From assembly GCF_002155965.1 (NCBI RefSeq), contig NZ_MUMH01000010.1, positions 1-64,000 on the forward strand: a DNA stretch of 64,000 nucleotides. The letters are read 5' to 3'. Position numbers and translations under genes: made by a program. Source of the stretch: Allokutzneria sp. NRRL B-24872. GTDB lineage: Bacteria; Actinomycetota; Actinomycetes; Mycobacteriales; Pseudonocardiaceae. This document shows positions 1 to 64,000 of this stretch, piece by piece (position 1 is the first letter of the stretch; the number at the start of each line of letters is the position of its first letter). The notes below the pieces were generated by a model. The model made no database searches. It was given only the letters and a program-made list of their open reading frames with translations, and was not told the DNA's origin.

Positions 1-351
1 GACGGTAGAAGCTTGGAAATAAAATAGTAGGACTTCCGAGTGAACCGGTACCAGTCGTCCCTGTGACCCCGCTCATGCGGAGTGTTCGCCAGCTCAGCTC
101 AGCGTGGTGAGGTCGCCTTCGACGGGGGTGACGAGCGGCCCGGTCGAGGCTCAGCGCAGCACGATGTCGCTGATCCGCCAGCGACCGTCGACGCGGCACT
201 CCTCCGGCAGCGCCCGCTCGTCACCCCCGTCGAAGGCGACCTCACCACGCTGAGCTGAGCTGGCGAACACTCCGCATGAGCGGGGTCACAGGGACGACTG
301 GTACCGGTTCACTCGGAAGTCCTACTATTTTATTTCCAAGCTTCTACCGTC
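1..351. repeat. Perfect 138-bp inverted repeat (arms 1-138 and 214-351)
   Basis: Base i pairs with base 352-i without a mismatch for 138 bases. The first non-pairing position is 139 against 213, so the unpaired centre is 75 bases (139-213). The outer end cannot be seen because the arm begins at base 1. The right arm carries the leader of the next gene, so that leader is mirrored. On the minus strand, 285 down to 151 is an open frame ending in residues GRWRISDIVLR and a TGA stop, which looks like the tail of a real protein but lacks an upstream start. The repeat could be a fold-back artefact at a contig end or a true inverted duplication continuing to the left. Confidence 0.95.
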
Positions 352-367
352 GGCCCGAGGAGTACCC
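323..367 (+). promoter_or_regulatory. Possible promoter and leader of icmF
   Basis: A short AT-rich island lies in otherwise GC-rich DNA, with TACTAT at 323-328 as a candidate -10 box. The -35 region is weak. A GAGGAG ribosome-binding site follows at about 357-362, six bases before the GTG start. The island lies inside the inverted-repeat arm, so an identical outward-facing copy exists near base 29. Confidence 0.35.
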
Positions 368-3300
368 GTGTCCGAGCTGCACGTTCCCGTGAACCCGGTG
401 CGCTTCGTGACCGCGGCGAGCCTGTTCGACGGGCACGACGCGTCGATCAACATCATGCGGCGCATCCTGCAGGCCCAGGGCGCGGAGGTGATCCACCTCG
501 GGCACAACCGCTCGGTCGACGAGATCGTCACCGCCGCCGTGCAGGAGGACGTCCAGGGCATCGCGATCAGCTCCTACCAGGGCGGGCACGTCGAGTTCTT
601 CGGCTACCTGGTCGACCTGCTGCGCGAGCGCGGCGCCGGGCACGTCAAGGTCTACGGCGGCGGGGGCGGCGTGATCGTCGCCGAGGAGATCGCGCACCTG
701 CACGAACGCGGTGTGGCGCGGATCTTCTCGCCGGAGGACGGCCAGACCATGGGCCTGGCGAAGATGGTCAACTCGATGGTCGCCACCTGCGACGTGGAGC
801 TGGAGCCGCTGCCACTGACCGGGGTCTTCCACGGCGAGCAGGCCGCGCTGTCCAGGGCGATCACCCGCATCGAGCGCGGGGGCCTGACCGAGGACGAGCG
901 CGCCGAGCTGCACAAGGCCGCCGCTGGCCGGGACGTGCCGGTGCTGGGCATCACGGGCACCGGTGGCTCGGGCAAGTCGTCGCTGACCGACGAGCTGGTC
1001 CGGCGCTTCCGCATCGACCAGCAGGACAAGCTGAGCATCGCGGTGATCGCGGTCGACCCGAGCCGCCGCAAGGGCGGTGGCGCGCTGCTGGGCGACCGCA
1101 TCCGGATGAACTGCCTGGACGGGGACCGGATCTTCTTCCGCTCGCTGGCCACCAGGGGCGCGGGCACCGAGCTGCCGACCGGCCTTGCCGACGTGATCTC
1201 CGCGTGCAAGGCGGCCGGGCACGACCTGGTGATCGTGGAGACCCCCGGTATCGGCCAGGGCGACGCCGCGATCGTGCCGTTCGTCGACGCCTCGCTGTAC
1301 GTGATGACGCCGGAGTTCGGCGCCGCGTCGCAGCTGGAGAAGATCGACATGCTGGACTTCGCCGACGCGGTGGCGATCAACAAGTACGAGCGCAGGGGTG
1401 CCGAGGACGCGCGCCGCGACGTGGCCCGCCAGCTGGTGCGCAACCGCGAGGCGTTCGGCTCGCCGCCGGATGAGATGCCGGTCTACGGCACGAGCGCGGC
1501 GACCTTCAACGACGACGGCGTGACCGCGCTCTACCAGTACCTGCGCGACATGCTGACCTCGCACGGGCTGAAGGCCGCCGAGGGCGTGCTGCCGCAGGTC
1601 ACCGGCAAGGCGTCGACGCGGATCGCGCAGATCATCCCGTCCGCGCGCGTGCGCTACCTCGCGGAAATCTCCGAGTCGGTGCGCGGCTACCACACCGAGA
1701 CCGCGAAGCAGGTGGAGATCGCCCGCCGCCGCCAGCAGCTCGCTGCGAGCAAAGCCTTGGTGGAGGGGCGAAGCGGCGAGACCGGCGTGCTGGAGCAGCT
1801 GCACACCGAGGCGGAGCGGGAGCTGGCGGCGGACAGCCACGCGCTGCTGGAGGACTGGCCGAAGACCGTCGAGGCGTACTCGGCGGACGAGCTCGTGGTG
1901 AAGGTGCGCGACAAGGAGCTGCGCACGCAGCTGTGGCGCGAAACCCTGTCCGGCTCAAGGATTCCGCGCGTCGCGCTGCCGCGCTACACCGATCACGGTG
2001 AGCTGCTGCGCTTCCTGCGCGCGGAGAACCTGCCTGGCCGTTTCCCTTTCACCGCAGGCGTTTTCCCGTTCAAGCGGGACGGCGAGGACCCGGCGCGGAT
2101 GTTCGCGGGCGAGGGCGATCCCTTCCGCACCAACCGCCGCTTCCACTTCCTGTCGTCGGACTCCAAGGCCACCAGGCTCTCCACCGCCTTCGACTCGGTC
2201 ACCCTCTACGGCCGCGACCCCGACGAGCGCCCCGACATCTACGGCAAGGTCGGCACCTCCGGCGTCTCGATCGCGACGCTGGAGGACATGAAGGTGCTCT
2301 ACGGCGGCTTCGACCTGTGCTCGCCGAGCACCTCGGTGTCGATGACGATCAACGGCCCGGCGCCGACGATCCTGGCGTTCTTCCTCAACGCCGCCTTCGA
2401 CCAGCAGGTCGCGAAGTTCGCTGAGGACAACGGTCGCGCGCCGTCGGAGGAGGAGTCGGCGGAGATCGCCAAGACGGTCTTCGCGACGGTGCGCGGCACG
2501 GTGCAGGCCGACATCCTCAAGGAGGACCAGGGCCAGAACACCTGCATCTTCTCCACGGAGTTCTCGCTGCGGATGATGGGCGACATCCAGCAGTGGTTCA
2601 TCTCCAACGGGGTGCGCAACTTCTACTCGGTGTCGATCTCCGGCTACCACATCGCCGAGGCCGGGGCGAACCCGATCAGCCAGCTGGCCTTCACGTTGGC
2701 CAACGGTTTCACCTACGTGGAGTCCTACCTGGCGCGCGGGATGGACATCGACGACTTCGCGCCGAACCTGTCGTTCTTCTTCTCCAACGGCATGGACCCG
2801 GAGTACTCGGTGCTCGGCCGGGTCGCGCGGCGGATCTGGGCCGTGGCGATGAAGAACCGCTACGGCGGCAACGAGCGCTCGCAGAAGATGAAGTACCACG
2901 TGCAGACCTCGGGCCGCTCGCTGCACGCGCAGGAGATGGACTTCAACGACATCCGCACCACGCTGCAGGCGCTGATCGCGATCTACGACAACTGCAACAG
3001 CTTGCACACCAACGCCTTCGACGAGGCGGTGACCACGCCGACCGAGGACTCCGTCCGCCGCGCGCTGGCCATCCAGATGATCATCAACAGCGAGTGGGGC
3101 CTGGCGCGCAACGAGAACCCGTTGCAGGGCGCGTTCATCATCGACGAGCTGACCGACCTGGTCGAGGAGGCCGTGCTGGTCGAGTTCGACCGGATCAGCG
3201 AGCGCGGCGGCGTGCTCGGCGCGATGGAGACCGGCTACCAGCGCGGGCGCATCCAGGACGAGTCCATGCTCTACGAGCACCGCAAGCACGACGGCTCGCT

Positions 3301-3592
3301 GCCGATCATCGGCGTGAACACCTTCCGCAACCCGCGCGGGTCGGAGGCGGCCGGGCCGATCGAGCTGGCGCGCGGCACCGAGGCGGAGAAGCAGTCGCAG
3401 CTCACCCGGCTGCGCGAGTTCCACCGGGACAACGCCGACACCGCCGAGGCCGCGCTGAAGCGGCTGCGCGAGGTCGCCATGGGCGAGGGCAACGTGTTCG
3501 CCGAGCTCATGCGCGCCGCGCGGGTCTGTTCGCTCGGCCAGGTCACCGAGGCGTTCTTCGAAGTCGGCGGCCAGTATCGTCGGAACGTCTGA
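368..3592 (+). CDS. icmF: Fused isobutyryl-CoA mutase IcmF
   Basis: A 1074-residue fusion enzyme that interconverts isobutyryl-CoA and n-butyryl-CoA with adenosylcobalamin. The B12-binding domain is N-terminal (DGHDAS near residue 22). A MeaB-like G-protein chaperone domain follows, with P-loop GTGGSGKSS (197-205) and base-recognition motif NKYE (338-341). The mutase barrel is C-terminal. Aligned with human methylmalonyl-CoA mutase from memory, the two residues that set substrate choice (Tyr89 and Arg207) fall on Phe566 and Gln723. This is the pair known from isobutyryl-CoA mutases, not methylmalonyl- or pivalyl-CoA mutases. His761 in SGYH is the conserved active-site histidine. The GTG start has GAGGAG upstream. 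Length matches the IcmF family (about 1,090). It is first in an operon with the next two genes. Confidence 0.95.
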   Translation: MSELHVPVNPVRFVTAASLFDGHDASINIMRRILQAQGAEVIHLGHNRSVDEIVTAAVQEDVQGIAISSYQGGHVEFFGYLVDLLRERGAGHVKVYGGGGGVIVAEEIAHLHERGVARIFSPEDGQTMGLAKMVNSMVATCDVELEPLPLTGVFHGEQAALSRAITRIERGGLTEDERAELHKAAAGRDVPVLGITGTGGSGKSSLTDELVRRFRIDQQDKLSIAVIAVDPSRRKGGGALLGDRIRMNCLDGDRIFFRSLATRGAGTELPTGLADVISACKAAGHDLVIVETPGIGQGDAAIVPFVDASLYVMTPEFGAASQLEKIDMLDFADAVAINKYERRGAEDARRDVARQLVRNREAFGSPPDEMPVYGTSAATFNDDGVTALYQYLRDMLTSHGLKAAEGVLPQVTGKASTRIAQIIPSARVRYLAEISESVRGYHTETAKQVEIARRRQQLAASKALVEGRSGETGVLEQLHTEAERELAADSHALLEDWPKTVEAYSADELVVKVRDKELRTQLWRETLSGSRIPRVALPRYTDHGELLRFLRAENLPGRFPFTAGVFPFKRDGEDPARMFAGEGDPFRTNRRFHFLSSDSKATRLSTAFDSVTLYGRDPDERPDIYGKVGTSGVSIATLEDMKVLYGGFDLCSPSTSVSMTINGPAPTILAFFLNAAFDQQVAKFAEDNGRAPSEEESAEIAKTVFATVRGTVQADILKEDQGQNTCIFSTEFSLRMMGDIQQWFISNGVRNFYSVSISGYHIAEAGANPISQLAFTLANGFTYVESYLARGMDIDDFAPNLSFFFSNGMDPEYSVLGRVARRIWAVAMKNRYGGNERSQKMKYHVQTSGRSLHAQEMDFNDIRTTLQALIAIYDNCNSLHTNAFDEAVTTPTEDSVRRALAIQMIINSEWGLARNENPLQGAFIIDELTDLVEEAVLVEFDRISERGGVLGAMETGYQRGRIQDESMLYEHRKHDGSLPIIGVNTFRNPRGSEAAGPIELARGTEAEKQSQLTRLREFHRDNADTAEAALKRLREVAMGEGNVFAELMRAARVCSLGQVTEAFFEVGGQYRRNV

Positions 3593-3627
3593 GTTTCGTT
3601 TTGAACGGGTCCGCGAAGGGTGATGAC

Positions 3628-4491
3628 GTGAGCGGCATCAGCAAGGTCGGTGTTGTCGGATCGGGGCTGATGGGCGCCGGTATCGCCGAGGTGTGCCTGC
3701 GTGCGGGACTGGACGTCGTGGTCAGCGAGGTCACCTCGACCGCGGCCGACGCCGGGCGCTCCCGGATCACCAAGTCCATCGACCGCGCCGTCAGCAAGGG
3801 CAAGATGGCCGAGGACGAGCGCGACGCGGCGTTGGGCCGGCTGCGGCTGACCACCGACCTCGGCGACTTCGCCGACCGGGACCTGGTGATCGAGGCGGTC
3901 GCCGAGCACGAGCAGACCAAGGTCGACGTCTTCGCCACGCTGGACAAGGTGGTCACCCGGCCGGACGCGATCTTCGCGTCGAACACCTCGTCCATCCCGA
4001 TCATGAAGCTCGGCATGGCGACGCAGCGGCCCGAGCAGGTCATCGGCATCCACTTCTTCAACCCGGTGCCGGTGCTGAAGCTGGTCGAGCTGGTCACCTC
4101 GCTGCTGACCGGCGAGGAGACCTCACGGCGCGCCGAGGAGTTCGCCGCGACCGTGCTGCGCAAGCAGGTCATCCGGTCGCAGGACCGCGCCGGCTTCATC
4201 GTCAACGCGCTGCTGATCCCCTACCTGCTGTCCGCGATCCGGATGCTGGAGTCCGGTTTCGCCTCCGCCGACGACATCGACAACGGCATGGTGCTCGGCT
4301 GCGCCCACCCGATGGGCCCGCTGCGGTTGGCCGACCTGATCGGCCTGGACACCACGAAGGCCATCGCCGAGTCGCTCTACGCGGAGTTCAAGGAAGCCCT
4401 CTACTCCCCGCCGCCGCTGCTGCTGCGCATGGTCGACGCGGGCCTGCTCGGCAAGAAGTCCGGCCGGGGTTTCTACGACTACTCGGCTTAG
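3628..4491 (+). CDS. 3-hydroxybutyryl-CoA dehydrogenase
   Basis: A 287-residue NAD(P)-dependent dehydrogenase of the FadB2/Hbd type, oxidising 3-hydroxyacyl-CoA to 3-oxoacyl-CoA. The Rossmann fold opens with GVVGSGLMGAGIAE. ASNTSS, the catalytic-histidine motif GIHFFNPVPVLKLVE, and the C-terminal helical domain ending GRGFYDYSA are all present. Full family length. The GTG start at 3628 follows a modest GAAGGG site. It lies 35 bases after icmF, so co-transcription is likely. Together they fit short-chain acyl-CoA interconversion (butyrate, polyhydroxybutyrate or valine-derived units), although the physiological substrate is inferred. Confidence 0.93.
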   Translation: MSGISKVGVVGSGLMGAGIAEVCLRAGLDVVVSEVTSTAADAGRSRITKSIDRAVSKGKMAEDERDAALGRLRLTTDLGDFADRDLVIEAVAEHEQTKVDVFATLDKVVTRPDAIFASNTSSIPIMKLGMATQRPEQVIGIHFFNPVPVLKLVELVTSLLTGEETSRRAEEFAATVLRKQVIRSQDRAGFIVNALLIPYLLSAIRMLESGFASADDIDNGMVLGCAHPMGPLRLADLIGLDTTKAIAESLYAEFKEALYSPPPLLLRMVDAGLLGKKSGRGFYDYSA

Positions 4492-4494
4492 GTC

Positions 4495-5103
4495 TTGCAG
4501 CGGTTCGGAGGTTTCTTCGTCGTCGGTGCCGGCGCGGGTCTGGACGCGCCGACGCTGAACGACGTGTACGACGGAGCAGGGCTCGCGGAGCGCGTCGACG
4601 ACGTCTGCGCGCGATTGGGCACGGCCGAACGGCGCGTCGGCGCTTCGATCCTGTTCCAGGGCTACACCGCACGGGTGTGGTCGCCGCTGCTCGGCGCCGT
4701 CGCGCTCAACGAGCCCGTGCCCGCGCTGCCCGCCGACGAGATCCACTGGGCGGAGAGCGGCTTCACGAGCGCGGAACCCTTGCGGGAAGCCAAGAACACG
4801 ATCGCCGAGATCGCGCTCGACGAGCACTTCGCGCGCATGGTGGCGGCGTTGAGCGGAGTGGTGGCCGAGGGGTTGCTGTGGGGCAACGCCGCGTCCTCGC
4901 TCGTCGGCACCTTGAAGGTGATCGCCAACGCGGGCGAGCTGGACCAGCGGACGGTGGACACCGCCATGTCCGTGCTCGCCGACCCGCGCCTGTGCGAAAC
5001 CGGCTCCCTCACCCCCAACGGTTACCGTCGGCGAAGCTGCTGCCTCTACTACCGCATCCCCAACGGCGGCCTCTGCGGCGACTGCTCCCTGACCCGCGCG
5101 TAA
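4495..5103 (+). CDS. FhuF-like 2Fe-2S protein (putative ferric reductase)
   Basis: A 202-residue protein that ends in a Cys-Cys, ten residues, Cys-x2-Cys cluster (CCLYYR...CGDC), the 2Fe-2S signature of FhuF-type ferric-siderophore reductases. The middle contains ASILFQGYTARVWSPLLG, typical of the actinobacterial branch. It starts only three bases after the dehydrogenase stop, on a TTG codon, so it is probably translated with the mutase operon. A later start cannot be excluded. The family reduces ferric iron in siderophores in the cytosol. Its place behind a B12 mutase is unexplained. A second, differently arranged FhuF-like gene lies at 58484. Confidence 0.75.
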   Translation: MQRFGGFFVVGAGAGLDAPTLNDVYDGAGLAERVDDVCARLGTAERRVGASILFQGYTARVWSPLLGAVALNEPVPALPADEIHWAESGFTSAEPLREAKNTIAEIALDEHFARMVAALSGVVAEGLLWGNAASSLVGTLKVIANAGELDQRTVDTAMSVLADPRLCETGSLTPNGYRRRSCCLYYRIPNGGLCGDCSLTRA

Positions 5104-5131
5104 CCACCCACCAACACCCCCGCCCACCAGC

Positions 5132-5191
5132 TAGAATGCGCCCATGCACCCCACCGCCCCGCTCGCCTCGTCACGCGCGGCCGTGGTCTAG
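5132..5191 (+). other. Leaderless-looking mini-ORF, possible gene remnant
   Basis: TAGAAT at 5132-5137 is followed six bases later by ATG (5144), the spacing expected for a leaderless transcript. The frame reads MHPTAPLASSRAAVV and stops at 5191. A hairpin element begins six bases downstream (5197). This resembles the start of a longer gene that has been cut, but no continuation is recognisable. Confidence 0.25.
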
Positions 5192-5196
5192 ACCTT

Positions 5197-5259
5197 CCCG
5201 TTTCGTACTCCTAACGGTATTTGGGAGCGCTCTCTTTCCCGAGTTGAGTACGAAACGGG
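5197..5259. repeat. Hairpin element, copy 1
   Basis: Perfect 14-bp arms CCCGTTTCGTACTC (5197-5210) and GAGTACGAAACGGG (5246-5259) are separated by 35 bases that contain a nested GGGAGCGCTC palindrome. The right arm runs into five T residues. It has the same plan as the elements at 27220 and 50599 (33-35 base loop with an inner palindrome), so it may be a dispersed element and not only a terminator for the genes upstream. Confidence 0.7.
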
Positions 5260-5320
5260 TTTTTGGCGTACCTGGCGGAGGTTGAGGGGCACGCGGGGAG
5301 AGGGGTTGTGCGGGGCCCGA

Positions 5321-5360
5321 GGTTTGCGATACAAAGTAGTTGGACTTTGTATCGCAAAGT
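5321..5360. promoter_or_regulatory. Paired operator upstream of the regulator/ABC operon
   Basis: Two near-identical palindromes in inverted order: a first site at 5323-5337 (TTTGCGATACAAAGT) and a second at 5344-5358 (ACTTTGTATCGCAAA). The 15-bp sequences are exact reverse complements. Each is itself a dyad of the form CTTTG-5-CAAAG or close to it. They end 14 bases before the first start codon of the operon. The arrangement is that of two adjacent dimer sites for a repressor, the obvious candidate being the winged-helix protein at 6007. Confidence 0.65.
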
Positions 5361-5374
5361 GGAGGGCGGGCGTG

Positions 5375-6010
5375 ATGAGGGGTCCTGCGGAGGACGAGGG
5401 GACACTGTCCCCCGCCGAGTCGCTGGCGCTGATCAGCAGCGAGCGGGCGAAGGTGGACCGGAGCCTGTCGCCGAGCCAGGCGCTGCTGTTCGGCGTGTGG
5501 GGCGCGACGTGGCTGACCGGCTGGACGCTGATGTTCCTGGCCACGCCGGGGGGCCCCGAACTGCTGCCGTTGTGGTTGGCGGGCGCGGTCTTCGCGGCGG
5601 TGGTCGTGGGCTCGATCGTGCTGTCCATCGTGGTCGGCGTGCGGGCCTCGCGCGGGATCGCCGGGCAGTCGCGGCTCAGCGGAGCGCTGCACGGCTGGAC
5701 GTGGACGCTCGGGTTCTGGGCGCTGACCGCGATCAACGTCGGCTTCACGGTGAAGCTCGGGGTGAGCATCGAGGTCACCGCGCTGCTCTGGACCACGGGC
5801 CCGCTGCTGATCATGGGGCTGCTCACCATGCTCGGCGCGGCGCAGCGGCGCAGCATCCCGGAGTACGGCGCGGGCGTCTGGCTGCTGCTCGCCGCGAGCG
5901 CGAGCGTCTACGTGGGCGTTCCGGCGAACCTGCTGGTGCTGGGCCTCGCCGGAGGCGGCGCGCTGCTCGGGCTCGCCGTCCACTTCGCGCGCCAGGCGAG
6001 GTCGGCATGA
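5375..6010 (+). CDS. Polytopic membrane protein of unknown function
   Basis: A 211-residue protein with a short polar N-terminus and about six hydrophobic segments. I do not recognise a named family. The ATG at 5375 follows GGAGGG at 5361-5366; a GTG one codon earlier is also in frame. Its TGA overlaps the ATG of the next gene, and the following genes overlap likewise, so it is the first gene of a four-gene operon ending in an ABC transporter. It may sense or accompany the transported compound, but nothing in the sequence shows that. Confidence 0.8.
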   Translation: MRGPAEDEGTLSPAESLALISSERAKVDRSLSPSQALLFGVWGATWLTGWTLMFLATPGGPELLPLWLAGAVFAAVVVGSIVLSIVVGVRASRGIAGQSRLSGALHGWTWTLGFWALTAINVGFTVKLGVSIEVTALLWTTGPLLIMGLLTMLGAAQRRSIPEYGAGVWLLLAASASVYVGVPANLLVLGLAGGGALLGLAVHFARQARSA

Positions 6011-6306
6011 CGGCGGGCCTTCCCGAGCTGGACCCGGTGATCCACGCACAAGCCCGACTGCGCGTCACGGTCGCCTTGGCCGCGCTGCCGAGCGGTGATC
6101 GGATCACCTTTCCGCGCCTGCAAGAACTGCTCGACATGACGGCGGGGAACCTGTCGACGCACCTGCGCAAGCTGGAGGACGCGGGCTACGTCGAGATCAC
6201 CAAGACGCACCAGCGCCGCACCCCGGTCACCTACGTGGAGCTGACCCCCAAGGGCCGCAGGGCTTTCGAGGACTACAGCGCGGCGCTCAAGGAGATGCTG
6301 ACATGA
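6007..6306 (+). CDS. Small winged-helix transcriptional regulator
   Basis: A 99-residue single-domain protein of the short MarR/PadR-like winged-helix kind (DUF-type HTH regulators next to ABC genes). The recognition helix is in LLDMTAGNLSTHLRKLEDAGYVEITK, followed by the wing segment RRTPVTYVELTPKGRRAF. It overlaps both neighbours by four bases (ATGA), so it is translationally coupled to them. It most likely binds the paired palindromes at 5321-5360 and represses its own operon. The inducer is unknown. Confidence 0.88.
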   Translation: MTAGLPELDPVIHAQARLRVTVALAALPSGDRITFPRLQELLDMTAGNLSTHLRKLEDAGYVEITKTHQRRTPVTYVELTPKGRRAFEDYSAALKEMLT

Positions 6307-7190
6307 TCGAGTTATCGGGCTTGGGCAAGTCCTACGGCACCGTGCACGCCGTGCGGGAACTGGATCTCAGCGTGCGTGCGGGCGAGGTGTACGGCTTCCT
6401 CGGGCGCAACGGCGCGGGCAAGACCACCACGATGCGGATGCTGCTCGGGCTCGTCCGACCGACGACCGGTTCGGGCACGGTGTTCGGGAAACCCTTGGGA
6501 GATCCCGGCTCCGTCGCACGGATCGGCTCGCTCGTGGAGTCCCCCGCCTTCTACCCGCACCTCAGCGGGCGCGACAACCTCCGCCTGCTCGCGCGTTACT
6601 CGGGGCTCAACGACACCACAGTGGACAGTGCGCTGGAGTTGTCCGGGCTGGGCGAGCGCGCCGCCGACCGCTTCACCGGCTACTCGCTCGGGATGAAGCA
6701 GCGGCTCGGCGTCGCGGCGGCCCTGCTCGGCGAGCCGGAACTGCTGATCCTGGACGAGCCCACCAACGGCCTCGATCCGGCGGGCATGCGCGAAATGCGA
6801 GAACTGGTAAGGAACTTCGCCGATGGTGGCGGCACGGTGCTGCTGTCGAGCCACCTGCTCGGCGAGGTCGAACAGGTCGCCGACCGCATCGGCATCATCC
6901 ACTGTGGACGGTTGGTCGCGGAGGGCACGCTCGCCGAGATCCGCGCTCGCCTCGGCGGCCCCCGCCTGGTGGTGCGCGCGGAGCCCGGGGCGGCGGCGGA
7001 GACCGCGCTGCGCGCTCATCCCGGAGTGCTGGGAGTGCGACGGGACGGCACGACGGTTGAAGTCGATCTCGGTACCGCGACGGCTGGCGGGATCAACAGG
7101 AGCCTTGTCGCCGAAGGCATCGAGGTCAGCGAGCTGCGTGTGGAAGAGCGCACGTTGGAGGACGTCTTCACGGGGGTGACCGCGGCATGA
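6303..7190 (+). CDS. ABC transporter ATP-binding protein
   Basis: A 295-residue ATPase of the ABC-2 (drug/antibiotic exporter, DrrA/CcmA-like) type. Walker A is GRNGAGKTT near residue 36, the signature is YSLGMKQRLG, Walker B is LLILDEPTNGLD, and the H-loop is SSHLL. The C-terminal domain after about residue 215 is the usual extension of this class. It overlaps the regulator upstream and the permease downstream. It probably energises export through the permease at 7187. Substrate unknown. Confidence 0.93.
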   Translation: MIELSGLGKSYGTVHAVRELDLSVRAGEVYGFLGRNGAGKTTTMRMLLGLVRPTTGSGTVFGKPLGDPGSVARIGSLVESPAFYPHLSGRDNLRLLARYSGLNDTTVDSALELSGLGERAADRFTGYSLGMKQRLGVAAALLGEPELLILDEPTNGLDPAGMREMRELVRNFADGGGTVLLSSHLLGEVEQVADRIGIIHCGRLVAEGTLAEIRARLGGPRLVVRAEPGAAAETALRAHPGVLGVRRDGTTVEVDLGTATAGGINRSLVAEGIEVSELRVEERTLEDVFTGVTAA

Positions 7191-8029
7191 TCACGAACAA
7201 CCTGCGGGCGGAGCTGTTCGCGCTGCGCCGCCGTCCCGGAGTCCTCGCGATGGCGGGGATGTGGTCCACCCAGGTCGTGGTCTTCGCCTACCTGGTGCCC
7301 TACATCGTCTACCTGACACAGGGTTCGGCGATGGCACCCGCCGTGGCCGCCGACATGATCTCAGGTCTGCTCCCGGAGGGCGCGCACTACTACGTCGCCG
7401 GAGCGCTGCCGACCTTCGGCGGTCCGGTGATGCTGGTGATCGGCGCGCTGCTGGCCACCGGCGACTACCGCTGGGGCACGCTGCGCACGATCCTCGGCCG
7501 CCAGTCCGATCGCGGCGCATTCCTCGGCGGGCGCTTCCTCGGCCTGCTCGTGGCACTGCTGCCGGTGGCGACGGTGACCCTCGCGCTCGGCCTGCTCAGC
7601 AGCGGCGTGATCGCCCTGGTCAACTCCAGCCCCGCGCGCTACGCCACTCCTCTTGTGCTCGCGCTGGAGCTGGGTTCGCTGTGGTTGGTGATGGCCGCGT
7701 GGGGCTCGGTCGGCTTCGCGATCGGCATGCTCACCCGCAGTCCCGTCACCGCGATCATCGTCGGTCTACTGTGGACTGTTCTCGTGGAGAACGCCGTGGC
7801 ACTGCTGGCGAACATCGTGCCAGGACTCGATTTCCTGAGCACGCTGCTGTTGGGCAACAGCTCCAATCGGCTCGCCGTCGGCCTGGGCTCCGAGCCGATC
7901 ACGATCACCGGCGCGTTCGGCGTGCAGGCGCAAGGCACTCCGCTGCTCGCAGCCGCCGTGCTCCTCGCCTACATCACCGCCGCGTTCGCCGTGAGCCACG
8001 CCGCCCTCCGCCACCGCGACGTGACCTGA
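7187..8029 (+). CDS. ABC transporter permease (ABC-2 type)
   Basis: A 280-residue integral membrane protein with about six membrane segments. It overlaps the ATPase by four bases, and the motif GALLATGDYRWGTLRTILGRQSDRGAF resembles the cytosolic loop of ABC-2 permeases. It forms the membrane part of an exporter with the preceding ATPase. It is the last gene of the operon; the repeat array at 8049 follows directly. Confidence 0.88.
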   Translation: MITNNLRAELFALRRRPGVLAMAGMWSTQVVVFAYLVPYIVYLTQGSAMAPAVAADMISGLLPEGAHYYVAGALPTFGGPVMLVIGALLATGDYRWGTLRTILGRQSDRGAFLGGRFLGLLVALLPVATVTLALGLLSSGVIALVNSSPARYATPLVLALELGSLWLVMAAWGSVGFAIGMLTRSPVTAIIVGLLWTVLVENAVALLANIVPGLDFLSTLLLGNSSNRLAVGLGSEPITITGAFGVQAQGTPLLAAAVLLAYITAAFAVSHAALRHRDVT

Positions 8030-8048
8030 CCCGATTCCCCCGCTCCCC

Positions 8049-8258
8049 GCGAACGGCTCCTTTGACGCGTTGAACGCACTGAACGACCCGTTCAGGGCTC
8101 CCAGCGCACTAAACGGGTCGTTCAGGGCTCAAGCCCGCGAACCCCGCTGGCCACCACGCGAGCTCGCCGCGAATGCCGCGTTTGGTCCGTTGAACCACCT
8201 GAACGAGTCATTCAGTGCGTTCAAGTACCTGAATGAGTCATTCAGGGCTTCAGCGGCG
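8049..8258. repeat. 30-bp-period palindromic repeat array
   Basis: Seven 30-base units begin at 8049, 8079, 8109, 8139, 8169, 8199 and 8229. Four of them (8079, 8109, 8199, 8229) start with a 17-base palindrome: CTGAACGACCCGTTCAG, CTAAACGGGTCGTTCAG, CTGAACGAGTCATTCAG and CTGAATGAGTCATTCAG. The units at 8049 and 8169 share a second form (GCGAAYGSC...TTTG...CGTTGAAC). The unit at 8139 is degenerate. The array lies between a plus-strand operon end and a minus-strand gene end. A further pair with the same palindrome and the same 30-base spacing occurs at 44523-44569. Confidence 0.85.
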
Positions 8259-8283
8259 GCAGGCGGAGTGCGGCGCGGGTGGG

Positions 8284-8700
8284 TCAGCGGAGGGTGAGGG
8301 AGCAGGAGCCGGAGGCTCGGGTCTGCACACCGCGCACGGTCACGGTGAGGTCCAGCGTGTAAGTGCGTTTGTAGGGCCGGGTCTCGTTGGGCGCGCCGGT
8401 GCCCTTGACCAGGCGCACGCGCTCGCTCCACGTGCCGTTGCCGTTGGCCTTGGCACGACGCGGTTCGCCCAGGACGGCGGCGCCGAGCCCGTGGTCGGCC
8501 CACTCCTCGACGACGGCCTGGTCGACGCGGACCTCGATACCGGCCTTCTTCTGGTGGCCGGAGCTGGTCGCGGTGTAGCTCACGCTCCAGGTCGCGGCGT
8601 CGCAGACGGGCTTGATCGAAGCGGTGGTCGCGGCGTGCGCGGGTGTGGCGAACAGGGGCAGCAGCAGAACGGCGCCCAGCGGCGCGAGAAGCCTTGACAC
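8284..8700 (-). CDS. Secreted protein of unknown function
   Basis: A 138-residue protein. The GTG at 8700 was chosen because it places a typical signal peptide (VSRLLAPLGAVLLLPLFATPAHA, cleavage after AHA) at the N-terminus; the frame is open further upstream but encodes unlikely Arg-rich sequence. The mature part has two cysteines (KPVCDA and SGSCSL) that could form a disulphide, and a beta-rich pattern. No known family recognised. Confidence 0.72.
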   Translation of the reverse strand: MSRLLAPLGAVLLLPLFATPAHAATTASIKPVCDAATWSVSYTATSSGHQKKAGIEVRVDQAVVEEWADHGLGAAVLGEPRRAKANGNGTWSERVRLVKGTGAPNETRPYKRTYTLDLTVTVRGVQTRASGSCSLTLR

Positions 8701-8710
8701 GCCGCCGAAA

Positions 8711-9040
8711 CTAGCGCTCCGGTCCCTCCGGCGTCGCTCCACGAACGGGTGGTTCCAGGCGCAGCGTGGCGACGCCGCCGTCGAGGTCCACGGTGCTGTG
8801 CGGCGGAGCACCGTCGTCGGCGTCGTCGCGCATCATCGACTGGCTGGCGCGCTCATCGATCTTGTGCCGCTGCCCGGCGTCGAAGGCCGCCCCGAACTCG
8901 TCGAAGCCCACCTCGGCGAAGGTCGGGGAGGACGACCGCGAAAGCCACGGCAGCGCCCACAGCCCGAACCGCTCCAGCGCGGCGAGCACCACGAGCAGCA
9001 CGGCGAGCCCCGGCAGGGACAGCGCGAACAGCACTTCCAC
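8711..9040 (-). CDS. Small membrane-anchored protein (DUF6191-like)
   Basis: A 109-residue protein with one N-terminal membrane helix (LFALSLPGLAVLLVVLAALE) and a polar tail containing GFDEFGAAFDAGQRHKIDERASQSMMRD. This pattern is what I recall for the actinobacterial DUF6191 family; the assignment is from memory. Function unknown. It lies ten bases upstream of the secreted protein gene on the same strand, and 37 bases downstream of the anti-sigma gene. Confidence 0.75.
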   Translation of the reverse strand: MEVLFALSLPGLAVLLVVLAALERFGLWALPWLSRSSSPTFAEVGFDEFGAAFDAGQRHKIDERASQSMMRDDADDGAPPHSTVDLDGGVATLRLEPPVRGATPEGPER

Positions 9041-9077
9041 GCCGGGGCAACGGCCGGGACGACCAGGAAGTTCCAGA

Positions 9078-9797
9078 TCAGGCCACGGGCACGATCAGCA
9101 ACGGGGTGCTGGTCGGCTGCACGGACCCACCGGAGGGCTCCAAGGTGACACCGATCTTGCTGATACCGGAGGTCGGGAACACCATCGGCGCGTGCTTGCC
9201 GGAGTGCGTCCGCTCCATCAGACCGAGCGAGACGTACCCGGTGTCGGAGATCGACCACGCCTGGAGGTCGTTGCCGGGCCGGGGCGCGGGGACCTGGTCG
9301 CTGGCCAGGAACACGGCCTTGCCGAGCGCCTTGGAAGAGACGATCTTGCTGTTGCCAGCGACCTCGGTGCGCGCGTCGGCCGCCCCGACGATCGCGGTGA
9401 CCTGCTCGGCGAGCGCGCGCTCGCGGGTCAGCTCCTGGTTGGCCGTGAGCGCGCCGACGCCGAAGACCACGGCGGCGAGCACGCTGGCCGCCGCGAGCAG
9501 CGACACGACGGGCATCGCCCACTTCGGCCGGAGCTTCTGCACCACCGCGGCGGGCGGAGCGATCGGCGACAGCTGACGGGTCCTGGAGACCTCGGCGAGC
9601 ACCTTCGAGCGCAGGCCGGGCGGTGGTGCGGTGGCGGTGGCCATACCGAGGTGAGCCGCGGTGCGCTCCAGCTCCCTGGTCTCCTGCTCGCAGTCGGGGC
9701 AGACGGCCATGTGCCGTTCGAACTCGCGGCGCTCGATCTCGTCGAGCGCGTTCATCGCGTAGGCACCTGTCAGGGTGTGCACGTCCGGGTTCATCAC
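9078..9797 (-). CDS. rskA: Anti-sigma-K factor (RskA type)
   Basis: A 239-residue membrane anti-sigma factor. The N-terminal cytosolic anti-sigma domain carries the zinc motif HMAVCPDCEQE (His-x3-Cys-x2-Cys). A single membrane helix (about 95-117) follows, and the extracytoplasmic part is the RskA domain ending near PSGGSVQPTSTPLL. The GTG start overlaps the sigma factor stop by four bases, so the pair is made together. RskA-type proteins are released by regulated intramembrane proteolysis. The signal here is unknown, although the partner oxidoreductase and fasciclin genes suggest redox stress of the envelope. Confidence 0.92.
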   Translation of the reverse strand: MMNPDVHTLTGAYAMNALDEIERREFERHMAVCPDCEQETRELERTAAHLGMATATAPPPGLRSKVLAEVSRTRQLSPIAPPAAVVQKLRPKWAMPVVSLLAAASVLAAVVFGVGALTANQELTRERALAEQVTAIVGAADARTEVAGNSKIVSSKALGKAVFLASDQVPAPRPGNDLQAWSISDTGYVSLGLMERTHSGKHAPMVFPTSGISKIGVTLEPSGGSVQPTSTPLLIVPVA

Positions 9798-10387
9798 GCC
9801 ACCCCCAGGCAGTCGCGCATGCGGATCAGGCCGTCACGCAGTCGGGTCTTGATCGTGCCGAGCGGCGAGCTGAGCAGCTCAGCGACCTCTCGATAGGTGT
9901 AGCCCTGGTAGTACGCGAGCATCACGGCCTCGCGCTGCAGCTCGGTCAGCGTTGTCAGGCACACGCGCACCTGCTCGCGTTCCAGCCGCGCGGCGACCTG
10001 CTCGGAGACCTCGTCGAACGGGCGCTCGGTGTCCAGGCGCCCGGCGCGGTCCTCCCGGTCGGCGCTGGACTGCGCGGAGCGGACGCGGTCGACCGCGCGC
10101 CGATGCGCCACGGTCAGCGCCCAGGTCAGCACGGAACCCTTTTCCGGCGCGTACCGGGTCGCGGTGCGCCACAGCTCCACCAGCACCTCTTGGGCGACTT
10201 CCTCGGACTGCGCCTGGTCCCGCAGGACGCGCAGCACGACGCCGTAGATCGGCCCGGCGAGCACCTCGTACAGGCTGTTGAACGCGGCTTCGTCTCCACG
10301 AGCCACCTGCTGCATCAGTTCCTCGGGCGTCGGCGAGGGGACACCATCGCCGTGCAGCTGCCTCACGGCTCGTGCGCGATCGCGCAT
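9794..10387 (-). CDS. sigK: ECF RNA polymerase sigma factor, SigK type
   Basis: A 197-residue ECF sigma factor. Region 2 contains FNSLYEVLAGPIYGVVLRVLRDQAQSEEVAQEVLVELW and region 4 contains LTELQREAVMLAYYQGYTYREVAELLSSPLGTIKTRLRDGL. The ATG at 10387 is preferred because AAAGGGG lies just upstream; the frame extends a further eleven codons. It is coupled to the RskA gene by a four-base overlap and diverges from the molybdopterin oxidoreductase gene. The set matches the M. tuberculosis SigK system, where SigK drives fasciclin antigens MPT70/MPT83. Confidence 0.9.
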   Translation of the reverse strand: MRDRARAVRQLHGDGVPSPTPEELMQQVARGDEAAFNSLYEVLAGPIYGVVLRVLRDQAQSEEVAQEVLVELWRTATRYAPEKGSVLTWALTVAHRRAVDRVRSAQSSADREDRAGRLDTERPFDEVSEQVAARLEREQVRVCLTTLTELQREAVMLAYYQGYTYREVAELLSSPLGTIKTRLRDGLIRMRDCLGVA

Positions 10388-10431
10388 GACCACCCCTTTC
10401 GACCAGGCCGTCCTACCCATGTTCTTCGAGG

Positions 10432-10460
10432 CCGGTCCGGACCCGGATTGGTCGGACCGG
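10432..10460. promoter_or_regulatory. Dyad in the sigK / oxidoreductase divergent region
   Basis: CCGGTCCG (10432-10439) and CGGACCGG (10453-10460) form an 8-bp inverted repeat with a 13-base loop, upstream of sigK. A second self-complementary stretch, CGCGCGTACGCGCG, lies near 10505-10519. Either could be an operator, but there is no direct evidence. Confidence 0.3.
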
Positions 10461-10585
10461 ACGCTACTACGCCCGGGCAGGTTTCACGGAACGGTAAGGA
10501 ACCACGCGCGCGTACGCGCGTAGATTCCTTTGATGAGCGAAAAATCGCGTCGACTGACCCATTCGGGTGAGCTAAAAAATGGGAC

Positions 10586-10622
10586 CCATCCGCTCCCGGA
10601 CCCGCCGCGAATGCCCCATGTG
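10586..10622 (+). promoter_or_regulatory. Candidate SigK promoter with leaderless GTG start
   Basis: CCATCC at 10586-10591, a 16-base spacer, then CGAAT at 10608-10612. This fits the mycobacterial SigK consensus as I recall it (CCATCC, 16-17 bases, CCGAAT). The expected transcription start falls at about 10619-10621, on the in-frame GTG at 10620, which implies a leaderless message. No similar site was found in front of sigK on the other strand. Confidence 0.5.
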
Positions 10623-12146
10623 AGCAACGACCGGACAACCAAGCGAAAGGCAGCGCTCATCGGCGTCCTTTCCGCCGGTGTAGCGCTCGGAACAGCCGAG
10701 CTGGTCTCGGCGGCGACGGGGCCGAACTCCTCGCCCGTCACGGCGGTGGGCAGTTCGGCGATCGATCTCGCGCCGGTGTGGCTGAAAGACTTCGCGATCA
10801 GCACCTTCGGCAATTACGACAAACCCGTTCTGCTGGGCGGAATCCTCGTCGCGCTGGTGGTCTTCGCGGCTGTCGCGGGCATCGTGGCGGTACGCCGCTT
10901 CGCCGTCGGCGCAGTCATGATCGGCCTGCTCGGCGCTGTCGGCGCCCTTGCGGCGCTGACCAGGCCCTCGGCATCCCCGCTGGACGCGCTGCCCTCGCTG
11001 GCGGCGATCCTGGCGGGTGCCGCGGCACTGCACCTGCTGCTCGGAGGGGGTTCTTCCGCCGATTCACCCGACGGCTCACCGAGCCGCCGGAAATTCCTGA
11101 TCACCGGCACGGGGGCGGCCGTTTACGCCGCGCTCGGAGCCTCGGTCGGCCGAATTCTCCAGCAGCGGGCCGGCGATGTCGCAGAATCTCGGGCCGCGAT
11201 CAAGCTCCCGGCTCCCGTGAGCCCGGCGGCGGCCCGCCCGAACGGACACAGCTTCCCCATTCCCGGCCTGACCTCGTTCGAAACTCCGAACCGCGACTTT
11301 TATCGGGTGGACACCGCACTGGTCATTCCCGAGATCACTGCGGAGGAATGGACGCTTCGGATTCACGGGATGGTCGACAGGCCGGTGGAGCTGACCTTCG
11401 CCGACCTCATGGCGAAGCCGCTGATCGAGCGCGACATCACGCTCTGTTGCGTCTCCAACGAGGTCGGCGGGCCGTACGCCAGCACCGCGAGGTGGCTCGG
11501 CTTCCCGCTGGCGCAGCTGCTGCGCGAGGCGGGTGTCCAGGCCGGGGCGAACCAGCTCGTCGGCACCGACCACGCCGGGATGACCATCGGCACGCCGCTG
11601 GACGTGGTGCTGGACGGCCGCGAATCGCTGCTGGCCATCGGCATGAACGGCGAGCCGCTGTTGCCCACCAACGGTTTCCCGGTCCGGCAGCTCGTTCCGG
11701 GTCTCTTCGGCTACACCTCGGCCACCAAATGGCTGGTCGACCTCGAACTGACCACGTTCGACAAGTACGACGCCTACTGGACCGAACGCCAGTGGGACCC
11801 GATCGGCACGGTGCTCACCGCATCGCGGATCGACGTCCCCAAGCCCTTCGCCCAGGTTCCCGCGGGCCCGGTGACAGTCGCCGGTGTCGCTTGGGCGCAG
11901 CACAGGGGCATCGGCGCGGTGCAGTTCCGCGTCGACGGCGGTGAGTGGCAGTCAACCCAGCTCAGCACCGAGGTCAGCCCGGACACGTGGCGCCAGTGGC
12001 GCGCCAGCGTCCAGCTCGACAAGGGGCTGCACCGATTCGAGGTTCGCGCGGCCGACGGCCGCGGGGACTGGCAACCAGAAGAACGCACCAGGCCGTTCCC
12101 GCGCGGTGCCACCGGATGGCACTCCGTCGCGGTCACGGTCACCTGA
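10620..12146 (+). CDS. Membrane-anchored molybdopterin-dependent oxidoreductase (sulfite-oxidase family)
   Basis: A 508-residue protein. The N-terminal part has several membrane helices, then RRKFLITGTGAAVYAALGASVG, a twin-arginine-like segment leading to the external domain. The catalytic domain contains ERDITLCCVSNEVGG; Cys277 just before VSNE is the expected molybdenum ligand, followed by RWLGFPLAQLLREAG. The C-terminal part is the Ig-like dimerisation domain of sulfite oxidases. The start is uncertain: ATG at 10611 and an earlier ATG at 10530 are in frame, but the promoter match favours GTG 10620. It diverges from sigK and precedes the fasciclin gene by 16 bases, so it is a likely SigK target. 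Substrate unknown. Confidence 0.88.
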   Translation: MSNDRTTKRKAALIGVLSAGVALGTAELVSAATGPNSSPVTAVGSSAIDLAPVWLKDFAISTFGNYDKPVLLGGILVALVVFAAVAGIVAVRRFAVGAVMIGLLGAVGALAALTRPSASPLDALPSLAAILAGAAALHLLLGGGSSADSPDGSPSRRKFLITGTGAAVYAALGASVGRILQQRAGDVAESRAAIKLPAPVSPAAARPNGHSFPIPGLTSFETPNRDFYRVDTALVIPEITAEEWTLRIHGMVDRPVELTFADLMAKPLIERDITLCCVSNEVGGPYASTARWLGFPLAQLLREAGVQAGANQLVGTDHAGMTIGTPLDVVLDGRESLLAIGMNGEPLLPTNGFPVRQLVPGLFGYTSATKWLVDLELTTFDKYDAYWTERQWDPIGTVLTASRIDVPKPFAQVPAGPVTVAGVAWAQHRGIGAVQFRVDGGEWQSTQLSTEVSPDTWRQWRASVQLDKGLHRFEVRAADGRGDWQPEERTRPFPRGATGWHSVAVTVT

Positions 12147-12162
12147 TGAAGGAGAAACCACC

Positions 12163-12792
12163 ATGCAGTTCAAGCGCACCGCCTTCCTCGCCGCCACCGC
12201 CGCCGTCTCGGTCCTCGGCCTGACCGCGTGTTCGGGCGGCATGGACACCCCGCCCGCCGCGTCCTCCTCCGCCCAGGCGCCGTCGTCGGCCGCGCCGATG
12301 ACCACCAGCGCCACCATGGCCTCCGGCGAGTTCGGCTCGGCGTGCGCCTCGGTTCCCAAGGACGGTCCCGGCAGCTTCTCCGGCATGGCCAAGGACCCGG
12401 TCGCCACGGCGGCGAGCAACAACCCGGCGCTGTCCACCCTGGTCACCGCGGTCACCAAGGCCAAGCTGGGCGACACCCTGAACACCGCGAAGGACATCAC
12501 CGTCTTCGCGCCGGCCAACGGCGCCTTCGACAAGATCCCGAAGGCCGACCTGGACAAGGTGCTCGCCGACAACGCCACGCTGACCAAGATCCTGACCTAC
12601 CACGTGGTCCCGAAGCGGCTCACCCCCGCCGACCTCGCGTCCGGCAACTTCGAGACGCTGCAGAAGGGCATGGTCAAGACCTCGGGCTCCGGCTCCTCGT
12701 TCAAGGTCAACGACGCGAACGTGGTCTGCGGCAACGTGCAGACCGCCAACGCCACCGTCTACATCATCGACGGCGTGCTGATGCCGAGCTAG
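12163..12792 (+). CDS. Fasciclin-domain lipoprotein (MPT83/MPT70-like)
   Basis: A 209-residue lipoprotein. The signal peptide ends in lipobox LTAC, followed by a Ser/Ala/Pro-rich linker and one fasciclin domain (DITVFAPANGAFDKIP, ILTYHVVPKRLTP, ending YIIDGVLMPS). An AAGGAG site (12149-12154) precedes the ATG. It follows the oxidoreductase by 16 bases. In mycobacteria the homologues MPT70 and MPT83 are the main SigK targets, so gene order supports SigK control here. The role is probably adhesion or envelope interaction; not shown by sequence. Confidence 0.93.
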   Translation: MQFKRTAFLAATAAVSVLGLTACSGGMDTPPAASSSAQAPSSAAPMTTSATMASGEFGSACASVPKDGPGSFSGMAKDPVATAASNNPALSTLVTAVTKAKLGDTLNTAKDITVFAPANGAFDKIPKADLDKVLADNATLTKILTYHVVPKRLTPADLASGNFETLQKGMVKTSGSGSSFKVNDANVVCGNVQTANATVYIIDGVLMPS

Positions 12793-12814
12793 TTCTCGCG
12801 CACCGCAACCGAAG

Positions 12815-12848
12815 AGCCCCGGCGTTCCTCCCACGCGCCGGGGCTTTC
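12815..12848 (+). terminator. Intrinsic terminator between convergent genes
   Basis: AGCCCCGGCG (12815-12824) pairs with CGCCGGGGCT (12836-12845) around an 11-base loop and is followed by TTT. It sits directly after the fasciclin gene and before the end of the opposing lipoprotein gene, so it can serve both. Confidence 0.8.
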
Positions 12849-12851
12849 GGC

Positions 12852-13193
12852 TCAGCTGATGACGACGGTGACCGAGGCGCCCTCGGCGCTGGTGGGGATC
12901 TTCGTCTTCCCGGGCGAGATCGCGCGGTACTGCCACTCCTTGTCCGCCTGGAGGTGCAGCCGCACGTAGGCGTCCTTCACCAGCGGAGCGCCTTCACTCG
13001 GCGGCACGGAGATCACCTCGCCGACCTTCAGCGCGACCTCGCCGGTCTGTCCTTTCGCAACGGTCACGGTGGGCGGTTTCTCCTGCGGCTTCTCCTGGGA
13101 CGGCGAGGGCGCTGGCTCGTTCGGCTGCGCGTTCGCGCCACAGCCGCTGACGGCCAGGACCAGGGCACCGATGAGGAACAGTGTCGCTCTCAT
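12852..13193 (-). CDS. Small lipoprotein of unknown function
   Basis: A 113-residue protein with a signal peptide ending in lipobox VSGC, a Pro/Glu/Lys-rich linker (about 24-45) and a short beta-rich domain containing ALKVGEVISVPPSEGAP and ending SVTVVIS. No family recognised. It ends against the terminator shared with the fasciclin gene and lies 24 bases downstream of the transhydrogenase gene on the same strand, so it may be co-transcribed with it. Confidence 0.75.
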   Translation of the reverse strand: MRATLFLIGALVLAVSGCGANAQPNEPAPSPSQEKPQEKPPTVTVAKGQTGEVALKVGEVISVPPSEGAPLVKDAYVRLHLQADKEWQYRAISPGKTKIPTSAEGASVTVVIS

Positions 13194-13217
13194 GTGGAGT
13201 GGACGGACCGGGCCGCG

Positions 13218-14489
13218 TCACCAGTTGCTCAGCGACTCCTCGAAGATTTCACAGATGGCTTCACCGGTGACCTGTCGCGGAGCCACGTTGAGCAGCCGCT
13301 GCTGCTTGAGCGTGCCATCCACCAGCGCCGGAATGTCCTGCTCGGTGTAGCCCACGGCGCTGATCCCGTTGGGAATGCCGATGTCGCGCATGAGCACCGT
13401 CAGCACGGCGGGCAGCTTCTCCCTCGGGTTCGGCTCGGCGTCAGCGGTGGCCGCGTCCAGCAGCCGCGCGGCGTGCACGTGCCGCTCTGGATCGGTGGGG
13501 AAGGTAAAGCGGAACGCTGCGGGCGCGGTCAGCGACACGGACTGCCCGTGCGGCACCATCGGCTCGCCCTGCGGGTACCCGGCGGGCCGGTAGTCGCGCA
13601 CGCGCCCGGCGATCGGATACGCGCAGGCGTGCGGGATGTGCACGCCCGCGTTGCCGAAGCCCATTCCGGCCATGGTCGCGGCGAGCATCATGTCCGTGCG
13701 TGCCTTCAGGTCGTTTCCGTTGAGCACTGCACGCCGGAAAGCCTTGCTCAGCAAGGAAAGCGTCTTCTCCGTCCACACGTCGGAGATCGGGTTGGAGCCG
13801 CAGTAGGGCACGCGCTCCTCCGCCTTCTTCTTGGCGAAGGTGTCGTAGGGTCGCGCGGTGTAGGACTCCAGCGCGTGGCACAGCACGTCCATCCCGGACG
13901 CGGCGGTGACCTCGGGCGGCATGCTCAGCGTGGCCAGGGGGTCCACCACGGCCAGCGAGGGGCGCAGGCGGGGGTGGCTGATCCCGGCCTTCACGTGCAG
14001 GCTCAGCAGGTCGAGCACGCACACCGGGGTGCTCTCCGCCCCGGTCCCGGCCGTGGTCGGCACCGCGATCAGCGGCTTCAGCGGGCCGGGCGGCGCCATG
14101 CCCTTGCCGATCGGCTTGTTGACGTAGTCGAGCACGTCGGCGGGGTGGCTGGTCATCAGGTTCATCGCCTTGGCCGTGTCGATCACCGATCCCCCGCCGA
14201 CCGCGACGAACGCCTGCCAGTCCTCTTGTGCGGCAAAGGAAACCGCTTCCGCGAAGCTGACATCGGTGGGCTCGACCCGCACCCCGTCGTACACCGCGAC
14301 GGTCACCCCGGCGGCCTCGATGGCCGAAGCCACGCGCGCGGGGAAGCCGGTGCCCGCGACCCCGGCGTCGGTGACCACGAGCGCGGACCGCACGCCCAGC
14401 TGCGCCAGCTCGAACCCGATCTCCTCGGCAGCGCCCGGCCCGAACTTCAGCGGCGGAGCACCCCACGTGAACACGCTCTCCGTAACCAC
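13218..14489 (-). CDS. Hydroxyacid-oxoacid transhydrogenase (iron-type alcohol dehydrogenase family)
   Basis: A 423-residue protein of the ADHFE1/HOT branch of group III alcohol dehydrogenases, which transfers hydride between 4-hydroxybutyrate and 2-oxoglutarate. The cofactor motif is VGGGSVIDTAKAMN, followed by PTTAGTGAE. Metal ligands are expected in GMDVLCHALESY and HIPHACAYPIAG. The long insert with AKKKAEERVPYCGSNPISD is characteristic of the HOT branch. The start is GTG at 14489. Full length. A link to the butyrate-level enzymes at 368-4491 is conceivable but only by inference. Confidence 0.85.
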   Translation of the reverse strand: MVTESVFTWGAPPLKFGPGAAEEIGFELAQLGVRSALVVTDAGVAGTGFPARVASAIEAAGVTVAVYDGVRVEPTDVSFAEAVSFAAQEDWQAFVAVGGGSVIDTAKAMNLMTSHPADVLDYVNKPIGKGMAPPGPLKPLIAVPTTAGTGAESTPVCVLDLLSLHVKAGISHPRLRPSLAVVDPLATLSMPPEVTAASGMDVLCHALESYTARPYDTFAKKKAEERVPYCGSNPISDVWTEKTLSLLSKAFRRAVLNGNDLKARTDMMLAATMAGMGFGNAGVHIPHACAYPIAGRVRDYRPAGYPQGEPMVPHGQSVSLTAPAAFRFTFPTDPERHVHAARLLDAATADAEPNPREKLPAVLTVLMRDIGIPNGISAVGYTEQDIPALVDGTLKQQRLLNVAPRQVTGEAICEIFEESLSNW

Positions 14490-14560
14490 TCGGCCACCCT
14501 ACTCACACGTTCCACCGGTCGATTGATGTCGCGGCGCGCAAGCGCACCGAGGATCAACGC

Positions 14561-16678
14561 ATGCACACGCTCCACTGGCTGCTCGTTCCGGCGCTCACGC
14601 TGTCCTCGACGGCCATCCCCACGTCCGAGCACGGCGTCCCGCACGTCGTCGCGAGCGACCACGCGGGCCTCGGTCGCGGCATCGGCCACGCCCAGGCGCG
14701 CGACCACCTCTGCGCGCTCGGCCAGATCTTCTTGTCCACCAGGGGTGAGCTGGCCGAACACTTCGGCGAGGAGCGCACGGCGGCCACCCCGCCGCAGGGC
14801 AACGTCGCCTCCGACGTGTACACCCGCGACCTCATCGCCCGCCGCGTCGTCGAACGCATCGTCGCGCAGCCAGCGCCGGTCGGCCCCTCCGAGGACGTCC
14901 GCGCGCTCACCAGGGGCTACGCAGAGGGCTACAACCGGTTTTTGGCCGAGACCAAGCAGAACTGCCGTGGACTGACTCGAATCACCGAAATGGACGTCCA
15001 CCGCCTGAAGTACATCAGCGCGCAGGACGGAGCGATCCGCGCGCTCGGCGGCATCGTCACCGCGACCCCACCGAGCCGCCCGCAGGCACCGCAGAGGCCG
15101 TCCGCCCCGGAGATTCCCCGTGGTAGCAACGCGATCGCCGCGGGCAAGGTGTTCTTGGGCAACCCGCACGTCCCGTGGCGCGGGATCGCGTCCTTCTGGC
15201 AGGCGCGGTTGACCATCCCCGGCAAGCTCGACGTGGACGGGGCGAGCCTGCTCGGAACGCCCGAGACCGTCGCGGGCTACACGCGTCACACCGCTTGGGC
15301 CGCAACGATCGCGACGTCGCTGAGCTACGCGCTGGCCGAGGTGAAGCTCGTCCCTGGCGACCCGACCGCGTACACAGTGGACGGTCGCGTGGAGCGGATG
15401 ACAGAGCACAAGATCACCGTCGACGTGCGCGGTGGCAAGCCGGAGACCCGTTCGCTGTGGTCCACCCGCTACGGCCCGGTGATCACCTCCATGGTGGTCA
15501 GCCCGTGGCTCGGCGAGCGCGCCGCGGAACGACTCGATTGGACCGCCGAGCGAGCTTTCGTGCTCGTCGACGCGAACGCGAAGTCGTTGCGGGGAGCCAA
15601 CTCCATGGTGGAGTTCCCTCGCGCTGAGTCGGTCGAGGACCTGCGGAGGTCGATCTTCGCCAACGGCGGCATGTCCTACGCGAACGTGGTGGCGAGCGAC
15701 CGGCACGGCAAGGGGCTCTTCGCCAACGTCCAGGCCGTCCCGCACATCACCGACGCGCACGCCCGCCGCTGCAACACCGCCAAGGGACGCGAGCTGTTCG
15801 AGCGCGCGGGCCTGCCCGTGCTGGACGGCTCGCGAGCGGACTGCGCGCCCGGTACCGACCGCGATTCCCTTGTGCCAGGCACGTTCGGCGCGCACCGCAT
15901 GCCCAACCTCATCAGCACCGATCAGCTGTCGAACTCCAACGACTCGCACTGGCTGACCAGCGTGAAGCAGCCCCTCAACGGCTTCCCCCGCGTCTTCGGC
16001 ACCGAGGGGACCGCACGCTCACCGCGCACGCGCTTCGGCCTCCAGGAGCGCGTGACAAGCCTTCGCGACGCACAGGAGATGGTGCTGTCCAACCGATCCT
16101 TCATGGGCGAGCTGGCCGTAGACGACGTGCTGCGCATGTGCAAGTCCATGCCGCAGCACGAGAAAGCCTGTGACGCGCTCGCGAAGTGGGATCGCCGCAA
16201 CGATCTCGACAGCCGTGGCGCCCTGCTGTTCGACGAGTTCTGGCAGGAGATCGGCGACATCCCTTGGCTGATCCCGTTCAACCCCGCCGACCCCGTCCGC
16301 ACTCCGCGCGCGCTCGACATCGACAACCCGCGCGTGCGGGCCGCCTTCACCAAGGCCGTCACCTCGCTCGGCCACGCGCCCGACGCACCAGTCCGTGATC
16401 ACCAGTTCGCCTTGAACAGCAAGGGAAAACGCGTCCCGATGCACGGCGGGGACAACGCGCTCGGTGTCTACAACCTCATCGAGACCACGTCGGAGGGCCA
16501 GGCGGTCGGCGGCACCAGCTTCCTGTTCGCGGTGCGGTTCACCGGAAACGCGTGCCCAGAAGCACGAACGATCTTGGCGAACTCGCAGTCCAGCAACCCG
16601 GCTTCGCCGCACTTCTCCGACCAGACCGAGCTGTTCGCGGCCAAGCGGTGGCTGCCGGGGCGGCTGTGCCGGGGCTGA
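14561..16678 (+). CDS. Penicillin/AHL acylase-family Ntn-hydrolase
   Basis: A 705-residue precursor of an N-terminal-nucleophile amidase. A short hydrophobic N-terminus suggests export. The alpha part contains HGVPHVVASDHAGLGRGIGHAQARDHL. Self-cleavage is expected before Ser189 in PRGSNAIAA, which would become the beta-chain nucleophile. HxPW follows (GNPHVPWRG), as in PvdQ/QuiP-type acylases. Family substrates include acyl-homoserine lactones, beta-lactams and lipopeptides; the actual one cannot be told from sequence. It starts a block of secreted enzymes and diverges from the transhydrogenase gene. Confidence 0.87.
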   Translation: MHTLHWLLVPALTLSSTAIPTSEHGVPHVVASDHAGLGRGIGHAQARDHLCALGQIFLSTRGELAEHFGEERTAATPPQGNVASDVYTRDLIARRVVERIVAQPAPVGPSEDVRALTRGYAEGYNRFLAETKQNCRGLTRITEMDVHRLKYISAQDGAIRALGGIVTATPPSRPQAPQRPSAPEIPRGSNAIAAGKVFLGNPHVPWRGIASFWQARLTIPGKLDVDGASLLGTPETVAGYTRHTAWAATIATSLSYALAEVKLVPGDPTAYTVDGRVERMTEHKITVDVRGGKPETRSLWSTRYGPVITSMVVSPWLGERAAERLDWTAERAFVLVDANAKSLRGANSMVEFPRAESVEDLRRSIFANGGMSYANVVASDRHGKGLFANVQAVPHITDAHARRCNTAKGRELFERAGLPVLDGSRADCAPGTDRDSLVPGTFGAHRMPNLISTDQLSNSNDSHWLTSVKQPLNGFPRVFGTEGTARSPRTRFGLQERVTSLRDAQEMVLSNRSFMGELAVDDVLRMCKSMPQHEKACDALAKWDRRNDLDSRGALLFDEFWQEIGDIPWLIPFNPADPVRTPRALDIDNPRVRAAFTKAVTSLGHAPDAPVRDHQFALNSKGKRVPMHGGDNALGVYNLIETTSEGQAVGGTSFLFAVRFTGNACPEARTILANSQSSNPASPHFSDQTELFAAKRWLPGRLCRG

Positions 16679-16762
16679 CCACTCGATCACGCTATTGACC
16701 CGGAGTACATGAACGGTCACGATCCGAAGTAACCCCTGCTCAACCCAGGTTACGAGGACCCC

Positions 16763-17653
16763 ATGGCCGTGTCTGCCCTGCTCCGCCGCGCTTTCGTCCT
16801 CCTCATCTCGACGACAACGGCGGCACTGGCCGTCCCGGTGAGCGCCGGGGCGGCCCCCGCAACCGTGCAGAAGTACGTCGCGCTGGGCGACTCCTTCACG
16901 GCCGGGCCGTTCATCCCCGGCCAGCGCACCGACCCGATCGGGTGCCTGCGCTCCGACCGCAACTACCCGTCCCTGCTGGCCAAGCAGCTCGCGCCCGCGA
17001 ACTTCGTCGACGTCAGCTGCAGCGGCGCGGTCATCGACGACATGACCAGCCCGCAGAAGGTGCTGCTGGGCGAGAACGCGCCGCAGCTCGACGCGCTGAC
17101 CCCGGACACGGACCTGGTGACCGTCGGCGTGAGCGGCAACGACGTCGGCTTCGTGCCCGTGCTCGCGGCGTGCGCGCTGGCCAGCGTCCGCGACCCGTTC
17201 GGCAACCCCTGCAAGGACGACAACACCGTCGGGGGCACCGACAAGCTCGTGCAGCGCATCGAGCAGACCGCGCCCAGGGTCGGCGCGCTGCTGGCCAGCA
17301 TCAAGCAGCAGGCGCCCAAGGCGAAGGTGCTGGTCATCGGCTACCTGAGGCTGCTGCCCCCGGCGAACGGCTGCTGGCCGCTGGTCCCGATCGCGCGCGG
17401 CGACGTGGCCTACCTGGACGGGCTCCAGCAGCGGCTGAACGCAATGTTGGCGGCCCAAGCAACCTCGGCGGGGGTCGGTTACGTCGACACCTATGCCCCC
17501 AGCATCGGCCGCGACGTCTGCCAGCTGCCGGGGACGAAGTGGGTGGAGGGACTCGTCCCGACCGCGCCCGCCGCGCCGGTCCACCCCAACGCCGCGGGGA
17601 TGACCGCCGTGGCCGCTCTGGTGGGCAGCGCCCTGACCAGGTCGCTGGACTGA
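16763..17653 (+). CDS. Secreted SGNH-fold esterase/lipase
   Basis: A 296-residue secreted hydrolase with a signal peptide ending near VSAGAA. Block I is YVALGDSFTAG with the catalytic serine, block III is VSGNDVGF, and block V is VHPNAAG with the catalytic histidine. Paired cysteines fit the disulphide pattern of the Streptomyces extracellular SGNH lipases. A short dyad GTAACC/GGTTAC lies in the leader between about 16730 and 16752. Substrate unknown; likely acyl esters. Confidence 0.9.
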   Translation: MAVSALLRRAFVLLISTTTAALAVPVSAGAAPATVQKYVALGDSFTAGPFIPGQRTDPIGCLRSDRNYPSLLAKQLAPANFVDVSCSGAVIDDMTSPQKVLLGENAPQLDALTPDTDLVTVGVSGNDVGFVPVLAACALASVRDPFGNPCKDDNTVGGTDKLVQRIEQTAPRVGALLASIKQQAPKAKVLVIGYLRLLPPANGCWPLVPIARGDVAYLDGLQQRLNAMLAAQATSAGVGYVDTYAPSIGRDVCQLPGTKWVEGLVPTAPAAPVHPNAAGMTAVAALVGSALTRSLD

Positions 17654-17785
17654 CCCCAAAACGATCTAGTGTCTCTCACCTGGTCCGTGTGCGCTCCGCA
17701 ACCGCCCCGGTCGAGTGACGCTCGATCCGGTCGCTACTCGGAAGTATCCGTCTTATGGGCGGCGATTGACGGTAAATCAATCACC

Positions 17786-18205
17786 ATGCGAGCACTTCGT
17801 CTGTTGTCCTGCGTGGCCCTCTCCGGCGCCGCGCTCCTCGCTTCCGTCACGACCGCGTCGGCCACCACCGCCGCCCCGGTCGAGCTCGTCGCACCCTCGG
17901 CGCTGACGCTGACCGTCACCCACGACGGCATCACCTCCGATGCCCCGAAGGTCGCGCTGCTGACCTGCAACCCGGCCAGCGGCACGCACCCGAAGGCGGC
18001 TGACGCCTGCCGCGACCTGCTGCTCGCCCAGGGCGACTTCGCGAGGCTCAACCCCATCGGCCGCCGCGCGGCCTGCACCATGGAGTACGACCCCTTCGAG
18101 GTCACCGCGACCGGTACCTGGCGCGGCAAGCCCGTGACGCACAAGGCGACCTACTCGAACGGCTGCGTCATGGCCGCCTCGACCGGCGCCGTCTACCGCT
18201 TCTGA
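17786..18205 (+). CDS. Subtilisin inhibitor-like protein (SSI family, I16)
   Basis: A 139-residue secreted proteinase inhibitor. The signal peptide ends near ASA. The mature protein has four cysteines in the SSI arrangement (LLTCNP, DACRDL, AACTMEYDPF, NGCVMA). By comparison with SSI, whose reactive P1 residue is Met in CPMVYDP, the P1 here is the Met of CTMEYDP, favouring subtilisin-like targets. The ATG at 17786 is preferred because it gives a normal signal peptide. It lies among secreted hydrolases, including a trypsin-like protease at 19929. Confidence 0.9.
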   Translation: MRALRLLSCVALSGAALLASVTTASATTAAPVELVAPSALTLTVTHDGITSDAPKVALLTCNPASGTHPKAADACRDLLLAQGDFARLNPIGRRAACTMEYDPFEVTATGTWRGKPVTHKATYSNGCVMAASTGAVYRF

Positions 18206-18241
18206 GTCCGACTGTCCCTACGTCCCCGCTGTAACGCTTGA

Positions 18242-18312
18242 GGGAGCGAAGGTCCCCGCCCGGCGCCGCGTGCCGCACCCACCACGCGCCGTGGGAGGAG
18301 GAGTTCGCTCCC
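18242..18312. repeat. Long-loop inverted repeat
   Basis: GGGAGCGAA (18242-18250) and TTCGCTCCC (18304-18312) are exact 9-bp complements 53 bases apart, in the convergent gap. Purpose unknown. Confidence 0.4.
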
Positions 18313-18343
18313 TTTCGCGCGTCCGGGGCCGCCGAAGTTGGTC

Positions 18344-18370
18344 GGGGCGCCCGGTGGTCCCGGGCGCCCC
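18344..18370. terminator. Strong hairpin in convergent gap
   Basis: GGGGCGCCCGG (18344-18354) and CCGGGCGCCCC (18360-18370) form a perfect 11-bp stem with a five-base loop, between the inhibitor gene (plus) and the propeller gene (minus). There is no T tract, but the position suits a bidirectional terminator. Confidence 0.6.
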
Positions 18371-18468
18371 GCTCCTTCAGAAGAACATTCACAGCTGAGC
18401 TGCTCATCCGTATTTCCTGTGGATCGCCTGAGAGAAGCCAGCCGCGAATGCCCGCTCGGCGGCCCCTG

Positions 18469-19581
18469 TCAGCCGCCGAGATGGGCCGCCAGCCCCTGCT
18501 GCGGGTCCTCGGCGTCGTCGCCGAAGGCCCACACCTTGCCGGAACCCGGCACCGCCGCCACCGCCATGAGCGACGCGTGCGCAGGCAGCCCAGCCTTCTC
18601 CTCCACCCACGCGGAGCCGTTCCAGCGCAACGCGATCGGCCCGGCGCTGGAGGTGTAGCCGACCGCGTGGACCCCGCCCTTGCCGTCCGCCGTCGCGCCG
18701 TAGAGCAGGCCCTGCTTCGCCGGAACGGGCACGACCGCGAACTTCGCGCCGTCCCAGCGCTGCACGTGCGGGGCGAGCGCGAGCGGGTTGCCGCCCTCGG
18801 GGTCGGCGAAGCCGATCGCCCACACGTCCTTGCCGCTGACCACGACGCTGGTGAACTTGGCCTCGGGCGCGCCGGTCGGCGCGGCGGCCACCTCGGTCCA
18901 CGCCTTGCCGTCCCAGCGCAGCGCGAGCGGGCGCACCCCGGCGCTGGTGCCCGCGTAGCCGACCGCCCACGCCTCGGTGGCGCTGCGGGCGGTGACGGAG
19001 CGCAGGCAGGCGAAGTTCGCGTTGGCGGGCTTGGGCACCGAGACCGCGCTCCACGCCTTGCCGTTCCAGCGGTTGAGCAGTGGCACCCCGGCGGAGAAGT
19101 CGCCGGTCTGCGCGCACCCGGCCGCCCACGCGTCGTTCTCCGAGAGCGCGGAGATCGAGCTCAGCTCGGGGTAGGCGTCGGCGGGCAGCCCGGACGGGGT
19201 CGGCGAGGGCAGCTCCACCCACTTCGCGCCGTCCCAGCGCGCGGCGAGGCTCGCCTTCTCCGACTTCACGCCGACGGCGAGCGCGCTCTTCTCCCCCGTC
19301 GCGGCGACGGCGCTCAGCGAGAGGCCCTTCGGCGTGGGCGTGCGCTGCCAGCTCTTGCCGTCCCAGCGCAGCGCGACGGTGCCCGCCCACATGTTGACGA
19401 GGTGGTAGCCGACCGCGAAACCCGAGTTCGCGGAGGCCATCGAGGCGCCGGAGAGCGAGTAGCCGGGCGAGAGCTTCGGCGTCGGCGTGGTGGTCCAGCC
19501 CGGCGCCGCGGCGGCGCTGCCGAAACCGGTGAAAACGACCGCGGTCGCCAGCAGGGCGGCGGCCCGGATTCTGATCCTCAT
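18469..19581 (-). CDS. Secreted beta-propeller-like repeat protein
   Basis: A 370-residue secreted protein. The ATG at 19581 gives a clear signal peptide (MRIRIRAAALLATAVVFTGFGSAAAA) and has GAGGAT upstream; a longer in-frame start lacks these. The mature part repeats a unit of about 50-60 residues whose core is ALRWDGKxW or close variants (RWDGKSW, RWDGAKW, RWNGKAW, RWDGKAW, RWDGAKF, RWNGSAW), each followed by a strand such as AWAVGY. This suggests a six- to seven-bladed propeller. It is probably a binding or scaffold protein; no catalytic motif seen. Confidence 0.8.
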   Translation of the reverse strand: MRIRIRAAALLATAVVFTGFGSAAAAPGWTTTPTPKLSPGYSLSGASMASANSGFAVGYHLVNMWAGTVALRWDGKSWQRTPTPKGLSLSAVAATGEKSALAVGVKSEKASLAARWDGAKWVELPSPTPSGLPADAYPELSSISALSENDAWAAGCAQTGDFSAGVPLLNRWNGKAWSAVSVPKPANANFACLRSVTARSATEAWAVGYAGTSAGVRPLALRWDGKAWTEVAAAPTGAPEAKFTSVVVSGKDVWAIGFADPEGGNPLALAPHVQRWDGAKFAVVPVPAKQGLLYGATADGKGGVHAVGYTSSAGPIALRWNGSAWVEEKAGLPAHASLMAVAAVPGSGKVWAFGDDAEDPQQGLAAHLGG

Positions 19582-19928
19582 GTGCCAGAACCATCCTCGG
19601 GCGCGACACACGCCCGATACAAAGCGGACACAAGCCCGCGGGGCCCGCTCGACGAGGAGTCGCTGACCAGCTCGTTTCACCCGCCGAAGCTGTAAGTAGG
19701 TCGACGGGCCGACGAACGCACTGGTCCGATCGGGGGACCCGGGTCGGCCGGGCGGCGGCGCGGGAGCCCTTTCCCGCGCGTATTCAGTTTAAAACATAAG
19801 AAATACGGACGTCTGTCATCAGTGAATTGTTTGAGCGACTCCCGTCGAGTGGCCGGTGGTTTTCGGCGACGTCGACTTCCTACCGTGGGATTCCTCATGA
19901 CCCTGCACATGAGCACAAAGGTGGTCTT
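19582..19928. other. Divergent intergenic region
   Basis: 347 bases between the propeller gene (minus) and the protease gene (plus). An AT-rich patch at about 19782-19806 (TATTCAGTTTAAAACATAAG) probably marks promoters. No coding sequence, repeat or convincing operator was found. Confidence 0.5.
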
Positions 19929-20810
19929 ATGAAGCTGAACAGGTTGTTCGTCGCACTCGGCGCCTCCGCCGCGGTTCTCGCGCTCGCCCCGGCCGGCCAG
20001 GCCGCGCCGAGCCCCGACGTCGTGGAGCGGTCCCAGGCGCCCACCGCCGAGGTCGACGCCTACTGGACCCCGGAGCGCATCGCCGAAGCGGTGGCCAACC
20101 CGATGCCGATGCCCACCCCGGACGGCGCCCCCGCCGCGCCGCAGGCCGGTGCGCGTGACCTGATCCAGAAGGTGCCCGGCCCCTACAGCTCCGAGAAGCT
20201 GCGCAGCATGGGCCGCCTGCTGTTCACCACCGGCGGGCGCAACTCCAGCTGCTCGGCCACCTCGGTCGAGGCCGCGAACAAGAACCTCGTGTGGACCGCC
20301 GCGCACTGCGTGCACTACAACGGCGTCGCGGCGGAGAACATCACGTTCCTGCCCGGCTTCCTCAACAACGAGAAGCCCTACGGCACCTGGCCGGCCAAGA
20401 AGACCTTCATCCCGCAGGGCTGGATCTCCAGCTCCGGCAAGGACTTCGCGCTCGACTACGCGGGCTTCTCGGTGGAGTCGCAGGGCGGCAAGTCGCTGAC
20501 CGACACCGTCGGCGCCAAGGGCGTGGTCTTCGACGACAAGAAGAGCCAGCAGACCGACATGTACGGCTACCCGGCGGAGTCCCCGTACACCGGCCAGGAG
20601 ATGTACACGTGCAGCGGGATCTCCGCGACGGTGCAGACCTTCGACGCGAAGATCGCCTGCAACGGCATCGGCGGCCAGAGCGGCGGCGCGTGGCTGAACT
20701 CCTCGGACAAGGTGTGGGCGGTCAACAGCCGCTCCGACCGGCAGACGGTCACCTACGGCACCCTGTTCGACTCCAAGGCCAAGGAGCTGTACCAGCAGGC
20801 CGGTTCCTGA
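19929..20810 (+). CDS. Secreted trypsin-like serine protease
   Basis: A 293-residue secreted protease. The signal peptide ends near GQAA, then a propeptide of about 70 residues. The catalytic His is in VWTAAHCVH, the Asp in SGKDFALDYAG, and the Ser in GIGGQSGGAW. One disulphide closes the His loop (SSCSATS with AAHC) and another lies around the Ser (YTCSGI, IACNGIG). The fold resembles the glutamyl-endopeptidase/V8-like branch. The start ATG at 19929 was chosen because the signal peptide begins there. The SSI-like gene at 17786 may encode an inhibitor of this type of enzyme. Confidence 0.9.
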   Translation: MKLNRLFVALGASAAVLALAPAGQAAPSPDVVERSQAPTAEVDAYWTPERIAEAVANPMPMPTPDGAPAAPQAGARDLIQKVPGPYSSEKLRSMGRLLFTTGGRNSSCSATSVEAANKNLVWTAAHCVHYNGVAAENITFLPGFLNNEKPYGTWPAKKTFIPQGWISSSGKDFALDYAGFSVESQGGKSLTDTVGAKGVVFDDKKSQQTDMYGYPAESPYTGQEMYTCSGISATVQTFDAKIACNGIGGQSGGAWLNSSDKVWAVNSRSDRQTVTYGTLFDSKAKELYQQAGS

Positions 20811-20822
20811 TCCCCTGACAGA

Positions 20823-20862
20823 CGCGAACGCCCGGCCGGGTTTCTCCGGCCGGGCGTTCGCG
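20823..20862. terminator. Terminator hairpin between convergent genes
   Basis: CGCGAACGCCCGGCCGG (20823-20839) pairs perfectly over 17 bp with 20846-20862 around the loop GTTTCT. It sits 12 bases after the protease stop and just before the stop of the opposing acidic protein gene. Confidence 0.85.
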
Positions 20863-20871
20863 CGTTCGAAC

Positions 20872-21327
20872 TCAGGCGTCGGCGAGCAGCCGGTTCACCA
20901 CACGGGCCATGCCCTCGCGGACCTCGTCCGCGTCGGGGACCTCGATGTCGGTGATCTCCAGCTCTTCACCGTCCTCTTCGGACTCTTCCTCGTCGTCCTC
21001 AGCGTCCTCTTCGGACTCTTCGGACTCTTCGAGCTCCTCTTCCTCTTCCTCGTCGTCCTCGTCCTCGTCCTCGTGCACCTCGCGCAGCTCGGCGATGTCG
21101 GCGAGGATGTCGGCCGGCTCCAGCGCGGGCAGCAGCGGCTCGACGGCGGCGAGCACGTCGTCCTCCTCGACCGCGACGGCCTCGGCCAGCGCGATGGCGT
21201 GGTCACGCTCGTACGGCCCGCAGGTGAAGGAGTCCCACGCGTCGTCGAGGGACTGGAACACGACGACCCAGGGCAGGTCCTCGATTGGGGAGCCTTCCTC
21301 CGGCTCGCTGATGATCACGCCGCCCAT
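20872..21327 (-). CDS. Highly acidic protein of unknown function
   Basis: A 151-residue cytosolic protein. The first 85 residues look folded (MGGVIISEPEEGSPIEDLPWVVVFQSLDDAWDSFTCGPYERDHAIALAEAVAVEEDDV). Residues of about 85-125 are almost pure Glu/Asp with a few serines. The C-terminus (VREGMARVVNRLLADA) looks helical. I do not recognise a family; the N-terminal part has the look of a conserved actinobacterial protein. The acidic stretch may be an internal expansion. Confidence 0.78.
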   Translation of the reverse strand: MGGVIISEPEEGSPIEDLPWVVVFQSLDDAWDSFTCGPYERDHAIALAEAVAVEEDDVLAAVEPLLPALEPADILADIAELREVHEDEDEDDEEEEEELEESEESEEDAEDDEEESEEDGEELEITDIEVPDADEVREGMARVVNRLLADA

Positions 21328-21587
21328 GCTGGGTCCTCCTCGATCAGTGCCTCGTCACGCCAATGTCTACCGCCCCTGCTCGCGGCCCTGACGGCGACCC
21401 CTGCTAGTTCACTTCGGCGTCGCGCGGACGTCACCGGCGGGGCGGGTCCGGAATTGCGCGCCCGATGCTTTCCGGACGGTTCGGTTCGAGATCTTCGACG
21501 TGGTCCGAACCAACGCAACCCCGCCCGGCCGAGCGGCGTCTGTGGGGATACCGGTGCAAACCGGTCACAATCGAGTTGGGGATCTTG

Positions 21588-22598
21588 GTGCGGAAAAGAA
21601 CAATTCTCCGGTTGAGCGGATTGGCCGTGGTCACGGCCGTGGCGACGACGGCGTGCGGCGGTGCGGAGAAACCGGAGTCCAACCCTGAGCTGGCACCGCG
21701 CGGGACGACCGTGACGACCGCGAAGGTGACGAGGCAGAGCCTCACCAACAAGGTGAGCCTGACCGGCAAGGTCGCGATGAACCCGGTGTTCGGCCTGACC
21801 ACACCGGTCAACGGCGAGATCCGCTACCTGGAGTTCGAGCCGCCCAAGGGCACCCCGACCAAGTCGACCAAGGTCGCCGAGATCTACTCGGGCAAGCGCG
21901 TCGCGAGCAGCATCAGCGTCCCGGCCAAGGCCACCTTCGCAGGCAGGCTCGTCGAGGACCGCGCCTCGGTCACCTCGGGCATGCCGGTGGTCTCCGCGCG
22001 CTACGCGGGCTACGGCATCGTCGCCGAGATCGAGGGCGACCAGGCGTACAAGCTCTCCGGCGCGCTCAGCTCGGTCGAGGCCCAGATCACCAACGGCCCC
22101 GGCCCGTTCCCGTGCTCGGTGCTCGGCACCATCGCGGCGATGCCCGCGGGCAGCATCCCGGAGCCGGAGCCCAAGCCGGGTGAGGACCCCAAGACCCCGC
22201 CGACCGGCACCAAGCCCGGCCCCGGCCAGGGCACCAAGCCCGGCGCTGGCGGTTCGACGCCGTCGGAGCCGACGGGCCTGCGCCTGGTCTGCACCGCGCC
22301 CAGCGACGTGAAGATGATCAACGGCAGCGCGGCGACCATCGAGGTCGTCACCGACCGCTCCACCAACGCGCTGGTGCTGCCGGTCGAGGCCGTCGCGGGC
22401 ACCTCCGGCCGCGGCAAGGTCGACGTGGTGGCCGCCGGCGGCGCCCGCAGGACCGTCGACGTGGAGCTGGGGCTCACCGACGGCAAGGTGGTGGAGATCA
22501 AGTCCGGTCTCACCGGTGACGAGACGGTCGCCGTTCCCGGCCCGAACCTGCCGGGCGGCAAGGCGAGCGGTTCCGGCTCCTCCCCGGGGTCCCGATGA
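21588..22598 (+). CDS. Lipoprotein, efflux periplasmic adaptor-like
   Basis: A 336-residue lipoprotein with lipobox TTAC after a short signal peptide; GTG 21588 was chosen on that basis (TTG 21585 is possible). The fold pattern is that of MacA-like membrane-fusion proteins. A barrel-sandwich segment (VPAKATFAGRLVEDRASVTSGMPVVSA) and the C-terminal part (LVLPVEAVAGTSGRGKVDVVAAGGARRTVDVELGLTDGKVVEIKSGLTGDETV) are typical. A Pro/Gly/Lys-rich loop occupies about 205-240. It overlaps the ATPase gene by four bases and completes a MacAB-like export system. Confidence 0.85.
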   Translation: MRKRTILRLSGLAVVTAVATTACGGAEKPESNPELAPRGTTVTTAKVTRQSLTNKVSLTGKVAMNPVFGLTTPVNGEIRYLEFEPPKGTPTKSTKVAEIYSGKRVASSISVPAKATFAGRLVEDRASVTSGMPVVSARYAGYGIVAEIEGDQAYKLSGALSSVEAQITNGPGPFPCSVLGTIAAMPAGSIPEPEPKPGEDPKTPPTGTKPGPGQGTKPGAGGSTPSEPTGLRLVCTAPSDVKMINGSAATIEVVTDRSTNALVLPVEAVAGTSGRGKVDVVAAGGARRTVDVELGLTDGKVVEIKSGLTGDETVAVPGPNLPGGKASGSGSSPGSR

Positions 22599-23293
22599 AC
22601 CCGCTGATCCAGCTGACCGGGATCACCAAGACGCTCAAGGGCCAGGAGGAGCCGCGGCAGATCCTGGCCGGGGTCGACCTGACCGTGCACGCGGGCGACA
22701 GCGTGGCGATCCTCGGCCGTTCCGGCTCCGGCAAGTCGACCCTGCTGAGCCTGCTCGGGCTGTTCGACCGCGCCGACGGCGGGCAGTACCTGTTGAACGG
22801 CAACGACATCACCACGTTGCCCGAGCGCAGGGCGGCCGTGCTGCGCAGCGCCGAGTTCGGTTTCGTCTTCCAGCGCTTCTTCCTGCTCAAGCACCTCACC
22901 GCGGCGCAGAACGTGGCGATGGCGCTGGTCAACGGCCAGGGCTGGCTGCCGGCGCGCAAGCGCAAGGCGAAGGTCATGGCGGCGCTGGAGAAGGTCGGCA
23001 TCGCCCACCTCGCCAAGCACCGGCCGACCCGGCTCTCCGGCGGTGAGCAGCAGCGGGTCGCCATCGCGCGCGCACTCGTGCGCGAACCCAAGATCCTTCT
23101 GGCCGACGAGCCGACCGGCGCGCTGGACACCGAGACCGCCGAGCTGGTGATCGACGTGCTGCTCAGCGCCACCCGCACCGGCTGCGGGCTGATCCTGGTG
23201 ACCCACGACCGGCAGCACGCCGACCGGATGGCGCGCGTGCTGCGCCTGACCGACGGCAGGCTCTCACCGGCGAACGAGAGGGTGTTCACGTGA
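22595..23293 (+). CDS. MacB/LolD-type ABC transporter ATPase
   Basis: A 232-residue ATPase with Walker A GRSGSGKST, Q-loop FVFQRFFLLKHLTAAQNV, signature LSGGEQQRVAIARAL, Walker B ILLADEPTGALD, and H-loop THD. These features place it in the MacB/FtsE/LolD class. It overlaps both neighbours by four bases. It powers a mechanotransmission-type exporter formed with the permease at 23290 and the adaptor lipoprotein. Confidence 0.94.
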   Translation: MNPLIQLTGITKTLKGQEEPRQILAGVDLTVHAGDSVAILGRSGSGKSTLLSLLGLFDRADGGQYLLNGNDITTLPERRAAVLRSAEFGFVFQRFFLLKHLTAAQNVAMALVNGQGWLPARKRKAKVMAALEKVGIAHLAKHRPTRLSGGEQQRVAIARALVREPKILLADEPTGALDTETAELVIDVLLSATRTGCGLILVTHDRQHADRMARVLRLTDGRLSPANERVFT

Positions 23294-24675
23294 TCCGGAT
23301 GTCCGGGAAGTTCCGGTCCTCCCTGATCATCGGCGGCCAGGGCATCCGCGCTCGCAAACTGCGCACCGTGCTGTCCATGATGAGCCTGTTCCTCGGCGTG
23401 CTCGCGGTGATCGCGGTGCAGGCGGGCGGGCAGGTCGCCGAGAAGGCGATGCTCGCCGACATCGAGCTCCAGCAAGGGATCGACGGCACCGAGAACCTCT
23501 CCCTGCCCTCGCACGAGAAGACCGCCTCGGTGGTCAGGGAGACCCTTCAAGGCCAGCCGGGGGTGTCGGCCTACGGCTCGGCCAAGGCCACGCTCGGCGA
23601 GCCGAACGTCACCCCGCTCAACCCCGGCGGCAACTCGCTGACCGGGCGCTACGGCAGCTACGGCGGTGGCAGCGGCCGCTACACGACGGTCTGCGACGCC
23701 AGCGGCATGTGCACCAGCAAGCCGGTCGACGAGAAGCAGCCGCCGAAGGGCTCCGCGGTCGAGGTGCGGGTGAGCTCGATGCTCGGCGACCTCCGCCAGT
23801 TCCGGCCGTTCCGGCTGGTCTCCGGGGAGTGGCTGGACTTCGGCTCCGCGCCGTCGATGTCCCCGCAGATCGTGCTCAACACCGGTGCGGCCGAGGCGCT
23901 GAAGAAGCACCAGATCCCGGCCGAGCTGCACATCGAGGGCGCGGCGAAGAACGCGACGCCGAGGGTCGTCGGCGTGGTCGACGACGGGCAGGGCGACTAC
24001 TCGGCCACCGCCTACATGCGGGCCGACGAACTGCAGAACTGGATGCCAGTCGAGACCAAGAAACCCGCGAGCGGTCCCGCCGCCTCCCCGATGGCCGCCA
24101 TGTACGGCAACAGCGGCAGCGGCGGTTTCACCATGGCCTACTTCACCCCCGGCCCGGGCGCGGAGAGCCTGAAGCAGACGCTGCGGGCACGACTGGCCGC
24201 CGCGGGTGCCGACGTGGACGGGATGCGCTCCAGCACCGTCAACTCCAAGGGCCGCATGGCATCCATGCTCAGCATCATGAAGATGATCTTCCTTGGCATG
24301 GCGTGCCTGGTGCTGCTGATCGGTGTCGCCGGCATCCTCAACGTCGGCCTGGCCACCGTCGGTGAACGGGTCGAGGAGTTCGCGCTGCGCCGCGCTGTCG
24401 GCACCTCGCGGATGTTGCTGACGTTCATCGTGCTGGCCGAGACACTGCTGACAGGTCTGCTCACCGCACTGGCCGCGATCGGTGCCGGAGTGCTCGGTTT
24501 CCAAGTGGCGACGGTGATGTTCAGCAGCAAGCTGCCCGCGATCGCGGACATGTCCTTCCCGTGGGACGCGGGCGTCGCCGGAGTGATCGCCGGCTTGGCC
24601 GCGGGCCTGCTCGGCGGCCTCATCCCCGCCATGCGAGCCGCGCGCATCCCCATCTCCACCGTGATGCGCGCCTGA
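23290..24675 (+). CDS. MacB-type ABC transporter permease
   Basis: A 461-residue FtsX-fold permease. One N-terminal membrane helix (about 27-45), a large extracytoplasmic domain (about 50-310) with a Gly/Tyr/Ser-rich loop near 120, and three C-terminal helices (MACLVLLIGVAGILNVGLATVGERVEEFALRRAVGTSR and onward). It starts with GTG overlapping the ATPase stop. Substrates of this class range from antibiotics to lipoproteins and peptides; none is indicated here. Confidence 0.92.
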   Translation: MIRMSGKFRSSLIIGGQGIRARKLRTVLSMMSLFLGVLAVIAVQAGGQVAEKAMLADIELQQGIDGTENLSLPSHEKTASVVRETLQGQPGVSAYGSAKATLGEPNVTPLNPGGNSLTGRYGSYGGGSGRYTTVCDASGMCTSKPVDEKQPPKGSAVEVRVSSMLGDLRQFRPFRLVSGEWLDFGSAPSMSPQIVLNTGAAEALKKHQIPAELHIEGAAKNATPRVVGVVDDGQGDYSATAYMRADELQNWMPVETKKPASGPAASPMAAMYGNSGSGGFTMAYFTPGPGAESLKQTLRARLAAAGADVDGMRSSTVNSKGRMASMLSIMKMIFLGMACLVLLIGVAGILNVGLATVGERVEEFALRRAVGTSRMLLTFIVLAETLLTGLLTALAAIGAGVLGFQVATVMFSSKLPAIADMSFPWDAGVAGVIAGLAAGLLGGLIPAMRAARIPISTVMRA

Positions 24676-24692
24676 CCTCGCCCGTTCGAACC

Positions 24693-24725
24693 AACGGACC
24701 CCGTTGCGGTGCAACGGGGTCCGTT
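24693..24725. terminator. Terminator hairpin between convergent genes
   Basis: AACGGACCCCGTTG (24693-24706) and CAACGGGGTCCGTT (24712-24725) form a perfect 14-bp stem with a five-base loop. It ends five bases before the stop of the opposing glycosyltransferase gene. Confidence 0.85.
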
Positions 24726-24730
24726 CGCTC

Positions 24731-25867
24731 TCAGCCCACGAGGGCGGCCAGCTGGCGCACGACGTCCACGGGCAGCGGACGTGCCGCGTTCTCCTCGCGG
24801 ACGCGCTCGCACGCCGCGCGGATGTCCTTGTCCTCCAACAGCTTCGCGAGGTGCGAAGCGTCGACGGCGGACTCCTCGATCCACATGCCGATGCCCGCCG
24901 CGCGCACCATCGCCGCGTTGTCGAACTGGTCGGCGCCGTGCGGGAGCAGCAGCTGCGGCACGCCGCGGGTCAGCGCGGTGAACGTGCTGCCCGAGCCGCC
25001 GTGGTGCACCACCGCGTCGCAGTTCTCCAGCAGCGCGTTGAGCGGAATCCACTCCGCCAGGCGCACGTTGTCCGGCAGCTCGCCGAGCTCGGAGACATCG
25101 CTCCCGCCGAGCGCGAAGACGAACTCCGCGTCCATTTCCTTTGCCGCGTCGACGATCTGCGCGAGCGCGCCGACGCCGTTGAGCCTGGTGACGACCGTGC
25201 CGAGGGTGACGCACACGCGCGGGCGCTCCCGCTTGGCGAGCAGCCAGTCCGGCAGCTTCCCGCCCGCGTTGTAGGCGACGTAGCGCATGGGCCAGCCGAT
25301 CTGCGGCGTGCCGAGGCTCTCCGTCGCAATGTCGATGATCGCCGCAGGTTCGGTCGGCCGGGTGACGCCGTGCCGGTCGTAGGCCTCGGTGTGCTTGGCG
25401 TAGAGCGCCACCTCGTGGGTGCCGCGCGCGCCGCCGAAGTTGTGCTGCACGGCGGGGATGCCGAGCTTGGCGGCGACGAACGGCCCCGCCGAGTCCATCT
25501 GCTCGAAGACCACCAGATCCGGTCGCCACCCCTGCGCCGCATCGAGCATGCCCTCGGTGAGCTGATCACCGAGCGCCGCGAACCGCTCAGCAACGACATC
25601 CGCCGCCCTGGCCGGGTCCGACTTGAACAGCTCGCGCAACTGCCCCCAGTCCACGCTGCTGTCCTTCGAGGACTCCTGGAAGAACTTGTACACGTCCAAT
25701 CCCGGCGCCGCGTCCACCACCGCCAGCCCCGCCCGCGCCGACTGCTCCACCCCATCGGCCGTGGTGGCCACCAACACCTCGTGCCCCGCCGCCCGCAACG
25801 CCCAAGCCAGCGGAATCATCGGGAACAGATGCCCCAACCCCGGCGACGACGTAACCAAAACCCGCAC
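24731..25867 (-). CDS. Glycosyltransferase, UGT/macrolide glycosyltransferase family
   Basis: A 378-residue GT-B enzyme of family GT1. The N-terminus VRVLVTSSPGLGHLFPMIPLAWALRAAGHEV is typical of natural-product glycosyltransferases. The donor-binding signature VVHHGGSGSTFTALTRGVPQLLLPHGADQFDNA is near residues 285-320. The GTG at 25867 was chosen because AGGGAGGG lies just upstream; an ATG eight codons earlier is less likely. It stands alone without aglycone genes, so it may modify a xenobiotic or an endogenous lipid or antibiotic. Acceptor unknown. Confidence 0.9.
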   Translation of the reverse strand: MRVLVTSSPGLGHLFPMIPLAWALRAAGHEVLVATTADGVEQSARAGLAVVDAAPGLDVYKFFQESSKDSSVDWGQLRELFKSDPARAADVVAERFAALGDQLTEGMLDAAQGWRPDLVVFEQMDSAGPFVAAKLGIPAVQHNFGGARGTHEVALYAKHTEAYDRHGVTRPTEPAAIIDIATESLGTPQIGWPMRYVAYNAGGKLPDWLLAKRERPRVCVTLGTVVTRLNGVGALAQIVDAAKEMDAEFVFALGGSDVSELGELPDNVRLAEWIPLNALLENCDAVVHHGGSGSTFTALTRGVPQLLLPHGADQFDNAAMVRAAGIGMWIEESAVDASHLAKLLEDKDIRAACERVREENAARPLPVDVVRQLAALVG

Positions 25868-26383
25868 AACACCCTCCCTGAACCACTTCACCTCCCCCCA
25901 TCAACCCACACCCCAAGACTCTCAGCAACAAAGATATTCAAAACCCGACATAACGCACCCAACGCACCCAACGAGGGAGCGAGCACCAGCGAGCAACCCG
26001 CCGCAACCCGGCTGGGTCAGAGGACACCGAACCGTGGGGGGCTTGGGGGGTTCGACCCCACACACAAAGGACGACGACCCGGCAAAGGCGCGCAGCGCCG
26101 AGCACACGGGTGCTGAGGAGGCGGCCTGCTCGACCAGCCTGGGGGTTACCGGGAGCAGGCCGCCGCTGGGGAGTTTACGCGGTGTCCACGTGGGTGGTCG
26201 CAACACCTAGGACACTTTTGATCAGGGGCACCCGGGCGGCGGGGGCCGATTGGGGCAACAGGGTGATTTTGCCGGGGCTGGCCTGTACGCGTGGCCGCTC
26301 GCCGCCGATGTCTTGCCAGTGACCGAGCCGGGGTGTTCGTACGTGGTGGTTCGGTCGGCGCCGCGCGATGATCCGGGCCCGCC
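25868..26383. other. Long intergenic region, no gene recognised
   Basis: 516 bases. The first part (to about 25980) is less GC-rich and carries the glycosyltransferase leader and a short ACGCACCCA direct repeat. A hairpin is at 26120-26131 / 26153-26164 (GGCGGCCTGCTC with GAGCAGGCCGCC, 21-base loop). On the minus strand 26180-26210 reads GTGTTGCGACCACCC then GTGGACACCGC, faintly like sequence found beside IS3/IS481 transposase genes, but no transposase, second end or target duplication is seen. Confidence 0.4.
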
Positions 26384-26590
26384 GTGAACGACCAGCGCTG
26401 GTGGGTGGATTGCGGGGACCCTTTTGGCAGGGACCGTTCGGTGACCGTGCTCGTCGAGGAGGACCTGGTGCTGGTGGTCGCTCCTCCTGGCGGGACCGCG
26501 GTTCTTTCAGCGCAGCAGACGCATCGATTGCACCGGATGCTCGGGACCGCCAGTGACGCTGCGGCCGAGTCCGGGGACCCGAGAGGATGA
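26384..26590 (+). CDS. Small protein of unknown function
   Basis: A 68-residue protein starting at GTG 26384 ([41 protein letters not shown]). No known domain; the pattern is one short beta-rich domain and a C-terminal helix. No clear ribosome-binding site. It overlaps the next gene by four bases (ATGA), which supports both being real and translated together. Confidence 0.6.
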
Positions 26591-27207
26591 CGCCGATGGA
26601 AGACCCGATGCGCCAGGCGGTGCTGATGCGGCTGGCGATGTTGGACCAGGCCGCTGAGAGCGGGGACGCTTCCGCGTTGCTGCCGCTTGCGCGTGCCGAG
26701 CTCCAGCGGTTGGCGGAGGGGTGGCGGTTGTTGTTGACCGTGCACCAGCGGGATCAGGACGGCCGGTGCCGCGCGTGTCCTTCTGGTCTGCGCAGGCGCC
26801 GCTGGCCGTGCCAGGTGTGGTTGATGGCGCACCGGCATCTGATCGGTGATGGGACGACGCACCGGGAGCGGCGGGCTTCGGTCCGCAATCCGTTCACGCG
26901 GCGGTTGCGCGCGGTGGGCGGGATCAGCGATGTCGATGTGATCAGTGAGCAGGACCCCAGGGAGACCAGCGGAGTGGGAGAGGTCGAGTTGATCGGTGTG
27001 GTGAGGGACATGCGCCCGGCGGATTCCGTGCGCGCGGAGGAGGACTTCCGCGCGGTGGAGACCGTGGCGGCGGTCGAGATCACCGGCCCGATCCCGGCGG
27101 TGCCCGCCGAGACTCCTGCGGAGACCACCACCGAGATCCCGGTGATCCCCGCAGATCCACCCGCCTCGATCTTGGACGCCAAGCCCAAGCACGCCCTCAA
27201 CGACTAG
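26587..27207 (+). CDS. Protein of unknown function with Cys/His cluster
   Basis: A 206-residue protein. The N-terminal helical part is followed by [35 protein letters not shown] (about 58-92), three cysteines and two histidines that could bind zinc. The rest is acidic and low-complexity, with a Pro/Glu/Thr-rich tail (about 150-195). It is coupled to the small gene upstream. I recall similar pairs in other Pseudonocardiaceae, but I know no function. Confidence 0.65.
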
Positions 27208-27219
27208 CCCCGCCGTCCC

Positions 27220-27286
27220 TTCGCGTTCTGGCAACGCGCTGCGATGTGGGAGCGCTCCATCTCGCGTTTCGTTGCCACAACGCGAA
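27220..27286. repeat. Hairpin element, copy 2
   Basis: Arms TTCGCGTTCTGGCAACG (27220-27236) and CGTTGCCACAACGCGAA (27270-27286) pair over 17 positions with one mismatch around a 33-base loop that contains the palindrome GGAGCGCTCC. The arms match copy 3 (50599-50669) closely; the core matches copy 1 (5197-5259). It lies in the short gap before the ABC ATPase gene. Confidence 0.75.
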
Positions 27287-27355
27287 GTGCGGGGCGTGAT
27301 GGGGCAGGATGGCCGGGTCTCCCGGTTCACGAGGCCGGGTCGCGAGGAGCTTCAC

Positions 27356-28312
27356 GTGGAGGGACGCGTGCACGACGGCACTGGCCGGATCGTGGTGCAG
27401 GACCTGACCAAGCGGTTCGGGCCCGTCACCGCGGTGCAAGACCTCAGCTTCACCGTCGAGCCGGGTTCGGTGACCGGGTTCCTGGGGCCGAACGGGGCTG
27501 GCAAGACCACCACGCTGCGCATGCTGCTGGGTCTGGTCCGGCCGACCTCGGGCAGCACGACGATCAACGGCCTGCCGTTCGAGCGGCTGGGCAATCCGGC
27601 GACGGTGGTCGGCGCGGTGCTGGAGGCGCAGAGCTTCCACCCGACCCGATCGGCCCGCGCGCACCTGCGTTGCTACGCCGCGGCGGCCGGGTTGCCGGAC
27701 GAGCGGGTGGAGCAGGTGCTGACGCTGGTGGGCCTGGCGACGGCGGCGAACCGGCGGGCCGGGGAGTTCTCGCTGGGCATGCGGCAGCGGCTGGCGCTGG
27801 GCACGGCGCTGCTCGGCGATCCGCAGGTGCTCGTGCTCGACGAGCCCTCGAACGGGCTGGACCCCGAGGGCATCGCGTGGCTGCGGACGTTCATGCGCAC
27901 CTTCGCGCGCGGCGGGCGCACGGTGCTGGTCTCCAGCCACCTGCTGGCCGAGGTCGAGCAGACCGTGGACCAGGTCGTGATCATCAGTGGTGGCCGGACC
28001 CGCTACCAGGGGCCGCTGGAGGACCTGCGCCGGTCCCAGCGCAGCCGCGTGCTGGTGCAGCCAGCTGACGCGCACGCGCTGGTCGCGGCGCTGGCCGAGG
28101 CCGGGCTGACCGACGTGGAGACGCTGGAGGACGGCAGGCTGGGCGTGACCGGCTCGCACACCAAGCAGGTCGCGGACATCGCGTTGGCCGCTGGCGTGGC
28201 GATCTACGGCATGCAGGAGGAGCAGGCCGATCTGGAGCGGATGTTCCTCCAGCTCACCACCGGTGAGCCGGGCCAGGGCCATGCGGGCGGATTCGGGGGC
28301 GGTGCGGCGTGA
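27356..28312 (+). CDS. ABC transporter ATP-binding protein (ABC-2 type)
   Basis: A 318-residue ATPase. Walker A GPNGAGKTTTLR, signature FSLGMRQRLALG, Walker B VLVLDEPSNGLDPEG, H-loop SSHLLAEVE. The GTG at 27356 is preferred because GAGGAG lies six bases upstream; ATG 27299 is an alternative. The C-terminal domain is the usual ABC-2 extension. It overlaps the permease at 28309. Substrate unknown. Confidence 0.9.
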   Translation: MEGRVHDGTGRIVVQDLTKRFGPVTAVQDLSFTVEPGSVTGFLGPNGAGKTTTLRMLLGLVRPTSGSTTINGLPFERLGNPATVVGAVLEAQSFHPTRSARAHLRCYAAAAGLPDERVEQVLTLVGLATAANRRAGEFSLGMRQRLALGTALLGDPQVLVLDEPSNGLDPEGIAWLRTFMRTFARGGRTVLVSSHLLAEVEQTVDQVVIISGGRTRYQGPLEDLRRSQRSRVLVQPADAHALVAALAEAGLTDVETLEDGRLGVTGSHTKQVADIALAAGVAIYGMQEEQADLERMFLQLTTGEPGQGHAGGFGGGAA

Positions 28313-29145
28313 ACGGCCTGGTGAAGGCGGAGTTCCGCAAGATCTTCTCCACCAACCTGTGGTGGGGTCTGCTCATCCCCGGCGCGCTGATCACGCTGGG
28401 CTTCGCGGCGGGCGGGGCGTGGATCGGCTCGCTGGGCGCGCAGGTCCGCGACATCGACGAGCAGGTCCCGTTGGCGTTGCCGCTGTTCGCCAGCGGGATG
28501 ACCTTCGGCACCCTGTTCTCCGCGCTGGTCGGTGTGCTCGGGGTGACCGGCGAGTACCGGCACCGCACCATCACCACCACCTACCTCACCGCGGGTTCGC
28601 GGGATTCCGTGCTCGTCGCGAAGCTCGTCGCGTACGCGGGCCTCGGTGCGATCTACGGCGTCGCCTCGGCCCTGTTCGGCTCGCTCGGGGCGATCCTCGG
28701 CTCCGGCGGCGAGGGCTTCCCGAGCGCGGTGTCGTGGCTGGCCGTCTGCGCCGTCGGGGTGGTCTCGTCGGTGCTGTGGTCGATGTTCGGGGTCGGGCTC
28801 GGCGCGCTCGTCGGCAACCAGTTGGGCGCGGTGCTCGGCCTGCTGCTCTACACGCAGGTGGTCGAGGGCGTGCTCGCCGGAATCCTGCGGAGCAACGGGG
28901 CCGAGGAGGTCCCGCCGTTCCTGCCCTACAGCGCGGGCAGCGACATGACCATGGACCTCGCGCTGAACCTGTTCTTCGGTGATCTGCCGGAGCGGCTGGC
29001 CAGCTCTCCGCTGGTGGCGCCGCTGCGGCAGGGGATCACCGAGGCCGCGCCGATCTGGTGGGCGAGCGCGCTGATCTTCCTGGGCTACGCGCTCGTGATG
29101 GTGCTGGCCGGTTCGCTGGCGGGCAAGCAGCGCGACATCACGTGA
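28309..29145 (+). CDS. ABC transporter permease (ABC-2 type)
   Basis: A 278-residue membrane protein with six predicted helices. The N-terminal VKAEFRKIFSTNLWWGLLIPGALITLG and the loop GVLGVTGEYRHRTITTTYLTAG are typical of ABC-2 permeases. It starts with GTG overlapping the ATPase stop. It forms a two-gene exporter; the fused exporter gene follows 58 bases later and could be in the same transcript. Confidence 0.88.
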   Translation: MNGLVKAEFRKIFSTNLWWGLLIPGALITLGFAAGGAWIGSLGAQVRDIDEQVPLALPLFASGMTFGTLFSALVGVLGVTGEYRHRTITTTYLTAGSRDSVLVAKLVAYAGLGAIYGVASALFGSLGAILGSGGEGFPSAVSWLAVCAVGVVSSVLWSMFGVGLGALVGNQLGAVLGLLLYTQVVEGVLAGILRSNGAEEVPPFLPYSAGSDMTMDLALNLFFGDLPERLASSPLVAPLRQGITEAAPIWWASALIFLGYALVMVLAGSLAGKQRDIT

Positions 29146-29203
29146 CCAAGCCCTCTTCACGCTGTCCCCGGCCGCTGTCAGGGGTCGGAACTAGCCTGGC
29201 GAC

Positions 29204-32200
29204 GTGTCCGAGAACCCCGGTTGGATTCGCCGTGTCAGCGCGGCGAGCTGGCGGCACCGCCGCATCGTGCTCGCCGCGTTCGGCGCGTCCGCGCTCGGCG
29301 TCGGCCTCCAGGCGGCCGTCCCGCTGCTGACCAGAACGGCCGTTGACGACGCGGTCGCGGGCCACACCGACAACCTCGGCTGGCTGGTCGGCCTGCTCGT
29401 CGGGCTGGCCGTGCTCGCGTTCGCCAGCGCGTTCGTCCGCCGCTACCAGGGCGGCAAGCTCGCCCTGAACGTGCAGCACGACATGCGGCGCGAGGTCTTC
29501 GCGTCGGTGCAGCGGCTGGACGGCGGCAGTCAGGACGCGATGCGCACCGGGCAGATCGTGTCGCGGGCGATCACCGATCTCCAGCTGGTGCAGTCGGTGC
29601 TGATGATGCTGCCGCTGGTGACCGGGCAGCTGGTGTTCTCGGTGGTGGCGCTGGGCGCGATGCTCTGGCTCTCGCCGTTGCTGACCGCGGTCGCGCTCGT
29701 GGTGCTGCCCGCCGTGGTGATCGTCGGGATGCGCACGCGCACGGTGCTGTTCCCCGCGACGTGGTCGGCTCAGCAGCGCGCGGCGGACATCGCGCAGCAC
29801 GTCGAGGAGACCGTCACCGGCGTCCGGGTGGTCAAGGGCTTCGGGCAGGAGGCGCGCGAGATCGCGAGCCTGGAGGCGGCGGCCAAACGGCTGTTCGCGG
29901 AGCGGATGCGCGCGGCCCGGCTGACCGCGCCGCCGACCGCGCTGATGGCGGCGCTGCCCGTGCTCGGCCAGGTCGCCGTCCTCGGGCTCGGCGGGGTGCT
30001 CGCGATGAACGGCCAGATCAGTCTGGGCACGTTCCTGGCCTTCGCCACCTACATCGCCGGGCTCGTCGGTCCCGCCCGACTGCTGGCCACCTTCCTGGTC
30101 ACCGCGCAGCTCACGCGCGCGGGTGTGGAGCGGGTCTACGAGCTGATCGACTCGCAGCCGGAGGTCCGTGAGGACCCCGACGCCGTCGACGTGCCGGACG
30201 GGCCGCTCGCGGTGGAGCTGGCGGACGTGCGGTTCGGCTACACGCGCAGCGAACCGGTGCTGGACGGGGTGTCGCTGCGCGTCGAACCCGGCGAGACGCT
30301 GGCGCTCGTCGGCACCGCGGGCTCCGGGAAGTCCACGGTTTCCCTTCTGCTGCCCAGGTTCTACGACGTCCAGGACGGTTCGATCCGGCTCGGCGGCACC
30401 GATGTGCGGCAGCTGCGGACGGCTTCGCTGCGCGGCGCCATCGGCGTGGTCTTCGAGGAGGCGTTCCTCTTCTCCGACACGGTGCGCGCGAACATCGCCT
30501 ACGGCAGGCCGGACGCCACCGACGACGAGGTGCGCTCCGCCGCGAAGGCAGCGGAGGCGCACGACTTCATCGCCGCGCTGCCCGACGGCTACGACTCCGT
30601 GGTCGGCGAGCGCGGACTCACACTTTCGGGTGGCCAGCGGCAGCGCGTCGCCCTGGCGCGGGCGCTGCTGTCCGATCCGCGAGTGCTGCTGCTCGACGAC
30701 GCGACGTCGGCCGTGGACGCGACGACCGAGGCGGCGATCCACGCGACGCTGCGCGCGGTCACCGAGTCCAGGACCACCGTGCTGATCGCGCACCGCCGCT
30801 CGACGCTCGCGCTCGCCGACCGGATCGCGGTGCTCGACCAAGGACGGCTGGTCGACGTCGGCACGCGCGCGGAGCTGCACGAGCGGTGCACGCTGTTCCG
30901 CTCCCTGCTCGCCGGTCCCGGCGACGCGATCGAGGACGTCACCGAGCCGATCGCCGCCGACTCCCCCGGCGCGGATGGCGTGACCGCCGCGTTGTGGCCG
31001 GTCGAAGCGGCAAAAAACGCAACGACCAGATCGGTCGCAGAGGACATCCACGGCGCGGGTGGTGGCACCGACGCCGGCGAGATCGGCGCGATGCCACCGA
31101 CCCCGGAGCTGCTCGCGCAGGTCGAGGCGCTGCGACCGGCCACCGACTCCCCCAGGCTGGGCGACACCGACGCGCGCGCCGCCGACCCCGGCTTCCGGCT
31201 CCGCCGGGTGCTGCGCGTGGTGCGGTGGCCGTTGGTGCTCGCGACCCTCGGGGTGGCGATCGACGCGCTGTCCTCGATCGCACTGCCGACGCTGTTCCGC
31301 TACGGCATCGACAACGGCGTCACCGCAAACGCGGGCGGACCGTTGTGGACCGCGACGGTGATCGGAGTGGCTCTGGTCGCTCTGGCCGCCCTCGTGCTCG
31401 CCGCCCAGACCGTGGTCACCGCGCGCACCGGCGAGACGGTGCTCTACCTGTTGCGGGTGCGCAGCTTCGCCCACCTGCAACGACTCGGGCTCGACTACTA
31501 CGAGCGCGAGCTGGCCGGGCGGATCATGACCAGGATGACCACCGACGTCGACGCGCTGTCGACGTTCTTGCAGACCGGGCTCGCCACGGCCGTGGTCAGC
31601 GTGCTCACCGTCGTGGGCATCTCGGTGGCGCTGATCCTCACCGATCCGGGGCTGGCCCTCGTCGCGCTCGCCGTGCTGCCCGTGCTCGTGGTCGCCACCC
31701 TGATCTTCCGCAAGCTCTCCTCCTCCGCGTACGCCGAGGCCAGGGAACGGGTCAGCGCGGTCAACGCCGACCTCCAGGAGAACGTCTCCGGCCTGCGCGT
31801 CTCCCAGGCGTACACCCGCGAAGAGCGCTCGGCCGAGGCGTTCGCCGAACGCAGCGACGCCTACCGGCGCTCCCGGATGCGGGCTCAGCGCTACATCGCG
31901 ACCTACTTCCCGTTCGTCACGATGCTGTCCGACCTGGCGCACGCGGCGGTGCTCGCGGTGGGCGCGCACCGGGTCGCCACCGACGGGCTCACCCCGGGTG
32001 TGCTGCTGGCCTTCCTGCTGTACCTGACGTTGTTCTTCTCGCCGATCCAGCAGCTGTCGAGCGTCTTCGACGGCTACCAGCAGGCCAAGATCGGTCTGCA
32101 GCGCATCGGCGAGCTGCTGCGCACCCCGACCTCCGTCCCGACCGCCGCGCACCCGCGCGAGGTGCCGTCGCGGCTGCGCGGTGAGGTCGAGCTGCGCGAC

Positions 32201-32938
32201 GTCAGCTTCAGCTACGCGGGCACGTCGACACCCGCGCTGTCCGGGATCTCACTGCGCGTCAGCCCCGGGGAGACCATCGCGCTGGTCGGGACAACGGGTG
32301 CGGGCAAGTCGACGCTGGTCAAGTTGATCGCGCGGTTCTACGACGCCACCGAGGGCACCGTTCTGGCGGACGGCGTCGACGTGCGCGAGTACGACCTGGC
32401 GGGCTACCGGAGCAGGCTCGGCGTGGTGCCGCAGGAAGCGCACCTGTTCACCGGCAGCGTGGCGGACAACATCGGCTACGGCCGTCCGGACGCGGGGCCC
32501 GCCGAGGTCGAGGCGGCCGTGCGGCGGGTCGGGGCGCTGCCGATGGTCGCGCGGCTTCGGCACGGCTTCCACCAGGAGGTCGGCGAGCGCGGTCAGGGGC
32601 TCTCCGCCGGGCAGCGCCAGCTCGTGGCGCTGGCCCGGGCCGAGCTGGTCGACCCCGACGTGGTGCTGCTGGACGAGGCGACCGCCGCGCTCGACCCGGC
32701 GACCGAGGCCACAGTTTTGGCCGCGACCGAAGATCTGAGCAAGAACACGGGAGATCTGTCGCTGCCCCGTCGAACGACATTCGTGGTCGCGCACCGGTTG
32801 GCGACGGCCGCGCGGGCGGACCGCGTCGTGGTGCTCGATCACGGACGCGTGGCCGAGGTGGGCACGCACGCGGAGCTGCTTCGCGCGGATGGGGCATATG
32901 CCCGCCTGTGGAGGGCGGGCGCGGCCGGTCAAGCTTGA
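29204..32938 (+). CDS. Fused ABC exporter (two complete half-transporters)
   Basis: A 1244-residue protein with the order membrane domain, ATPase, membrane domain, ATPase, comparable to M. tuberculosis Rv0194 (multidrug exporter). ATPase 1: Walker A GTAGSGKST (370-378), signature LSGGQ (474-478), Walker B ending in Asp498-Asp499 where a Glu is usual, and a Q-loop reading VVFEEAFLF with Glu in the Gln place. ATPase 2: Walker A GTTGAGKST (1029-1037), signature LSAGQ (1133-1137), normal Asp1157-Glu1158. The weak Walker B of domain 1 and the altered signature of domain 2 meet in one nucleotide site, so the protein has one canonical and one degenerate site, as in heterodimeric exporters. Confidence 0.93.
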   Translation: MSENPGWIRRVSAASWRHRRIVLAAFGASALGVGLQAAVPLLTRTAVDDAVAGHTDNLGWLVGLLVGLAVLAFASAFVRRYQGGKLALNVQHDMRREVFASVQRLDGGSQDAMRTGQIVSRAITDLQLVQSVLMMLPLVTGQLVFSVVALGAMLWLSPLLTAVALVVLPAVVIVGMRTRTVLFPATWSAQQRAADIAQHVEETVTGVRVVKGFGQEAREIASLEAAAKRLFAERMRAARLTAPPTALMAALPVLGQVAVLGLGGVLAMNGQISLGTFLAFATYIAGLVGPARLLATFLVTAQLTRAGVERVYELIDSQPEVREDPDAVDVPDGPLAVELADVRFGYTRSEPVLDGVSLRVEPGETLALVGTAGSGKSTVSLLLPRFYDVQDGSIRLGGTDVRQLRTASLRGAIGVVFEEAFLFSDTVRANIAYGRPDATDDEVRSAAKAAEAHDFIAALPDGYDSVVGERGLTLSGGQRQRVALARALLSDPRVLLLDDATSAVDATTEAAIHATLRAVTESRTTVLIAHRRSTLALADRIAVLDQGRLVDVGTRAELHERCTLFRSLLAGPGDAIEDVTEPIAADSPGADGVTAALWPVEAAKNATTRSVAEDIHGAGGGTDAGEIGAMPPTPELLAQVEALRPATDSPRLGDTDARAADPGFRLRRVLRVVRWPLVLATLGVAIDALSSIALPTLFRYGIDNGVTANAGGPLWTATVIGVALVALAALVLAAQTVVTARTGETVLYLLRVRSFAHLQRLGLDYYERELAGRIMTRMTTDVDALSTFLQTGLATAVVSVLTVVGISVALILTDPGLALVALAVLPVLVVATLIFRKLSSSAYAEARERVSAVNADLQENVSGLRVSQAYTREERSAEAFAERSDAYRRSRMRAQRYIATYFPFVTMLSDLAHAAVLAVGAHRVATDGLTPGVLLAFLLYLTLFFSPIQQLSSVFDGYQQAKIGLQRIGELLRTPTSVPTAAHPREVPSRLRGEVELRDVSFSYAGTSTPALSGISLRVSPGETIALVGTTGAGKSTLVKLIARFYDATEGTVLADGVDVREYDLAGYRSRLGVVPQEAHLFTGSVADNIGYGRPDAGPAEVEAAVRRVGALPMVARLRHGFHQEVGERGQGLSAGQRQLVALARAELVDPDVVLLDEATAALDPATEATVLAATEDLSKNTGDLSLPRRTTFVVAHRLATAARADRVVVLDHGRVAEVGTHAELLRADGAYARLWRAGAAGQA

Positions 32939-33104
32939 GGAAGCCTTGAGGCTCCTACACTTCGGAATCGATCAGGTAAACGATTCTGTGAGCCAGACCT
33001 CACCCAAGGAGCACCGCCGTGTACCACCCGCGCGACGCGGAGGGCTAGCCTTGGCGACACCTGTATCTGTACCCCGAGCAGATGGATAGAGGCGAGCAGC
33101 GGCC

Positions 33105-36100
33105 GTGTCCAGCAGCAGTACTGCGTCCCAATTCGGCCCGAATGAGTGGCTGGTCGAGGAAATGTACGAGCAGTTCCTCAACGACCCGTCCTCCGTCGAT
33201 CCGGCGTGGCATGACTTCTTTGCCGATTACAAGCCGACCGCCCAGAAGATGGCGACCGGCAACGGCAGCACCACGACGAAGCCGGCTCCGGCGAGCCAGC
33301 CCGCGCAGGCCGAGGCGGTGAACGCGACGGCGGCCCCCGCCAAGGCGCAGCCCCCCGCCACACCCGCTCCGGCGGCCAAGCCCGCCGCCAAGCCGACGCC
33401 GGCCAAGGCCGCCAGCGCCGCCCCGGTCAAGCCGGCGGGCGCGGGCGAGGAGCACAAGCAGCTGCGCGGAGCGGCCGCCGCGATCGCGAAGAACATGGAG
33501 CAGTCGCTCAGTGTTCCGACCGCGACCAGCGTGCGCGCCGTCCCGGCGAAGCTGCTTGCCGACAACCGGATCGTGATCAACAACCACCTCAAGCGGACCC
33601 GGGGTGGCAAGGTCTCCTTCACCCACCTCATCGGGTTCGCCGTGGTGAAGGCCGTCGAGGCCTTCCCCAACATGAACAGGTTCTTCTCCTCGATCGAGGG
33701 CAAGCCGAACCTGGTCACCCCCGAGCACGTGAACCTCGGTCTCGCGATCGACCTGCCCGGCAAGGACGGCCAGCGCACTCTCGTCGTGGCCTCCATCAAG
33801 GGCTGCGAGACGATGAACTTCGCGCAGTTCCTGCAGGCCTACGAGGACCTGATCCGCAAGGCCAGGGGCGGCAAGCTCGGCACCGACGACTTCACCGGCA
33901 CCACGATCTCGCTGACCAACCCGGGCACCATCGGCACCAACCACTCGGTGCCGAGGCTGACCGCCGGTCAGGGCGCGATCATCGGCGTCGGCGCGATGGA
34001 GTACCCGGCGGAGTTCCAGGGCGCCAGCGAGAAGGTGCTCGGCAAGATGGGCATCAGCAAGATCATCACGCTGACGTCCACCTACGACCACCGGATCATC
34101 CAGGGCGCGGAGTCCGGCGAGTTCCTGCGCCGCGTGCACCAGCTGCTGCTGGGCGAGGACGGCTTCTACGACGAGATCTTCGCCTCCCTGCGGATCCCGT
34201 ACGAGCCGATCCGCTGGGTCACCGACATCCCCGAGGGCGCGGTCGACAAGACCGCCCGCGTCCTGGAGCTGATCGACGCCTTCCGCAGCCGCGGCCACCT
34301 GATGGCCGACACGGACCCGCTGAACTACCGGCAGCGCAAGCACCCCGACCTGGACGTGCTCTCGCACGGCCTGACCCTGTGGGACCTGGACCGCGAGTTC
34401 GCGGTCGGCGGTTTCTCCGGCAGGGAGCGGATGAAGCTGCGCGAGGTGCTCGGCGTGCTGCGCGACTCGTACTGCCGCACCGTCGGCATCGAGTACATGC
34501 ACATCCTCAAGCCGGACGAGCGCCAGTGGCTGCAGGAGCGCATCGAGGTCCCGCACACCAAGCCGGACCGCGCCGAGCAGACCTACATCCTGAGCAAGCT
34601 CAACGCGGCCGAGGCGTTCGAGACCTTCCTGCAGACCAAGTACGTCGGCCAGAAGCGGTTCTCCCTGGAGGGCGGCGAGACCGTCATCCCGCTGCTGGAC
34701 GCCGTGCTGGACAAGGCGGCCGAGCAGGACCTGGACGAGGTCGTCATCGGCATGCCGCACCGCGGCAGGCTGAACGTGCTCGCCAACATCGTCGGCAAGC
34801 CGATCTCGCAGATCTTCCGGGAGTTCGAGGGCAACCTCGACCCGGGCCAGGCGCACGGCTCCGGTGACGTGAAGTACCACCTGGGCGCGGAGGGCAAGTA
34901 CTTCCGCATGTTCGGCGACGGCGAGACCAAGGTCTCCCTGACCTGCAACCCGTCCCACCTGGAGGCGGTCGACCCCGTCCTGGAAGGCATCGTCCGGGCC
35001 AAGCAGGACATCCTGGACAAGGGCGGCGAGGGCTTCACCGTGCTGCCCGTGCTGATGCACGGCGACGCCGCGTTCGCCGGTCAGGGCGTGGTCGCCGAGA
35101 CGCTGAACCTGGCGCTGCTGCGCGGCTACCGCACCGGCGGCACCCTGCACGTGGTCGTCAACAACCAGGTCGGCTTCACCACCGCGCCGGAGTCCTCGCG
35201 CTCCAGCCAGTACTGCACCGACGTGGCGAAGATGATCGACGCGCCGGTCTTCCACGTGAACGGCGACGACCCCGAGGCCTGCGTCTGGGTGGCCAAGCTG
35301 GCGGTGGAGTACCGCAAGGCCTTCGGCAAGGACGTCGTGATCGACATGGTCTGCTACCGCCGTCGCGGGCACAACGAGGGCGACGACCCCTCGATGACCC
35401 AGCCGGCGATGTACGACGTGATCGACACCAAGCGCTCCGTCCGCAAGGGCTACACCGAGGCGCTGATCGGCCGCGGCGACATCTCCGTCGAAGAGGCCGA
35501 GAACGCGCTGAAGGACTACGCCACCCAGCTGGAGCACGTCTTCAACGAGGTGCGCGAGCTGGAGAAGCACCAGGCGGCGCCCAGCGGCTCGGTCGAGTCC
35601 AGCCAGGTCATCCCGACCAAGGTCCCGACCGCGATCAGCCGCGAGACCCTGGAGCTGATCGCCGACTCGCACGTCAACCTGCCCGAGGGCTTCAGCCCGC
35701 ACCCGCGCGTCAAGCCGGTGCTGGAGCGGCGGGCGAAGATGGCCCGCGAGGGCGGCATCGACTGGGCCTTCGGCGAGCTGCTGGCGTTCGGTTCGCTGGT
35801 CGCCGAGGGGCGCCCGGTGCGGTTGGCCGGTCAGGACTCGCGGCGCGGCACCTTCGTGCAGCGGCACTCGGTGCTGATCGACCGCAAGACCGGCCAGGAG
35901 TACACCCCGCTGCAGAACCTCACCGAGGACCAGGCCAAGTTCCTGGTCTACGACTCCGCGCTGTCGGAGTTCGCGGCGCTGGGCTTCGAGTACGGCTACT
36001 CCGTGGCCAACCCGAACGCCCTGGTGCTGTGGGAGGCGCAGTTCGGTGACTTCGTCAACGGCGCGCAGCCGATCATCGACGAGTTCATCTCCTCCGGCGA

Positions 36101-36788
36101 GGCCAAGTGGGGCCAGCGCTCGGACGTGGTGATGCTGCTGCCGCACGGCCACGAGGGCCAGGGTCCCGACCACACCTCGGGTCGCATCGAGCGCTGGCTG
36201 CAGCTGTGCGCCGAGGGTTCGATGACGGTGGCCGTCCCGTCCACCCCGTCGAACTACTTCCACCTGCTGCGCAGGCACGCGTTGGACGGCATCAACCGCC
36301 CGCTGGTGGTCTTCACGCCGAAGTCCATGCTGCGCCTCAAGGCCGCGACCAGCCCGGTCGAGGAGTTCATCGAGGGCAGCAAGTTCCACTCGGTGCTGGA
36401 CGACCCGCTGGTGAGCGACCCGGCTGCCGTGCGCAAGGTCCTGCTGTGCAGCGGCAAGATCAGCTACGAGCTGAACGCGGAGCGGCAGAAGCGCGGCGCC
36501 ACCGACACCGCCATCGTGCGGGTCGAGCAGCTCTACCCGGTGCCGTACAAGAAGCTCACCCAGGCGTTGGAGCGCTACCCCAACGCCAAGGACATCCGCT
36601 GGGTCCAGGAGGAGCCGGCGAACCAGGGTGCGTGGCCGTACTTCGGCCTGGCGCTGCCCGAGCTCGTGCCCGACCGGCTCTCCGGCATCCGCCGGGTGTC
36701 CCGCCGCGCCATGGCCGCCCCGTCGGCCGGTTCCGGCAAGGTGCACGACGTCGAGCAGGCCGAGCTGATGAACAAGGCCTTCGACTAG
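33105..36788 (+). CDS. kgd: Multifunctional 2-oxoglutarate decarboxylase/dehydrogenase (Kgd)
   Basis: A 1227-residue actinobacterial fusion of E2o-type acyltransferase and E1o domains; Mtb Kgd is nearly the same length. The N-terminal helix ([33 protein letters not shown]) is followed by an Ala/Pro/Lys-rich linker (40-110). The acyltransferase active histidine is His329 in [13 protein letters not shown]. The thiamine-diphosphate motif runs from Gly653-Asp654 to Asn686-Asn687. It catalyses the 2-oxoglutarate step of the citric acid cycle. The GTG start lies 166 bases after the exporter gene. In this family the FHA protein GarA inhibits the enzyme; no garA gene is in the window. Confidence 0.96.
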
Positions 36789-36806
36789 CTTCCCGAGGTC
36801 GTTCAC

Positions 36807-36842
36807 GCCGAGCCGCCGGGCCCCTGGGTCCGGCGGCTCGGC
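36807..36842 (+). terminator. Hairpin after kgd
   Basis: GCCGAGCCGCCGG (36807-36819) pairs perfectly with CCGGCGGCTCGGC (36830-36842) around a ten-base loop, 19 bases after the kgd stop. No T tract. It may end or attenuate transcription before the small gene at 36876. Confidence 0.65.
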
Positions 36843-36875
36843 CGTCTCCATCCCATTTCTGAGCAGGGAGTTGCG

Positions 36876-37058
36876 TTGTACTTCACCGACCGCGGCATCG
36901 AGGAGCTGGAGCAGCGGCGCGGCGAGGAGGAGGTCAGCTTCGCCTGGCTGGCCGACCGCCTGCGCGCGTTCGTCGACCTCAACCCGGACTTCGAGACCCC
37001 GATCGAGCGCCTGGCCACCTTCCTGGCCCGCGACGACGAGGACGACCTCGAAGACTGA
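36876..37058 (+). CDS. Small conserved protein (DUF6104-like)
   Basis: A 60-residue protein starting at TTG 36876, with CAGGGAG six bases upstream. The sequence YFTDRGIEELEQRRGEEEVSFAWLADRLRAFVDLNPDFETPIERLATFLAR matches the short actinobacterial family I recall as DUF6104, commonly found just downstream of the 2-oxoglutarate decarboxylase gene. Function unknown. Confidence 0.82.
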   Translation: MYFTDRGIEELEQRRGEEEVSFAWLADRLRAFVDLNPDFETPIERLATFLARDDEDDLED

Positions 37059-37176
37059 TCGGTGGTTCGGCGGAGGGGTTCACCAGTCTTCAAGACCCCC
37101 CAACCCCTCCCCCACTTGGCCGCAACCCACACAAACCCCGCACACTCAGTCGCTGCGACCGGAAGGTTGGACGTAC

Positions 37177-37437
37177 TTGGACGATCAGTTGAGCGCGAAC
37201 CGCTTGCCCTGGCTGCGTTGGCTTCCCGCCGATGAACGCGCCGACTGCCTGATGGACCTGCGAGTGCATCTCGAGGCAGGTGCGGACACCGGCAACCTGC
37301 TGCCCTTCTCTCACGCGATGGCCGCATGGCGGTCTACCGCCGAGGTGTGGCGCGACCCGGAACTCGCCGCCCGCCTGCGCACCCCGTTCTCCGGCATCGG
37401 CGAGGTCATCGCACGCCCCACCGCGGCACATCTCTGA
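37177..37437 (+). CDS. Small protein of unknown function (possibly DUF6247-like)
   Basis: An 86-residue protein. TTG 37177 is the best start, with GGAAGG 11 bases upstream. The text LPWLRWLPADERADCLMDLRVHLEAGADTGNLLPFSHAMAAWRSTAEVWRDPELAARL resembles small Pseudonocardiaceae proteins that I associate with DUF6247. That match is from memory. These are sometimes encoded beside toxin-like genes, but none is visible here. Confidence 0.55.
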   Translation: MDDQLSANRLPWLRWLPADERADCLMDLRVHLEAGADTGNLLPFSHAMAAWRSTAEVWRDPELAARLRTPFSGIGEVIARPTAAHL

Positions 37438-37531
37438 CCGCACCAAACCCCTTGGAGCGGCTGGGTTTGCTGTCGTTGGCGACCTTCGCGGGCGGGGTTT
37501 GCCGTACTTGAAGGCCGGCGAACCTCTGCGG

Positions 37532-38686
37532 TCAGAGGCGGGCACCCCTGCGGTAGACGGAGTGGGTGAGGGGGACGCCGGGGCGGTAGGCGAGATGGGT
37601 GGTCGACGGGGCGTCGAGCACGTGGAGGTCGGCGCGGGCGCCGACGCGGATGACGCCGACGGCGCCGTCGCCGGTCTCGCGGCGGAGCGCGCGGGCGCCG
37701 CCCCAGGTCGCGGCGCGGACGGCCTCGTCGACGCTCATGCGCATCTGAAGCACAGCGGTGGCAACGCAGAACGCCATGGATGACGTGTAGGACGAGCCGG
37801 GGTTGCAGTTGGAGGCGAGCGCGACGGTGGCTCCGGCGTCGAGCAGGGCGCGGGCGTCGGGGAGCGGCTGGCGGGTGGAGAGGTCGCAGGCGGGCAGCAG
37901 CGTCGCAACGGTTGCGGAGTTCGCCAGACTGTCCACATCGGACGGTGTGAGGTGCGTGCAGTGGTCGACGCTGGCGGCGCCCAACTCGACCGCCAAGCGC
38001 ACACCGGGGCCGGGTCCGAGCTGGTTGCCGTGCACGCGAAGCCCCAGACCGGCCTCCTGAGCGGACTTGAGCACAGCGCGCGACTGCGTCTCGTCGAAGG
38101 CTCCGGTCTCGCAGAAAACGTCGGCCCAGCGCACGAATGGCGCCACGGCGCTGAGCATGTCGCCGCGCACCAGGTCCACATAGGACTCAGCATCGGAGCC
38201 CGGGGGCACCAAGTGAGCTCCGAGGAACGTGACGTCGTCGACGACCGACGCGGCGATGCGGGCGGCGCGGACCTCGTCGGCGACGGTGAGGCCGTAGCCG
38301 GTCTTCGTCTCGATGGTGGTGGTGCCCTGGCGGTTGGCCTCGCCGACGTGGAGCAGGAGGTTCTTCAGCAGCTCAGCGTCGGATGCCGCCCTGGTCGCTT
38401 CGACGGTGACAGCGATTCCGCCTGCCTGGTAAGGCTTTCCAGCCATGCGAGCGGAGAACTCGGCGGTGCGGTCGCCCGCGAAGAGCAGGTGGGTGTGGCT
38501 GTCGACCCACCCGGGGAGCACGGCGCGACCGCCGACGTCGACCCGCGAGTCAGCGTCCGGAGCCGCGGCAGCGGGGCCCACCCATGCGACGCGCTCGCCG
38601 TCGAGAACGACCGCGGCGTCGGCGAGCGAGCCCAGCTCATCGTCGTTGGTGGTCAGCTCGCCAATACCGGTGATGAGGATGCTCAC
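37532..38686 (-). CDS. hutI: Imidazolonepropionase
   Basis: A 384-residue amidohydrolase-fold enzyme that opens 4-imidazolone-5-propionate to N-formimino-L-glutamate. Metal-binding [14 protein letters not shown] (near 61-74), [30 protein letters not shown] and [15 protein letters not shown] are all present. GTG 38686 overlaps the hutF stop by four bases. It is the last gene of the hut operon. Confidence 0.95.
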
Positions 38687-39984
38687 GCCCACAGCCCTTC
38701 GATCGCGTCCTTCAACAGTTGGCCGACATCGCCCAGCCGCTCGTGCCGACCGCCGCGTGCCACCACAACACCCGAGTTGATCACAGTGTCCACATCGGAC
38801 GCTGATGCGCTCAACAACGCCTGCGACGGCAGTGATCCCGCCGTGCGCGGGCTGTCCAGACGGACCTGGACGAGGTCGCACGGGGAGCCGACCGCGATCT
38901 TGCCAGCCGAGGACCACCCCAGCGCCGAGTGACCGGCAGCGGTCGACGCGGTCATGAGCTCCGCGAGCGTGAAACGTCCGCGCGAGCCGGTGCGCAGCCG
39001 CTCGCCGTGCTCCAAAGCGCGAGCTTCGAGGATCGGGTCGACCACAGCGTGCTGGTCGCTGCCGAGGCTGAGCGGGCTTCCCGCATCGACCAGTTCGCGC
39101 GCGGGACCGATTCCGTCGGCGAGGTCTGCTTCCGTTGTGGGGCAGAAGCACGCGCCGGTTCCCGTGTCGCCCAACAGCTTGATGTCGTGCGCGGTCAGAT
39201 GAGTTGCATGAACGGCAACTGTTCGCGGAGAGAGCACTCCGGCTTCGTGCAGCAATCCCGTTGGAGTCAAGCCATAGGCGGCCTGACACGCCACGTTCTC
39301 TGCTGGCTGCTCGGAGAGGTGGACGTGCAACGGGCCAGCCACTCCGGAAGCTACTTCCCCCAAAGCGGCCCGGGGTACAGCGCGCACGGAGTGGATCGCG
39401 CCGCCCACGCGGGTGTTCGCATCCTCCTTGAACGCGGCGACCCGCGAAGCCCATCGCTCCGCAGACTGATCACCGAAGCGGAGCTGTGTCTCGTTCAGCG
39501 GCTCGCCGATTCCGCCTGCGAGGTAACAGGTGTCGAGCAGCGTGAGCCGGACGCCTGCCTCGGATGCCGCCTGGCGCAGCGCCTCGCCCATCGCGTTCGG
39601 ATCGGCGTAAGCACGGCCGCCCGCAGCGTGGTGGAGGTAGTGGAACTCACCCACGCACGTGACACCGGCGATGGCCATCTCGGCGTACGCGGCGCGGGCG
39701 AGCGCCAGGTAGCTGTCCGGTTCGAGTCGCTGGGCCAGCGCGTACATCCCGGACCGCCAGGTCCAGAAGGTCCCACCGTCACCGTGCGTCCGCCCGCGAA
39801 GTGCGCGGTGAAACGCATGGGAATGCGCGTTGGCGAAGCCAGGGAGCACAAGTCCCCCAAGCCTTTCGGCTCCCTCAGGCGAAGCGCCGACCGTCACCGC
39901 GGTGATGATGCCGTCAACAGCCTCCACCAGCACGTCACGGGCAACGGCGTCGCCGACCCACGCCGACTCGCACCAGAACCGCAT
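38683..39984 (-). CDS. hutF: Formimidoylglutamate deiminase
   Basis: A 433-residue deiminase that converts N-formimino-L-glutamate to N-formyl-L-glutamate and ammonia. Metal motif [17 protein letters not shown], then [27 protein letters not shown] and [12 protein letters not shown]. The ATG at 39984 has GGAGAG upstream. HutF defines the five-step histidine pathway, which then needs an N-formylglutamate hydrolase. No HutG is present; the neighbouring AllC-like gene is the candidate. Confidence 0.94.
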
Positions 39985-40001
39985 ACCGCTCTCCAAGCGT
40001 C

Positions 40002-41237
40002 CTAAGTGGACAGATGGTGTTCGAGCACCGTCGCCAGCGCGGCCACTCCGGCCTCGCAGTCGTCGGGCTCGGCGTGCTCAGCGGGCGCGTGGCTGACGCC
40101 CGTGGGGTTGCGGACGAACAGCATCGCGGTGGGCACGTGCGCGGCGAGAATGCCCGCGTCGTGACCCGCTCCCGTTGGCAGCGCGGGAACTCCGCCGAGC
40201 TGAGATGCCAACCGATCCCGAAGCGCGGGGTCGAAGATCACCGTGTCACCGTAGGACTCCTCGGCGACCGCGAGCGAACACCCCTCGGCCTCAGCGGCGG
40301 ACAGCCCGGCGGCCTTGATCTCGGCGACCACGTTGCGGGTCACCTCGTCGGTCGCCGCGCGCGCGTCCAACCACACGTCCACAGTGGACGCGATCACGTT
40401 GGTACCGCCCGGGATCGGCTGGATGCGGCCGATGGTCGCCCGCGCTCCATCAACAGTGGACGCGGCGGCACGCGCGGCGAGGACCAGCTGCGAAGCCGGG
40501 ATCATCGGATCGCGCCGGTCGTCGATGGGCGTGGCTCCGGCGTGGTTGCCCTCACCGGTGAAGCTGAACCGCCACCGCCCGTGCGCCAGGATCGAACTCG
40601 CCACTCCGACCGGCGCGTCGAGGTCGATCAGCCCGCGCCCCTGCTCCACGTGCAGCTCGATGAAGCACCCGATGCTCGCCAGCGCTTCGGCGTCCCGCCC
40701 CATGCGCGCGGGATCAAGCCCGGCGGCGGAAACGGCTTCAGCGAAGGAAACCCCTTCGGGGTCACGCAGATTCAAGGCGACCGAAGGATCGATCGCGCCG
40801 GACATCAGCCGCGAGCCCAGGCAGGCGACGCCGAACCGGCCGCCCTCCTCCTCCGCGAACACGACGATCGCGAAAGGCTTGGACGGCTTGAAACCCTTGG
40901 CGCGCATGGCATCCACCGCAGCGAGCGCGGACACCACACCGAGCGGTCCGTCGAACGCCCCTCCACCGGGAACGGAGTCCAGGTGGCTGCCCGTGATGAT
41001 CGCGTCAGGGCCAGGAGAACCCCACCACGCCCACAGGTTTCCGTTGCGGTCGCAGGTGACGTCTAGTCCGCGCGCGACCGCCTCGGCGACGAACCACTCG
41101 CGCAGGCTCAGCTCGACGGTGTCGAAGCCGTGCCGCGAATAGCCGCCACGGCTGCGATCCCGCCCCACATCAGCGATGTCGCCCAGCAACGAGCTGGCGG
41201 TGCTGATGCTCGACTCCGCAAGCGAGTCTTCGGTCAT
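40002..41237 (-). CDS. AllC/carbamoylase-family amidohydrolase, probable N-formylglutamate hydrolase
   Basis: A 411-residue M20-type metalloamidase of the allantoate amidohydrolase / N-carbamoyl-amino-acid hydrolase family. Metal ligands are in [36 protein letters not shown], and GAGHDAG; the lid domain contains [16 protein letters not shown]. It overlaps hutU by four bases and lies 17 bases from hutF. It sits between two histidine-pathway enzymes, so hydrolysis of N-formyl-L-glutamate to glutamate and formate is the likely role; similar gene order is known in Streptomyces. Allantoate as substrate is possible but no other purine genes are near. Confidence 0.85.
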
Positions 41238-42892
41238 GACTTGGCGACCGGGATCGTCACGCCGCGCTCGGCGGCGACCTCGTCCGCGCGGTCGTAGCCC
41301 GCGTCCACGTGGCGCAGCACGCCCATCGCCGGGTCGTTGGTCAGCACGCGCTCCAGCTTCTGCGCGGCCAGCTCGGTGCCGTCAGCGACGGTGACCTGGC
41401 CCGCGTGGATGGAGCGGCCGATGCCCACGCCACCGCCGTGGTGGATGGACACCCAGGTCGCACCGGACGCGGTGTTGATCAGCGCGTTCAGCAGCGGCCA
41501 GTCGGCGATCGCGTCGGAGCCGTCGGCCATCGCCTCGGTCTCGCGGTACGGCGAGGCCACGGAACCGCAGTCGAGGTGGTCGCGGCCGATCACGATGGGC
41601 GCGGACAGCTCGCCGGAGGCCACCATCTCGTTGAACTTCAGGCCCGCCAGGTGCCGCTCGCCGTAGCCGAGCCAGCAGATGCGCGACGGAAGACCTTGGA
41701 AGGCAACGCGCTCGCTCGCCATCTTGATCCAGCGCGCGAGCTGCTCGTTCTCCGGGAACAGCTCCAGGATCGCGCGGTCGGTCTTGGCGATGTCCTCCGG
41801 GTCGCCGGAGAGCGCGGCCCAGCGGAACGGGCCCTTGCCCTCGCAGAACAGCGGGCGGATGTAGGCGGGCACGAAGCCGGGGAAGTCGAAGGCGCGCTCG
41901 TAGCCGCCGAGCTGCGCCTCACCGCGGATGGAGTTGCCGTAGTCGAAGACCTCGGCGCCCGCGTCCTGGAACCCGACCATCGCGGCCACGTGCTCGGCCA
42001 TCGACTCGCGGGCGCGCGTGGTGAACTCCTCCGGCTTGGCAGCGGCGTAGTCGGCCCACTCCTCCACAGAGACGCCCTTCGGCAGGTACGCCAACGGGTC
42101 GTGCGCGGAGGTCTGGTCGGTCACCACGTCCACCGCGACACCGCGGCGCAGCAGCTCCGGCAGCACCTCGGCGGCGTTGCCGATCACGCCGACGGAGAGC
42201 GCCTTTCGGGAGGCTTTCGCTGCCAGCACACGGGAAATCGCGTCGTCCAGGTCGTCGGCGACCTCGTCGAGGTAGCGGGTCTCCACGCGGCGCTGAGCGC
42301 GCTCGCGGTCGACCTCGATCACCAGCGCGACGCCCTCGTTCATCGTCACGGCGAGCGGCTGGGCACCACCCATGCCGCCGAGACCGGCGGTGACGGTCAG
42401 CGTCCCGGCGAGCGTGCCGCCGAAGCGCTTCTGCGCCACGGCCGCGAAGGTCTCGTAGGTGCCCTGGAGAATCCCCTGCGTGCCGATGTAGATCCACGAT
42501 CCGGCCGTCATCTGGCCGTACATGGTCAGGCCCTGCGACTCCAGCTTGCGGAACTCCGGCCAGGTGGCCCAGTCGCCGACCAGGTTGGAGTTCGCGATCA
42601 GCACGCGCGGCGCCCACTCGTGGGTGCGCAGCACGCCGACCGGCTTGCCGGACTGGACGAGCAGGGTCTCGTCGTCGGCGAGGTCGCGCAGCTCGCGGGT
42701 GATCGCGTCGAAGCAGTTCCAGTCGCGGACGGCCTTTCCGGTGCCGCCGTAGACGACCAGATCGTCCGGGCGCTCCGCGACCTCCGGGTCCAGGTTGTTC
42801 TGGAGCATGCGCAGCGGCGCCTCAGTGGCCCAGCTGCGCGCGGTCAGTTCGGTTCCCCGAGCGGCACGTACGGGGCGAGGTCCTGCGTTCAC
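41234..42892 (-). CDS. hutU: Urocanate hydratase
   Basis: A 552-residue urocanase. NAD-binding [14 protein letters not shown], the catalytic-cysteine motif [38 protein letters not shown], and the C-terminal [17 protein letters not shown] are intact. The start is GTG 42892 with GGAGAA upstream, overlapping the hutH stop by four bases. It adds water to urocanate to give imidazolonepropionate. Full family length. Confidence 0.97.
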
Positions 42893-44430
42893 CGGTTTCT
42901 CCCGTCCACAATGGACTCAAGGTGGGCAAGCACGGCACCGGAGCGGATCAGCTCCTCCGCCGCGGCGATCTCTGGGGCGAGGTGGCGGTCGGGGCCGGGC
43001 CCGCCCGCGGATTCCCGAAGCAGCGCAAGGACTCCGGCGCTGGCCGGGCCGGGCTGCAACGGCGCTCGCATGTCGAGCGCACGGGCTGCGGTCAGCAGTT
43101 CGATGGCCAGCACGGTGCGCAGCCCGTCGATGGCCTTGCGCAGCTTGCGCGCGGCCGACCAGCCCATGGACACGTGGTCTTCCTGCATGGCGCTGCTGGG
43201 GATCGAGTCGACCGAGGCGGGCACGGCGAGGCGCTTCAGCTCCGACACGATCGCGGCCTGCGTGTACTGGGCGATCATGTGACCGGAGTCCACGCCGGGG
43301 TCGTCGGCGAGGAACGGCGGGAGCCCGTGCGAGCGCGCCTTGTCGAGCATCCGGTCGGTGCGGCGCTCCGCCATGCTCGCGACGTCGGCGAGCGGGATCG
43401 CCAGGAAGTCGAGCACGTAAGCCACTGGGGCGCCGTGGAAGTTGCCGTTGGACTCGACGCGACCGTCCGCCAGCACAACGGGATTGTCGATCGCGGAAGC
43501 CAGTTCGCGCTCCGCCACCGTCTCCGCGTGCGTCAGGCTGTCCCGCGCCGCGCCGTGCACCTGCGGGGCGCAGCGCAGCGAGTACGCGTCCTGGACGCGG
43601 TTGCAGTCCGGGCCGCGATGGCTCGCGACGATGCCGGAGTCCCTGAGGAAGGCGGCCATCCGCGACGCCGACAGCGCCTGCCCGGGGTGCGGGCGAAGGC
43701 TGTGCAGCTCCGGCGCGAAGACGCGGTCGGTGCCCAGCAGGGCTTCGACGCTCATCGCGGCGGTCAGGTCGGCGATGTCGAACAGCTCCGCGAGGTCGGC
43801 GCAGGCCATGACCAGCATGCCGAGCATGCCGTCAGTGCCGTTGATCAGCGCCAGGCCTTCCTTCTCCGCGAGCTGCACGGGTTCGAGCCCGGCCTCGTAG
43901 AGCGCTTCGGAGGCGTCGCGCAGCTCGCCGGAGCCGTCGCGGACCTGGCCCTCGCCGATGAGTGCGAGCGCGATCGACGACAGCGGAGCCAGATCACCGG
44001 AGCAGCCGAGCGAGCCGTACTCGTGCACCACCGGCACGATGCCCGCGTTGAGCATCCCCGCCAACGTGTCCACAGTGGACAGACGAACGCCGGTGTGCCC
44101 CGACGCGAGCGTGCGCAGGCGCAGCAGCATCAGCCCGCGCACGACCTCGGCCTCCACCTCCGGCCCAGCACCCGCCGCGTGCGAGCGGATCAGCGAGCGC
44201 TGCAACGCCGCCCTGCGGTCGAGCGGGATGTGCTTCGTGGCCAACGCGCCGAAGCCGGTCGACACCCCGTACGTCGGGGTCTCGGCGGCGGCAAGCGCCT
44301 CGATGTGGGCGCGGGCCGCGGCGACCGCCTCGCGGGCCTCCGCGGTGATCTCCACCGGCGCTCCGCCGCGGACGACGGCGAGCACCTGCGCCCTGGACAG
44401 CGGCTTCAAGCCGACAGGAACGTGCGACAT
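42889..44430 (-). CDS. hutH: Histidine ammonia-lyase
   Basis: A 513-residue lyase that deaminates L-histidine to trans-urocanate. The MIO cofactor forms from three residues that here are Cys143-Ser144-Gly145 ([13 protein letters not shown]) instead of the commoner Ala-Ser-Gly. I recall the same Cys variant in Streptomyces, so it is probably functional. The ATG at 44430 ([16 protein letters not shown]) is chosen. A longer frame begins inside a palindromic repeat that happens to contain ATGAGTCATTCA and is not a believable start. First gene of the hut operon. Confidence 0.95.
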
Positions 44431-44484
44431 GCCCCCATCACACCCGCTCGCTCCTCCTCCCGCCCAGCCCCAACCATGCGACAC

Positions 44485-44502
44485 TGTCTGAAACCCCAGA
44501 CA
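44485..44502. promoter_or_regulatory. Candidate operator in the hutH / IclR divergent region
   Basis: TGTCTG (44485-44490) and CAGACA (44497-44502) form a dyad with a six-base spacer, between the two divergent starts and close to hutH. An IclR-type repressor site of this size would be reasonable, but no consensus was available to test it. Confidence 0.35.
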
Positions 44503-44522
44503 CTCAGCGGTGCTCTTACTCC

Positions 44523-44569
44523 CTGAATGACTCATTCAGGTGGTTGAGCGTGCTGAATGAGTCATTCAG
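44523..44569. repeat. Two palindromic repeat units, 30-base spacing
   Basis: CTGAATGACTCATTCAG (44523-44539) and CTGAATGAGTCATTCAG (44553-44569) are 17-base palindromes whose starts are exactly 30 bases apart. Both sequence and phase are the same as in the array at 8049-8258. They lie in the divergent hutH / IclR promoter region, so they may influence regulation or simply be a landing place for the repeat. Confidence 0.85.
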
Positions 44570-44622
44570 GGAGCTCGGCGCACCAATTGGGGGATGGGGC
44601 GGATCGGGACGGAGGAGGGCGC

Positions 44623-45405
44623 GTGGGGGCGAGCAGTGATGTGCCGGCGCTCAGACGCGGGTTGGCGGTGTTGAAGTCGCTCGCGAGCCGTCCAGGGCCG
44701 GTGTCGGCGGCGGCGTTGGCGCGCGAGCTGAAGCTGCCGAGGTCGACGACCTACCACCTGCTCGCGGAGCTGCACGAAGCCGGTTTCGTCACGCACCTGC
44801 CGGAGGAGCGCCGCTACGGATTGGGGGTCGCGGCCTTCGAGCTGGGCTCGGCCTACCTCCGCCACGACCCGCTGGAACGCCTCGCGAGGCCGCTGCTGCG
44901 CCGCGTGGTGGACGAGTCGGGCTTCACCGCGCAGCTCGGCGTGCTGCACGGCGGCGAAGCGCTCTACCTGCTCAAGGAGCAACCGAGGCGCCCGCAGACG
45001 CTCGTCACCGACGTCGGCGTCCGTCTCCCGGCACACCTGCCCGCCTCCGGCAGGGCGATGCTGGCCGCACTCCCCGCAGCCCAGGTTCGCGCGCTCTTCC
45101 CCGACCACAAGAGCTTCGTGGACCGCACGGGACGCGGCCCGAAGGACCTGCCGAACCTGCGCCGGGTGCTCGGCGCGGAGCGGCGGCGCGGCTGGGCGGT
45201 GGAGGACGGCCACGTCACGGCGGGCTTCGCCTCGGTCGCGGCGGCGGTCTTCGACCACGGGCAGCGGCCGGTCGCGGCGATCGGGCTGACGCTGCGCCAC
45301 ATCTGCGACGACGAGTGCGGGCAGAGCTGGCCGGAGCTGGCCGAGCACGTGCTGCGCGCCGCCGCCGACCTCACGACGCGCATCGGCGGGCACCCCCAGA
45401 CCTGA
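44623..45405 (+). CDS. IclR-family regulator, probable hut repressor
   Basis: A 260-residue regulator. The winged helix is near the N-terminus (RRGLAVLKSLASRPGPVSAAALARELKLPRSTTYHLLAELHEAGFV) and the IclR effector domain follows (YLRHDPLERLARPLLRRVVDESGFTAQLGVLHGGEALYLLKE, ending GLTLRHICDDE). GTG 44623 is chosen because GGAGGAGGG precedes it; the longer frame starts inside a palindromic repeat. It is divergent from hutH, as expected for the control of histidine use; the inducer would be histidine or urocanate. Inference from position. Confidence 0.87.
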   Translation: MGASSDVPALRRGLAVLKSLASRPGPVSAAALARELKLPRSTTYHLLAELHEAGFVTHLPEERRYGLGVAAFELGSAYLRHDPLERLARPLLRRVVDESGFTAQLGVLHGGEALYLLKEQPRRPQTLVTDVGVRLPAHLPASGRAMLAALPAAQVRALFPDHKSFVDRTGRGPKDLPNLRRVLGAERRRGWAVEDGHVTAGFASVAAAVFDHGQRPVAAIGLTLRHICDDECGQSWPELAEHVLRAAADLTTRIGGHPQT

Positions 45406-45418
45406 GGATGCCCGCCGA
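45383..45418. terminator. Hairpin over the convergent gene ends
   Basis: TCGGCGGGCA (45383-45392) pairs with TGCCCGCCGA (45409-45418); the loop contains the IclR stop codon. The opposing gene ends ten bases further on. Confidence 0.55.
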
Positions 45419-45427
45419 GGGAGGACG

Positions 45428-46309
45428 TCAGAGCTTGTTCTGCGTCACGAACTCCTTGGCCACGTCGGCCACGGTCTCCTTGTCGATCTCGATGCGCTTG
45501 TTGAGCGCGATGAGCTTGTCCGTGGTGAGCGCGGCGGAGACCTTGTTCAGCGCCTCCTTGCCCTTGGCGTCCAAGGCTTCCGAGCGGATCAGCGGCAGGA
45601 TGTTCTGCGCCGGGTAGAGCCGCTTCGGGTCCGCCAGCGCCACGAAACCGTTGGCGGTGATGGCGGATGCGGTGGTGAACAGGTTGGCAACCTGCACCTG
45701 GCCGCTCTTGAGCGCCTCCACCGTCACCGGGCCGGCGGCGTCGGTGGTCTTGATCTCCTTGAAGGTGCAGCCGTAGAGCTGGGTGAGCTTGGCGGGCCAG
45801 CGGTCCTTCCACTCCCCCGCCGCGCCGAGCACGTACTGCGAGCACTTCGGCCCGAGGTCGGCGATCGACTTGACGCCCTGCCCGGCCAGCTCCTTGGACA
45901 CCACGAGCGCGTCGGAGTCCTCCGCAGCCGACTTCTCCAGCACCTCGAGGCCGCTGGGCACCTTCTGCTTCAGCGCCGCGGTGACCTCGTCCGGCTGCGC
46001 GGCGGGGTTCTGCTTGTCGAAGTACTGCAGCAGATTGCCGCTGTACTCCGGCACCACCGCGAGCGACTTGTCCTGCAACGCCTTCACCAGCACCTCGCGC
46101 GAACCGACGCGCGGCTTGGTGGTGACCTGCACGCCGGCGTTGGTCAACGCGCCGGCGTAGATGTGCATCAGCAGCTCGCTCTCGGAGAAGTCCGCGGAGC
46201 CGATGACGATCTGGCCGCCGGCCGCGCCGCCCCCGCCCTTGAGCGGGTCGCCACCGCATCCGGTGAGCAACAGTGCGGCGGCCGCCACGACCGCCATGGT
46301 GCGCTTCAT
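45428..46309 (-). CDS. Osmoprotectant ABC transporter substrate-binding lipoprotein
   Basis: A 293-residue lipoprotein with lipobox LTGC, then the OpuAC/ProX-type binding domain (GQIVIGSADFSESELLMHIYAGALTNAGVQVTTKPRVGSREVLVKALQDKSLAVVPEYSGNLLQYF). The ATG is preceded by AGGAAGGAA. It is the fourth gene of a four-gene operon. Expected ligands are glycine betaine, choline, carnitine or ectoine; the exact one cannot be read from sequence. Confidence 0.92.
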   Translation of the reverse strand: MKRTMAVVAAAALLLTGCGGDPLKGGGGAAGGQIVIGSADFSESELLMHIYAGALTNAGVQVTTKPRVGSREVLVKALQDKSLAVVPEYSGNLLQYFDKQNPAAQPDEVTAALKQKVPSGLEVLEKSAAEDSDALVVSKELAGQGVKSIADLGPKCSQYVLGAAGEWKDRWPAKLTQLYGCTFKEIKTTDAAGPVTVEALKSGQVQVANLFTTASAITANGFVALADPKRLYPAQNILPLIRSEALDAKGKEALNKVSAALTTDKLIALNKRIEIDKETVADVAKEFVTQNKL

Positions 46310-47022
46310 GACTCGTTCCTTCCTGAGGATTTCACCTTGGTGCGACCTGCAACGGCGGCTGCGGCCACCCGCAGACCGCGTGGCACGATGACCCGCTGCA
46401 ACCCGGCGAGCACCAGGTCCAGCAGCACCGCGAGCAGCGCGATGAACAGCGCTCCCGCCAGCACCTTCGAGTAGTCGATCACCCGGAGTCCGTCGAGCAG
46501 CAGCCTGCCGAGGCCGCCGAGACCCACGTACGCGGCGACCGATGCGGTCGCCACCACCTGAAGGGCCGCGTTGCGCAGCCCGCCCATCAGCAGCGGGAGC
46601 GCGTTGGGCACCTCCACCTGCCACAGCCGCTGCCACCCGGTCATGCCCATCCCGCGCGCGGCGTCGACGACGCCCCGGTCGGTGTCCTGCACGCCGGAGT
46701 AGGTGCCCGCCAGGATCGGCGGGATCGCGAGCACGATGAGGCCGACGATGGTGCCGGCCTCGCTGCCGCCCGCGATGAGGAACAGGAAGGTGACCAGGCC
46801 CAGGGTCGGCAACGCGCGCATGGCGTTGCTCAGCCCCACCAGCACCACGCCGCCGCGTCCCGTGTGGCCGACGTACAGGCCGAGCGGGATCGCGATGGCG
46901 GCGGCGCCGAAGACCGCGAGCAGGGTGTAGCCGAGGTGCTCCAGCATCCGGTTCGGCACCCCGTCCTGGCCCTGCCAGTGCGCGGGATCGCCGATCCAGT
47001 CGAACAGCTCCTGGAAGATCAC
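46306..47022 (-). CDS. Osmoprotectant ABC transporter permease
   Basis: A 238-residue permease of the OpuCB/OpuCD (ProW) type with five to six helices. The coupling-loop region is GVVDAARGMGMTGWQRLWQVEVPNALPLLMGGLRNAALQVVATASVAAYVG. GTG 47022 overlaps the upstream permease stop by four bases and its own end overlaps the binding protein start. Confidence 0.92.
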   Translation of the reverse strand: MIFQELFDWIGDPAHWQGQDGVPNRMLEHLGYTLLAVFGAAAIAIPLGLYVGHTGRGGVVLVGLSNAMRALPTLGLVTFLFLIAGGSEAGTIVGLIVLAIPPILAGTYSGVQDTDRGVVDAARGMGMTGWQRLWQVEVPNALPLLMGGLRNAALQVVATASVAAYVGLGGLGRLLLDGLRVIDYSKVLAGALFIALLAVLLDLVLAGLQRVIVPRGLRVAAAAVAGRTKVKSSGRNES

Positions 47023-47684
47023 GTGGTGCCTCCCGCACGCAGCCAGGGGGTGAGCGCCCTGCGCAGCCCGACCAGGACCATGTCCACCACCAGCGCCAGC
47101 ACCAGGGTGAGCACGATGCCGACGACGATCGGCGCGGTGTAGCTGATCTGGAAGCCGCTGGTGAACAGCACGCCGAGCCCGCCGGTGCCGATCAGGGCGC
47201 CGACGCTGACGAGGCTGATGTTGCTCACCGACGCCACCCTGACCCCGGCGGAGAGCACCGGGACCGACAGCGGCAGTTCGACGGTGACGAAGCGGCGCAG
47301 CGGCCGGTAGCCCATCGCGGTCGCCGCGGCGACCACGTGGAAGGGCACCGCGTCCAGCGCGTCGCAGACGGGTCGCACGAGCAGCGCCGTGGTGTAGACG
47401 GTCAACGCCACCACCACGTTGACGCTGTCCAGGATCTGCGTGCCGAGCACCACCGGGATCACCACGAACAGAGCCAGCGAGGGAACCGTGTAGACGGCGT
47501 TGGAGAAGCCGAACACGATGCCGCTCGCCGCGCGGTGGCGGTGCGCGAGCCAGCCGAGCGGGATCGCCAGCGCGAGCCCGATCACCAGTGGCAGCAGGGA
47601 GAGGTAGATGTGTTGCAGGAGTTGGGTGAGCACCAGTTCCTGGTTGCTCGTGCTGCTCAGGTACCGCGAGAGGTCCTCGAACAT
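47019..47684 (-). CDS. Osmoprotectant ABC transporter permease
   Basis: A 221-residue second permease of the same class. The coupling loop is VVAAATAMGYRPLRRFVTVELPLSVPVLSAGVRVASVSNISLVSVGALIGTGGLG. ATG 47684 was chosen because it overlaps the ATPase stop (ATGA); a longer frame is antisense-like. Two permeases, one ATPase and one binding lipoprotein make a complete OpuC-type importer. Confidence 0.92.
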   Translation of the reverse strand: MFEDLSRYLSSTSNQELVLTQLLQHIYLSLLPLVIGLALAIPLGWLAHRHRAASGIVFGFSNAVYTVPSLALFVVIPVVLGTQILDSVNVVVALTVYTTALLVRPVCDALDAVPFHVVAAATAMGYRPLRRFVTVELPLSVPVLSAGVRVASVSNISLVSVGALIGTGGLGVLFTSGFQISYTAPIVVGIVLTLVLALVVDMVLVGLRRALTPWLRAGGTT

Positions 47685-48778
47685 CAGGCGGCGTCCTTCC
47701 GCCGCTCCTCGATCAGGTCGATCACCTGCTGTGCGGTGACCACGCCGGTGTAGCACCCGTCGCCGTCCACCACGACCCCGAGGCCGGACGGTGACGAGAG
47801 CGCGGCGTCCAGTGCTCCGCGCAGCGCGGTCCCCTCGGTGTAGAGGGAGCCACCCGGCCGCAGGTCCTCCTCGGCGGGCTCGCCCTCGACCACGACACCC
47901 GGCGGCAGCCAGCCGCGCGGGCGGCGGTCGTCGTCGAGCACCAGCGTCCAGTCCGGACCGCCCACAGTGGACGGTCGCGAGTCGTGCAGGCCCACGGTGC
48001 TGACGCCGCCGAGCTGGATGCCGTCGGCGCCGAGGAAGGAGAGCCCCCGGTAGCCGCGGTCCTTGCCGACGAAGGAGGAGACGAAGTCATCCGCGGGGTT
48101 GGACAGCAGTTCGGCGGGCGCCGCGTACTGCGCCAGCACCCCGCCCTTGCGGAACACCGCGACCTTCTCGCCGATCCGGACCGCCTCGTCGATGTCGTGG
48201 GTGACGAAGACGATGGTCTTGTCCAGATCCGCCTGGAGCCGCAGCAGCTCGTCCTGGAGTCCTTCCCGCACAACGGGATCGACCGCGCTGAAGGGTTCGT
48301 CCATCAGCAGCACCGGCGGGTCCGCCGCCAGCGCGCGGGCCACGCCGACGCGCTGCTGCTGGCCGCCGGAGAGCTGCGCCGGGTAGCGCTTGCCCATGGC
48401 GGCGTCGAGCCCGACGATCTCCAGCAGCTCCGCGGCGCGGGCCCGCGCCTTGCGCCGCGTCCAGCCGGACAGCAGCGGCACGGTCGCCACGTTGTCCAGC
48501 ACGGTGCGGTGCGGGAACAGCCCGGCCTGCTGGATGACGTAACCGATTCGTCTTCGCAGCAGCGCGGGATTCGATTTTCGAATGTCCTCGCCGTCCACCA
48601 GCACTGTGCCGCTGGTCGGCTCGATCATGCGGTTCACCATCCGCAGCGATGTCGTCTTGCCACACCCCGACGGCCCGACAAAAACGGTGATCGTTCCGGC
48701 TTCGACGACCATGTCGAGGTTGTCGACGGCTGTGGTGCCGTCGTCGAAGCGCTTGGTCACGGCCTGGAACTCGATCAT
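47684..48778 (-). CDS. Osmoprotectant ABC transporter ATPase with CBS domains
   Basis: A 364-residue ATPase. Walker A GPSGCGKTT, Q-loop VIQQAGLFPHRTVLDNVATVP, signature LSGGQQQRVGVARAL, Walker B VLLMDEPFSAVDP, and H-loop THDIDEAV. The C-terminal 110 residues form a CBS-domain module, known in OpuA/OpuC ATPases as an ionic-strength or c-di-AMP sensor. First gene of the operon; the 165-base region upstream holds a strong hairpin. Confidence 0.94.
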   Translation of the reverse strand: MIEFQAVTKRFDDGTTAVDNLDMVVEAGTITVFVGPSGCGKTTSLRMVNRMIEPTSGTVLVDGEDIRKSNPALLRRRIGYVIQQAGLFPHRTVLDNVATVPLLSGWTRRKARARAAELLEIVGLDAAMGKRYPAQLSGGQQQRVGVARALAADPPVLLMDEPFSAVDPVVREGLQDELLRLQADLDKTIVFVTHDIDEAVRIGEKVAVFRKGGVLAQYAAPAELLSNPADDFVSSFVGKDRGYRGLSFLGADGIQLGGVSTVGLHDSRPSTVGGPDWTLVLDDDRRPRGWLPPGVVVEGEPAEEDLRPGGSLYTEGTALRGALDAALSSPSGLGVVVDGDGCYTGVVTAQQVIDLIEERRKDAA

Positions 48779-48825
48779 TCGAGTCCCCCTTGTGGTCGTG
48801 ACGGCCCCTTGCCGGCCGCCCGTAT

Positions 48826-48871
48826 GTCGGCGACGGCTGATGTGCCGTTGAGAGCATCAGCCGTCGCCGAC
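48826..48871. promoter_or_regulatory. 17-bp perfect hairpin between the osmoprotectant operon and the BpsA-like gene
   Basis: GTCGGCGACGGCTGATG (48826-48842) and its exact complement at 48855-48871 flank a 12-base loop. The gap is divergent, so this is not a terminator for either operon. It may be an operator or a leader RNA structure for the importer operon; its right arm ends 73 bases before the BpsA-like start. Confidence 0.55.
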
Positions 48872-48943
48872 GTTCGACCTTAGTCCGATCGACTGACAGG
48901 GGCGAGGCGGACGCGGGACCGATACGTCTAAGGTCAACAGTTT

Positions 48944-50566
48944 GTGACCACCGATGACCCCGTGCAGCGCGTCTCGACCCTTCTCGCCGACCACGGAGTC
49001 CACGGCCGCAGGCTGCGGATCGTCGTGGCGATGCTCACGTCGGGGTGGCAGTCGCTGGCCGAACTCGTGCGCCAGCCAGCTGTCCCGCGCCGCACCGTCG
49101 AGGAACTGCTCGCCGCCATGGGACCCGACATCGAGCGCGACGGCGACCGCCACCGCATCCACCCGTGGCGCACCACGGTGTACCGCGAGCACCTCGAACT
49201 GGGCACGGAGTTGGGCAATGCCCTGAACTACACAGATCCGCTCGACGCCGCGGCGCAGGTGCACGAGGAGATGGTCACGCGGATCAGGCAGGACATCCAC
49301 GCGGTGCCCGCTCCGATGCCCGCGCTGGACCACGTCGCCGCGACCGCGCAAACGATGTTGCGACGCGCGATGTGGCTGGACGAGCAGTACACGCTCTCCG
49401 GAGCGCGGCTGCTGTGCCTGGGCGATCACGACCTCACCTCGCTCGCGGTGTGCGCGGTGCGGCCGGACCTCGAAGTGCTCGTGGTGGACCTGGACGAGCG
49501 CGTGCTGGAGTTCATCGACACCCGCGCGGCCGAACGCGGCTTCAACGTCCGCTGCGTGCACGCGGACTTCCGCTTCGGCCTGCCGCCGGCCGCGCAGGGT
49601 TGGGCGGACCTCGTGTTCACCGATCCTCCTTACACCCCAGAGGGAATCGGCCTCTTCGTCGCGCGCGCGGCCTCGTGCCTGCGCGATGTCGACATGGGCC
49701 GCATCCTGCTCGCCTACGGCTTCAGCGAGCGCAATCCCACGCTCGGGCTGAAGGTGCAGCAGGAGATCATGCAGCTCGGCGTGCTGTTCGAGGCGATCCT
49801 GCCGCGCTTCAACCGCTACCACGGCGCGCAGGCGGTCGGCAGCGCCAGCGAGCTGTACGTGCTGCGCGCGACCTCCAAGACGCGCAAGCTGCTCGACCGT
49901 CCGGCGAGCACGGCGATCTACACGCACGGCCCGCAATCGGTTGAGGCGCAGGACAAAACGGCTTCGTCGCTGCTGGAGTCCTTGCGCGCCAAGGCTTCCG
50001 CCGACGGCAAGCTCAAGGTCGACGATGTCCGCGGTCCCGCGTGGGACAAGCCGATCAACGCCGCCGACGACACCGCGCTCGCCATCAACGCGACCGGCGA
50101 CCCCGGCCCGTGGCTGCTGCGCGTGCTGCTCGCCGCGTCCGCGCCCCGCGTGGCCGTTCTCGTGGCCAACAACCACATCGACCTGTCCAACCAGGCGGGC
50201 CAGCGCGCGCTCACGGCGGCGTTGCGGCACAAGTACCGCCTGCGTTTCCTGCGCAGCACCCCCGACGACCGCTCAGCCGTGGTGGTCGCCGAGCAGATCC
50301 CGGCCGACCGCCTCGACGCGGGTGAGAAGCTCGCCCGGCACATCCTCGACCGCGCTCACGGCAAGGTCGGCAACCTCTGGCGCGAGGGCTTGATCAGCAC
50401 CGCCAAGGCCACCGGCACCACGCTCACCCGCAACGCCGCCCGCGACCTGGTCGCCGAGGCCGCCCCCACTCCCACCGACCTCACCCTCCGCCTCATCGAC
50501 ATCCCCCGCCACCGCATCGCCCCGCTCCTCGACGCCATCACCGCCTCGGCCGCCGACCTCCCCTAG
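48944..50566 (+). CDS. BpsA-like branched polyamine synthase (aminopropyltransferase) with extra C-terminal region
   Basis: A 540-residue protein. A winged-helix-like N-terminus (about 10-80) precedes a Rossmann aminopropyltransferase domain: LLCLGDHDLTSLAV (about 151-164), VVDLDERVLEFIDTRA, and VFTDPPYTPEGIGLFVARA (Asp227-Pro-Pro-Tyr230). This layout matches N4-bis(aminopropyl)spermidine synthase BpsA, known mainly from thermophiles, which use DPP-E where this has DPPY. BpsA is about 350 residues; here an additional 190 or so follow residue 350 (LESLRAKASADGKLKVDDVRG and onward) with no family I recognise. The GTG start has AAGGTCAAC upstream. The substrate is probably spermidine-like or decarboxylated SAM-dependent, but a methyltransferase role remains possible. 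Confidence 0.75.
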   Translation: MTTDDPVQRVSTLLADHGVHGRRLRIVVAMLTSGWQSLAELVRQPAVPRRTVEELLAAMGPDIERDGDRHRIHPWRTTVYREHLELGTELGNALNYTDPLDAAAQVHEEMVTRIRQDIHAVPAPMPALDHVAATAQTMLRRAMWLDEQYTLSGARLLCLGDHDLTSLAVCAVRPDLEVLVVDLDERVLEFIDTRAAERGFNVRCVHADFRFGLPPAAQGWADLVFTDPPYTPEGIGLFVARAASCLRDVDMGRILLAYGFSERNPTLGLKVQQEIMQLGVLFEAILPRFNRYHGAQAVGSASELYVLRATSKTRKLLDRPASTAIYTHGPQSVEAQDKTASSLLESLRAKASADGKLKVDDVRGPAWDKPINAADDTALAINATGDPGPWLLRVLLAASAPRVAVLVANNHIDLSNQAGQRALTAALRHKYRLRFLRSTPDDRSAVVVAEQIPADRLDAGEKLARHILDRAHGKVGNLWREGLISTAKATGTTLTRNAARDLVAEAAPTPTDLTLRLIDIPRHRIAPLLDAITASAADLP

Positions 50567-50598
50567 GCCGACCCCATCCCCACGCGAGGCCGTCATTT

Positions 50599-50669
50599 TT
50601 TTCGCGTTTTGGCAACTACTTGCGAATGTGAACGTTCAACAATCGCAACGCGTTGCCAAAACGCGAAAA
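50599..50669. repeat. Hairpin element, copy 3
   Basis: Perfect 18-bp arms: TTTTCGCGTTTTGGCAAC less two end bases at 50599-50616 and the complement at 50652-50669. The 35-base loop holds the palindrome TGAACGTTCA (50629-50638) flanked by TGCGA and TCGCA, giving a nested hairpin. It is placed between two convergent genes and ends in an A-rich/T-rich edge on each strand, so it could also terminate both. Confidence 0.8.
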
Positions 50670-50691
50670 CCGGGCGTGGGCGGAGTGCGGG

Positions 50692-53600
50692 TCAGCCGGC
50701 GCGAGGGACGTGGAGCGGGCCGAGGGAGAGCACTGCGCGGAACTCGCGGGGCGGCACGGCGCGGGAGAACAACCAGCCCTGGTAGGCGTCCACGCCGACG
50801 CCTTGGAGGATGTGGAACTGCATCGCGGTCTCCACACCCTCCGCCACGCAGCTGCGGCCCATGGCACGCGCCATGTCCACGACCGCCTGCGCCACGGCGA
50901 AGTCCGACGGGTCCTTGCCGACCCCGGAGACGAAGCGCCGGTCCACCTTGATGATCTGCGCGGGCAGGTCCTTGAGCCGGGCCAGTGACGAGTAGCCGGT
51001 GCCGAAGTCGTCGACGGCGAAGCGCACGCCGCGCTCCACCAGCTCCGCCATCGCCTGCCGGGTCCGCGAGGGCAGGTCGACGAGGCTGGTCTCCACCAGC
51101 TCCAGGATCACGCGGTCCCAGGCGATCCCGCTCTCCGCGACCGCCGTCGCGACGATGTCCACGAAGTCGGGGTCGCCGGGCAGCAGGCCCGCGAGGTTCA
51201 CCGCGACCGCGACGGGCTTGCCATCGGGCTCGGGCCAGGCCGAAGCTTCCTTCAGCGCCGTCCGCAGCACCCAGCGGTCGAGCTCCTTCATCAGGTCGCC
51301 CTGTTCGGCGACCGGCAGGAACACGTCCGGGGACAGCAGTCCGCGATCGGGGTGCGGCCACCGCACGAGCGCTTCCGCCGTGACCACGCGGCCGTCCGGC
51401 CCCACGACAGGTTGGTAGTGCAGCGCAAGGCCGTCGCGGTTGAGCGCCTCGCGCAGCTGCCCTTCCAAGTGCACCTGCCAGTCCGCCGAAGCCATCAGCG
51501 CCGCGCTGGCGAGCGAGACCCGCCCCGCACCGCGCCGCTTCGCCTCGAACATCGCGGCGTCGGCGAAGCGCAGCAGGTCGTCGCCGGTCGCACGGGCGCC
51601 GTTGGGGATGGCCGCGCCGATCGACGCGGAGACCCTGACCAGCTGGCCGTGCACCGGGACCACCGTCCGCAGCAGGCTGGAAACCTTGGTGGCCAAGGCG
51701 TCCACGCCGCCGACCGCTTCGATGTCGGCGCAGATGATCACGTACTCGTCGCCGGAGAGCCGGGCGGCCGTGCAGCCCTTGGGCAGGCCGCCTTCGAGCC
51801 TGCGCGCGAGCACGACCAGCAGTTCGTCGCCCGCGTCGTGGCCGAGGGAGTCGTTGACCCGCTTGAAGTTGTCGATGTCGCAGAACAGCACCGCGACGCG
51901 GCTCGGCTCGTCCTGCTGCAACAGCTCCGCGAGCAGTTCCTTGACCGCGGTGCGGTTCGGCAGGCCGGTGAGGTCGTCGTGCGTCGCCTGGTGCTTCAGC
52001 GCTTCGGCCGTGCGCCGCCGCTCGGTGATGTCCTGGAACACCACGAGCCAGAACCGGCGCCCGTCGTCCTGCACCGACAGCGCCACGTGCAGCTCGCAGT
52101 AGACCGGCTCGCCGTCGGAGCGCTGCAGCAGCCGCTGCGGGATCTTGTAGCTCTTCTCGTCGTCGACGGCCTTGTCCGCCATCCGCAGGTGCTGCGCGGG
52201 CTCCTCCGGGTGCGCCAGCTGCTCGGCGGTCATGCCGCGCATCTGCTCCAGGTCGTAGCCCAGCAGCTCGCACAGCGCGTCGTTGGCGTCGACCAGCCGC
52301 TCGCCGTCGTCGAAGATGCCGATGCCGACGGGCGTCACCGAGACGAGGTCGGCGAAGCGCTGGCTCGAACGCTCCATCCGGGTCTCGGTCACCCGCTGCT
52401 CGGTCACGTCCTGCGCGGTGCCGACCAGCAGCAGCGGTTCACCGGGGCCGCTGACCGGGGCTCCGTAGCAGCGGAACACCCGGTGCGAGCCGTCCCGGCG
52501 GATCAGCTTGTGCTCGCACTCGAAGGGCTGCGCCTGCACGCGGATCTGCTGCCACAGCTCCTCGACCCACGGCCGGTCGTCCGGGTGGATCAGCTCGAAG
52601 AAGTCCTCGAAGGTGATGTGCTCGTCGATCGGCACGCCGACCAGTTCCTTGAGCATGTCCGACCACGCCATCTGGTCGGTGGTGGAGTCCCACTCCCAGG
52701 TGCCCAGCCGGGCCACCCGCTGCGCGTCGTCCAGCCGCCTGCGCTCGTGCCGCAGCTGGCGCTCCAGCGCGCGCAGGGAGGTCACGTCCTGGACCGTGGC
52801 CTGCAACCGGCGCACCTTGCCGTCGTCGCCGTGCTCGGCGCGCACCCGGCAGTTGTAGATCTTGTCGGCCAGCTCGCCGCGGAACTCGACCTCGGCGGTC
52901 TCCCCGTGCTCGGCGTGCAGCAGCCGCAGCTGGAGCTCGGCCATCTTCTCCCGGTCGTCCGGGTGCACACCGGAGAGCAGGTCACCGGGCTCGTTGCCGA
53001 CCTCCCGGAACAGCTCGACCATGACCTCGCTGCGGCGGACGTCGGCCGAGCCCACCTCGTAGGTCCAACTGCCCATCCTGGCGATCCGCTGGGCTTCCAG
53101 CAGCCGCCCCTTCTCCTCGGCCAGCTCGTTCTCCACGCGCCATTGGTCGGTGATGTCCCGGATGTAGCCGGTGATCCGGACGGTGCCGCCGCGCTCGTCG
53201 CGGACGGTCTCCGCCTCGCCCCGGATGCGCCGCACCTCGCCGTCCGGCCGGACGATCCGGTACTCGATGTCGATCTCCTCGCCCGAGAGCCGGTGGTCGC
53301 GCCAGTAGGTCGCGACCAGCTCCTGGTCCTCGGGGTGCACGCGGTCGAGCACGGCCTGCGCGCCGGGGACGACGTCGCCCGGCCGCAGCCCGAACAGCTC
53401 GTAGTGGTTGGGCGACCAGTAGGTCTCGCCCGTTGCCGGGTCCAGCTCCCAGGACGCGATGCCCGCGACCCGCTGGACCTCGTTCAGCCTGCGCTTCTCG
53501 TCCCGCAGCGCGTCCGCGGCGCCGGAGAGGTCGGAGACGTCGACCAGCAGCACCAGCTCGGCGGTACCACCCGGTTGGGGCAGGCGCACGGTGCGGACGA

Positions 53601-53877
53601 GGACCTGGGTGCCGTCGGCGCGGTGCAGTTCGACGCAGTCACCCGCCCGGGTGAGCAGTTCGGCGACCGGGCCGCCGACGAGATCGGCCGGGTGGCCGGC
53701 TCCGGCGAGCAGGGCGGCGGCCGGGTTGGCCTGGAGCACCACGCCGTCCGATCCGCAGAGCAGGGCGGGTTCCTCCGGCATGACGACCCCGTTGACCGAG
53801 GGCGGCGCGACGGCGGCGCCCACGGCGGGGTCGAGCACCCCGGGGGCTCGCCCCGTGCGCTGGACCTGGTCGGCCAC
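50692..53877 (-). CDS. Multi-PAS GGDEF-EAL cyclic-di-GMP signalling protein
   Basis: A 1061-residue cytosolic sensor with about five PAS domains (first near 30-120, then four repeats each ending DITDQ, DVTSL, DVTEQ, DITER), a GGDEF domain (from ATHDDLTGLPNRTAVKELL) and an EAL domain. The GGDEF motif is SGDEY, and no RxxD inhibitory site is seen, so cyclase activity is doubtful. The EAL domain keeps EALVRW, ELVETSL, DDFGTGYSSL and YQGWLFSRAV, so phosphodiesterase activity is likely. No membrane helix is predicted. GTG 53877 has GAAGGG eight bases upstream and is preferred over longer frames. Confidence 0.9.
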   Translation of the reverse strand: MADQVQRTGRAPGVLDPAVGAAVAPPSVNGVVMPEEPALLCGSDGVVLQANPAAALLAGAGHPADLVGGPVAELLTRAGDCVELHRADGTQVLVRTVRLPQPGGTAELVLLVDVSDLSGAADALRDEKRRLNEVQRVAGIASWELDPATGETYWSPNHYELFGLRPGDVVPGAQAVLDRVHPEDQELVATYWRDHRLSGEEIDIEYRIVRPDGEVRRIRGEAETVRDERGGTVRITGYIRDITDQWRVENELAEEKGRLLEAQRIARMGSWTYEVGSADVRRSEVMVELFREVGNEPGDLLSGVHPDDREKMAELQLRLLHAEHGETAEVEFRGELADKIYNCRVRAEHGDDGKVRRLQATVQDVTSLRALERQLRHERRRLDDAQRVARLGTWEWDSTTDQMAWSDMLKELVGVPIDEHITFEDFFELIHPDDRPWVEELWQQIRVQAQPFECEHKLIRRDGSHRVFRCYGAPVSGPGEPLLLVGTAQDVTEQRVTETRMERSSQRFADLVSVTPVGIGIFDDGERLVDANDALCELLGYDLEQMRGMTAEQLAHPEEPAQHLRMADKAVDDEKSYKIPQRLLQRSDGEPVYCELHVALSVQDDGRRFWLVVFQDITERRRTAEALKHQATHDDLTGLPNRTAVKELLAELLQQDEPSRVAVLFCDIDNFKRVNDSLGHDAGDELLVVLARRLEGGLPKGCTAARLSGDEYVIICADIEAVGGVDALATKVSSLLRTVVPVHGQLVRVSASIGAAIPNGARATGDDLLRFADAAMFEAKRRGAGRVSLASAALMASADWQVHLEGQLREALNRDGLALHYQPVVGPDGRVVTAEALVRWPHPDRGLLSPDVFLPVAEQGDLMKELDRWVLRTALKEASAWPEPDGKPVAVAVNLAGLLPGDPDFVDIVATAVAESGIAWDRVILELVETSLVDLPSRTRQAMAELVERGVRFAVDDFGTGYSSLARLKDLPAQIIKVDRRFVSGVGKDPSDFAVAQAVVDMARAMGRSCVAEGVETAMQFHILQGVGVDAYQGWLFSRAVPPREFRAVLSLGPLHVPRAG

Positions 53878-54087
53878 GACGTCCACCCTTCGGCATCGAC
53901 GAGCCTGTCGGTGCCGGAAGGCGGCCCCGGCCGACGGTCGTCTCAGCAGTGCACCCGAGTGACCGGACGGCCCGGGCCACATCCCTCAAGTGCTCACCCG
54001 ACCGAGTGAAGGTAGCGGTTCTGCGGCGTAACGCCCAGCCCCTGGAAGACGCATTCCGCCGGTGGAGGGCACCCGCTGCCCACCACC

Positions 54088-54105
54088 GGTGGAAGGGTTT
54101 CCACC
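54088..54105. terminator. Weak hairpin after the malic enzyme gene
   Basis: GGTGGAA (54088-54094) and TTCCACC (54099-54105) pair in the 283-base gap between the malic enzyme stop (54161) and the PAS protein start (53877). The rest of the gap shows no gene. Confidence 0.4.
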
Positions 54106-54160
54106 ACCCCCGGCAGGGATCTCGCTGTGTACCGGAGGGGCTGCTGGTCCCCCGGTGCTC

Positions 54161-55351
54161 TCAGGCTACCCCGTCCTGCCTAGCCGCTTCCGCCACAGCG
54201 GCGGCGACCTCCAGGGCGACCCGGGGGTCCAGAGCGCTCGGAACGATGCGGTCCGCGGCCAGATCGTCGCAGGCCACGGCATGGATGGCGTCGGCAGCGG
54301 CGATCTTCATCCGCTCGGTGATCCGGCGGGCGCCCGCGTCGAGGGCCCCCTTGAACACCCCGGGAAACGCCAACACGTTGTTGATCTGGTTCGGGAAGTC
54401 GCTGCGCCCGGTGGCCACGATCGCGGCGTGCCGCGCGGCGACCTCGGGGTGGATCTCCGGGTCCGGGTTGGACAGCGCGAACACGATCGACTCCGGCGCC
54501 ATGGTGGCGACCAGCTCCTCCGGCACCTTCGAGGAGGACAGCCCGAGGAACACGTCGGCCCCGTTCAGCGCTTCGGCCAGGCCGCCGCTGAGCCCGCGCG
54601 GGTTGGTCACGGCGGCCAGCTCGGTCTTGACCGCGTTCAGCCCGTCCCGGCCCGCGGCGATGATGCCGCGCGAGTCGAGCACGACGACCTCGCCGACCCC
54701 GGCGGCGATCAGGATCTTCGCGCAGGCCACGCCCGCAGCGCCGGCGCCGGAGACGACGACCTTGAGCTCACCCAGCGAACGGCCCTGGACCGCGACGGCG
54801 CCCTTGAGCGCGGCGAGCACCACGATCGCGGTGCCGTGCTGGTCGTCGTGCATGACCGGGCAGTCCAGCGCCTCGATCAGCCGCGCCTCCAGCTCGAAGC
54901 AGCGCGGGGCGGAGACGTCCTCCAGGTTGACCGCGCCGAAGGACGGGCGCAGCCGGACCAGGGTCTCCACGATCTCGTCGACGTCGGTGGTGTCCAGCAC
55001 CAGCGGGATGGAGTCCAGCCCGCCGAAGGTCTTGAACAGCGCGGACTTGCCCTCCATCACCGGGAGCGAGGCACGCGGGCCGATGTCGCCGAGGCCGAGC
55101 ACGGCGGTGCCGTCGCTGACCACCGCGACCAGGCGGCCGGTCCACGTGTAGCGAGAGGCGAGGGAGGCGTCCTCGGCGATGGCCTTGCTGACGCGGGCCA
55201 CACCGGGGGTGTAGGCGATGGACAGCGCGCGCGGGTCGGCGAGCGAGGCGGTCGCGCCGACGGCGAGCTTGCCGCCCTCGTGCGCCTCGAAGATCTCGGC
55301 GTCGGTCAGCTCGATCGACGTCGAAACGTTCGGATCATCCACAGTGGTCAC
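54161..55351 (-). CDS. NAD-dependent malic enzyme
   Basis: A 396-residue enzyme decarboxylating malate to pyruvate. The malic signature is TDAEIFEAHEGGKLAVGATASLADPRALSIAYTPGVARV; DHD-type metal site in LDCPVMHDDQHGTAIVVLAALKGA; Rossmann motif VVSGAGAAGVACAKIL; C-terminal FALSNPDPEIHP and RSDFPNQINNVLAFPGVFKGALDAGARRI. The start is GTG 55351 with GGAGGG upstream. Single-domain (no phosphotransacetylase extension). Links the citric acid cycle to pyruvate. Confidence 0.95.
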   Translation of the reverse strand: MTTVDDPNVSTSIELTDAEIFEAHEGGKLAVGATASLADPRALSIAYTPGVARVSKAIAEDASLASRYTWTGRLVAVVSDGTAVLGLGDIGPRASLPVMEGKSALFKTFGGLDSIPLVLDTTDVDEIVETLVRLRPSFGAVNLEDVSAPRCFELEARLIEALDCPVMHDDQHGTAIVVLAALKGAVAVQGRSLGELKVVVSGAGAAGVACAKILIAAGVGEVVVLDSRGIIAAGRDGLNAVKTELAAVTNPRGLSGGLAEALNGADVFLGLSSSKVPEELVATMAPESIVFALSNPDPEIHPEVAARHAAIVATGRSDFPNQINNVLAFPGVFKGALDAGARRITERMKIAAADAIHAVACDDLAADRIVPSALDPRVALEVAAAVAEAARQDGVA

Positions 55352-55683
55352 AGCGTCCCTCCAGACAGCGGGGGCGGGCCAGAATCGCGCTTCGGCCTCA
55401 GAAACTCAGGCGAGAAACCGGTCGCCGGACGGGATCGCGTCCAGCTCGACAGGCATGACGACGTCGGCGCAGGAGTGCTCAGGGGTGGTGAGCTCTGCGG
55501 CGCCGGGCGTCGGAGTCGGGCCAGTGTGGCAGGCAATCCCTCCGATGTCTGCGGCGGGGATCACATGAGGCGAGAAAGTGACGTCGCAGGTCAGAGGCGT
55601 TTTTTACAAGACGACCGTCCGACTTGTTTTGATCTTCGCTGGCCACGGCGACGCAACTGGGAGATGTAATAGACTTTTTAGTC
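55352..55683. other. Divergent intergenic region
   Basis: 332 bases between the malic enzyme (minus) and epimerase (plus) starts. No gene seen. Close to the epimerase is an AT-rich stretch with TAATAG (55667-55672) and TAGACT (55670-55675); the latter ends eight bases before GTG 55684, so a leaderless start is possible. Confidence 0.45.
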
Positions 55684-56304
55684 GTGCAGGTGCGCAAACT
55701 GTCCGTCCCGGACGCCTTCGAGTTCACTCCCCGTTCTTTTCCCGATTCCCGTGGACTGTTCGTCGCCCCGTTCCAGGAGGCGGCGCTGATCGAGGCGACC
55801 GGCCACCCGATGCGGCTCGCGCAGACCAACCACAGCGTCTCGGTGCGCGGGGCCATCCGCGGCCTGCACTTCGCCGACACCCCGCCCGGCCAGGCGAAGT
55901 ACGTCTACTGCCCGCGTGGCGCGCTGATGGACGTCGTCGTGGACCTGCGCGTGGGCTCGCCGACCTTCGGCGCGTGGGACGCCGCCCGGCTGGACTCCAC
56001 CGACTTCCGCGCGGTGTACATCTCCGAGGGCATCGGCCACGCCTTCGTGGCGTTGGAGGAAGACACGGTGATGGCCTACCTGTGCTCCACGCCGTACAAC
56101 CCGGCGGCCGAGCACGCGGTCAACCCGATGGACCCGATGCTCGGCATCCCGTGGGAGTCCTACCTCGACGGCGTCGAGCCCGTGCTGTCCGACAAGGACC
56201 GCGGCGCCCCGTCGCTGGCCGAGGCCGTCGCCGCCGATCTGCTGCCGAAGTACGAGGCGTGCCAGGCGCACTACGCGTCGCTGCGCTCCGTGCTCGTCCC
56301 CTAG
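55684..56304 (+). CDS. dTDP-4-dehydrorhamnose 3,5-epimerase-like protein
   Basis: A 206-residue RmlC-type cupin that epimerises a dTDP-4-keto-6-deoxy-sugar. RGAIRGLHFADTPPGQAKYVYCPRGALMDVVVDLRVGSPTFG carries the catalytic His and its Asp partner; VYISEGIGHAFVALEEDTVMAYLCSTPYNPAAEHAVNPMDP follows. Length is usual for RmlC. No other deoxysugar genes are adjacent, so it may belong to a pathway encoded elsewhere. Its stop TAG shares the palindrome CTAG with the stop of sodX on the other strand. Confidence 0.9.
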   Translation: MQVRKLSVPDAFEFTPRSFPDSRGLFVAPFQEAALIEATGHPMRLAQTNHSVSVRGAIRGLHFADTPPGQAKYVYCPRGALMDVVVDLRVGSPTFGAWDAARLDSTDFRAVYISEGIGHAFVALEEDTVMAYLCSTPYNPAAEHAVNPMDPMLGIPWESYLDGVEPVLSDKDRGAPSLAEAVAADLLPKYEACQAHYASLRSVLVP

Positions 56305-56591
56305 CGAATCCGCCCCGGGCGCGGCCCGAGCCGCCAGCGCAGCACTCCGAGGACTTCGGCCGCCCCCAGCTGCCGCGAGTCCGTCGAGCCGAAGCCGTTG
56401 TCCCCCAACACCCACCACCCGCCGTCCTGCTCGCGCACGGCCCGCTTCACCGAGAGCTGGCCGGGGCGCGACGCCCAGCGCACCAGCACCACGTCACCCG
56501 GCTCCGGTGCCGCGCCCATGCGCACCAGAGCCGTGTCCCCGTCGTAGAGCGCGGGCACCATCGACGGCCCATTCACCCGCACCCAGCGCAC
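56301..56591 (-). CDS. sodX: Nickel superoxide dismutase maturation protease
   Basis: A 96-residue S26-family peptidase. The Ser is in VRVNGPSMVPALYDGDTALV and the Lys in GQLSVKRAVREQDGGWWVLGDN. GTG 56591 is preferred because GGGGAG sits nine bases upstream; a longer frame to 56654 is open. It is divergent from sodN. SodX cleaves the N-terminal leader of SodN to expose the His that binds nickel. Confidence 0.92.
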   Translation of the reverse strand: MRWVRVNGPSMVPALYDGDTALVRMGAAPEPGDVVLVRWASRPGQLSVKRAVREQDGGWWVLGDNGFGSTDSRQLGAAEVLGVLRWRLGPRPGRIR

Positions 56592-56673
56592 CGTGATCAC
56601 CTCCCCGCCTGCCGCTCTCACTCGTGCGGAGTAGGGTCCCGCACGTCGGAGCATCCACTGTCAGGGAGGAAAG

Positions 56674-57084
56674 ATGCGACTTCTGTCGCGTGTCCTCGGC
56701 CCCCGTCTGGAGGTCACCGCCCACTGCGATCTGCCGTGCGGCGTGTACGACCCGGCCCAGGCCAGGATCGAGGCCGAGTCGGTCAAGGCGATCCAGGACA
56801 AGTACCAGTCCAACGAGGACCCCGAGTTCCGCCAGCGCGCCATCGAGATCAAGGAGCAGCGCTGCGAGTTGGTCAAGCACCACCTGTGGGTGCTGTGGAC
56901 CGACTACTTCAAGCCGCCGCACTTCGAGAAGTACCCGGAGCTGCACGAGCTGTTCAACCAGGCCACCAAGGCCGCGGGCGCGGGCGGGGCCAAGGGCTCT
57001 ACCGACCCGAAGTCCGGTCAGCACCTGCTCGACCTGATCGCCCAGATTGACAAGATCTTCTGGGAGACCAAGGCCGCTGCCTGA
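56674..57084 (+). CDS. sodN: Nickel-containing superoxide dismutase
   Basis: A 136-residue precursor. A leader of 16 residues (MRLLSRVLGPRLEVTA) is followed by HCDLPCGVYDP, the nickel hook whose His1, Cys2 and Cys6 bind the metal. The four-helix body contains QRAIEIKEQRCELVKHHLWVLWTDYFKPPHFEKYPELHELF. ATG 56674 has GGGAGG upstream. It removes superoxide in the cytosol. Expression is normally nickel dependent through Nur; no clear Nur box was seen in the 82-base divergent gap. Confidence 0.97.
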   Translation: MRLLSRVLGPRLEVTAHCDLPCGVYDPAQARIEAESVKAIQDKYQSNEDPEFRQRAIEIKEQRCELVKHHLWVLWTDYFKPPHFEKYPELHELFNQATKAAGAGGAKGSTDPKSGQHLLDLIAQIDKIFWETKAAA

Positions 57085-57096
57085 TCTGTCCTTGAA

Positions 57097-57145
57097 AACG
57101 ACGCTGACCGGCGAGGACTCTTCTCGCCAGTCAGCGTCGTTCTTT
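57097..57145 (+). terminator. Terminator after sodN
   Basis: AACGACGCTGACCGGCGAG (57097-57115) pairs with 57123-57141 over 19 positions with one mismatch around a seven-base loop and is followed by CTTT. It is 12 bases after the sodN stop. Confidence 0.85.
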
Positions 57146-57636
57146 CATCTCCGAGGATTACTTCCCGACTCCGATCGCGGCCAGGAGGATCTCGTTCTAC
57201 GGAAAGCGCACCCAAAAGACGAGGGCTGTCTTAAATGATGAGGCCGGTGGCGGAGCCCTGGCCGCACCGACCAACCGACACGCCACGAGGTGGGTGTGGC
57301 GATGAATGCTTCCACAACGTCCCGCTTGCGATAGCCGTTTCCCGGCGTGAGCGATGCGGAGTGCCCCCGCCCTCCGGTGGGAACTGACGCCGGACGGCGT
57401 AGCGATCAATCTGATCATCGCCTCGCAGGAGGCCTGACGAGGTGGCGCGCGTGCCCGGCGCTGACAACACTAAGGCCGCAGGATTCGACTCGGTCCGACC
57501 GGCGACCACCGGGAGCCCGGATGCAAAGGCAGGCAAACGAGACCCCTCTCCGTGATGCCGCTTGCCCGTCAACCCAAGAATCACTAATGTCCGATCGACG
57601 ACGTTGCCATTGTGAAACTTTTCCAGAAAAAGGACC
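57142..57636. other. Long non-coding stretch, composition unlike neighbours
   Basis: About 495 bases. GC is visibly lower than in the flanking genes. A frame from GTG 57347 runs to 57640 but has no recognisable content and poor codon bias. It could be a decayed gene or transposed DNA; no transposase, repeat or att site was identified. Confidence 0.4.
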
Positions 57637-57966
57637 ATGAATACCACTCGCATATTTGCTGCTTCGATTATTCTGGCCGCCTCGGCCGGGTTCTTTCTGC
57701 CGGTATCAGCGTCAGCTGGTCCCCCGGCGCCGCTTCGCTGCGGGTTTACCGACTCGCGTACAGCTGCCAACGCGGGTTATCACTACGGCCCCTACTGGAA
57801 GAACTGCTCTGCCAACCCGCAGTTGATCGAGATGCGCAACGGTTCCACGGCGGGCAGGGCGTGCATTGAGCGCCATCAGCCCCAGGTGCCGGGTCACGCG
57901 AGGAGCCTCAAGGGCGCGCTTGGCTCTCTGGAGGTCGTCAGCGCCTCGGTGCTCGCACCCTGCTGA
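57637..57966 (+). CDS. Small secreted cysteine-containing protein (possibly DUF6355-like)
   Basis: A 109-residue protein. A signal peptide (MNTTRIFAASIILAASAGFFLPVSASA) precedes LRCGFTDSRTAANAGYHYGPYWKNCS and later cysteines in GRACIE and the final APC. The CGF...Y...C pattern recalls the secreted DUF6355 family of actinomycetes; this is a weak comparison. AAAAGGA precedes the ATG by five bases. Codon use (ATA, TTT, GCT, ATT, AAT) is unlike the rest of the window, which suggests transfer or a recently recruited gene. Confidence 0.6.
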   Translation: MNTTRIFAASIILAASAGFFLPVSASAGPPAPLRCGFTDSRTAANAGYHYGPYWKNCSANPQLIEMRNGSTAGRACIERHQPQVPGHARSLKGALGSLEVVSASVLAPC

Positions 57967-58012
57967 CAACCGCCCGGCCCGGCCCGGCTCGTCGTCAAGC
58001 ACCCTTGTCCAC

Positions 58013-58450
58013 GTGAAAGACGGAGTCGGAGAAGCCGCGCGGATCTGGGCTCTGGCGAAGGCGCGGCGTGACGGGAGCCCGGAGGACACGGTCGAGCAGA
58101 CCACGCCGGGCATCCTGCGGCGCCTCAGCCTGGACGACGCAAAGCTGTTCCTGGCGAGACAGGACGGCCGAGCGGTGGGCTTCGCGCTGGTGGCCCCGCG
58201 ACCGCAGACGCTGGAGGTCTTCTACCTCGCGGTGGATCCGGATGCCTGGGGCAGTGGCGTGGGGACGAGCCTCCTCCGCGATGTCGACGAGCACGCGCGC
58301 GAAATCGGCCGCGACACCTTGGATTTGTGGGTGATCGCCGACAACGACCGCGCGATCGGTGTGTACGAGAGGGCGGGTTGGGTCGCGACGGACGAGGTGC
58401 AGGTGGACGCCGGTCGGGTCGAGCGGCGATTCCTCCGCCGACTGCGTTAG
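58013..58450 (+). CDS. GNAT-family N-acetyltransferase
   Basis: A 145-residue acetyltransferase. The acetyl-CoA loop is AWGSGVGTSLLRDVDEHAREIGRDTLDLWVIADNDRAIGVYERAGW. GTG 58013 is preferred (VKDGVGEAARIWALAKARR); the longer frame reads through the previous gene. Substrate unknown. Confidence 0.83.
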   Translation: MKDGVGEAARIWALAKARRDGSPEDTVEQTTPGILRRLSLDDAKLFLARQDGRAVGFALVAPRPQTLEVFYLAVDPDAWGSGVGTSLLRDVDEHAREIGRDTLDLWVIADNDRAIGVYERAGWVATDEVQVDAGRVERRFLRRLR

Positions 58451-58483
58451 CGGAATTCCGATCGGGCGTGCCACAGTGGCGGC

Positions 58484-59215
58484 GTGATCGATGAGCTGCG
58501 CGAACACTGCGCCGGCTTGGCGTTCGCCCCGCTGCCGGAACTGACCGGGACCGAAGGCGTGCCGACCGGGGACACCTGGTTCACAGCGGTCGAAATGCGC
58601 GAGCGCGTCACGGAACTCCTTGCGGCACAAGACGAAGCCGTCCCGCCGGGGCCTCGGGCGATGGAAGCGCTGCGAGTCCTGCTCCGCGAGCTGATCTTCT
58701 GCACGGCGGCCTCGGTCTATCTCTTCGAAGCAGCACCGCGCGTCGCCGCGGACTGCTACTGGTTCCACTACGACGGCACGGTGGACCGCAGGCGCATGGT
58801 GGTCACGGAGATCGCCGCCGATGACCGCGATCTGGCGAGCGGCTTCGTCGCCACGGTGACGCCGCTGGTCACCGAGGTGTGCGCGCAGTCGCGGGTGGGC
58901 GCGCGGACGCTGTGGAGCTACGTCATCGACATGATCCACTTCGGCATGCTGAACCTGGCCAGGCAGCTGGGCCGGGATCGAGCGGCGGCGTGGGCGCGGG
59001 CGGCCGAACTGGCGGAGGAGCTGCACGCGGCGGGCATCCCGCGGCGTTCGCGGCCCGTGCTGGCGAACTACGGGGGCTCGGACGACGAGTCGTGGGGCGT
59101 GCGCGGCGCGTGCTGCCTGGACTTCACCGACGGCGTGCAGACGATGTGCCTGACGTGCCCGCTGCTCGACGATGCCGCGCGAGGGCAGCTGTGGGCGGTC
59201 TCCAAACTCCGCTAG
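58484..59215 (+). CDS. FhuF-like 2Fe-2S protein, probable ferric-siderophore reductase
   Basis: A 243-residue protein whose C-terminus has RGACCLDFTDGVQTMCLTCPLL: Cys-Cys, ten residues, Cys-x2-Cys, the FhuF iron-sulphur signature. GTG 58484. It is 33 bases upstream of a siderophore-binding lipoprotein with an iron box in that gap. It most likely reduces siderophore-bound iron after import. Confidence 0.87.
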   Translation: MIDELREHCAGLAFAPLPELTGTEGVPTGDTWFTAVEMRERVTELLAAQDEAVPPGPRAMEALRVLLRELIFCTAASVYLFEAAPRVAADCYWFHYDGTVDRRRMVVTEIAADDRDLASGFVATVTPLVTEVCAQSRVGARTLWSYVIDMIHFGMLNLARQLGRDRAAAWARAAELAEELHAAGIPRRSRPVLANYGGSDDESWGVRGACCLDFTDGVQTMCLTCPLLDDAARGQLWAVSKLR

Positions 59216-59218
59216 ACA

Positions 59219-59233
59219 TTAGGCAAGCCTAAG
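59219..59233. promoter_or_regulatory. Iron box (IdeR/DmdR-type operator)
   Basis: TTAGGCAAGCCTAAG contains the palindrome TTAGGC-AA... closing GCCTAA. It matches about 12 of 19 positions of the DtxR-family consensus (TTAGGTTAGGCTAACCTAA), with the half-sites best kept. It overlaps the FhuF-like gene end and lies 15-30 bases before the binding-protein start. It predicts iron repression of the siderophore-binding gene. Confidence 0.65.
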
Positions 59234-59248
59234 AAATACCGTCACGCC

Positions 59249-60268
59249 GTGTTTCGCGACCTGGATGGCCAGCTCCCGGTGCTCGGCGGCGGCCCGACGA
59301 CCCCCTACGCCGACCTGACCCGGCGCGGCCTGTTCACCGCGGCCGGTCTGCTCGCCGTTTCCGGCTGCTCGATCGGCCGCAGGGGCAGCGCCGACAAGCC
59401 GATGCGCTCGGTCACGCACCCGCTCGGCACCAGCTCGATCCCGGTCAAACCGGAGCGCGTGGTGTCGCTGGACAGCAACGGCGGCCTCCAGGTCAGCCTG
59501 GAGCTGGGCGTTCCGCTCATCGCCTCGGAAACGCTGCAGGGCGGCCAGCCGCTGCCGCCGTACGTGCCCGCGCCCGCGGCCGGGTTCACCGCGCTGGGCT
59601 TCAACCAGCTCAACCTGGAGCAGCTCGCGGGGCTCCGCCCGGACCTGATCATCGGGAACACCCAGCGGCTCAAGGACAACTACGCGAAGCTGACCGGCAT
59701 CGCGCCGACCGTGGCCTACGAGAACGCGGGCAGCGGAGTCGGCTGGCGGCAGTCCGTGCGCACCATCGGCGACGTCCTCGGCGCCCGCGCGGAGATCGAC
59801 CGCAGGCTCGCCGCGCACACCGAGCGCGTCGCCGCGCTGAAGGCGAAGCACCGCGAGCTGCTGGCGAAGAACTCCGTGGCACTGCTGCGATTCACCAGCA
59901 ACGAGCTGCGCATCGTGCGCGGGCCGATCTTCGGTTCGGCGGTGCTCTCCGACCTCGGCGCGCGCCGCCCGGCCTCCACCGACCGCCCCTCGCCGAGCGC
60001 CACCTACGTGACGTTGAGCGAGGAGAACGTGGGCGTGCTCGCGGACTCCGACGTCCTGCTGCACTTCGTCGGCGGTGGCGGCATGGTGGACAAGGCGTCG
60101 ACGACCTTCGACAAGATCACCAAGGGCGGCCTCTGGCAGCAGCTCCCGGCCGTGCGCGCGGGTCGCGTCATCGAGCTGGACCCGGTGTCCTGGTGGGACG
60201 GCTACTCGGTGTCGGCCGCGCAGACCTGCCTCGATCAGCTCGACAAGGCGCTCGGCTCGCTCTCTTGA
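59249..60268 (+). CDS. Iron-siderophore ABC transporter substrate-binding lipoprotein
   Basis: A 339-residue FepB/FhuD-type binding protein. The N-terminus RRGLFTAAGLLAVSGCS combines a twin-arginine motif with a lipobox (VSGC), so Tat export as a lipoprotein is likely. The binding domain has IPVKPERVVSLDSNGGLQVSLELGVPLIASE, then LEQLAGLRPDLIIGN. No permease or ATPase follows, so it must use a transporter encoded elsewhere. The GTG start is preceded by the iron box. Confidence 0.9.
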   Translation: MFRDLDGQLPVLGGGPTTPYADLTRRGLFTAAGLLAVSGCSIGRRGSADKPMRSVTHPLGTSSIPVKPERVVSLDSNGGLQVSLELGVPLIASETLQGGQPLPPYVPAPAAGFTALGFNQLNLEQLAGLRPDLIIGNTQRLKDNYAKLTGIAPTVAYENAGSGVGWRQSVRTIGDVLGARAEIDRRLAAHTERVAALKAKHRELLAKNSVALLRFTSNELRIVRGPIFGSAVLSDLGARRPASTDRPSPSATYVTLSEENVGVLADSDVLLHFVGGGGMVDKASTTFDKITKGGLWQQLPAVRAGRVIELDPVSWWDGYSVSAAQTCLDQLDKALGSLS

Positions 60269-60280
60269 CAGACTCGGCGC

Positions 60281-60874
60281 ATGCCGAACGGACGCGTGTA
60301 CGTGCTGCGGCACGGAGAGACGGAGTGGTCGGCGACCGGCCAGCACACCGGTCGCACGGACATTCCCCTCACCAGCGAAGGAAAGCAGCAGGCCGTCGCC
60401 GCAGGCCGAGTGCTCGCCCGGCTGCGCGGCACGGAGAAACCGGCGCTGTTGCTGTCGAGCCCGCGCGAGCGCGCGACGCGGACGGCCGAGCTGGCCGGGC
60501 TCGGCACGCCCGACGACGTCACCGAGGACCTGGCGGAGTGGGACTACGGCGACTACGAGGGCCTGACCACGGCGCAGATCCGCGAGACCGTCGAGGACTG
60601 GACGGTGTGGACGCACCCGTGCCCGAACGGTGAGACCGCCGACGACGTGACGGCCCGCGCGGACAAGGTGCTGACGAAGATCCAACCCGCGCTCGCGACC
60701 GGCGACGTGGTCCTCATCGGCCACGGCCACTTCAGCCGCGTGCTGGTGGCCAGGTGGGTGGGACTGCGCGCCGAGGCCGGAGTCGGCTTCGCGATGGGCA
60801 CCGCCGGCGTCGCCACGCTCGGCTTCGAGCGCGGAGTTCCGCAGCTCGTGCACCTCAACCTCCCTCCCGTGTAA
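60281..60874 (+). CDS. Histidine phosphatase-family protein
   Basis: A 197-residue phosphatase of the phosphoglycerate-mutase-like superfamily. Catalytic RHGETEWS near residue 8, then DIPLTSEGKQQAVAAG, SSPRERATRTAELAG, WDYGDYEGL, and second His in VVLIGHGHFSRVLVARW. Could act on acid sugars, 2-phosphoglycerate or adenosylcobalamin precursors; substrate unresolved. It begins 12 bases after the binding protein and ends 12 bases before a GNAT gene. Confidence 0.9.
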   Translation: MPNGRVYVLRHGETEWSATGQHTGRTDIPLTSEGKQQAVAAGRVLARLRGTEKPALLLSSPRERATRTAELAGLGTPDDVTEDLAEWDYGDYEGLTTAQIRETVEDWTVWTHPCPNGETADDVTARADKVLTKIQPALATGDVVLIGHGHFSRVLVARWVGLRAEAGVGFAMGTAGVATLGFERGVPQLVHLNLPPV

Positions 60875-60886
60875 GGAGAACGGAAC

Positions 60887-61363
60887 GTGTCAGTCCGCCG
60901 CATCCAACCGTCCGATGTGGACAGTGTGGTCCGCCTCGTGCACGCGCTCGCCGAGTACGAGAAGGCGCCGCAGGAGTGCCACCTGACGTCCGAGCAGCTG
61001 CACGCCTCGCTGTTCGGCGAAGCGCCCGCGGTCTTCGGCCACGTCGCGGAGGTCGACGGCGAGGTCGTCGGGTACTGCCTGTGGTTCCTGAGCTATTCCA
61101 CGTGGCGCGGCACGCACGGCATCTACATGGAAGACCTCTACGTCGACCCCGCGCGGCGCGGTTCCGGGCTCGGCAAGGCGCTGATGGTGGAGCTGGCGCG
61201 CGAGTGCGTCAGCAAGGGCTACCAGCGCTTGGAGTGGTCGGTGCTGAAGTGGAACACGCCCGCGATCGACTTCTACGGGTCCGTCGGAGCCTTCCCCATG
61301 GACGGGTGGGAGATGCACCGCCTCACCGACGCCGCGCTCACCGACTTCGCGGCCAAGGGCTGA
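60887..61363 (+). CDS. GNAT acetyltransferase, SSAT-like (diamine N-acetyltransferase)
   Basis: A 158-residue acetyltransferase with IQPSDVDSVVRLVHALAEYEKAPQECHLTSEQL, GYCLWFLSYSTWRGTHGIYMEDLYVDPARRGSGLGKALMVELA, and EWSVLKWNTPAIDFYGSVGAFPMDGWEMHRL. This pattern is that of spermidine/spermine N1-acetyltransferase-like proteins. GTG 60887 with GGAGAACGG upstream. In some bacteria these act on polyamines or thialysine; a link with the BpsA-like gene at 48944 is possible but distant. Confidence 0.88.
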   Translation: MSVRRIQPSDVDSVVRLVHALAEYEKAPQECHLTSEQLHASLFGEAPAVFGHVAEVDGEVVGYCLWFLSYSTWRGTHGIYMEDLYVDPARRGSGLGKALMVELARECVSKGYQRLEWSVLKWNTPAIDFYGSVGAFPMDGWEMHRLTDAALTDFAAKG

Positions 61364-61369
61364 CGCGCT

Positions 61370-62320
61370 GTGCCGACCCCGATCATCCTGGACTGCGACC
61401 CGGGCCACGACGACGCGCTGGCGATCCTGCTCGCGGCGGCGAACCCGGCGATCGACCTGCTCGCGATCACCACGGTCGCCGGGAACCAGACGCTGGCCAG
61501 GACCACGCTGAACGCAAGAAGGATTTGCTCAGCGGCTGGCATCGAGCACGTCCCGATCGCCGAGGGCCGCGCGGAACCGTTGAGCGGCAACGCGTCGGCG
61601 GTCGGCGCCGAGATCGGCGGAGTGGAGGTCCACGGCGAGTCCGGCCTGGACGGCCCCCGCTTCGCCGAGCCGACCGCTGAACTGTCCACAGTGGACGCGA
61701 TCACGTTGATGCGCGAGATCCTGGTGTCCCACGAGGAGCCCGTGACGCTCGTGCCCACGGGGCCGCTCACCAACGTGGCGGTGCTGCTGCGCGATCACCC
61801 CGAGGTCAAGCCGCACATCGCGCAGATCGTCCTGATGGGCGGAGCACCCGGGCTGGGCAACGCCACCCCGGCGGCGGAGTTCAACATCTACTGCGATCCG
61901 GAAGCGGCCGACCTGGTCTTCACCTCCGGCCTGCCGATCACCATGTGCGGGCTCAACGTCACGCACGAAGCCCTTGCGACGCAGGGGGTCTGTGATCGCA
62001 TCGCCGCGATCGGGAGCCCGTTGGCCGCGCTCTGCGTCGAGCTGCTGACGTTCTTCGCCTCGACCTACAAGGCGATCTGGGGCTTCCCGGCCCCGCCCCT
62101 GCACGACCCGGTCGCCATCGCGAGGCTGATCGACCCCGCCGTCGTCACCACCGTCCCGGCCGCCGTCGCGATCGAGCTGACCGGGGAGCACACGCGCGGC
62201 GCGACGGTCGTGGACTTCCACGGGGTGACGGGCCGCCCGGTCAACGCGGAGGTCGCGACCGCCCTCGACGTCCCCAATTTCTGGGACCTCGTCGTCTCCG
62301 CCATCGCCGAGCTCTCCTGA
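61370..62320 (+). CDS. Nucleoside hydrolase (IunH family)
   Basis: A 316-residue N-ribohydrolase. The calcium site is IILDCDPGHDDALAILLAAANP at the N-terminus; PTGPLTNVAVLL, LMGGAPGLGNATPAAEFNIYCDPEAA, and the catalytic-histidine region PAPPLHDPVAIARL follow. It cleaves nucleosides to base and ribose for salvage. GTG 61370 starts seven bases after the GNAT stop, so it is probably in the same operon. It is pyrimidine- or purine-preferring; not determined. Confidence 0.94.
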   Translation: MPTPIILDCDPGHDDALAILLAAANPAIDLLAITTVAGNQTLARTTLNARRICSAAGIEHVPIAEGRAEPLSGNASAVGAEIGGVEVHGESGLDGPRFAEPTAELSTVDAITLMREILVSHEEPVTLVPTGPLTNVAVLLRDHPEVKPHIAQIVLMGGAPGLGNATPAAEFNIYCDPEAADLVFTSGLPITMCGLNVTHEALATQGVCDRIAAIGSPLAALCVELLTFFASTYKAIWGFPAPPLHDPVAIARLIDPAVVTTVPAAVAIELTGEHTRGATVVDFHGVTGRPVNAEVATALDVPNFWDLVVSAIAELS

Positions 62321-62321
62321 G

Positions 62322-62358
62322 CGTCGTGGGCGGGCCCGCGCCGGGCCCGCCCACGACG
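62322..62358. terminator. Terminator hairpin between convergent genes
   Basis: CGTCGTGGGCGGGCCC (62322-62337) pairs perfectly with 62343-62358 (16 bp) around a five-base loop, immediately after the nucleoside hydrolase stop and 16 bases before the end of the opposing gene. Confidence 0.85.
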
Positions 62359-62374
62359 ATTCTCAGGCGTGTTC

Positions 62375-63184
62375 TCAAGGCGTGTTCTTCCGGCGCTTCG
62401 AGGAGTCGTCGACCTCGATCTCTTCCCTGCGCACATCTCCTTCCACGTTGCGCTGCTCGGTCACCATCTCCTTGGTCATCCGAACCCGCTCGACGGGCAC
62501 GGTTTCCTTGCTCACCACCGGTTTCTCCGCGTGCAGGGTCATCTCCTGCTCCGCGTCACCGATCTTCGCCGTGCCGCGCGCGTCACCATCGGTGATCGGC
62601 TCCCGTTCGAGCCGCACCTCCTCGTGCCGCACCGGCACGGAGATCTGCTGGTGCTCGGTCACGACGTGCTTGCGCAGCCGGACCCTGCCGGTCTCCACCT
62701 GCTCGGTTCCGACCTTCAGCCGCTCCTCGGAGCGCGTCATCTCCGTGGCGCTGTCACGTGCGGCGCTGTCCCGCGCGGGCTGCTGCTGCCTGGCCTGCTG
62801 CTGCTCGCCGCGGGCGGGCTGGCGTTGCTGGCCGCCGCGCTCGTTCTGGCGCTGTCCTGGCAGCGCCGCGTACTCGATGCCGTAGTAGCGGTAGAGCTGC
62901 TGCTCCTCGTCCCGCGACATGTGGCCGCCGTCCGCGTCCATCCTCGGCGCGTCCTTGACCTGGTCCTTGCTCACGTGGACGTGCACCGCGTCGCCGTTGA
63001 CGTGCGCCTGGTTCAGCGGGACGAAGCTCTCCTTCATGCCGAACAGCCCGGTGCGCACCGTGACCCACACGGGCTGGCCCGTCTGGTCGTCCATGTAGAC
63101 CTGACCGACCTTGCCGATCTTCTCGCCGTGCCGGTCGAACACCTCGTCACCGAACAACTGCTGGACCATTTCCTGAGTGATCAC
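62375..63184 (-). CDS. PRC-barrel and DUF2382 stress-response protein
   Basis: A 269-residue protein. The N-terminal PRC barrel contains LFGDEVFDRHGEKIGKVGQVYMDDQTGQPVWVTVRTGLFGMKESFVPLNQAHV. A Gln/Arg-rich linker (about 115-160) follows. The C-terminal DUF2382 (YsnF/AvaK) domain runs from EERLKVGTEQVETGRVRLRKHVVTEHQQISVPVRHEEV to the end. GTG 63184 has AGGAAGG upstream; GTG 63193 is close and also possible. Family is found in stress and desiccation responses; the mechanism is not known. Confidence 0.85.
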   Translation of the reverse strand: MITQEMVQQLFGDEVFDRHGEKIGKVGQVYMDDQTGQPVWVTVRTGLFGMKESFVPLNQAHVNGDAVHVHVSKDQVKDAPRMDADGGHMSRDEEQQLYRYYGIEYAALPGQRQNERGGQQRQPARGEQQQARQQQPARDSAARDSATEMTRSEERLKVGTEQVETGRVRLRKHVVTEHQQISVPVRHEEVRLEREPITDGDARGTAKIGDAEQEMTLHAEKPVVSKETVPVERVRMTKEMVTEQRNVEGDVRREEIEVDDSSKRRKNTP

Positions 63185-63311
63185 CGCGGCCACCTTCCTG
63201 CTCGTCGGGCTGACTGAGCAGGGCTCGGCTCGAAGGCTGATCGACATGCGCGCCACTGCGGTGATCCACCGGTGCGAGCTACCGCAGCGCCACGGACGTG
63301 CGACCCGGGGA

Positions 63312-64000
63312 CTACACCCTGTCAGCGCTGTCGCGGGCGTCCCAGTGCTCCCGCAGCGCGTCCACCAGCACGGTGATCGCCGGTCGGCGACTGGCCCGTG
63401 CACGCCACAGGGCAAACAGCCTCCGTGTCGGAGTCGGCCGCATCGGGCGCACGACGATGTCCTCCGGCAGTTCACCGCGCCCGAGCCTCGGCAGCAGTCC
63501 GATGCCGAGACCGGCGGAGATGAGCGCCGTCTGCGTCTGGTACTCCACGACCTCGTGCGCGACGTCCGGCTCAACGTGCGCGGCGCGCAGCGTCCTGACC
63601 AGCCAGTCTCGGCAGCTCGCCCCGGACTGCTGACAGATCCACCGCTGGTCGCCCAGCTCCTCAGGAACCAGAACGTCACGTTCGGCGAGCGGATGACCTC
63701 GCGGCAGGAGAACGTCAACGGTGTCCTCGCCGATCGCCGCGCGGGAGAGCCCGTCCGGGACCGTCAACGGCGCGTTCTGCCAGTCCTGCACCACCGCGAG
63801 ATCGACGTCACCGCGCGCGACGACGTCAACGGCCTGGAGCGGGTCGATCTCGGTCAGCCGCACGTCCATCGCGGGAAAGCGGTGCGCGAGATCGGTCAGC
63901 ACCAACGGCAGCAGACCTCTGGCCACGGTGGCGAACGCGGCGACGGAGACCTGGCCGATCGGTGTTCCCCGCTGCGCCTCAAGGGTTACCTCCGCCTGCT
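63312..64000 (-). CDS. LysR-family regulator, C-terminal part (cut by window edge)
   Basis: At least 229 residues of the effector-binding half. It reads GQVSVAAFATVARGLLPLVLTDLAHRFPAMDVRLTEIDPLQAVDVVARGDVDLAVV, then RWICQQSGASCRDWLVRTLRAAHVEPDVAHEVVEYQTQTALISAGLGIGLLPRLG, typical of LysR substrate domains. The frame is open to base 64000, so the DNA-binding domain lies outside. A GTG at 63926 is internal and not the start. Effector unknown. Confidence 0.9.
   Translation of the reverse strand, partial: QAEVTLEAQRGTPIGQVSVAAFATVARGLLPLVLTDLAHRFPAMDVRLTEIDPLQAVDVVARGDVDLAVVQDWQNAPLTVPDGLSRAAIGEDTVDVLLPRGHPLAERDVLVPEELGDQRWICQQSGASCRDWLVRTLRAAHVEPDVAHEVVEYQTQTALISAGLGIGLLPRLGRGELPEDIVVRPMRPTPTRRLFALWRARASRRPAITVLVDALREHWDARDSADRV

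Follow-up and report, generated by a model that had tools for sequence, protein, structure and literature searches.

A 138-bp inverted repeat upstream of icmF very probably reflects a fold-back artefact where a short-read draft contig ends

Contig edges that overlap themselves occur in assemblies built from word graphs. A second kind of artefact, inverted chimeric molecules that arise during the preparation of sequencing libraries, is described for human DNA (PMC10908179). The locus studied by us shares traits with both, and it departs from both in the make-up of its centre.

The window, i.e., the 64,000 nucleotides of DNA that we analysed, opens with an inverted repeat that a first-pass annotation had reported to be perfect, with arms of 138 bp and a centre of 75 bases. 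This description is exact: bases 1-138 are the reverse complement of bases 214-351 at 138 of 138 positions, and the window contains no other perfect inverted repeat of this length (the runner-up has 21 bp). The same annotation had remarked that the left arm reaches base 1, so that its outer end is hidden, and had advised inspecting the parent assembly to the left of this base. The window corresponds to positions 1-64000 of contig C2 (67,719 bases) of the draft genome G000 (475 contigs, 8.19 Mb, 95% complete); its base 1 is base 1 of this contig, and the repeat thus touches a contig edge. For this reason the left arm has no visible outer end, and base 351 is a mere mirror of the edge without any biological boundary. 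The features of the region are as follows.

1-138, minus strand: left arm, which repeats the icmF promoter and the Uma2 gene end in inverted form and is read by us as artefactual; exact reverse complement of 214-351 that starts at the contig edge
135-217, minus strand: chimeric centre, including several bases from either arm, composed of an Uma2 N-terminal fragment and the last codons of a gene located beside rpoB; 83 bp identical to contig C346, and at the protein level one part aligns with Uma2 of G002 and the other with its rpoB-side protein
214-258, plus strand: 3'-terminal part of a Uma2-family gene (PLVTPVEGDLTTLS, then stop); translation, and collinearity with the terminus of the G002 gene, the product of which matches Pfam PF05685
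214-351, plus strand: right arm, native, with the Uma2 gene end and the icmF promoter; window bases 215-1000 align at 92% to G002
310-327 or, delimited more widely, 310-337, plus strand (mirror copy at 25-42 or 15-42): conserved palindromic promoter motif; motif searches
368-3592, plus strand: icmF, a fused acyl-CoA mutase; open reading frame with Pfam matches to B12-binding, MeaB and MM_CoA_mutase

Two genomes of the same genus, G001 and the one-contig genome G002, were used for comparison. The 92% alignment of window bases 215-1000 to G002 covers DNA upstream of and into icmF, and the corresponding alignment to G001 begins at base 264. Among the stretches compared, the arm matches a single place in each relative, upstream of icmF, and genome-wide searches of G001 and G002 returned no second promoter match. 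When window bases 1-2000 were searched against G000, no second icmF start was found among the best 40 of 743 candidates scored; once hits to C2 and to the centre on C346 are set aside, this set holds matches of 29-43 bases. The 3' end of the Uma2-family gene, PLVTPVEGDLTTLS and stop at bases 214-258, reads TLVTPVDIDLTALS and stop in G002. G001 is devoid of an Uma2 gene at the icmF locus, and a response regulator is encoded there directly upstream of icmF. These comparisons with the relatives show the right arm to be native DNA of the icmF locus, comprising the 3' end of the Uma2 gene and the icmF promoter. Leftward of the arm, the relatives possess genes for a response regulator and a histidine kinase, whose counterparts in G000 reside on C346. 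The mirror promoter, and perhaps a mirror icmF, that had been envisaged to the left of the window is not supported by this arrangement; the most likely native left neighbour, located beyond the Uma2 gene, is the two-component system now found on C346.

In contrast to the right arm, the centre is foreign to the icmF locus. The 83 bp at 135-217 recur without a difference on the minus strand of C346 near 91.5 kb, and the coding strand of C346 reads GWPLGDVRALPEECRVDGRWRISDIVLR, then stop, across it. The first half of this peptide aligns with the N-terminus of the G002 Uma2 protein (GWTLADVQALPEDCRVE), and its second half aligns with the C-terminus of a G002 protein encoded beside rpoB (RADGRWRISDIVLR). 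The latter protein has no Pfam match; from the look of the neighbouring genes, we take it to be Mce-associated, and the gene name rpoB is likewise our assumption, based on the N-terminal sequence. Adjacency of the tail gene to rpoB is found in G002 only; G001 possesses the same tail gene, with no rpoB within the 4 kb fetched around it. The centre accordingly unites two loci at a place where the relatives show a different neighbour, and chimeric sequence has replaced the native one. By these alignments it is a chimera of an Uma2 gene start and the tail of the rpoB-side gene. At the junction of bases 213 and 214, both parents agree in 11 of 12 bases (GGTGACGAGCGG versus GGTGACGTGCGG), a similarity that suits template switching.

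Long perfect inverted repeats are generally known from hairpins, from the ends of linear replicons and from the ends of mobile elements, and the repeat at the start of C2 might in principle be a functional structure of one of these types. We regard this as extremely improbable, since the arm consists of an ordinary gene end and a promoter and lies well within the single contig of G002. Because of this internal position, we rejected a hairpin telomere and a linear replicon's terminal inverted repeat. Within G000, C2 and C346 alone carry the centre, and its gene-tail part has only one matching site in either relative, a distribution unlike that of a dispersed repeat, so that we rejected a mobile-element end as well. 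Moreover, perfect inverted repeats of at least 24 bp occur in just two of 37 actinobacterial icmF upstream regions, and both measure exactly 24 bp.

The surroundings of the centre on C346 bear directly on its origin. The first 1473 bases of the corresponding locus, L003, match the DNA upstream of icmF in G001 and G002 at 91-92% and encode the histidine kinase and the response regulator (Pfam); from base 1629 to 2969, the locus instead matches G002 at 95% on the rpoB side. The zone in between, bases 1474-1629 of L003 or about 91.45-91.61 kb of C346, is where the apparent misjoin lies. Hence, the 83-bp chimera in C346 fuses the natural left-hand neighbours of icmF to rpoB. In G002, the two joined places are located near 7.235 and 5.654 Mb, 1.58 Mb apart, and their genes share one strand. 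A single contig of G001 carries icmF and the tail gene at a distance of 1.73 Mb, likewise in the same orientation. A simple join of the type seen in C346 would delete everything between the loci, icmF included. A real rearrangement fusing the response regulator locus to rpoB is disfavoured by the same-strand positions in G002, and by comparison with the gene order of the relatives, C346 looks misjoined.

The bodies of the two genes that contributed to the chimera were sought in G000 by homology searches, and these revealed no orthologous body of either the Uma2 gene or the rpoB-side gene in the assembly. Among the best 150 of 187 candidates, residues 1-64 of the rpoB-side gene are encoded at bases 5-190 of C454, where the coding sequence breaks off after residue 64, at a distance of 5 bases from the contig edge, and a 41% paralogue is present on C168; C454 continues collinearly with the rpoB-side locus of both relatives. 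For Uma2, seven matches were obtained (30 of 30 candidates scored), with the best long match, on C28, being 44% identical and a stretch of 38 residues on C437 being 53% identical. These data fit together: one chimera spans two holes in the assembly, and the fold-back of C2 turns on that same chimera.

Could the repeat nevertheless be a real inverted duplication, formed in the cell through template switching and carrying two short copied pieces as its spacer? Such events, as a matter of general knowledge, leave perfect arms around a patchwork spacer, along with short words of similar sequence where the pieces meet, and an assembler would be expected to break at the outer end of an arm if this were a true repeat boundary, as happened here. 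However, the same chimera joins the genes upstream of icmF to rpoB, which in G002 would amount to a deletion of about 1.58 Mb that includes icmF, yet icmF is present. Furthermore, the arm is single-copy in the relatives, and a second icmF start was missing from the best 40 of 743 candidates in a genome that is 95% complete. We therefore consider a real inverted duplication very unlikely. Genuine template switching in the strain, or in part of the culture, with the icmF promoter inverted around a two-locus spacer and the response-regulator locus joined to rpoB, strikes us as just as unlikely.

Collectively, the inverted repeat is very probably an assembly or library fold-back artefact at a contig edge of a short-read draft, a reading supported by the sharing of its centre with C346, a contig that joins loci 1.58 Mb apart in G002, and also by the self-complementary contig edges and the adapter-like end of C470 described below. 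Both this possibility and a real duplication had been offered by the first-pass annotation, to which the chimeric nature of the centre was not visible; the former has gained from the contig edge and the chimeric centre, the latter has lost ground with the single-copy arm in the relatives. In the true chromosome, the remainder of the Uma2 gene, followed by the response regulator and histidine kinase genes of C346, would adjoin C2 from about base 214. The body of the Uma2 gene and most of the rpoB-side gene would have been left unassembled, and a chimera of the Uma2 start and the rpoB-side gene tail would have filled the place of the missing bodies. In C346, this chimera would falsely bridge the icmF-upstream and rpoB loci; in C2, the path would leave icmF, cross the chimera, re-enter the icmF promoter in reverse and halt at base 1. 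The chimera itself may stem from library preparation, through template switching at short similar words, or from the assembler having bridged regions of poor coverage; the exact step that produced it, and the halt of the path after 138 bases, are points that we infer. Some considerations weigh against an artefact. The 138-bp overlap is an outlier among the self-complementary edges of the draft, the other seven of which measure 16-22 bp, and a set of 20 right-hand edges yielded no such word; since two contigs share the chimera, it presumably had numerous reads behind it, as a real junction would also give; and the gene order on which our argument relies is that of the relatives, with the rpoB adjacency coming from G002 only, while the presumed lack of the gene bodies derives from homology searches.

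We surveyed 86 of the 950 edges of the 475 contigs for a terminal word of at least 16 bp with its reverse complement inside the same 1500 bases; 16 loci out of a set of 80, all from small contigs and consisting entirely of N, were left out. Eight of the 86 edges are self-complementary in this sense versus one of 5000 random pseudo-edges within the window: the left edge of C2 (138 bp), the right edges of C2 and C19 and the left edge of C80 (16 bp each), the left edge of C8 (18 bp), the left edge of C450 and the right edge of C346 (21 bp each), and the right edge of C10 (22 bp). Besides C2 left, seven of 85 edges therefore fold back, all of them briefly. Seven cases came from the first 65 edges and one (C346 right) from the last 21, among which a set of 20 right-hand edges contained no self-complementary word. 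An overlap of exactly 21 bases links two pairs of contig edges, and two of the self-overlaps have the same length, which would fit word-graph assembly.

Several other observations on the draft were made along the way. Edges L162, L170 and L194, as well as L142, L158 and L167, open with common short words (TACGAGACAGCCCTTA; TGAGGACAGGCCCTAG), so that short dispersed repeats are a further cause of breaks in the assembly. At the end of C470, the final 19 bases (15744-15762) resemble the Nextera mosaic end with two mismatches and apparently represent untrimmed adapter; they are the sole genome match at up to three mismatches, and a reversed control gave none. A short palindromic word of the CCTGAATGACTCATTCAGG type forms a 21-bp stem at window positions 8227-8247 and recurs 36 kb away at 44519-44573, and its core, AATGAGTCATT, has eight further occurrences in 118 other loci of G000.

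Of greater interest than the inverted repeat is the palindrome in the icmF promoter, which is conserved across Actinomycetota. Its consensus is about TASTWGGAMRTCCWASTA, with the core GGAMRTCCWASTA. Allowing one mismatch and up to 300 bp upstream of icmF, this core is present at 31 of 37 actinobacterial loci and at none of 42 other loci or 79 in-gene controls, a count that is not independent, because the core was drafted after viewing the same 37 loci. The count used 79 of 80 icmF loci, leaving out one with fewer than 150 bases upstream. A longer pattern, fixed before G000 was searched with up to two mismatches (reversed control, 0), was found at four loci: with two mismatches each before icmF and at one site on C465, and without any mismatch before genes for an aldehyde dehydrogenase (C429:6822-6839) and an acyl-CoA dehydrogenase (C437:151077-151094). 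The aldehyde dehydrogenase presumably resembles methylmalonate-semialdehyde dehydrogenase. Taken together, the palindrome is possibly the operator of a small regulon for the breakdown of isobutyryl-CoA or valine. The titles and abstract openings of the papers listed in our searches on the motif make no mention of it.

For users of this draft genome, no mirror promoter and no inverted duplication of icmF should be annotated at the start of C2, and the sequence to the left of about base 214 is not to be trusted. Contig C346 is flagged as misjoined too, so that claims on the gene order of this draft near icmF or rpoB should not be relied upon. A real event would have made a clear case of a patchwork inverted duplication in an actinobacterium; as matters stand, the repeat is almost certainly without value as evidence of a real duplication in this bacterium.

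When set against the known kinds of artefact, the start of C2 resembles the self-overlaps of word-graph assemblies in that its terminal word, like those of eight of 86 edges in all, recurs in reverse complement within the same 1500 bases. It differs from the other seven edges, with their 16-22 bp, through its length of 138 bp and its chimeric centre. A word-graph collapse is insufficient as the whole cause, the 11 of 12 bases shared at 213/214 being fewer than the 21-base overlaps of contig edges. The likeness to the library chimeras lies in a strand that runs on into its own inverted complement after the pairing of short complementary stretches (PMC10908179). Those chimeras come from human DNA and from natural inverted repeats or palindromes, whereas the centre described here derives from two other genes and is known from the assembled contig alone.

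Follow-up and report, generated by a model that had tools for sequence, protein, structure and literature searches.

BpsA, or N4-bis(aminopropyl)spermidine synthase (EC 2.5.1.128), is a polyamine enzyme of heat-loving microbes. The proteins of T. kodakarensis (PDB 5xnc) and Thermus thermophilus (6j27) belong to PF01861 and comprise a class I SAM-fold core of about 230 residues together with an extra N-terminal domain. In the T. kodakarensis enzyme (Tk-BpsA), residues Asp159 and Asp160 are essential and hold the aminopropyl arm of decarboxylated SAM (dcSAM), and the acidic C-terminal residues 339-345 carry this arm (PMC12979288). As PF01861 is named for branched-polyamine synthesis, members from actinobacteria will probably be taken for polyamine enzymes, and a literature search over a limited set found no paper on PF01861/DUF43 in actinobacteria. 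In this regard, a first-pass annotation of a 64,000-nucleotide stretch of DNA from Allokutzneria sp. NRRL B-24872, called the window below, described one of its genes as a homologue of the branched-polyamine synthase. The comparison that follows leaves the homology standing and makes the function very unlikely.

Gene, domains and distribution

The open reading frame runs from 48944 to 50566 on the forward strand, starts with GTG and encodes 540 amino acids. Pfam searches placed BpsA_C (PF01861) over residues 112-298 of the protein with 97 bits, for a curated cut-off of 27, and matched the same family in 45 of 45 members; outside this region no Pfam family reached its curated cut-off in the window protein, and NCBIfam gave no match to it. 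Among known structures, Tk-BpsA (5xnc) matches residues 108-293 with an E of 3e-15, and the Pyrococcus protein 2qm3 also matches. The AF2 model of the whole protein (pLDDT 89.6, pTM 0.90) is consistent with a three-domain layout, each domain being encoded on the forward strand. The N-terminal domain (residues 1-98; 48944-49237) is winged-helix-like, with a helix/hairpin pattern in the model and weak profile matches to HTH_43 in 18 and to DprA_WH in 8 of the 45 members. It is followed by the BpsA-type class I SAM-fold core (residues 99-332; 49238-49939) and by a C-terminal domain (residues 345-540; 49976-50563), delineated from the AF2 model and Foldseek, whose roughly 195 residues matched no Pfam family, in agreement with the first-pass description of a region of no recognised family. 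The three motifs quoted in that description, GDHDLTS (residues 160-166), DLDERVLEFID and DPPYTPEG, are present exactly as given, and its assignment of the first 350 residues to BpsA holds as homology but shrinks in extent to about 190 residues (112-298), residues 1-98 forming a separate winged-helix-like domain. Two profile matches of the C-terminal region were set aside: an SDR-like one to PF21777 (residues 449-509 of the window protein), found in only 1 of 45 members, and those to HPS6, a eukaryotic family, which are weak, occur in 11 of 45 members and are attributed to chance.

The protein has homologues, for the most part full length, in 40 of 60 genomes from the window's family, and in a sample of the class 63 of 297 genomes (about one fifth), spread over several families, gave some match, a few of them only to the GDDD relatives described below. 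Window-type proteins are also found outside the class, in two genomes of another family of the same phylum (f79), where both (L199 and L200) are full-length and keep GDHD, with DPPYS replacing DPPYT. Beyond the window's family identity drops to about 34-44%, with the three-domain layout retained, and the closest named relative, in Allokutzneria sp. A3M-2-11 16, is 92% identical and lies in an entire neighbourhood of the same order. Such a breadth of homologues, across the family, the class and a further class, argues against a chance open reading frame; the gene is an old single gene and no local oddity. A search for viral relatives of the protein found none.

Active site and phylogeny

Once 20 is subtracted from the chain numbers of 5xnc to obtain native numbering, its GDDD motif occupies positions 157-160, as in PMC12979288. 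Alignment with this structure places the GDHD motif of the window protein (residues 160-163; 49421-49432) at the same site, where the position of Asp159 is taken by His162, a histidine in 62 of 62 aligned members, and Asp160 is kept as Asp163; a GDDD with both aspartates is thus not found in the window type. A second change falls in the DPPY motif (residues 227-230; 49622-49633), which is DPPE in Tk-BpsA, with Glu228 becoming Tyr230; this tyrosine after DPP, correctly pointed out in the first-pass annotation, is invariant in the 62 members. The FNRY motif (residues 289-292; 49808-49819) corresponds to FNEY in Tk-BpsA, and here Glu289, beside the substrate residue Tyr290, is replaced in most members by Arg291. 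Altogether, three acids of the polyamine pocket are changed (D159H, E228Y and E289R), and the residues found invariant across the alignment (His162, Asp163 and Asp227-Pro-Pro-Tyr230) are kept too in two members from another class. Gly157, Asp158, Asp206, Asp225 and Tyr290 of Tk-BpsA are conserved, the last position being Phe in 13 of 62 members, and the counterpart of Glu259, a residue that in Tk-BpsA belongs to the polyamine site together with Asp225 and Tyr290, shifts with the alignment (Asn264 in one, an acidic residue in another) and varies within the family. An acidic carrier tail was looked for in eight members of diverse origin, where no acidic run follows the core (longest run, 1), and the zinc-type CxxC of the N-terminal part of 5xnc, which recurs in the GDDD homologue described below, is absent from the sequence of the window protein.

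In a tree of the core, the sampled family falls into three clades, each on one side of a branch, namely canonical BpsA (GDDD, DPPE), a GDDD/DPPY group and the window type (GDHD, DPPY). The window-type clade reaches a support of 100/100, and a smaller tree gives the same split.

Donor supply

The availability of dcSAM was surveyed in 80 genomes that carry the gene and have a completeness of 90% or more, with AdoMet decarboxylase defined by PF02675. On controls that included E. coli, B. subtilis and Thermotoga this model recovered its targets, and the counts cover PF02675 only, the model for the PF01536 type of AdoMet decarboxylase being silent on its own control too. PF02675 was present in 29 of the 80 genomes and missing in 51, with a marked division between the window's family (26 of 28 gene-carrying genomes) and the remainder (3 of 52, leaving 49 without it). 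The hosts therefore usually do not make the donor, and the family taken together is independent of it; dcSAM cannot, in general, be the donor for the window's clade. Moreover, since the active-site residues are identical across families, the enzyme is unlikely, as judged from sequence, to need dcSAM in any of them. The window's own genome has both speD (AdoMet decarboxylase) and speE; a gene resembling decarboxylases of the ornithine/diaminopimelate type, speD and speE stand there in a row (C471, locus L020, about 5000-7595, forward strand), which is the ordinary spermidine pathway.

Structure of the core and of the C-terminal domain

The core of the AF2 model (residues 97-332) superposes best on the BpsA-type structures 2qm3, 5xnc and 6j27, with Z of 23-25. 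The next nearest folds are the METTL5 18S rRNA m6A methyltransferase (Z 18.6), archaeal PH1948 (17.8) and Trm11/Trm14/TrmN (14-15). The xPPY/F-type motif is that of amine methylation, and the core combines a class I fold with a motif of the D/NPPY/F form (DPPY is invariant among the 62 members, and RNA N-methyltransferases match the core at Z 14-19). METTL5, PH1948 and aTrm11 share with the window protein the class I core and the motif, at 12-18% identity, and they lack its C-terminal domain.

Structure prediction of the C-terminal region, proposed in the first-pass annotation together with a profile search, gave a confident model. Folded alone, the domain reached an AF2 pLDDT of 95.3, and Foldseek returned matches with E from 8e-5 (Dim1, 3fyc), the first 27 being all KsgA/Dim1 proteins, their mitochondrial relatives and yeast mtTFB. 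The likeness covers the second half of the Rossmann part and the helical domain of KsgA/Dim1 (PF00398), in the same order: the window domain has only about four strands plus a C-terminal helical domain, and the SAM-binding half of a methyltransferase appears to be missing from the model. Against KsgA/Dim1, the VIA Z is 5-6, with a large rmsd over the whole domain. A homology in sequence found no support with either the family-only or the phylum-wide KsgA set; with the latter, hhalign scored 10.3, below the column-shuffled controls (mean 13.1), and RrnaAD (PF00398) is not among the families matched by the 45 members at an E of 10. The local profile alignments to KsgA do fall in its C-terminal part, as the structural alignments do. 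Because the profile-profile comparison fails and RrnaAD is not matched, the domain as modelled is KsgA-like in shape only. A further likeness, to the helical subdomain of ABC transporters (Z 8 over about 62 residues), was dismissed as a common helix arrangement, its score falling below the VIA guidance for helical matches. The same genome has two extra RrnaAD genes of the KsgA/Erm type close together (C152, 10968-14496) and a housekeeping-type KsgA elsewhere (C368).

Genomic neighbourhood

The gene is indeed divergent from an osmoprotectant importer, as first annotated, the OpuC/OsmF-type genes for a binding protein, two permeases and an ATPase lying on the reverse strand at 45428-48778 (PF04069, 148 bits; ABC_tran, 122 bits). 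In the window's family, all 79 readable loci have the importer ATPase next to the gene. Most of these loci also keep genes for a malic enzyme, RfbC and a GGDEF protein, so that the importer linkage is part of a conserved block. The 20 distant loci that were read contain neither the importer nor these three genes, and a general functional link to the importer was accordingly discarded as confined to the family. In family f18 the gene stands beside gltB-like and lgt-like genes in a trp-containing block (names read from sequence); no neighbour is common to all families, nor does any conserved operon partner hint at RNA. The hairpin that had been reported in the shared intergenic region is also real, an inverted repeat at 48821-48876 with 22-nt arms, 17 bp of them perfect, and a 12-nt loop. 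It is found in the window and the sister species only, with one mismatch in the latter, and is absent from other genera; at another locus (L026) a different, 18-bp perfect inverted repeat occupies the same place. A conserved operator was rejected here, only 4 of the 79 family loci exceeding shuffles.

Proposed function and alternatives

The reading that we favour, with a probability of about 0.5, is that of a SAM-dependent N-methyltransferase evolved from the BpsA fold, whose most likely methyl acceptor is an amino nitrogen in RNA. Directly established are the predicted fold, the altered residues, a clade of its own and the lack of AdoMet decarboxylase in most hosts; SAM as the cofactor, methyl as the transferred group and RNA as the target are what we infer. 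RNA ranks first among the possible targets on account of the closest folds other than BpsA, the METTL5 rRNA m6A and aTrm11/Trm14 m2G methyltransferases, and of the extra domain's shape, for which KsgA/Dim1 comes first; the invariant His162, Asp163 and DPPY, the altered pocket acids, the fully supported clade and the donor counts speak for the same enzyme. In its active site, the class I core would bind SAM, with Asp163 holding the alpha-amino group and His162, in place of Asp159, holding the carboxylate that dcSAM lacks, a pairing suggested by the alignment and by the published role of Asp159/Asp160 (PMC12979288). The DPPY loop would then hold the target amine before the methyl group, and the winged helix at the N terminus, together with the KsgA-like domain at the C terminus, would position the nucleic acid. 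On the other hand, the fit of DPPY to methyltransferases, named in the first-pass annotation as what would count against a polyamine enzyme, is real as a motif but not diagnostic: DPPY also occurs in GDDD homologues linked to speD and is no proof of methyl transfer. As it is common to probable dcSAM users, it is His162, Arg291 and the donor test that carry weight. Against this methyltransferase also stand the lack of sequence support for the KsgA likeness and its VIA Z of only 5-6, the want of a conserved operon partner pointing to RNA and a net charge of the domains near zero.

The same core and motif would also suit a SAM-dependent methyltransferase of a protein or small molecule, and the sister GDDD proteins are weakly like the protein-glutamine methyltransferase PrmC; such a substrate is doubtful, since a winged helix and a KsgA-like domain fit nucleic acid better and the families share no conserved metabolic operon around the gene. 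The main SAM-using alternative to methyl transfer is the transfer of the aminocarboxypropyl arm, by a 3-amino-3-carboxypropyl (acp) transferase that would keep the cofactor orientation of BpsA, take SAM for dcSAM, use RNA or a small molecule as acceptor of the acp group and release MTA. Descent from a fold that transfers propyl arms would favour it, as would the retention of one Asp for the amine and the change of the other to a His that could meet the carboxylate, in hosts that mostly do not make dcSAM; we nevertheless judge it unlikely, there being no positive sign of propyl-arm transfer and the arm-carrying acidic residues of Tk-BpsA being missing, so that transfer would have to be direct. 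Decidedly unlikely is its fuller version, in which a BpsA-derived enzyme would retain the donor geometry and place acp from SAM onto RNA or another acceptor while its degenerate KsgA-like half binds RNA. If true, that version would mean a new route to acp modification in actinobacteria. A non-catalytic DNA-binding regulator sensing SAM or a nucleotide, for instance one of the divergent importer, could be argued from the N-terminal winged helix, the constant adjacency of the importer within the family and the intergenic inverted repeat, but is quite improbable: the active-site residues belong to the most conserved in the protein, the importer is not near the gene outside the family, and the repeat is confined to the genus. 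As to the first-pass view, an aminopropyltransferase making branched polyamines from spermidine and dcSAM, the BpsA_C family and fold, the speD-speE pair of this genome and the frequency of speD in gene-carrying genomes of the family (26/28) are in its favour. The residues (Asp159 to His in all members, with neither acidic carrier tail nor CxxC), the separate clade and the donor supply, with 49 of 52 gene-carrying genomes outside the family devoid of the decarboxylase, together make this function very unlikely, and a GDDD-type homologue adjoins another speD of this very genome.

Compared with BpsA, then, the window protein differs in Asp159 to His, Glu228 to Tyr and Glu289 to Arg, in the loss of the carrier tail and CxxC, in the additional C-terminal domain of about 195 residues and in hosts that mostly lack AdoMet decarboxylase. 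What is left to explain would be a conserved SAM enzyme, so far uncharacterised, that includes a domain not described before. The single-residue switch from Asp159 to His offers a direct test of donor change in a propyl-transferase fold.

Relatives linked to AdoMet decarboxylase

In the four GDDD/DPPY loci examined (C135, L138, L139 and L140), speD adjoins the homologue or lies within a few kb of it. These proteins share with the window protein PF01861, DPPY and the conserved core, but differ from it in having GDDD, F(N/S)EY and CxxC pairs and no KsgA-like domain, and their genes have speD, GNAT, FkbH or carrier-protein-related genes as neighbours. They probably use dcSAM. One of them belongs to the window's own genome (C135, locus L019, 7090-10482, forward strand), where speD, a 419-residue GDDD/DPPY homologue with CxxC pairs, a GNAT acetyltransferase, an FkbH-domain protein (TIGR01686, 200 bits) and a small carrier protein follow in a row; this small biosynthetic cluster may put aminopropyl groups on its product. 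Standing next to speD, this homologue is the better candidate for aminopropyl or branched-polyamine-like chemistry in this genome, and speD-linked GDDD homologues are a better place to seek aminopropyl chemistry in mesophiles. In other actinobacteria (L138, 7798-11292; L139; L140, 8905-13239), the GDDD homologue is fused to a GNAT domain with speD nearby, beside a 4'-phosphopantetheinyl transferase gene in L138 and an FkbH gene in L140, and these are the C135 cluster in other arrangements. Canonical-looking BpsA proteins, with GDDD, DPPE, CxxC and acidic residues near the C terminus, occur in other, small genomes of the phylum (L204-L207), whose hosts are, to judge from these motifs, possible true producers of branched polyamines.
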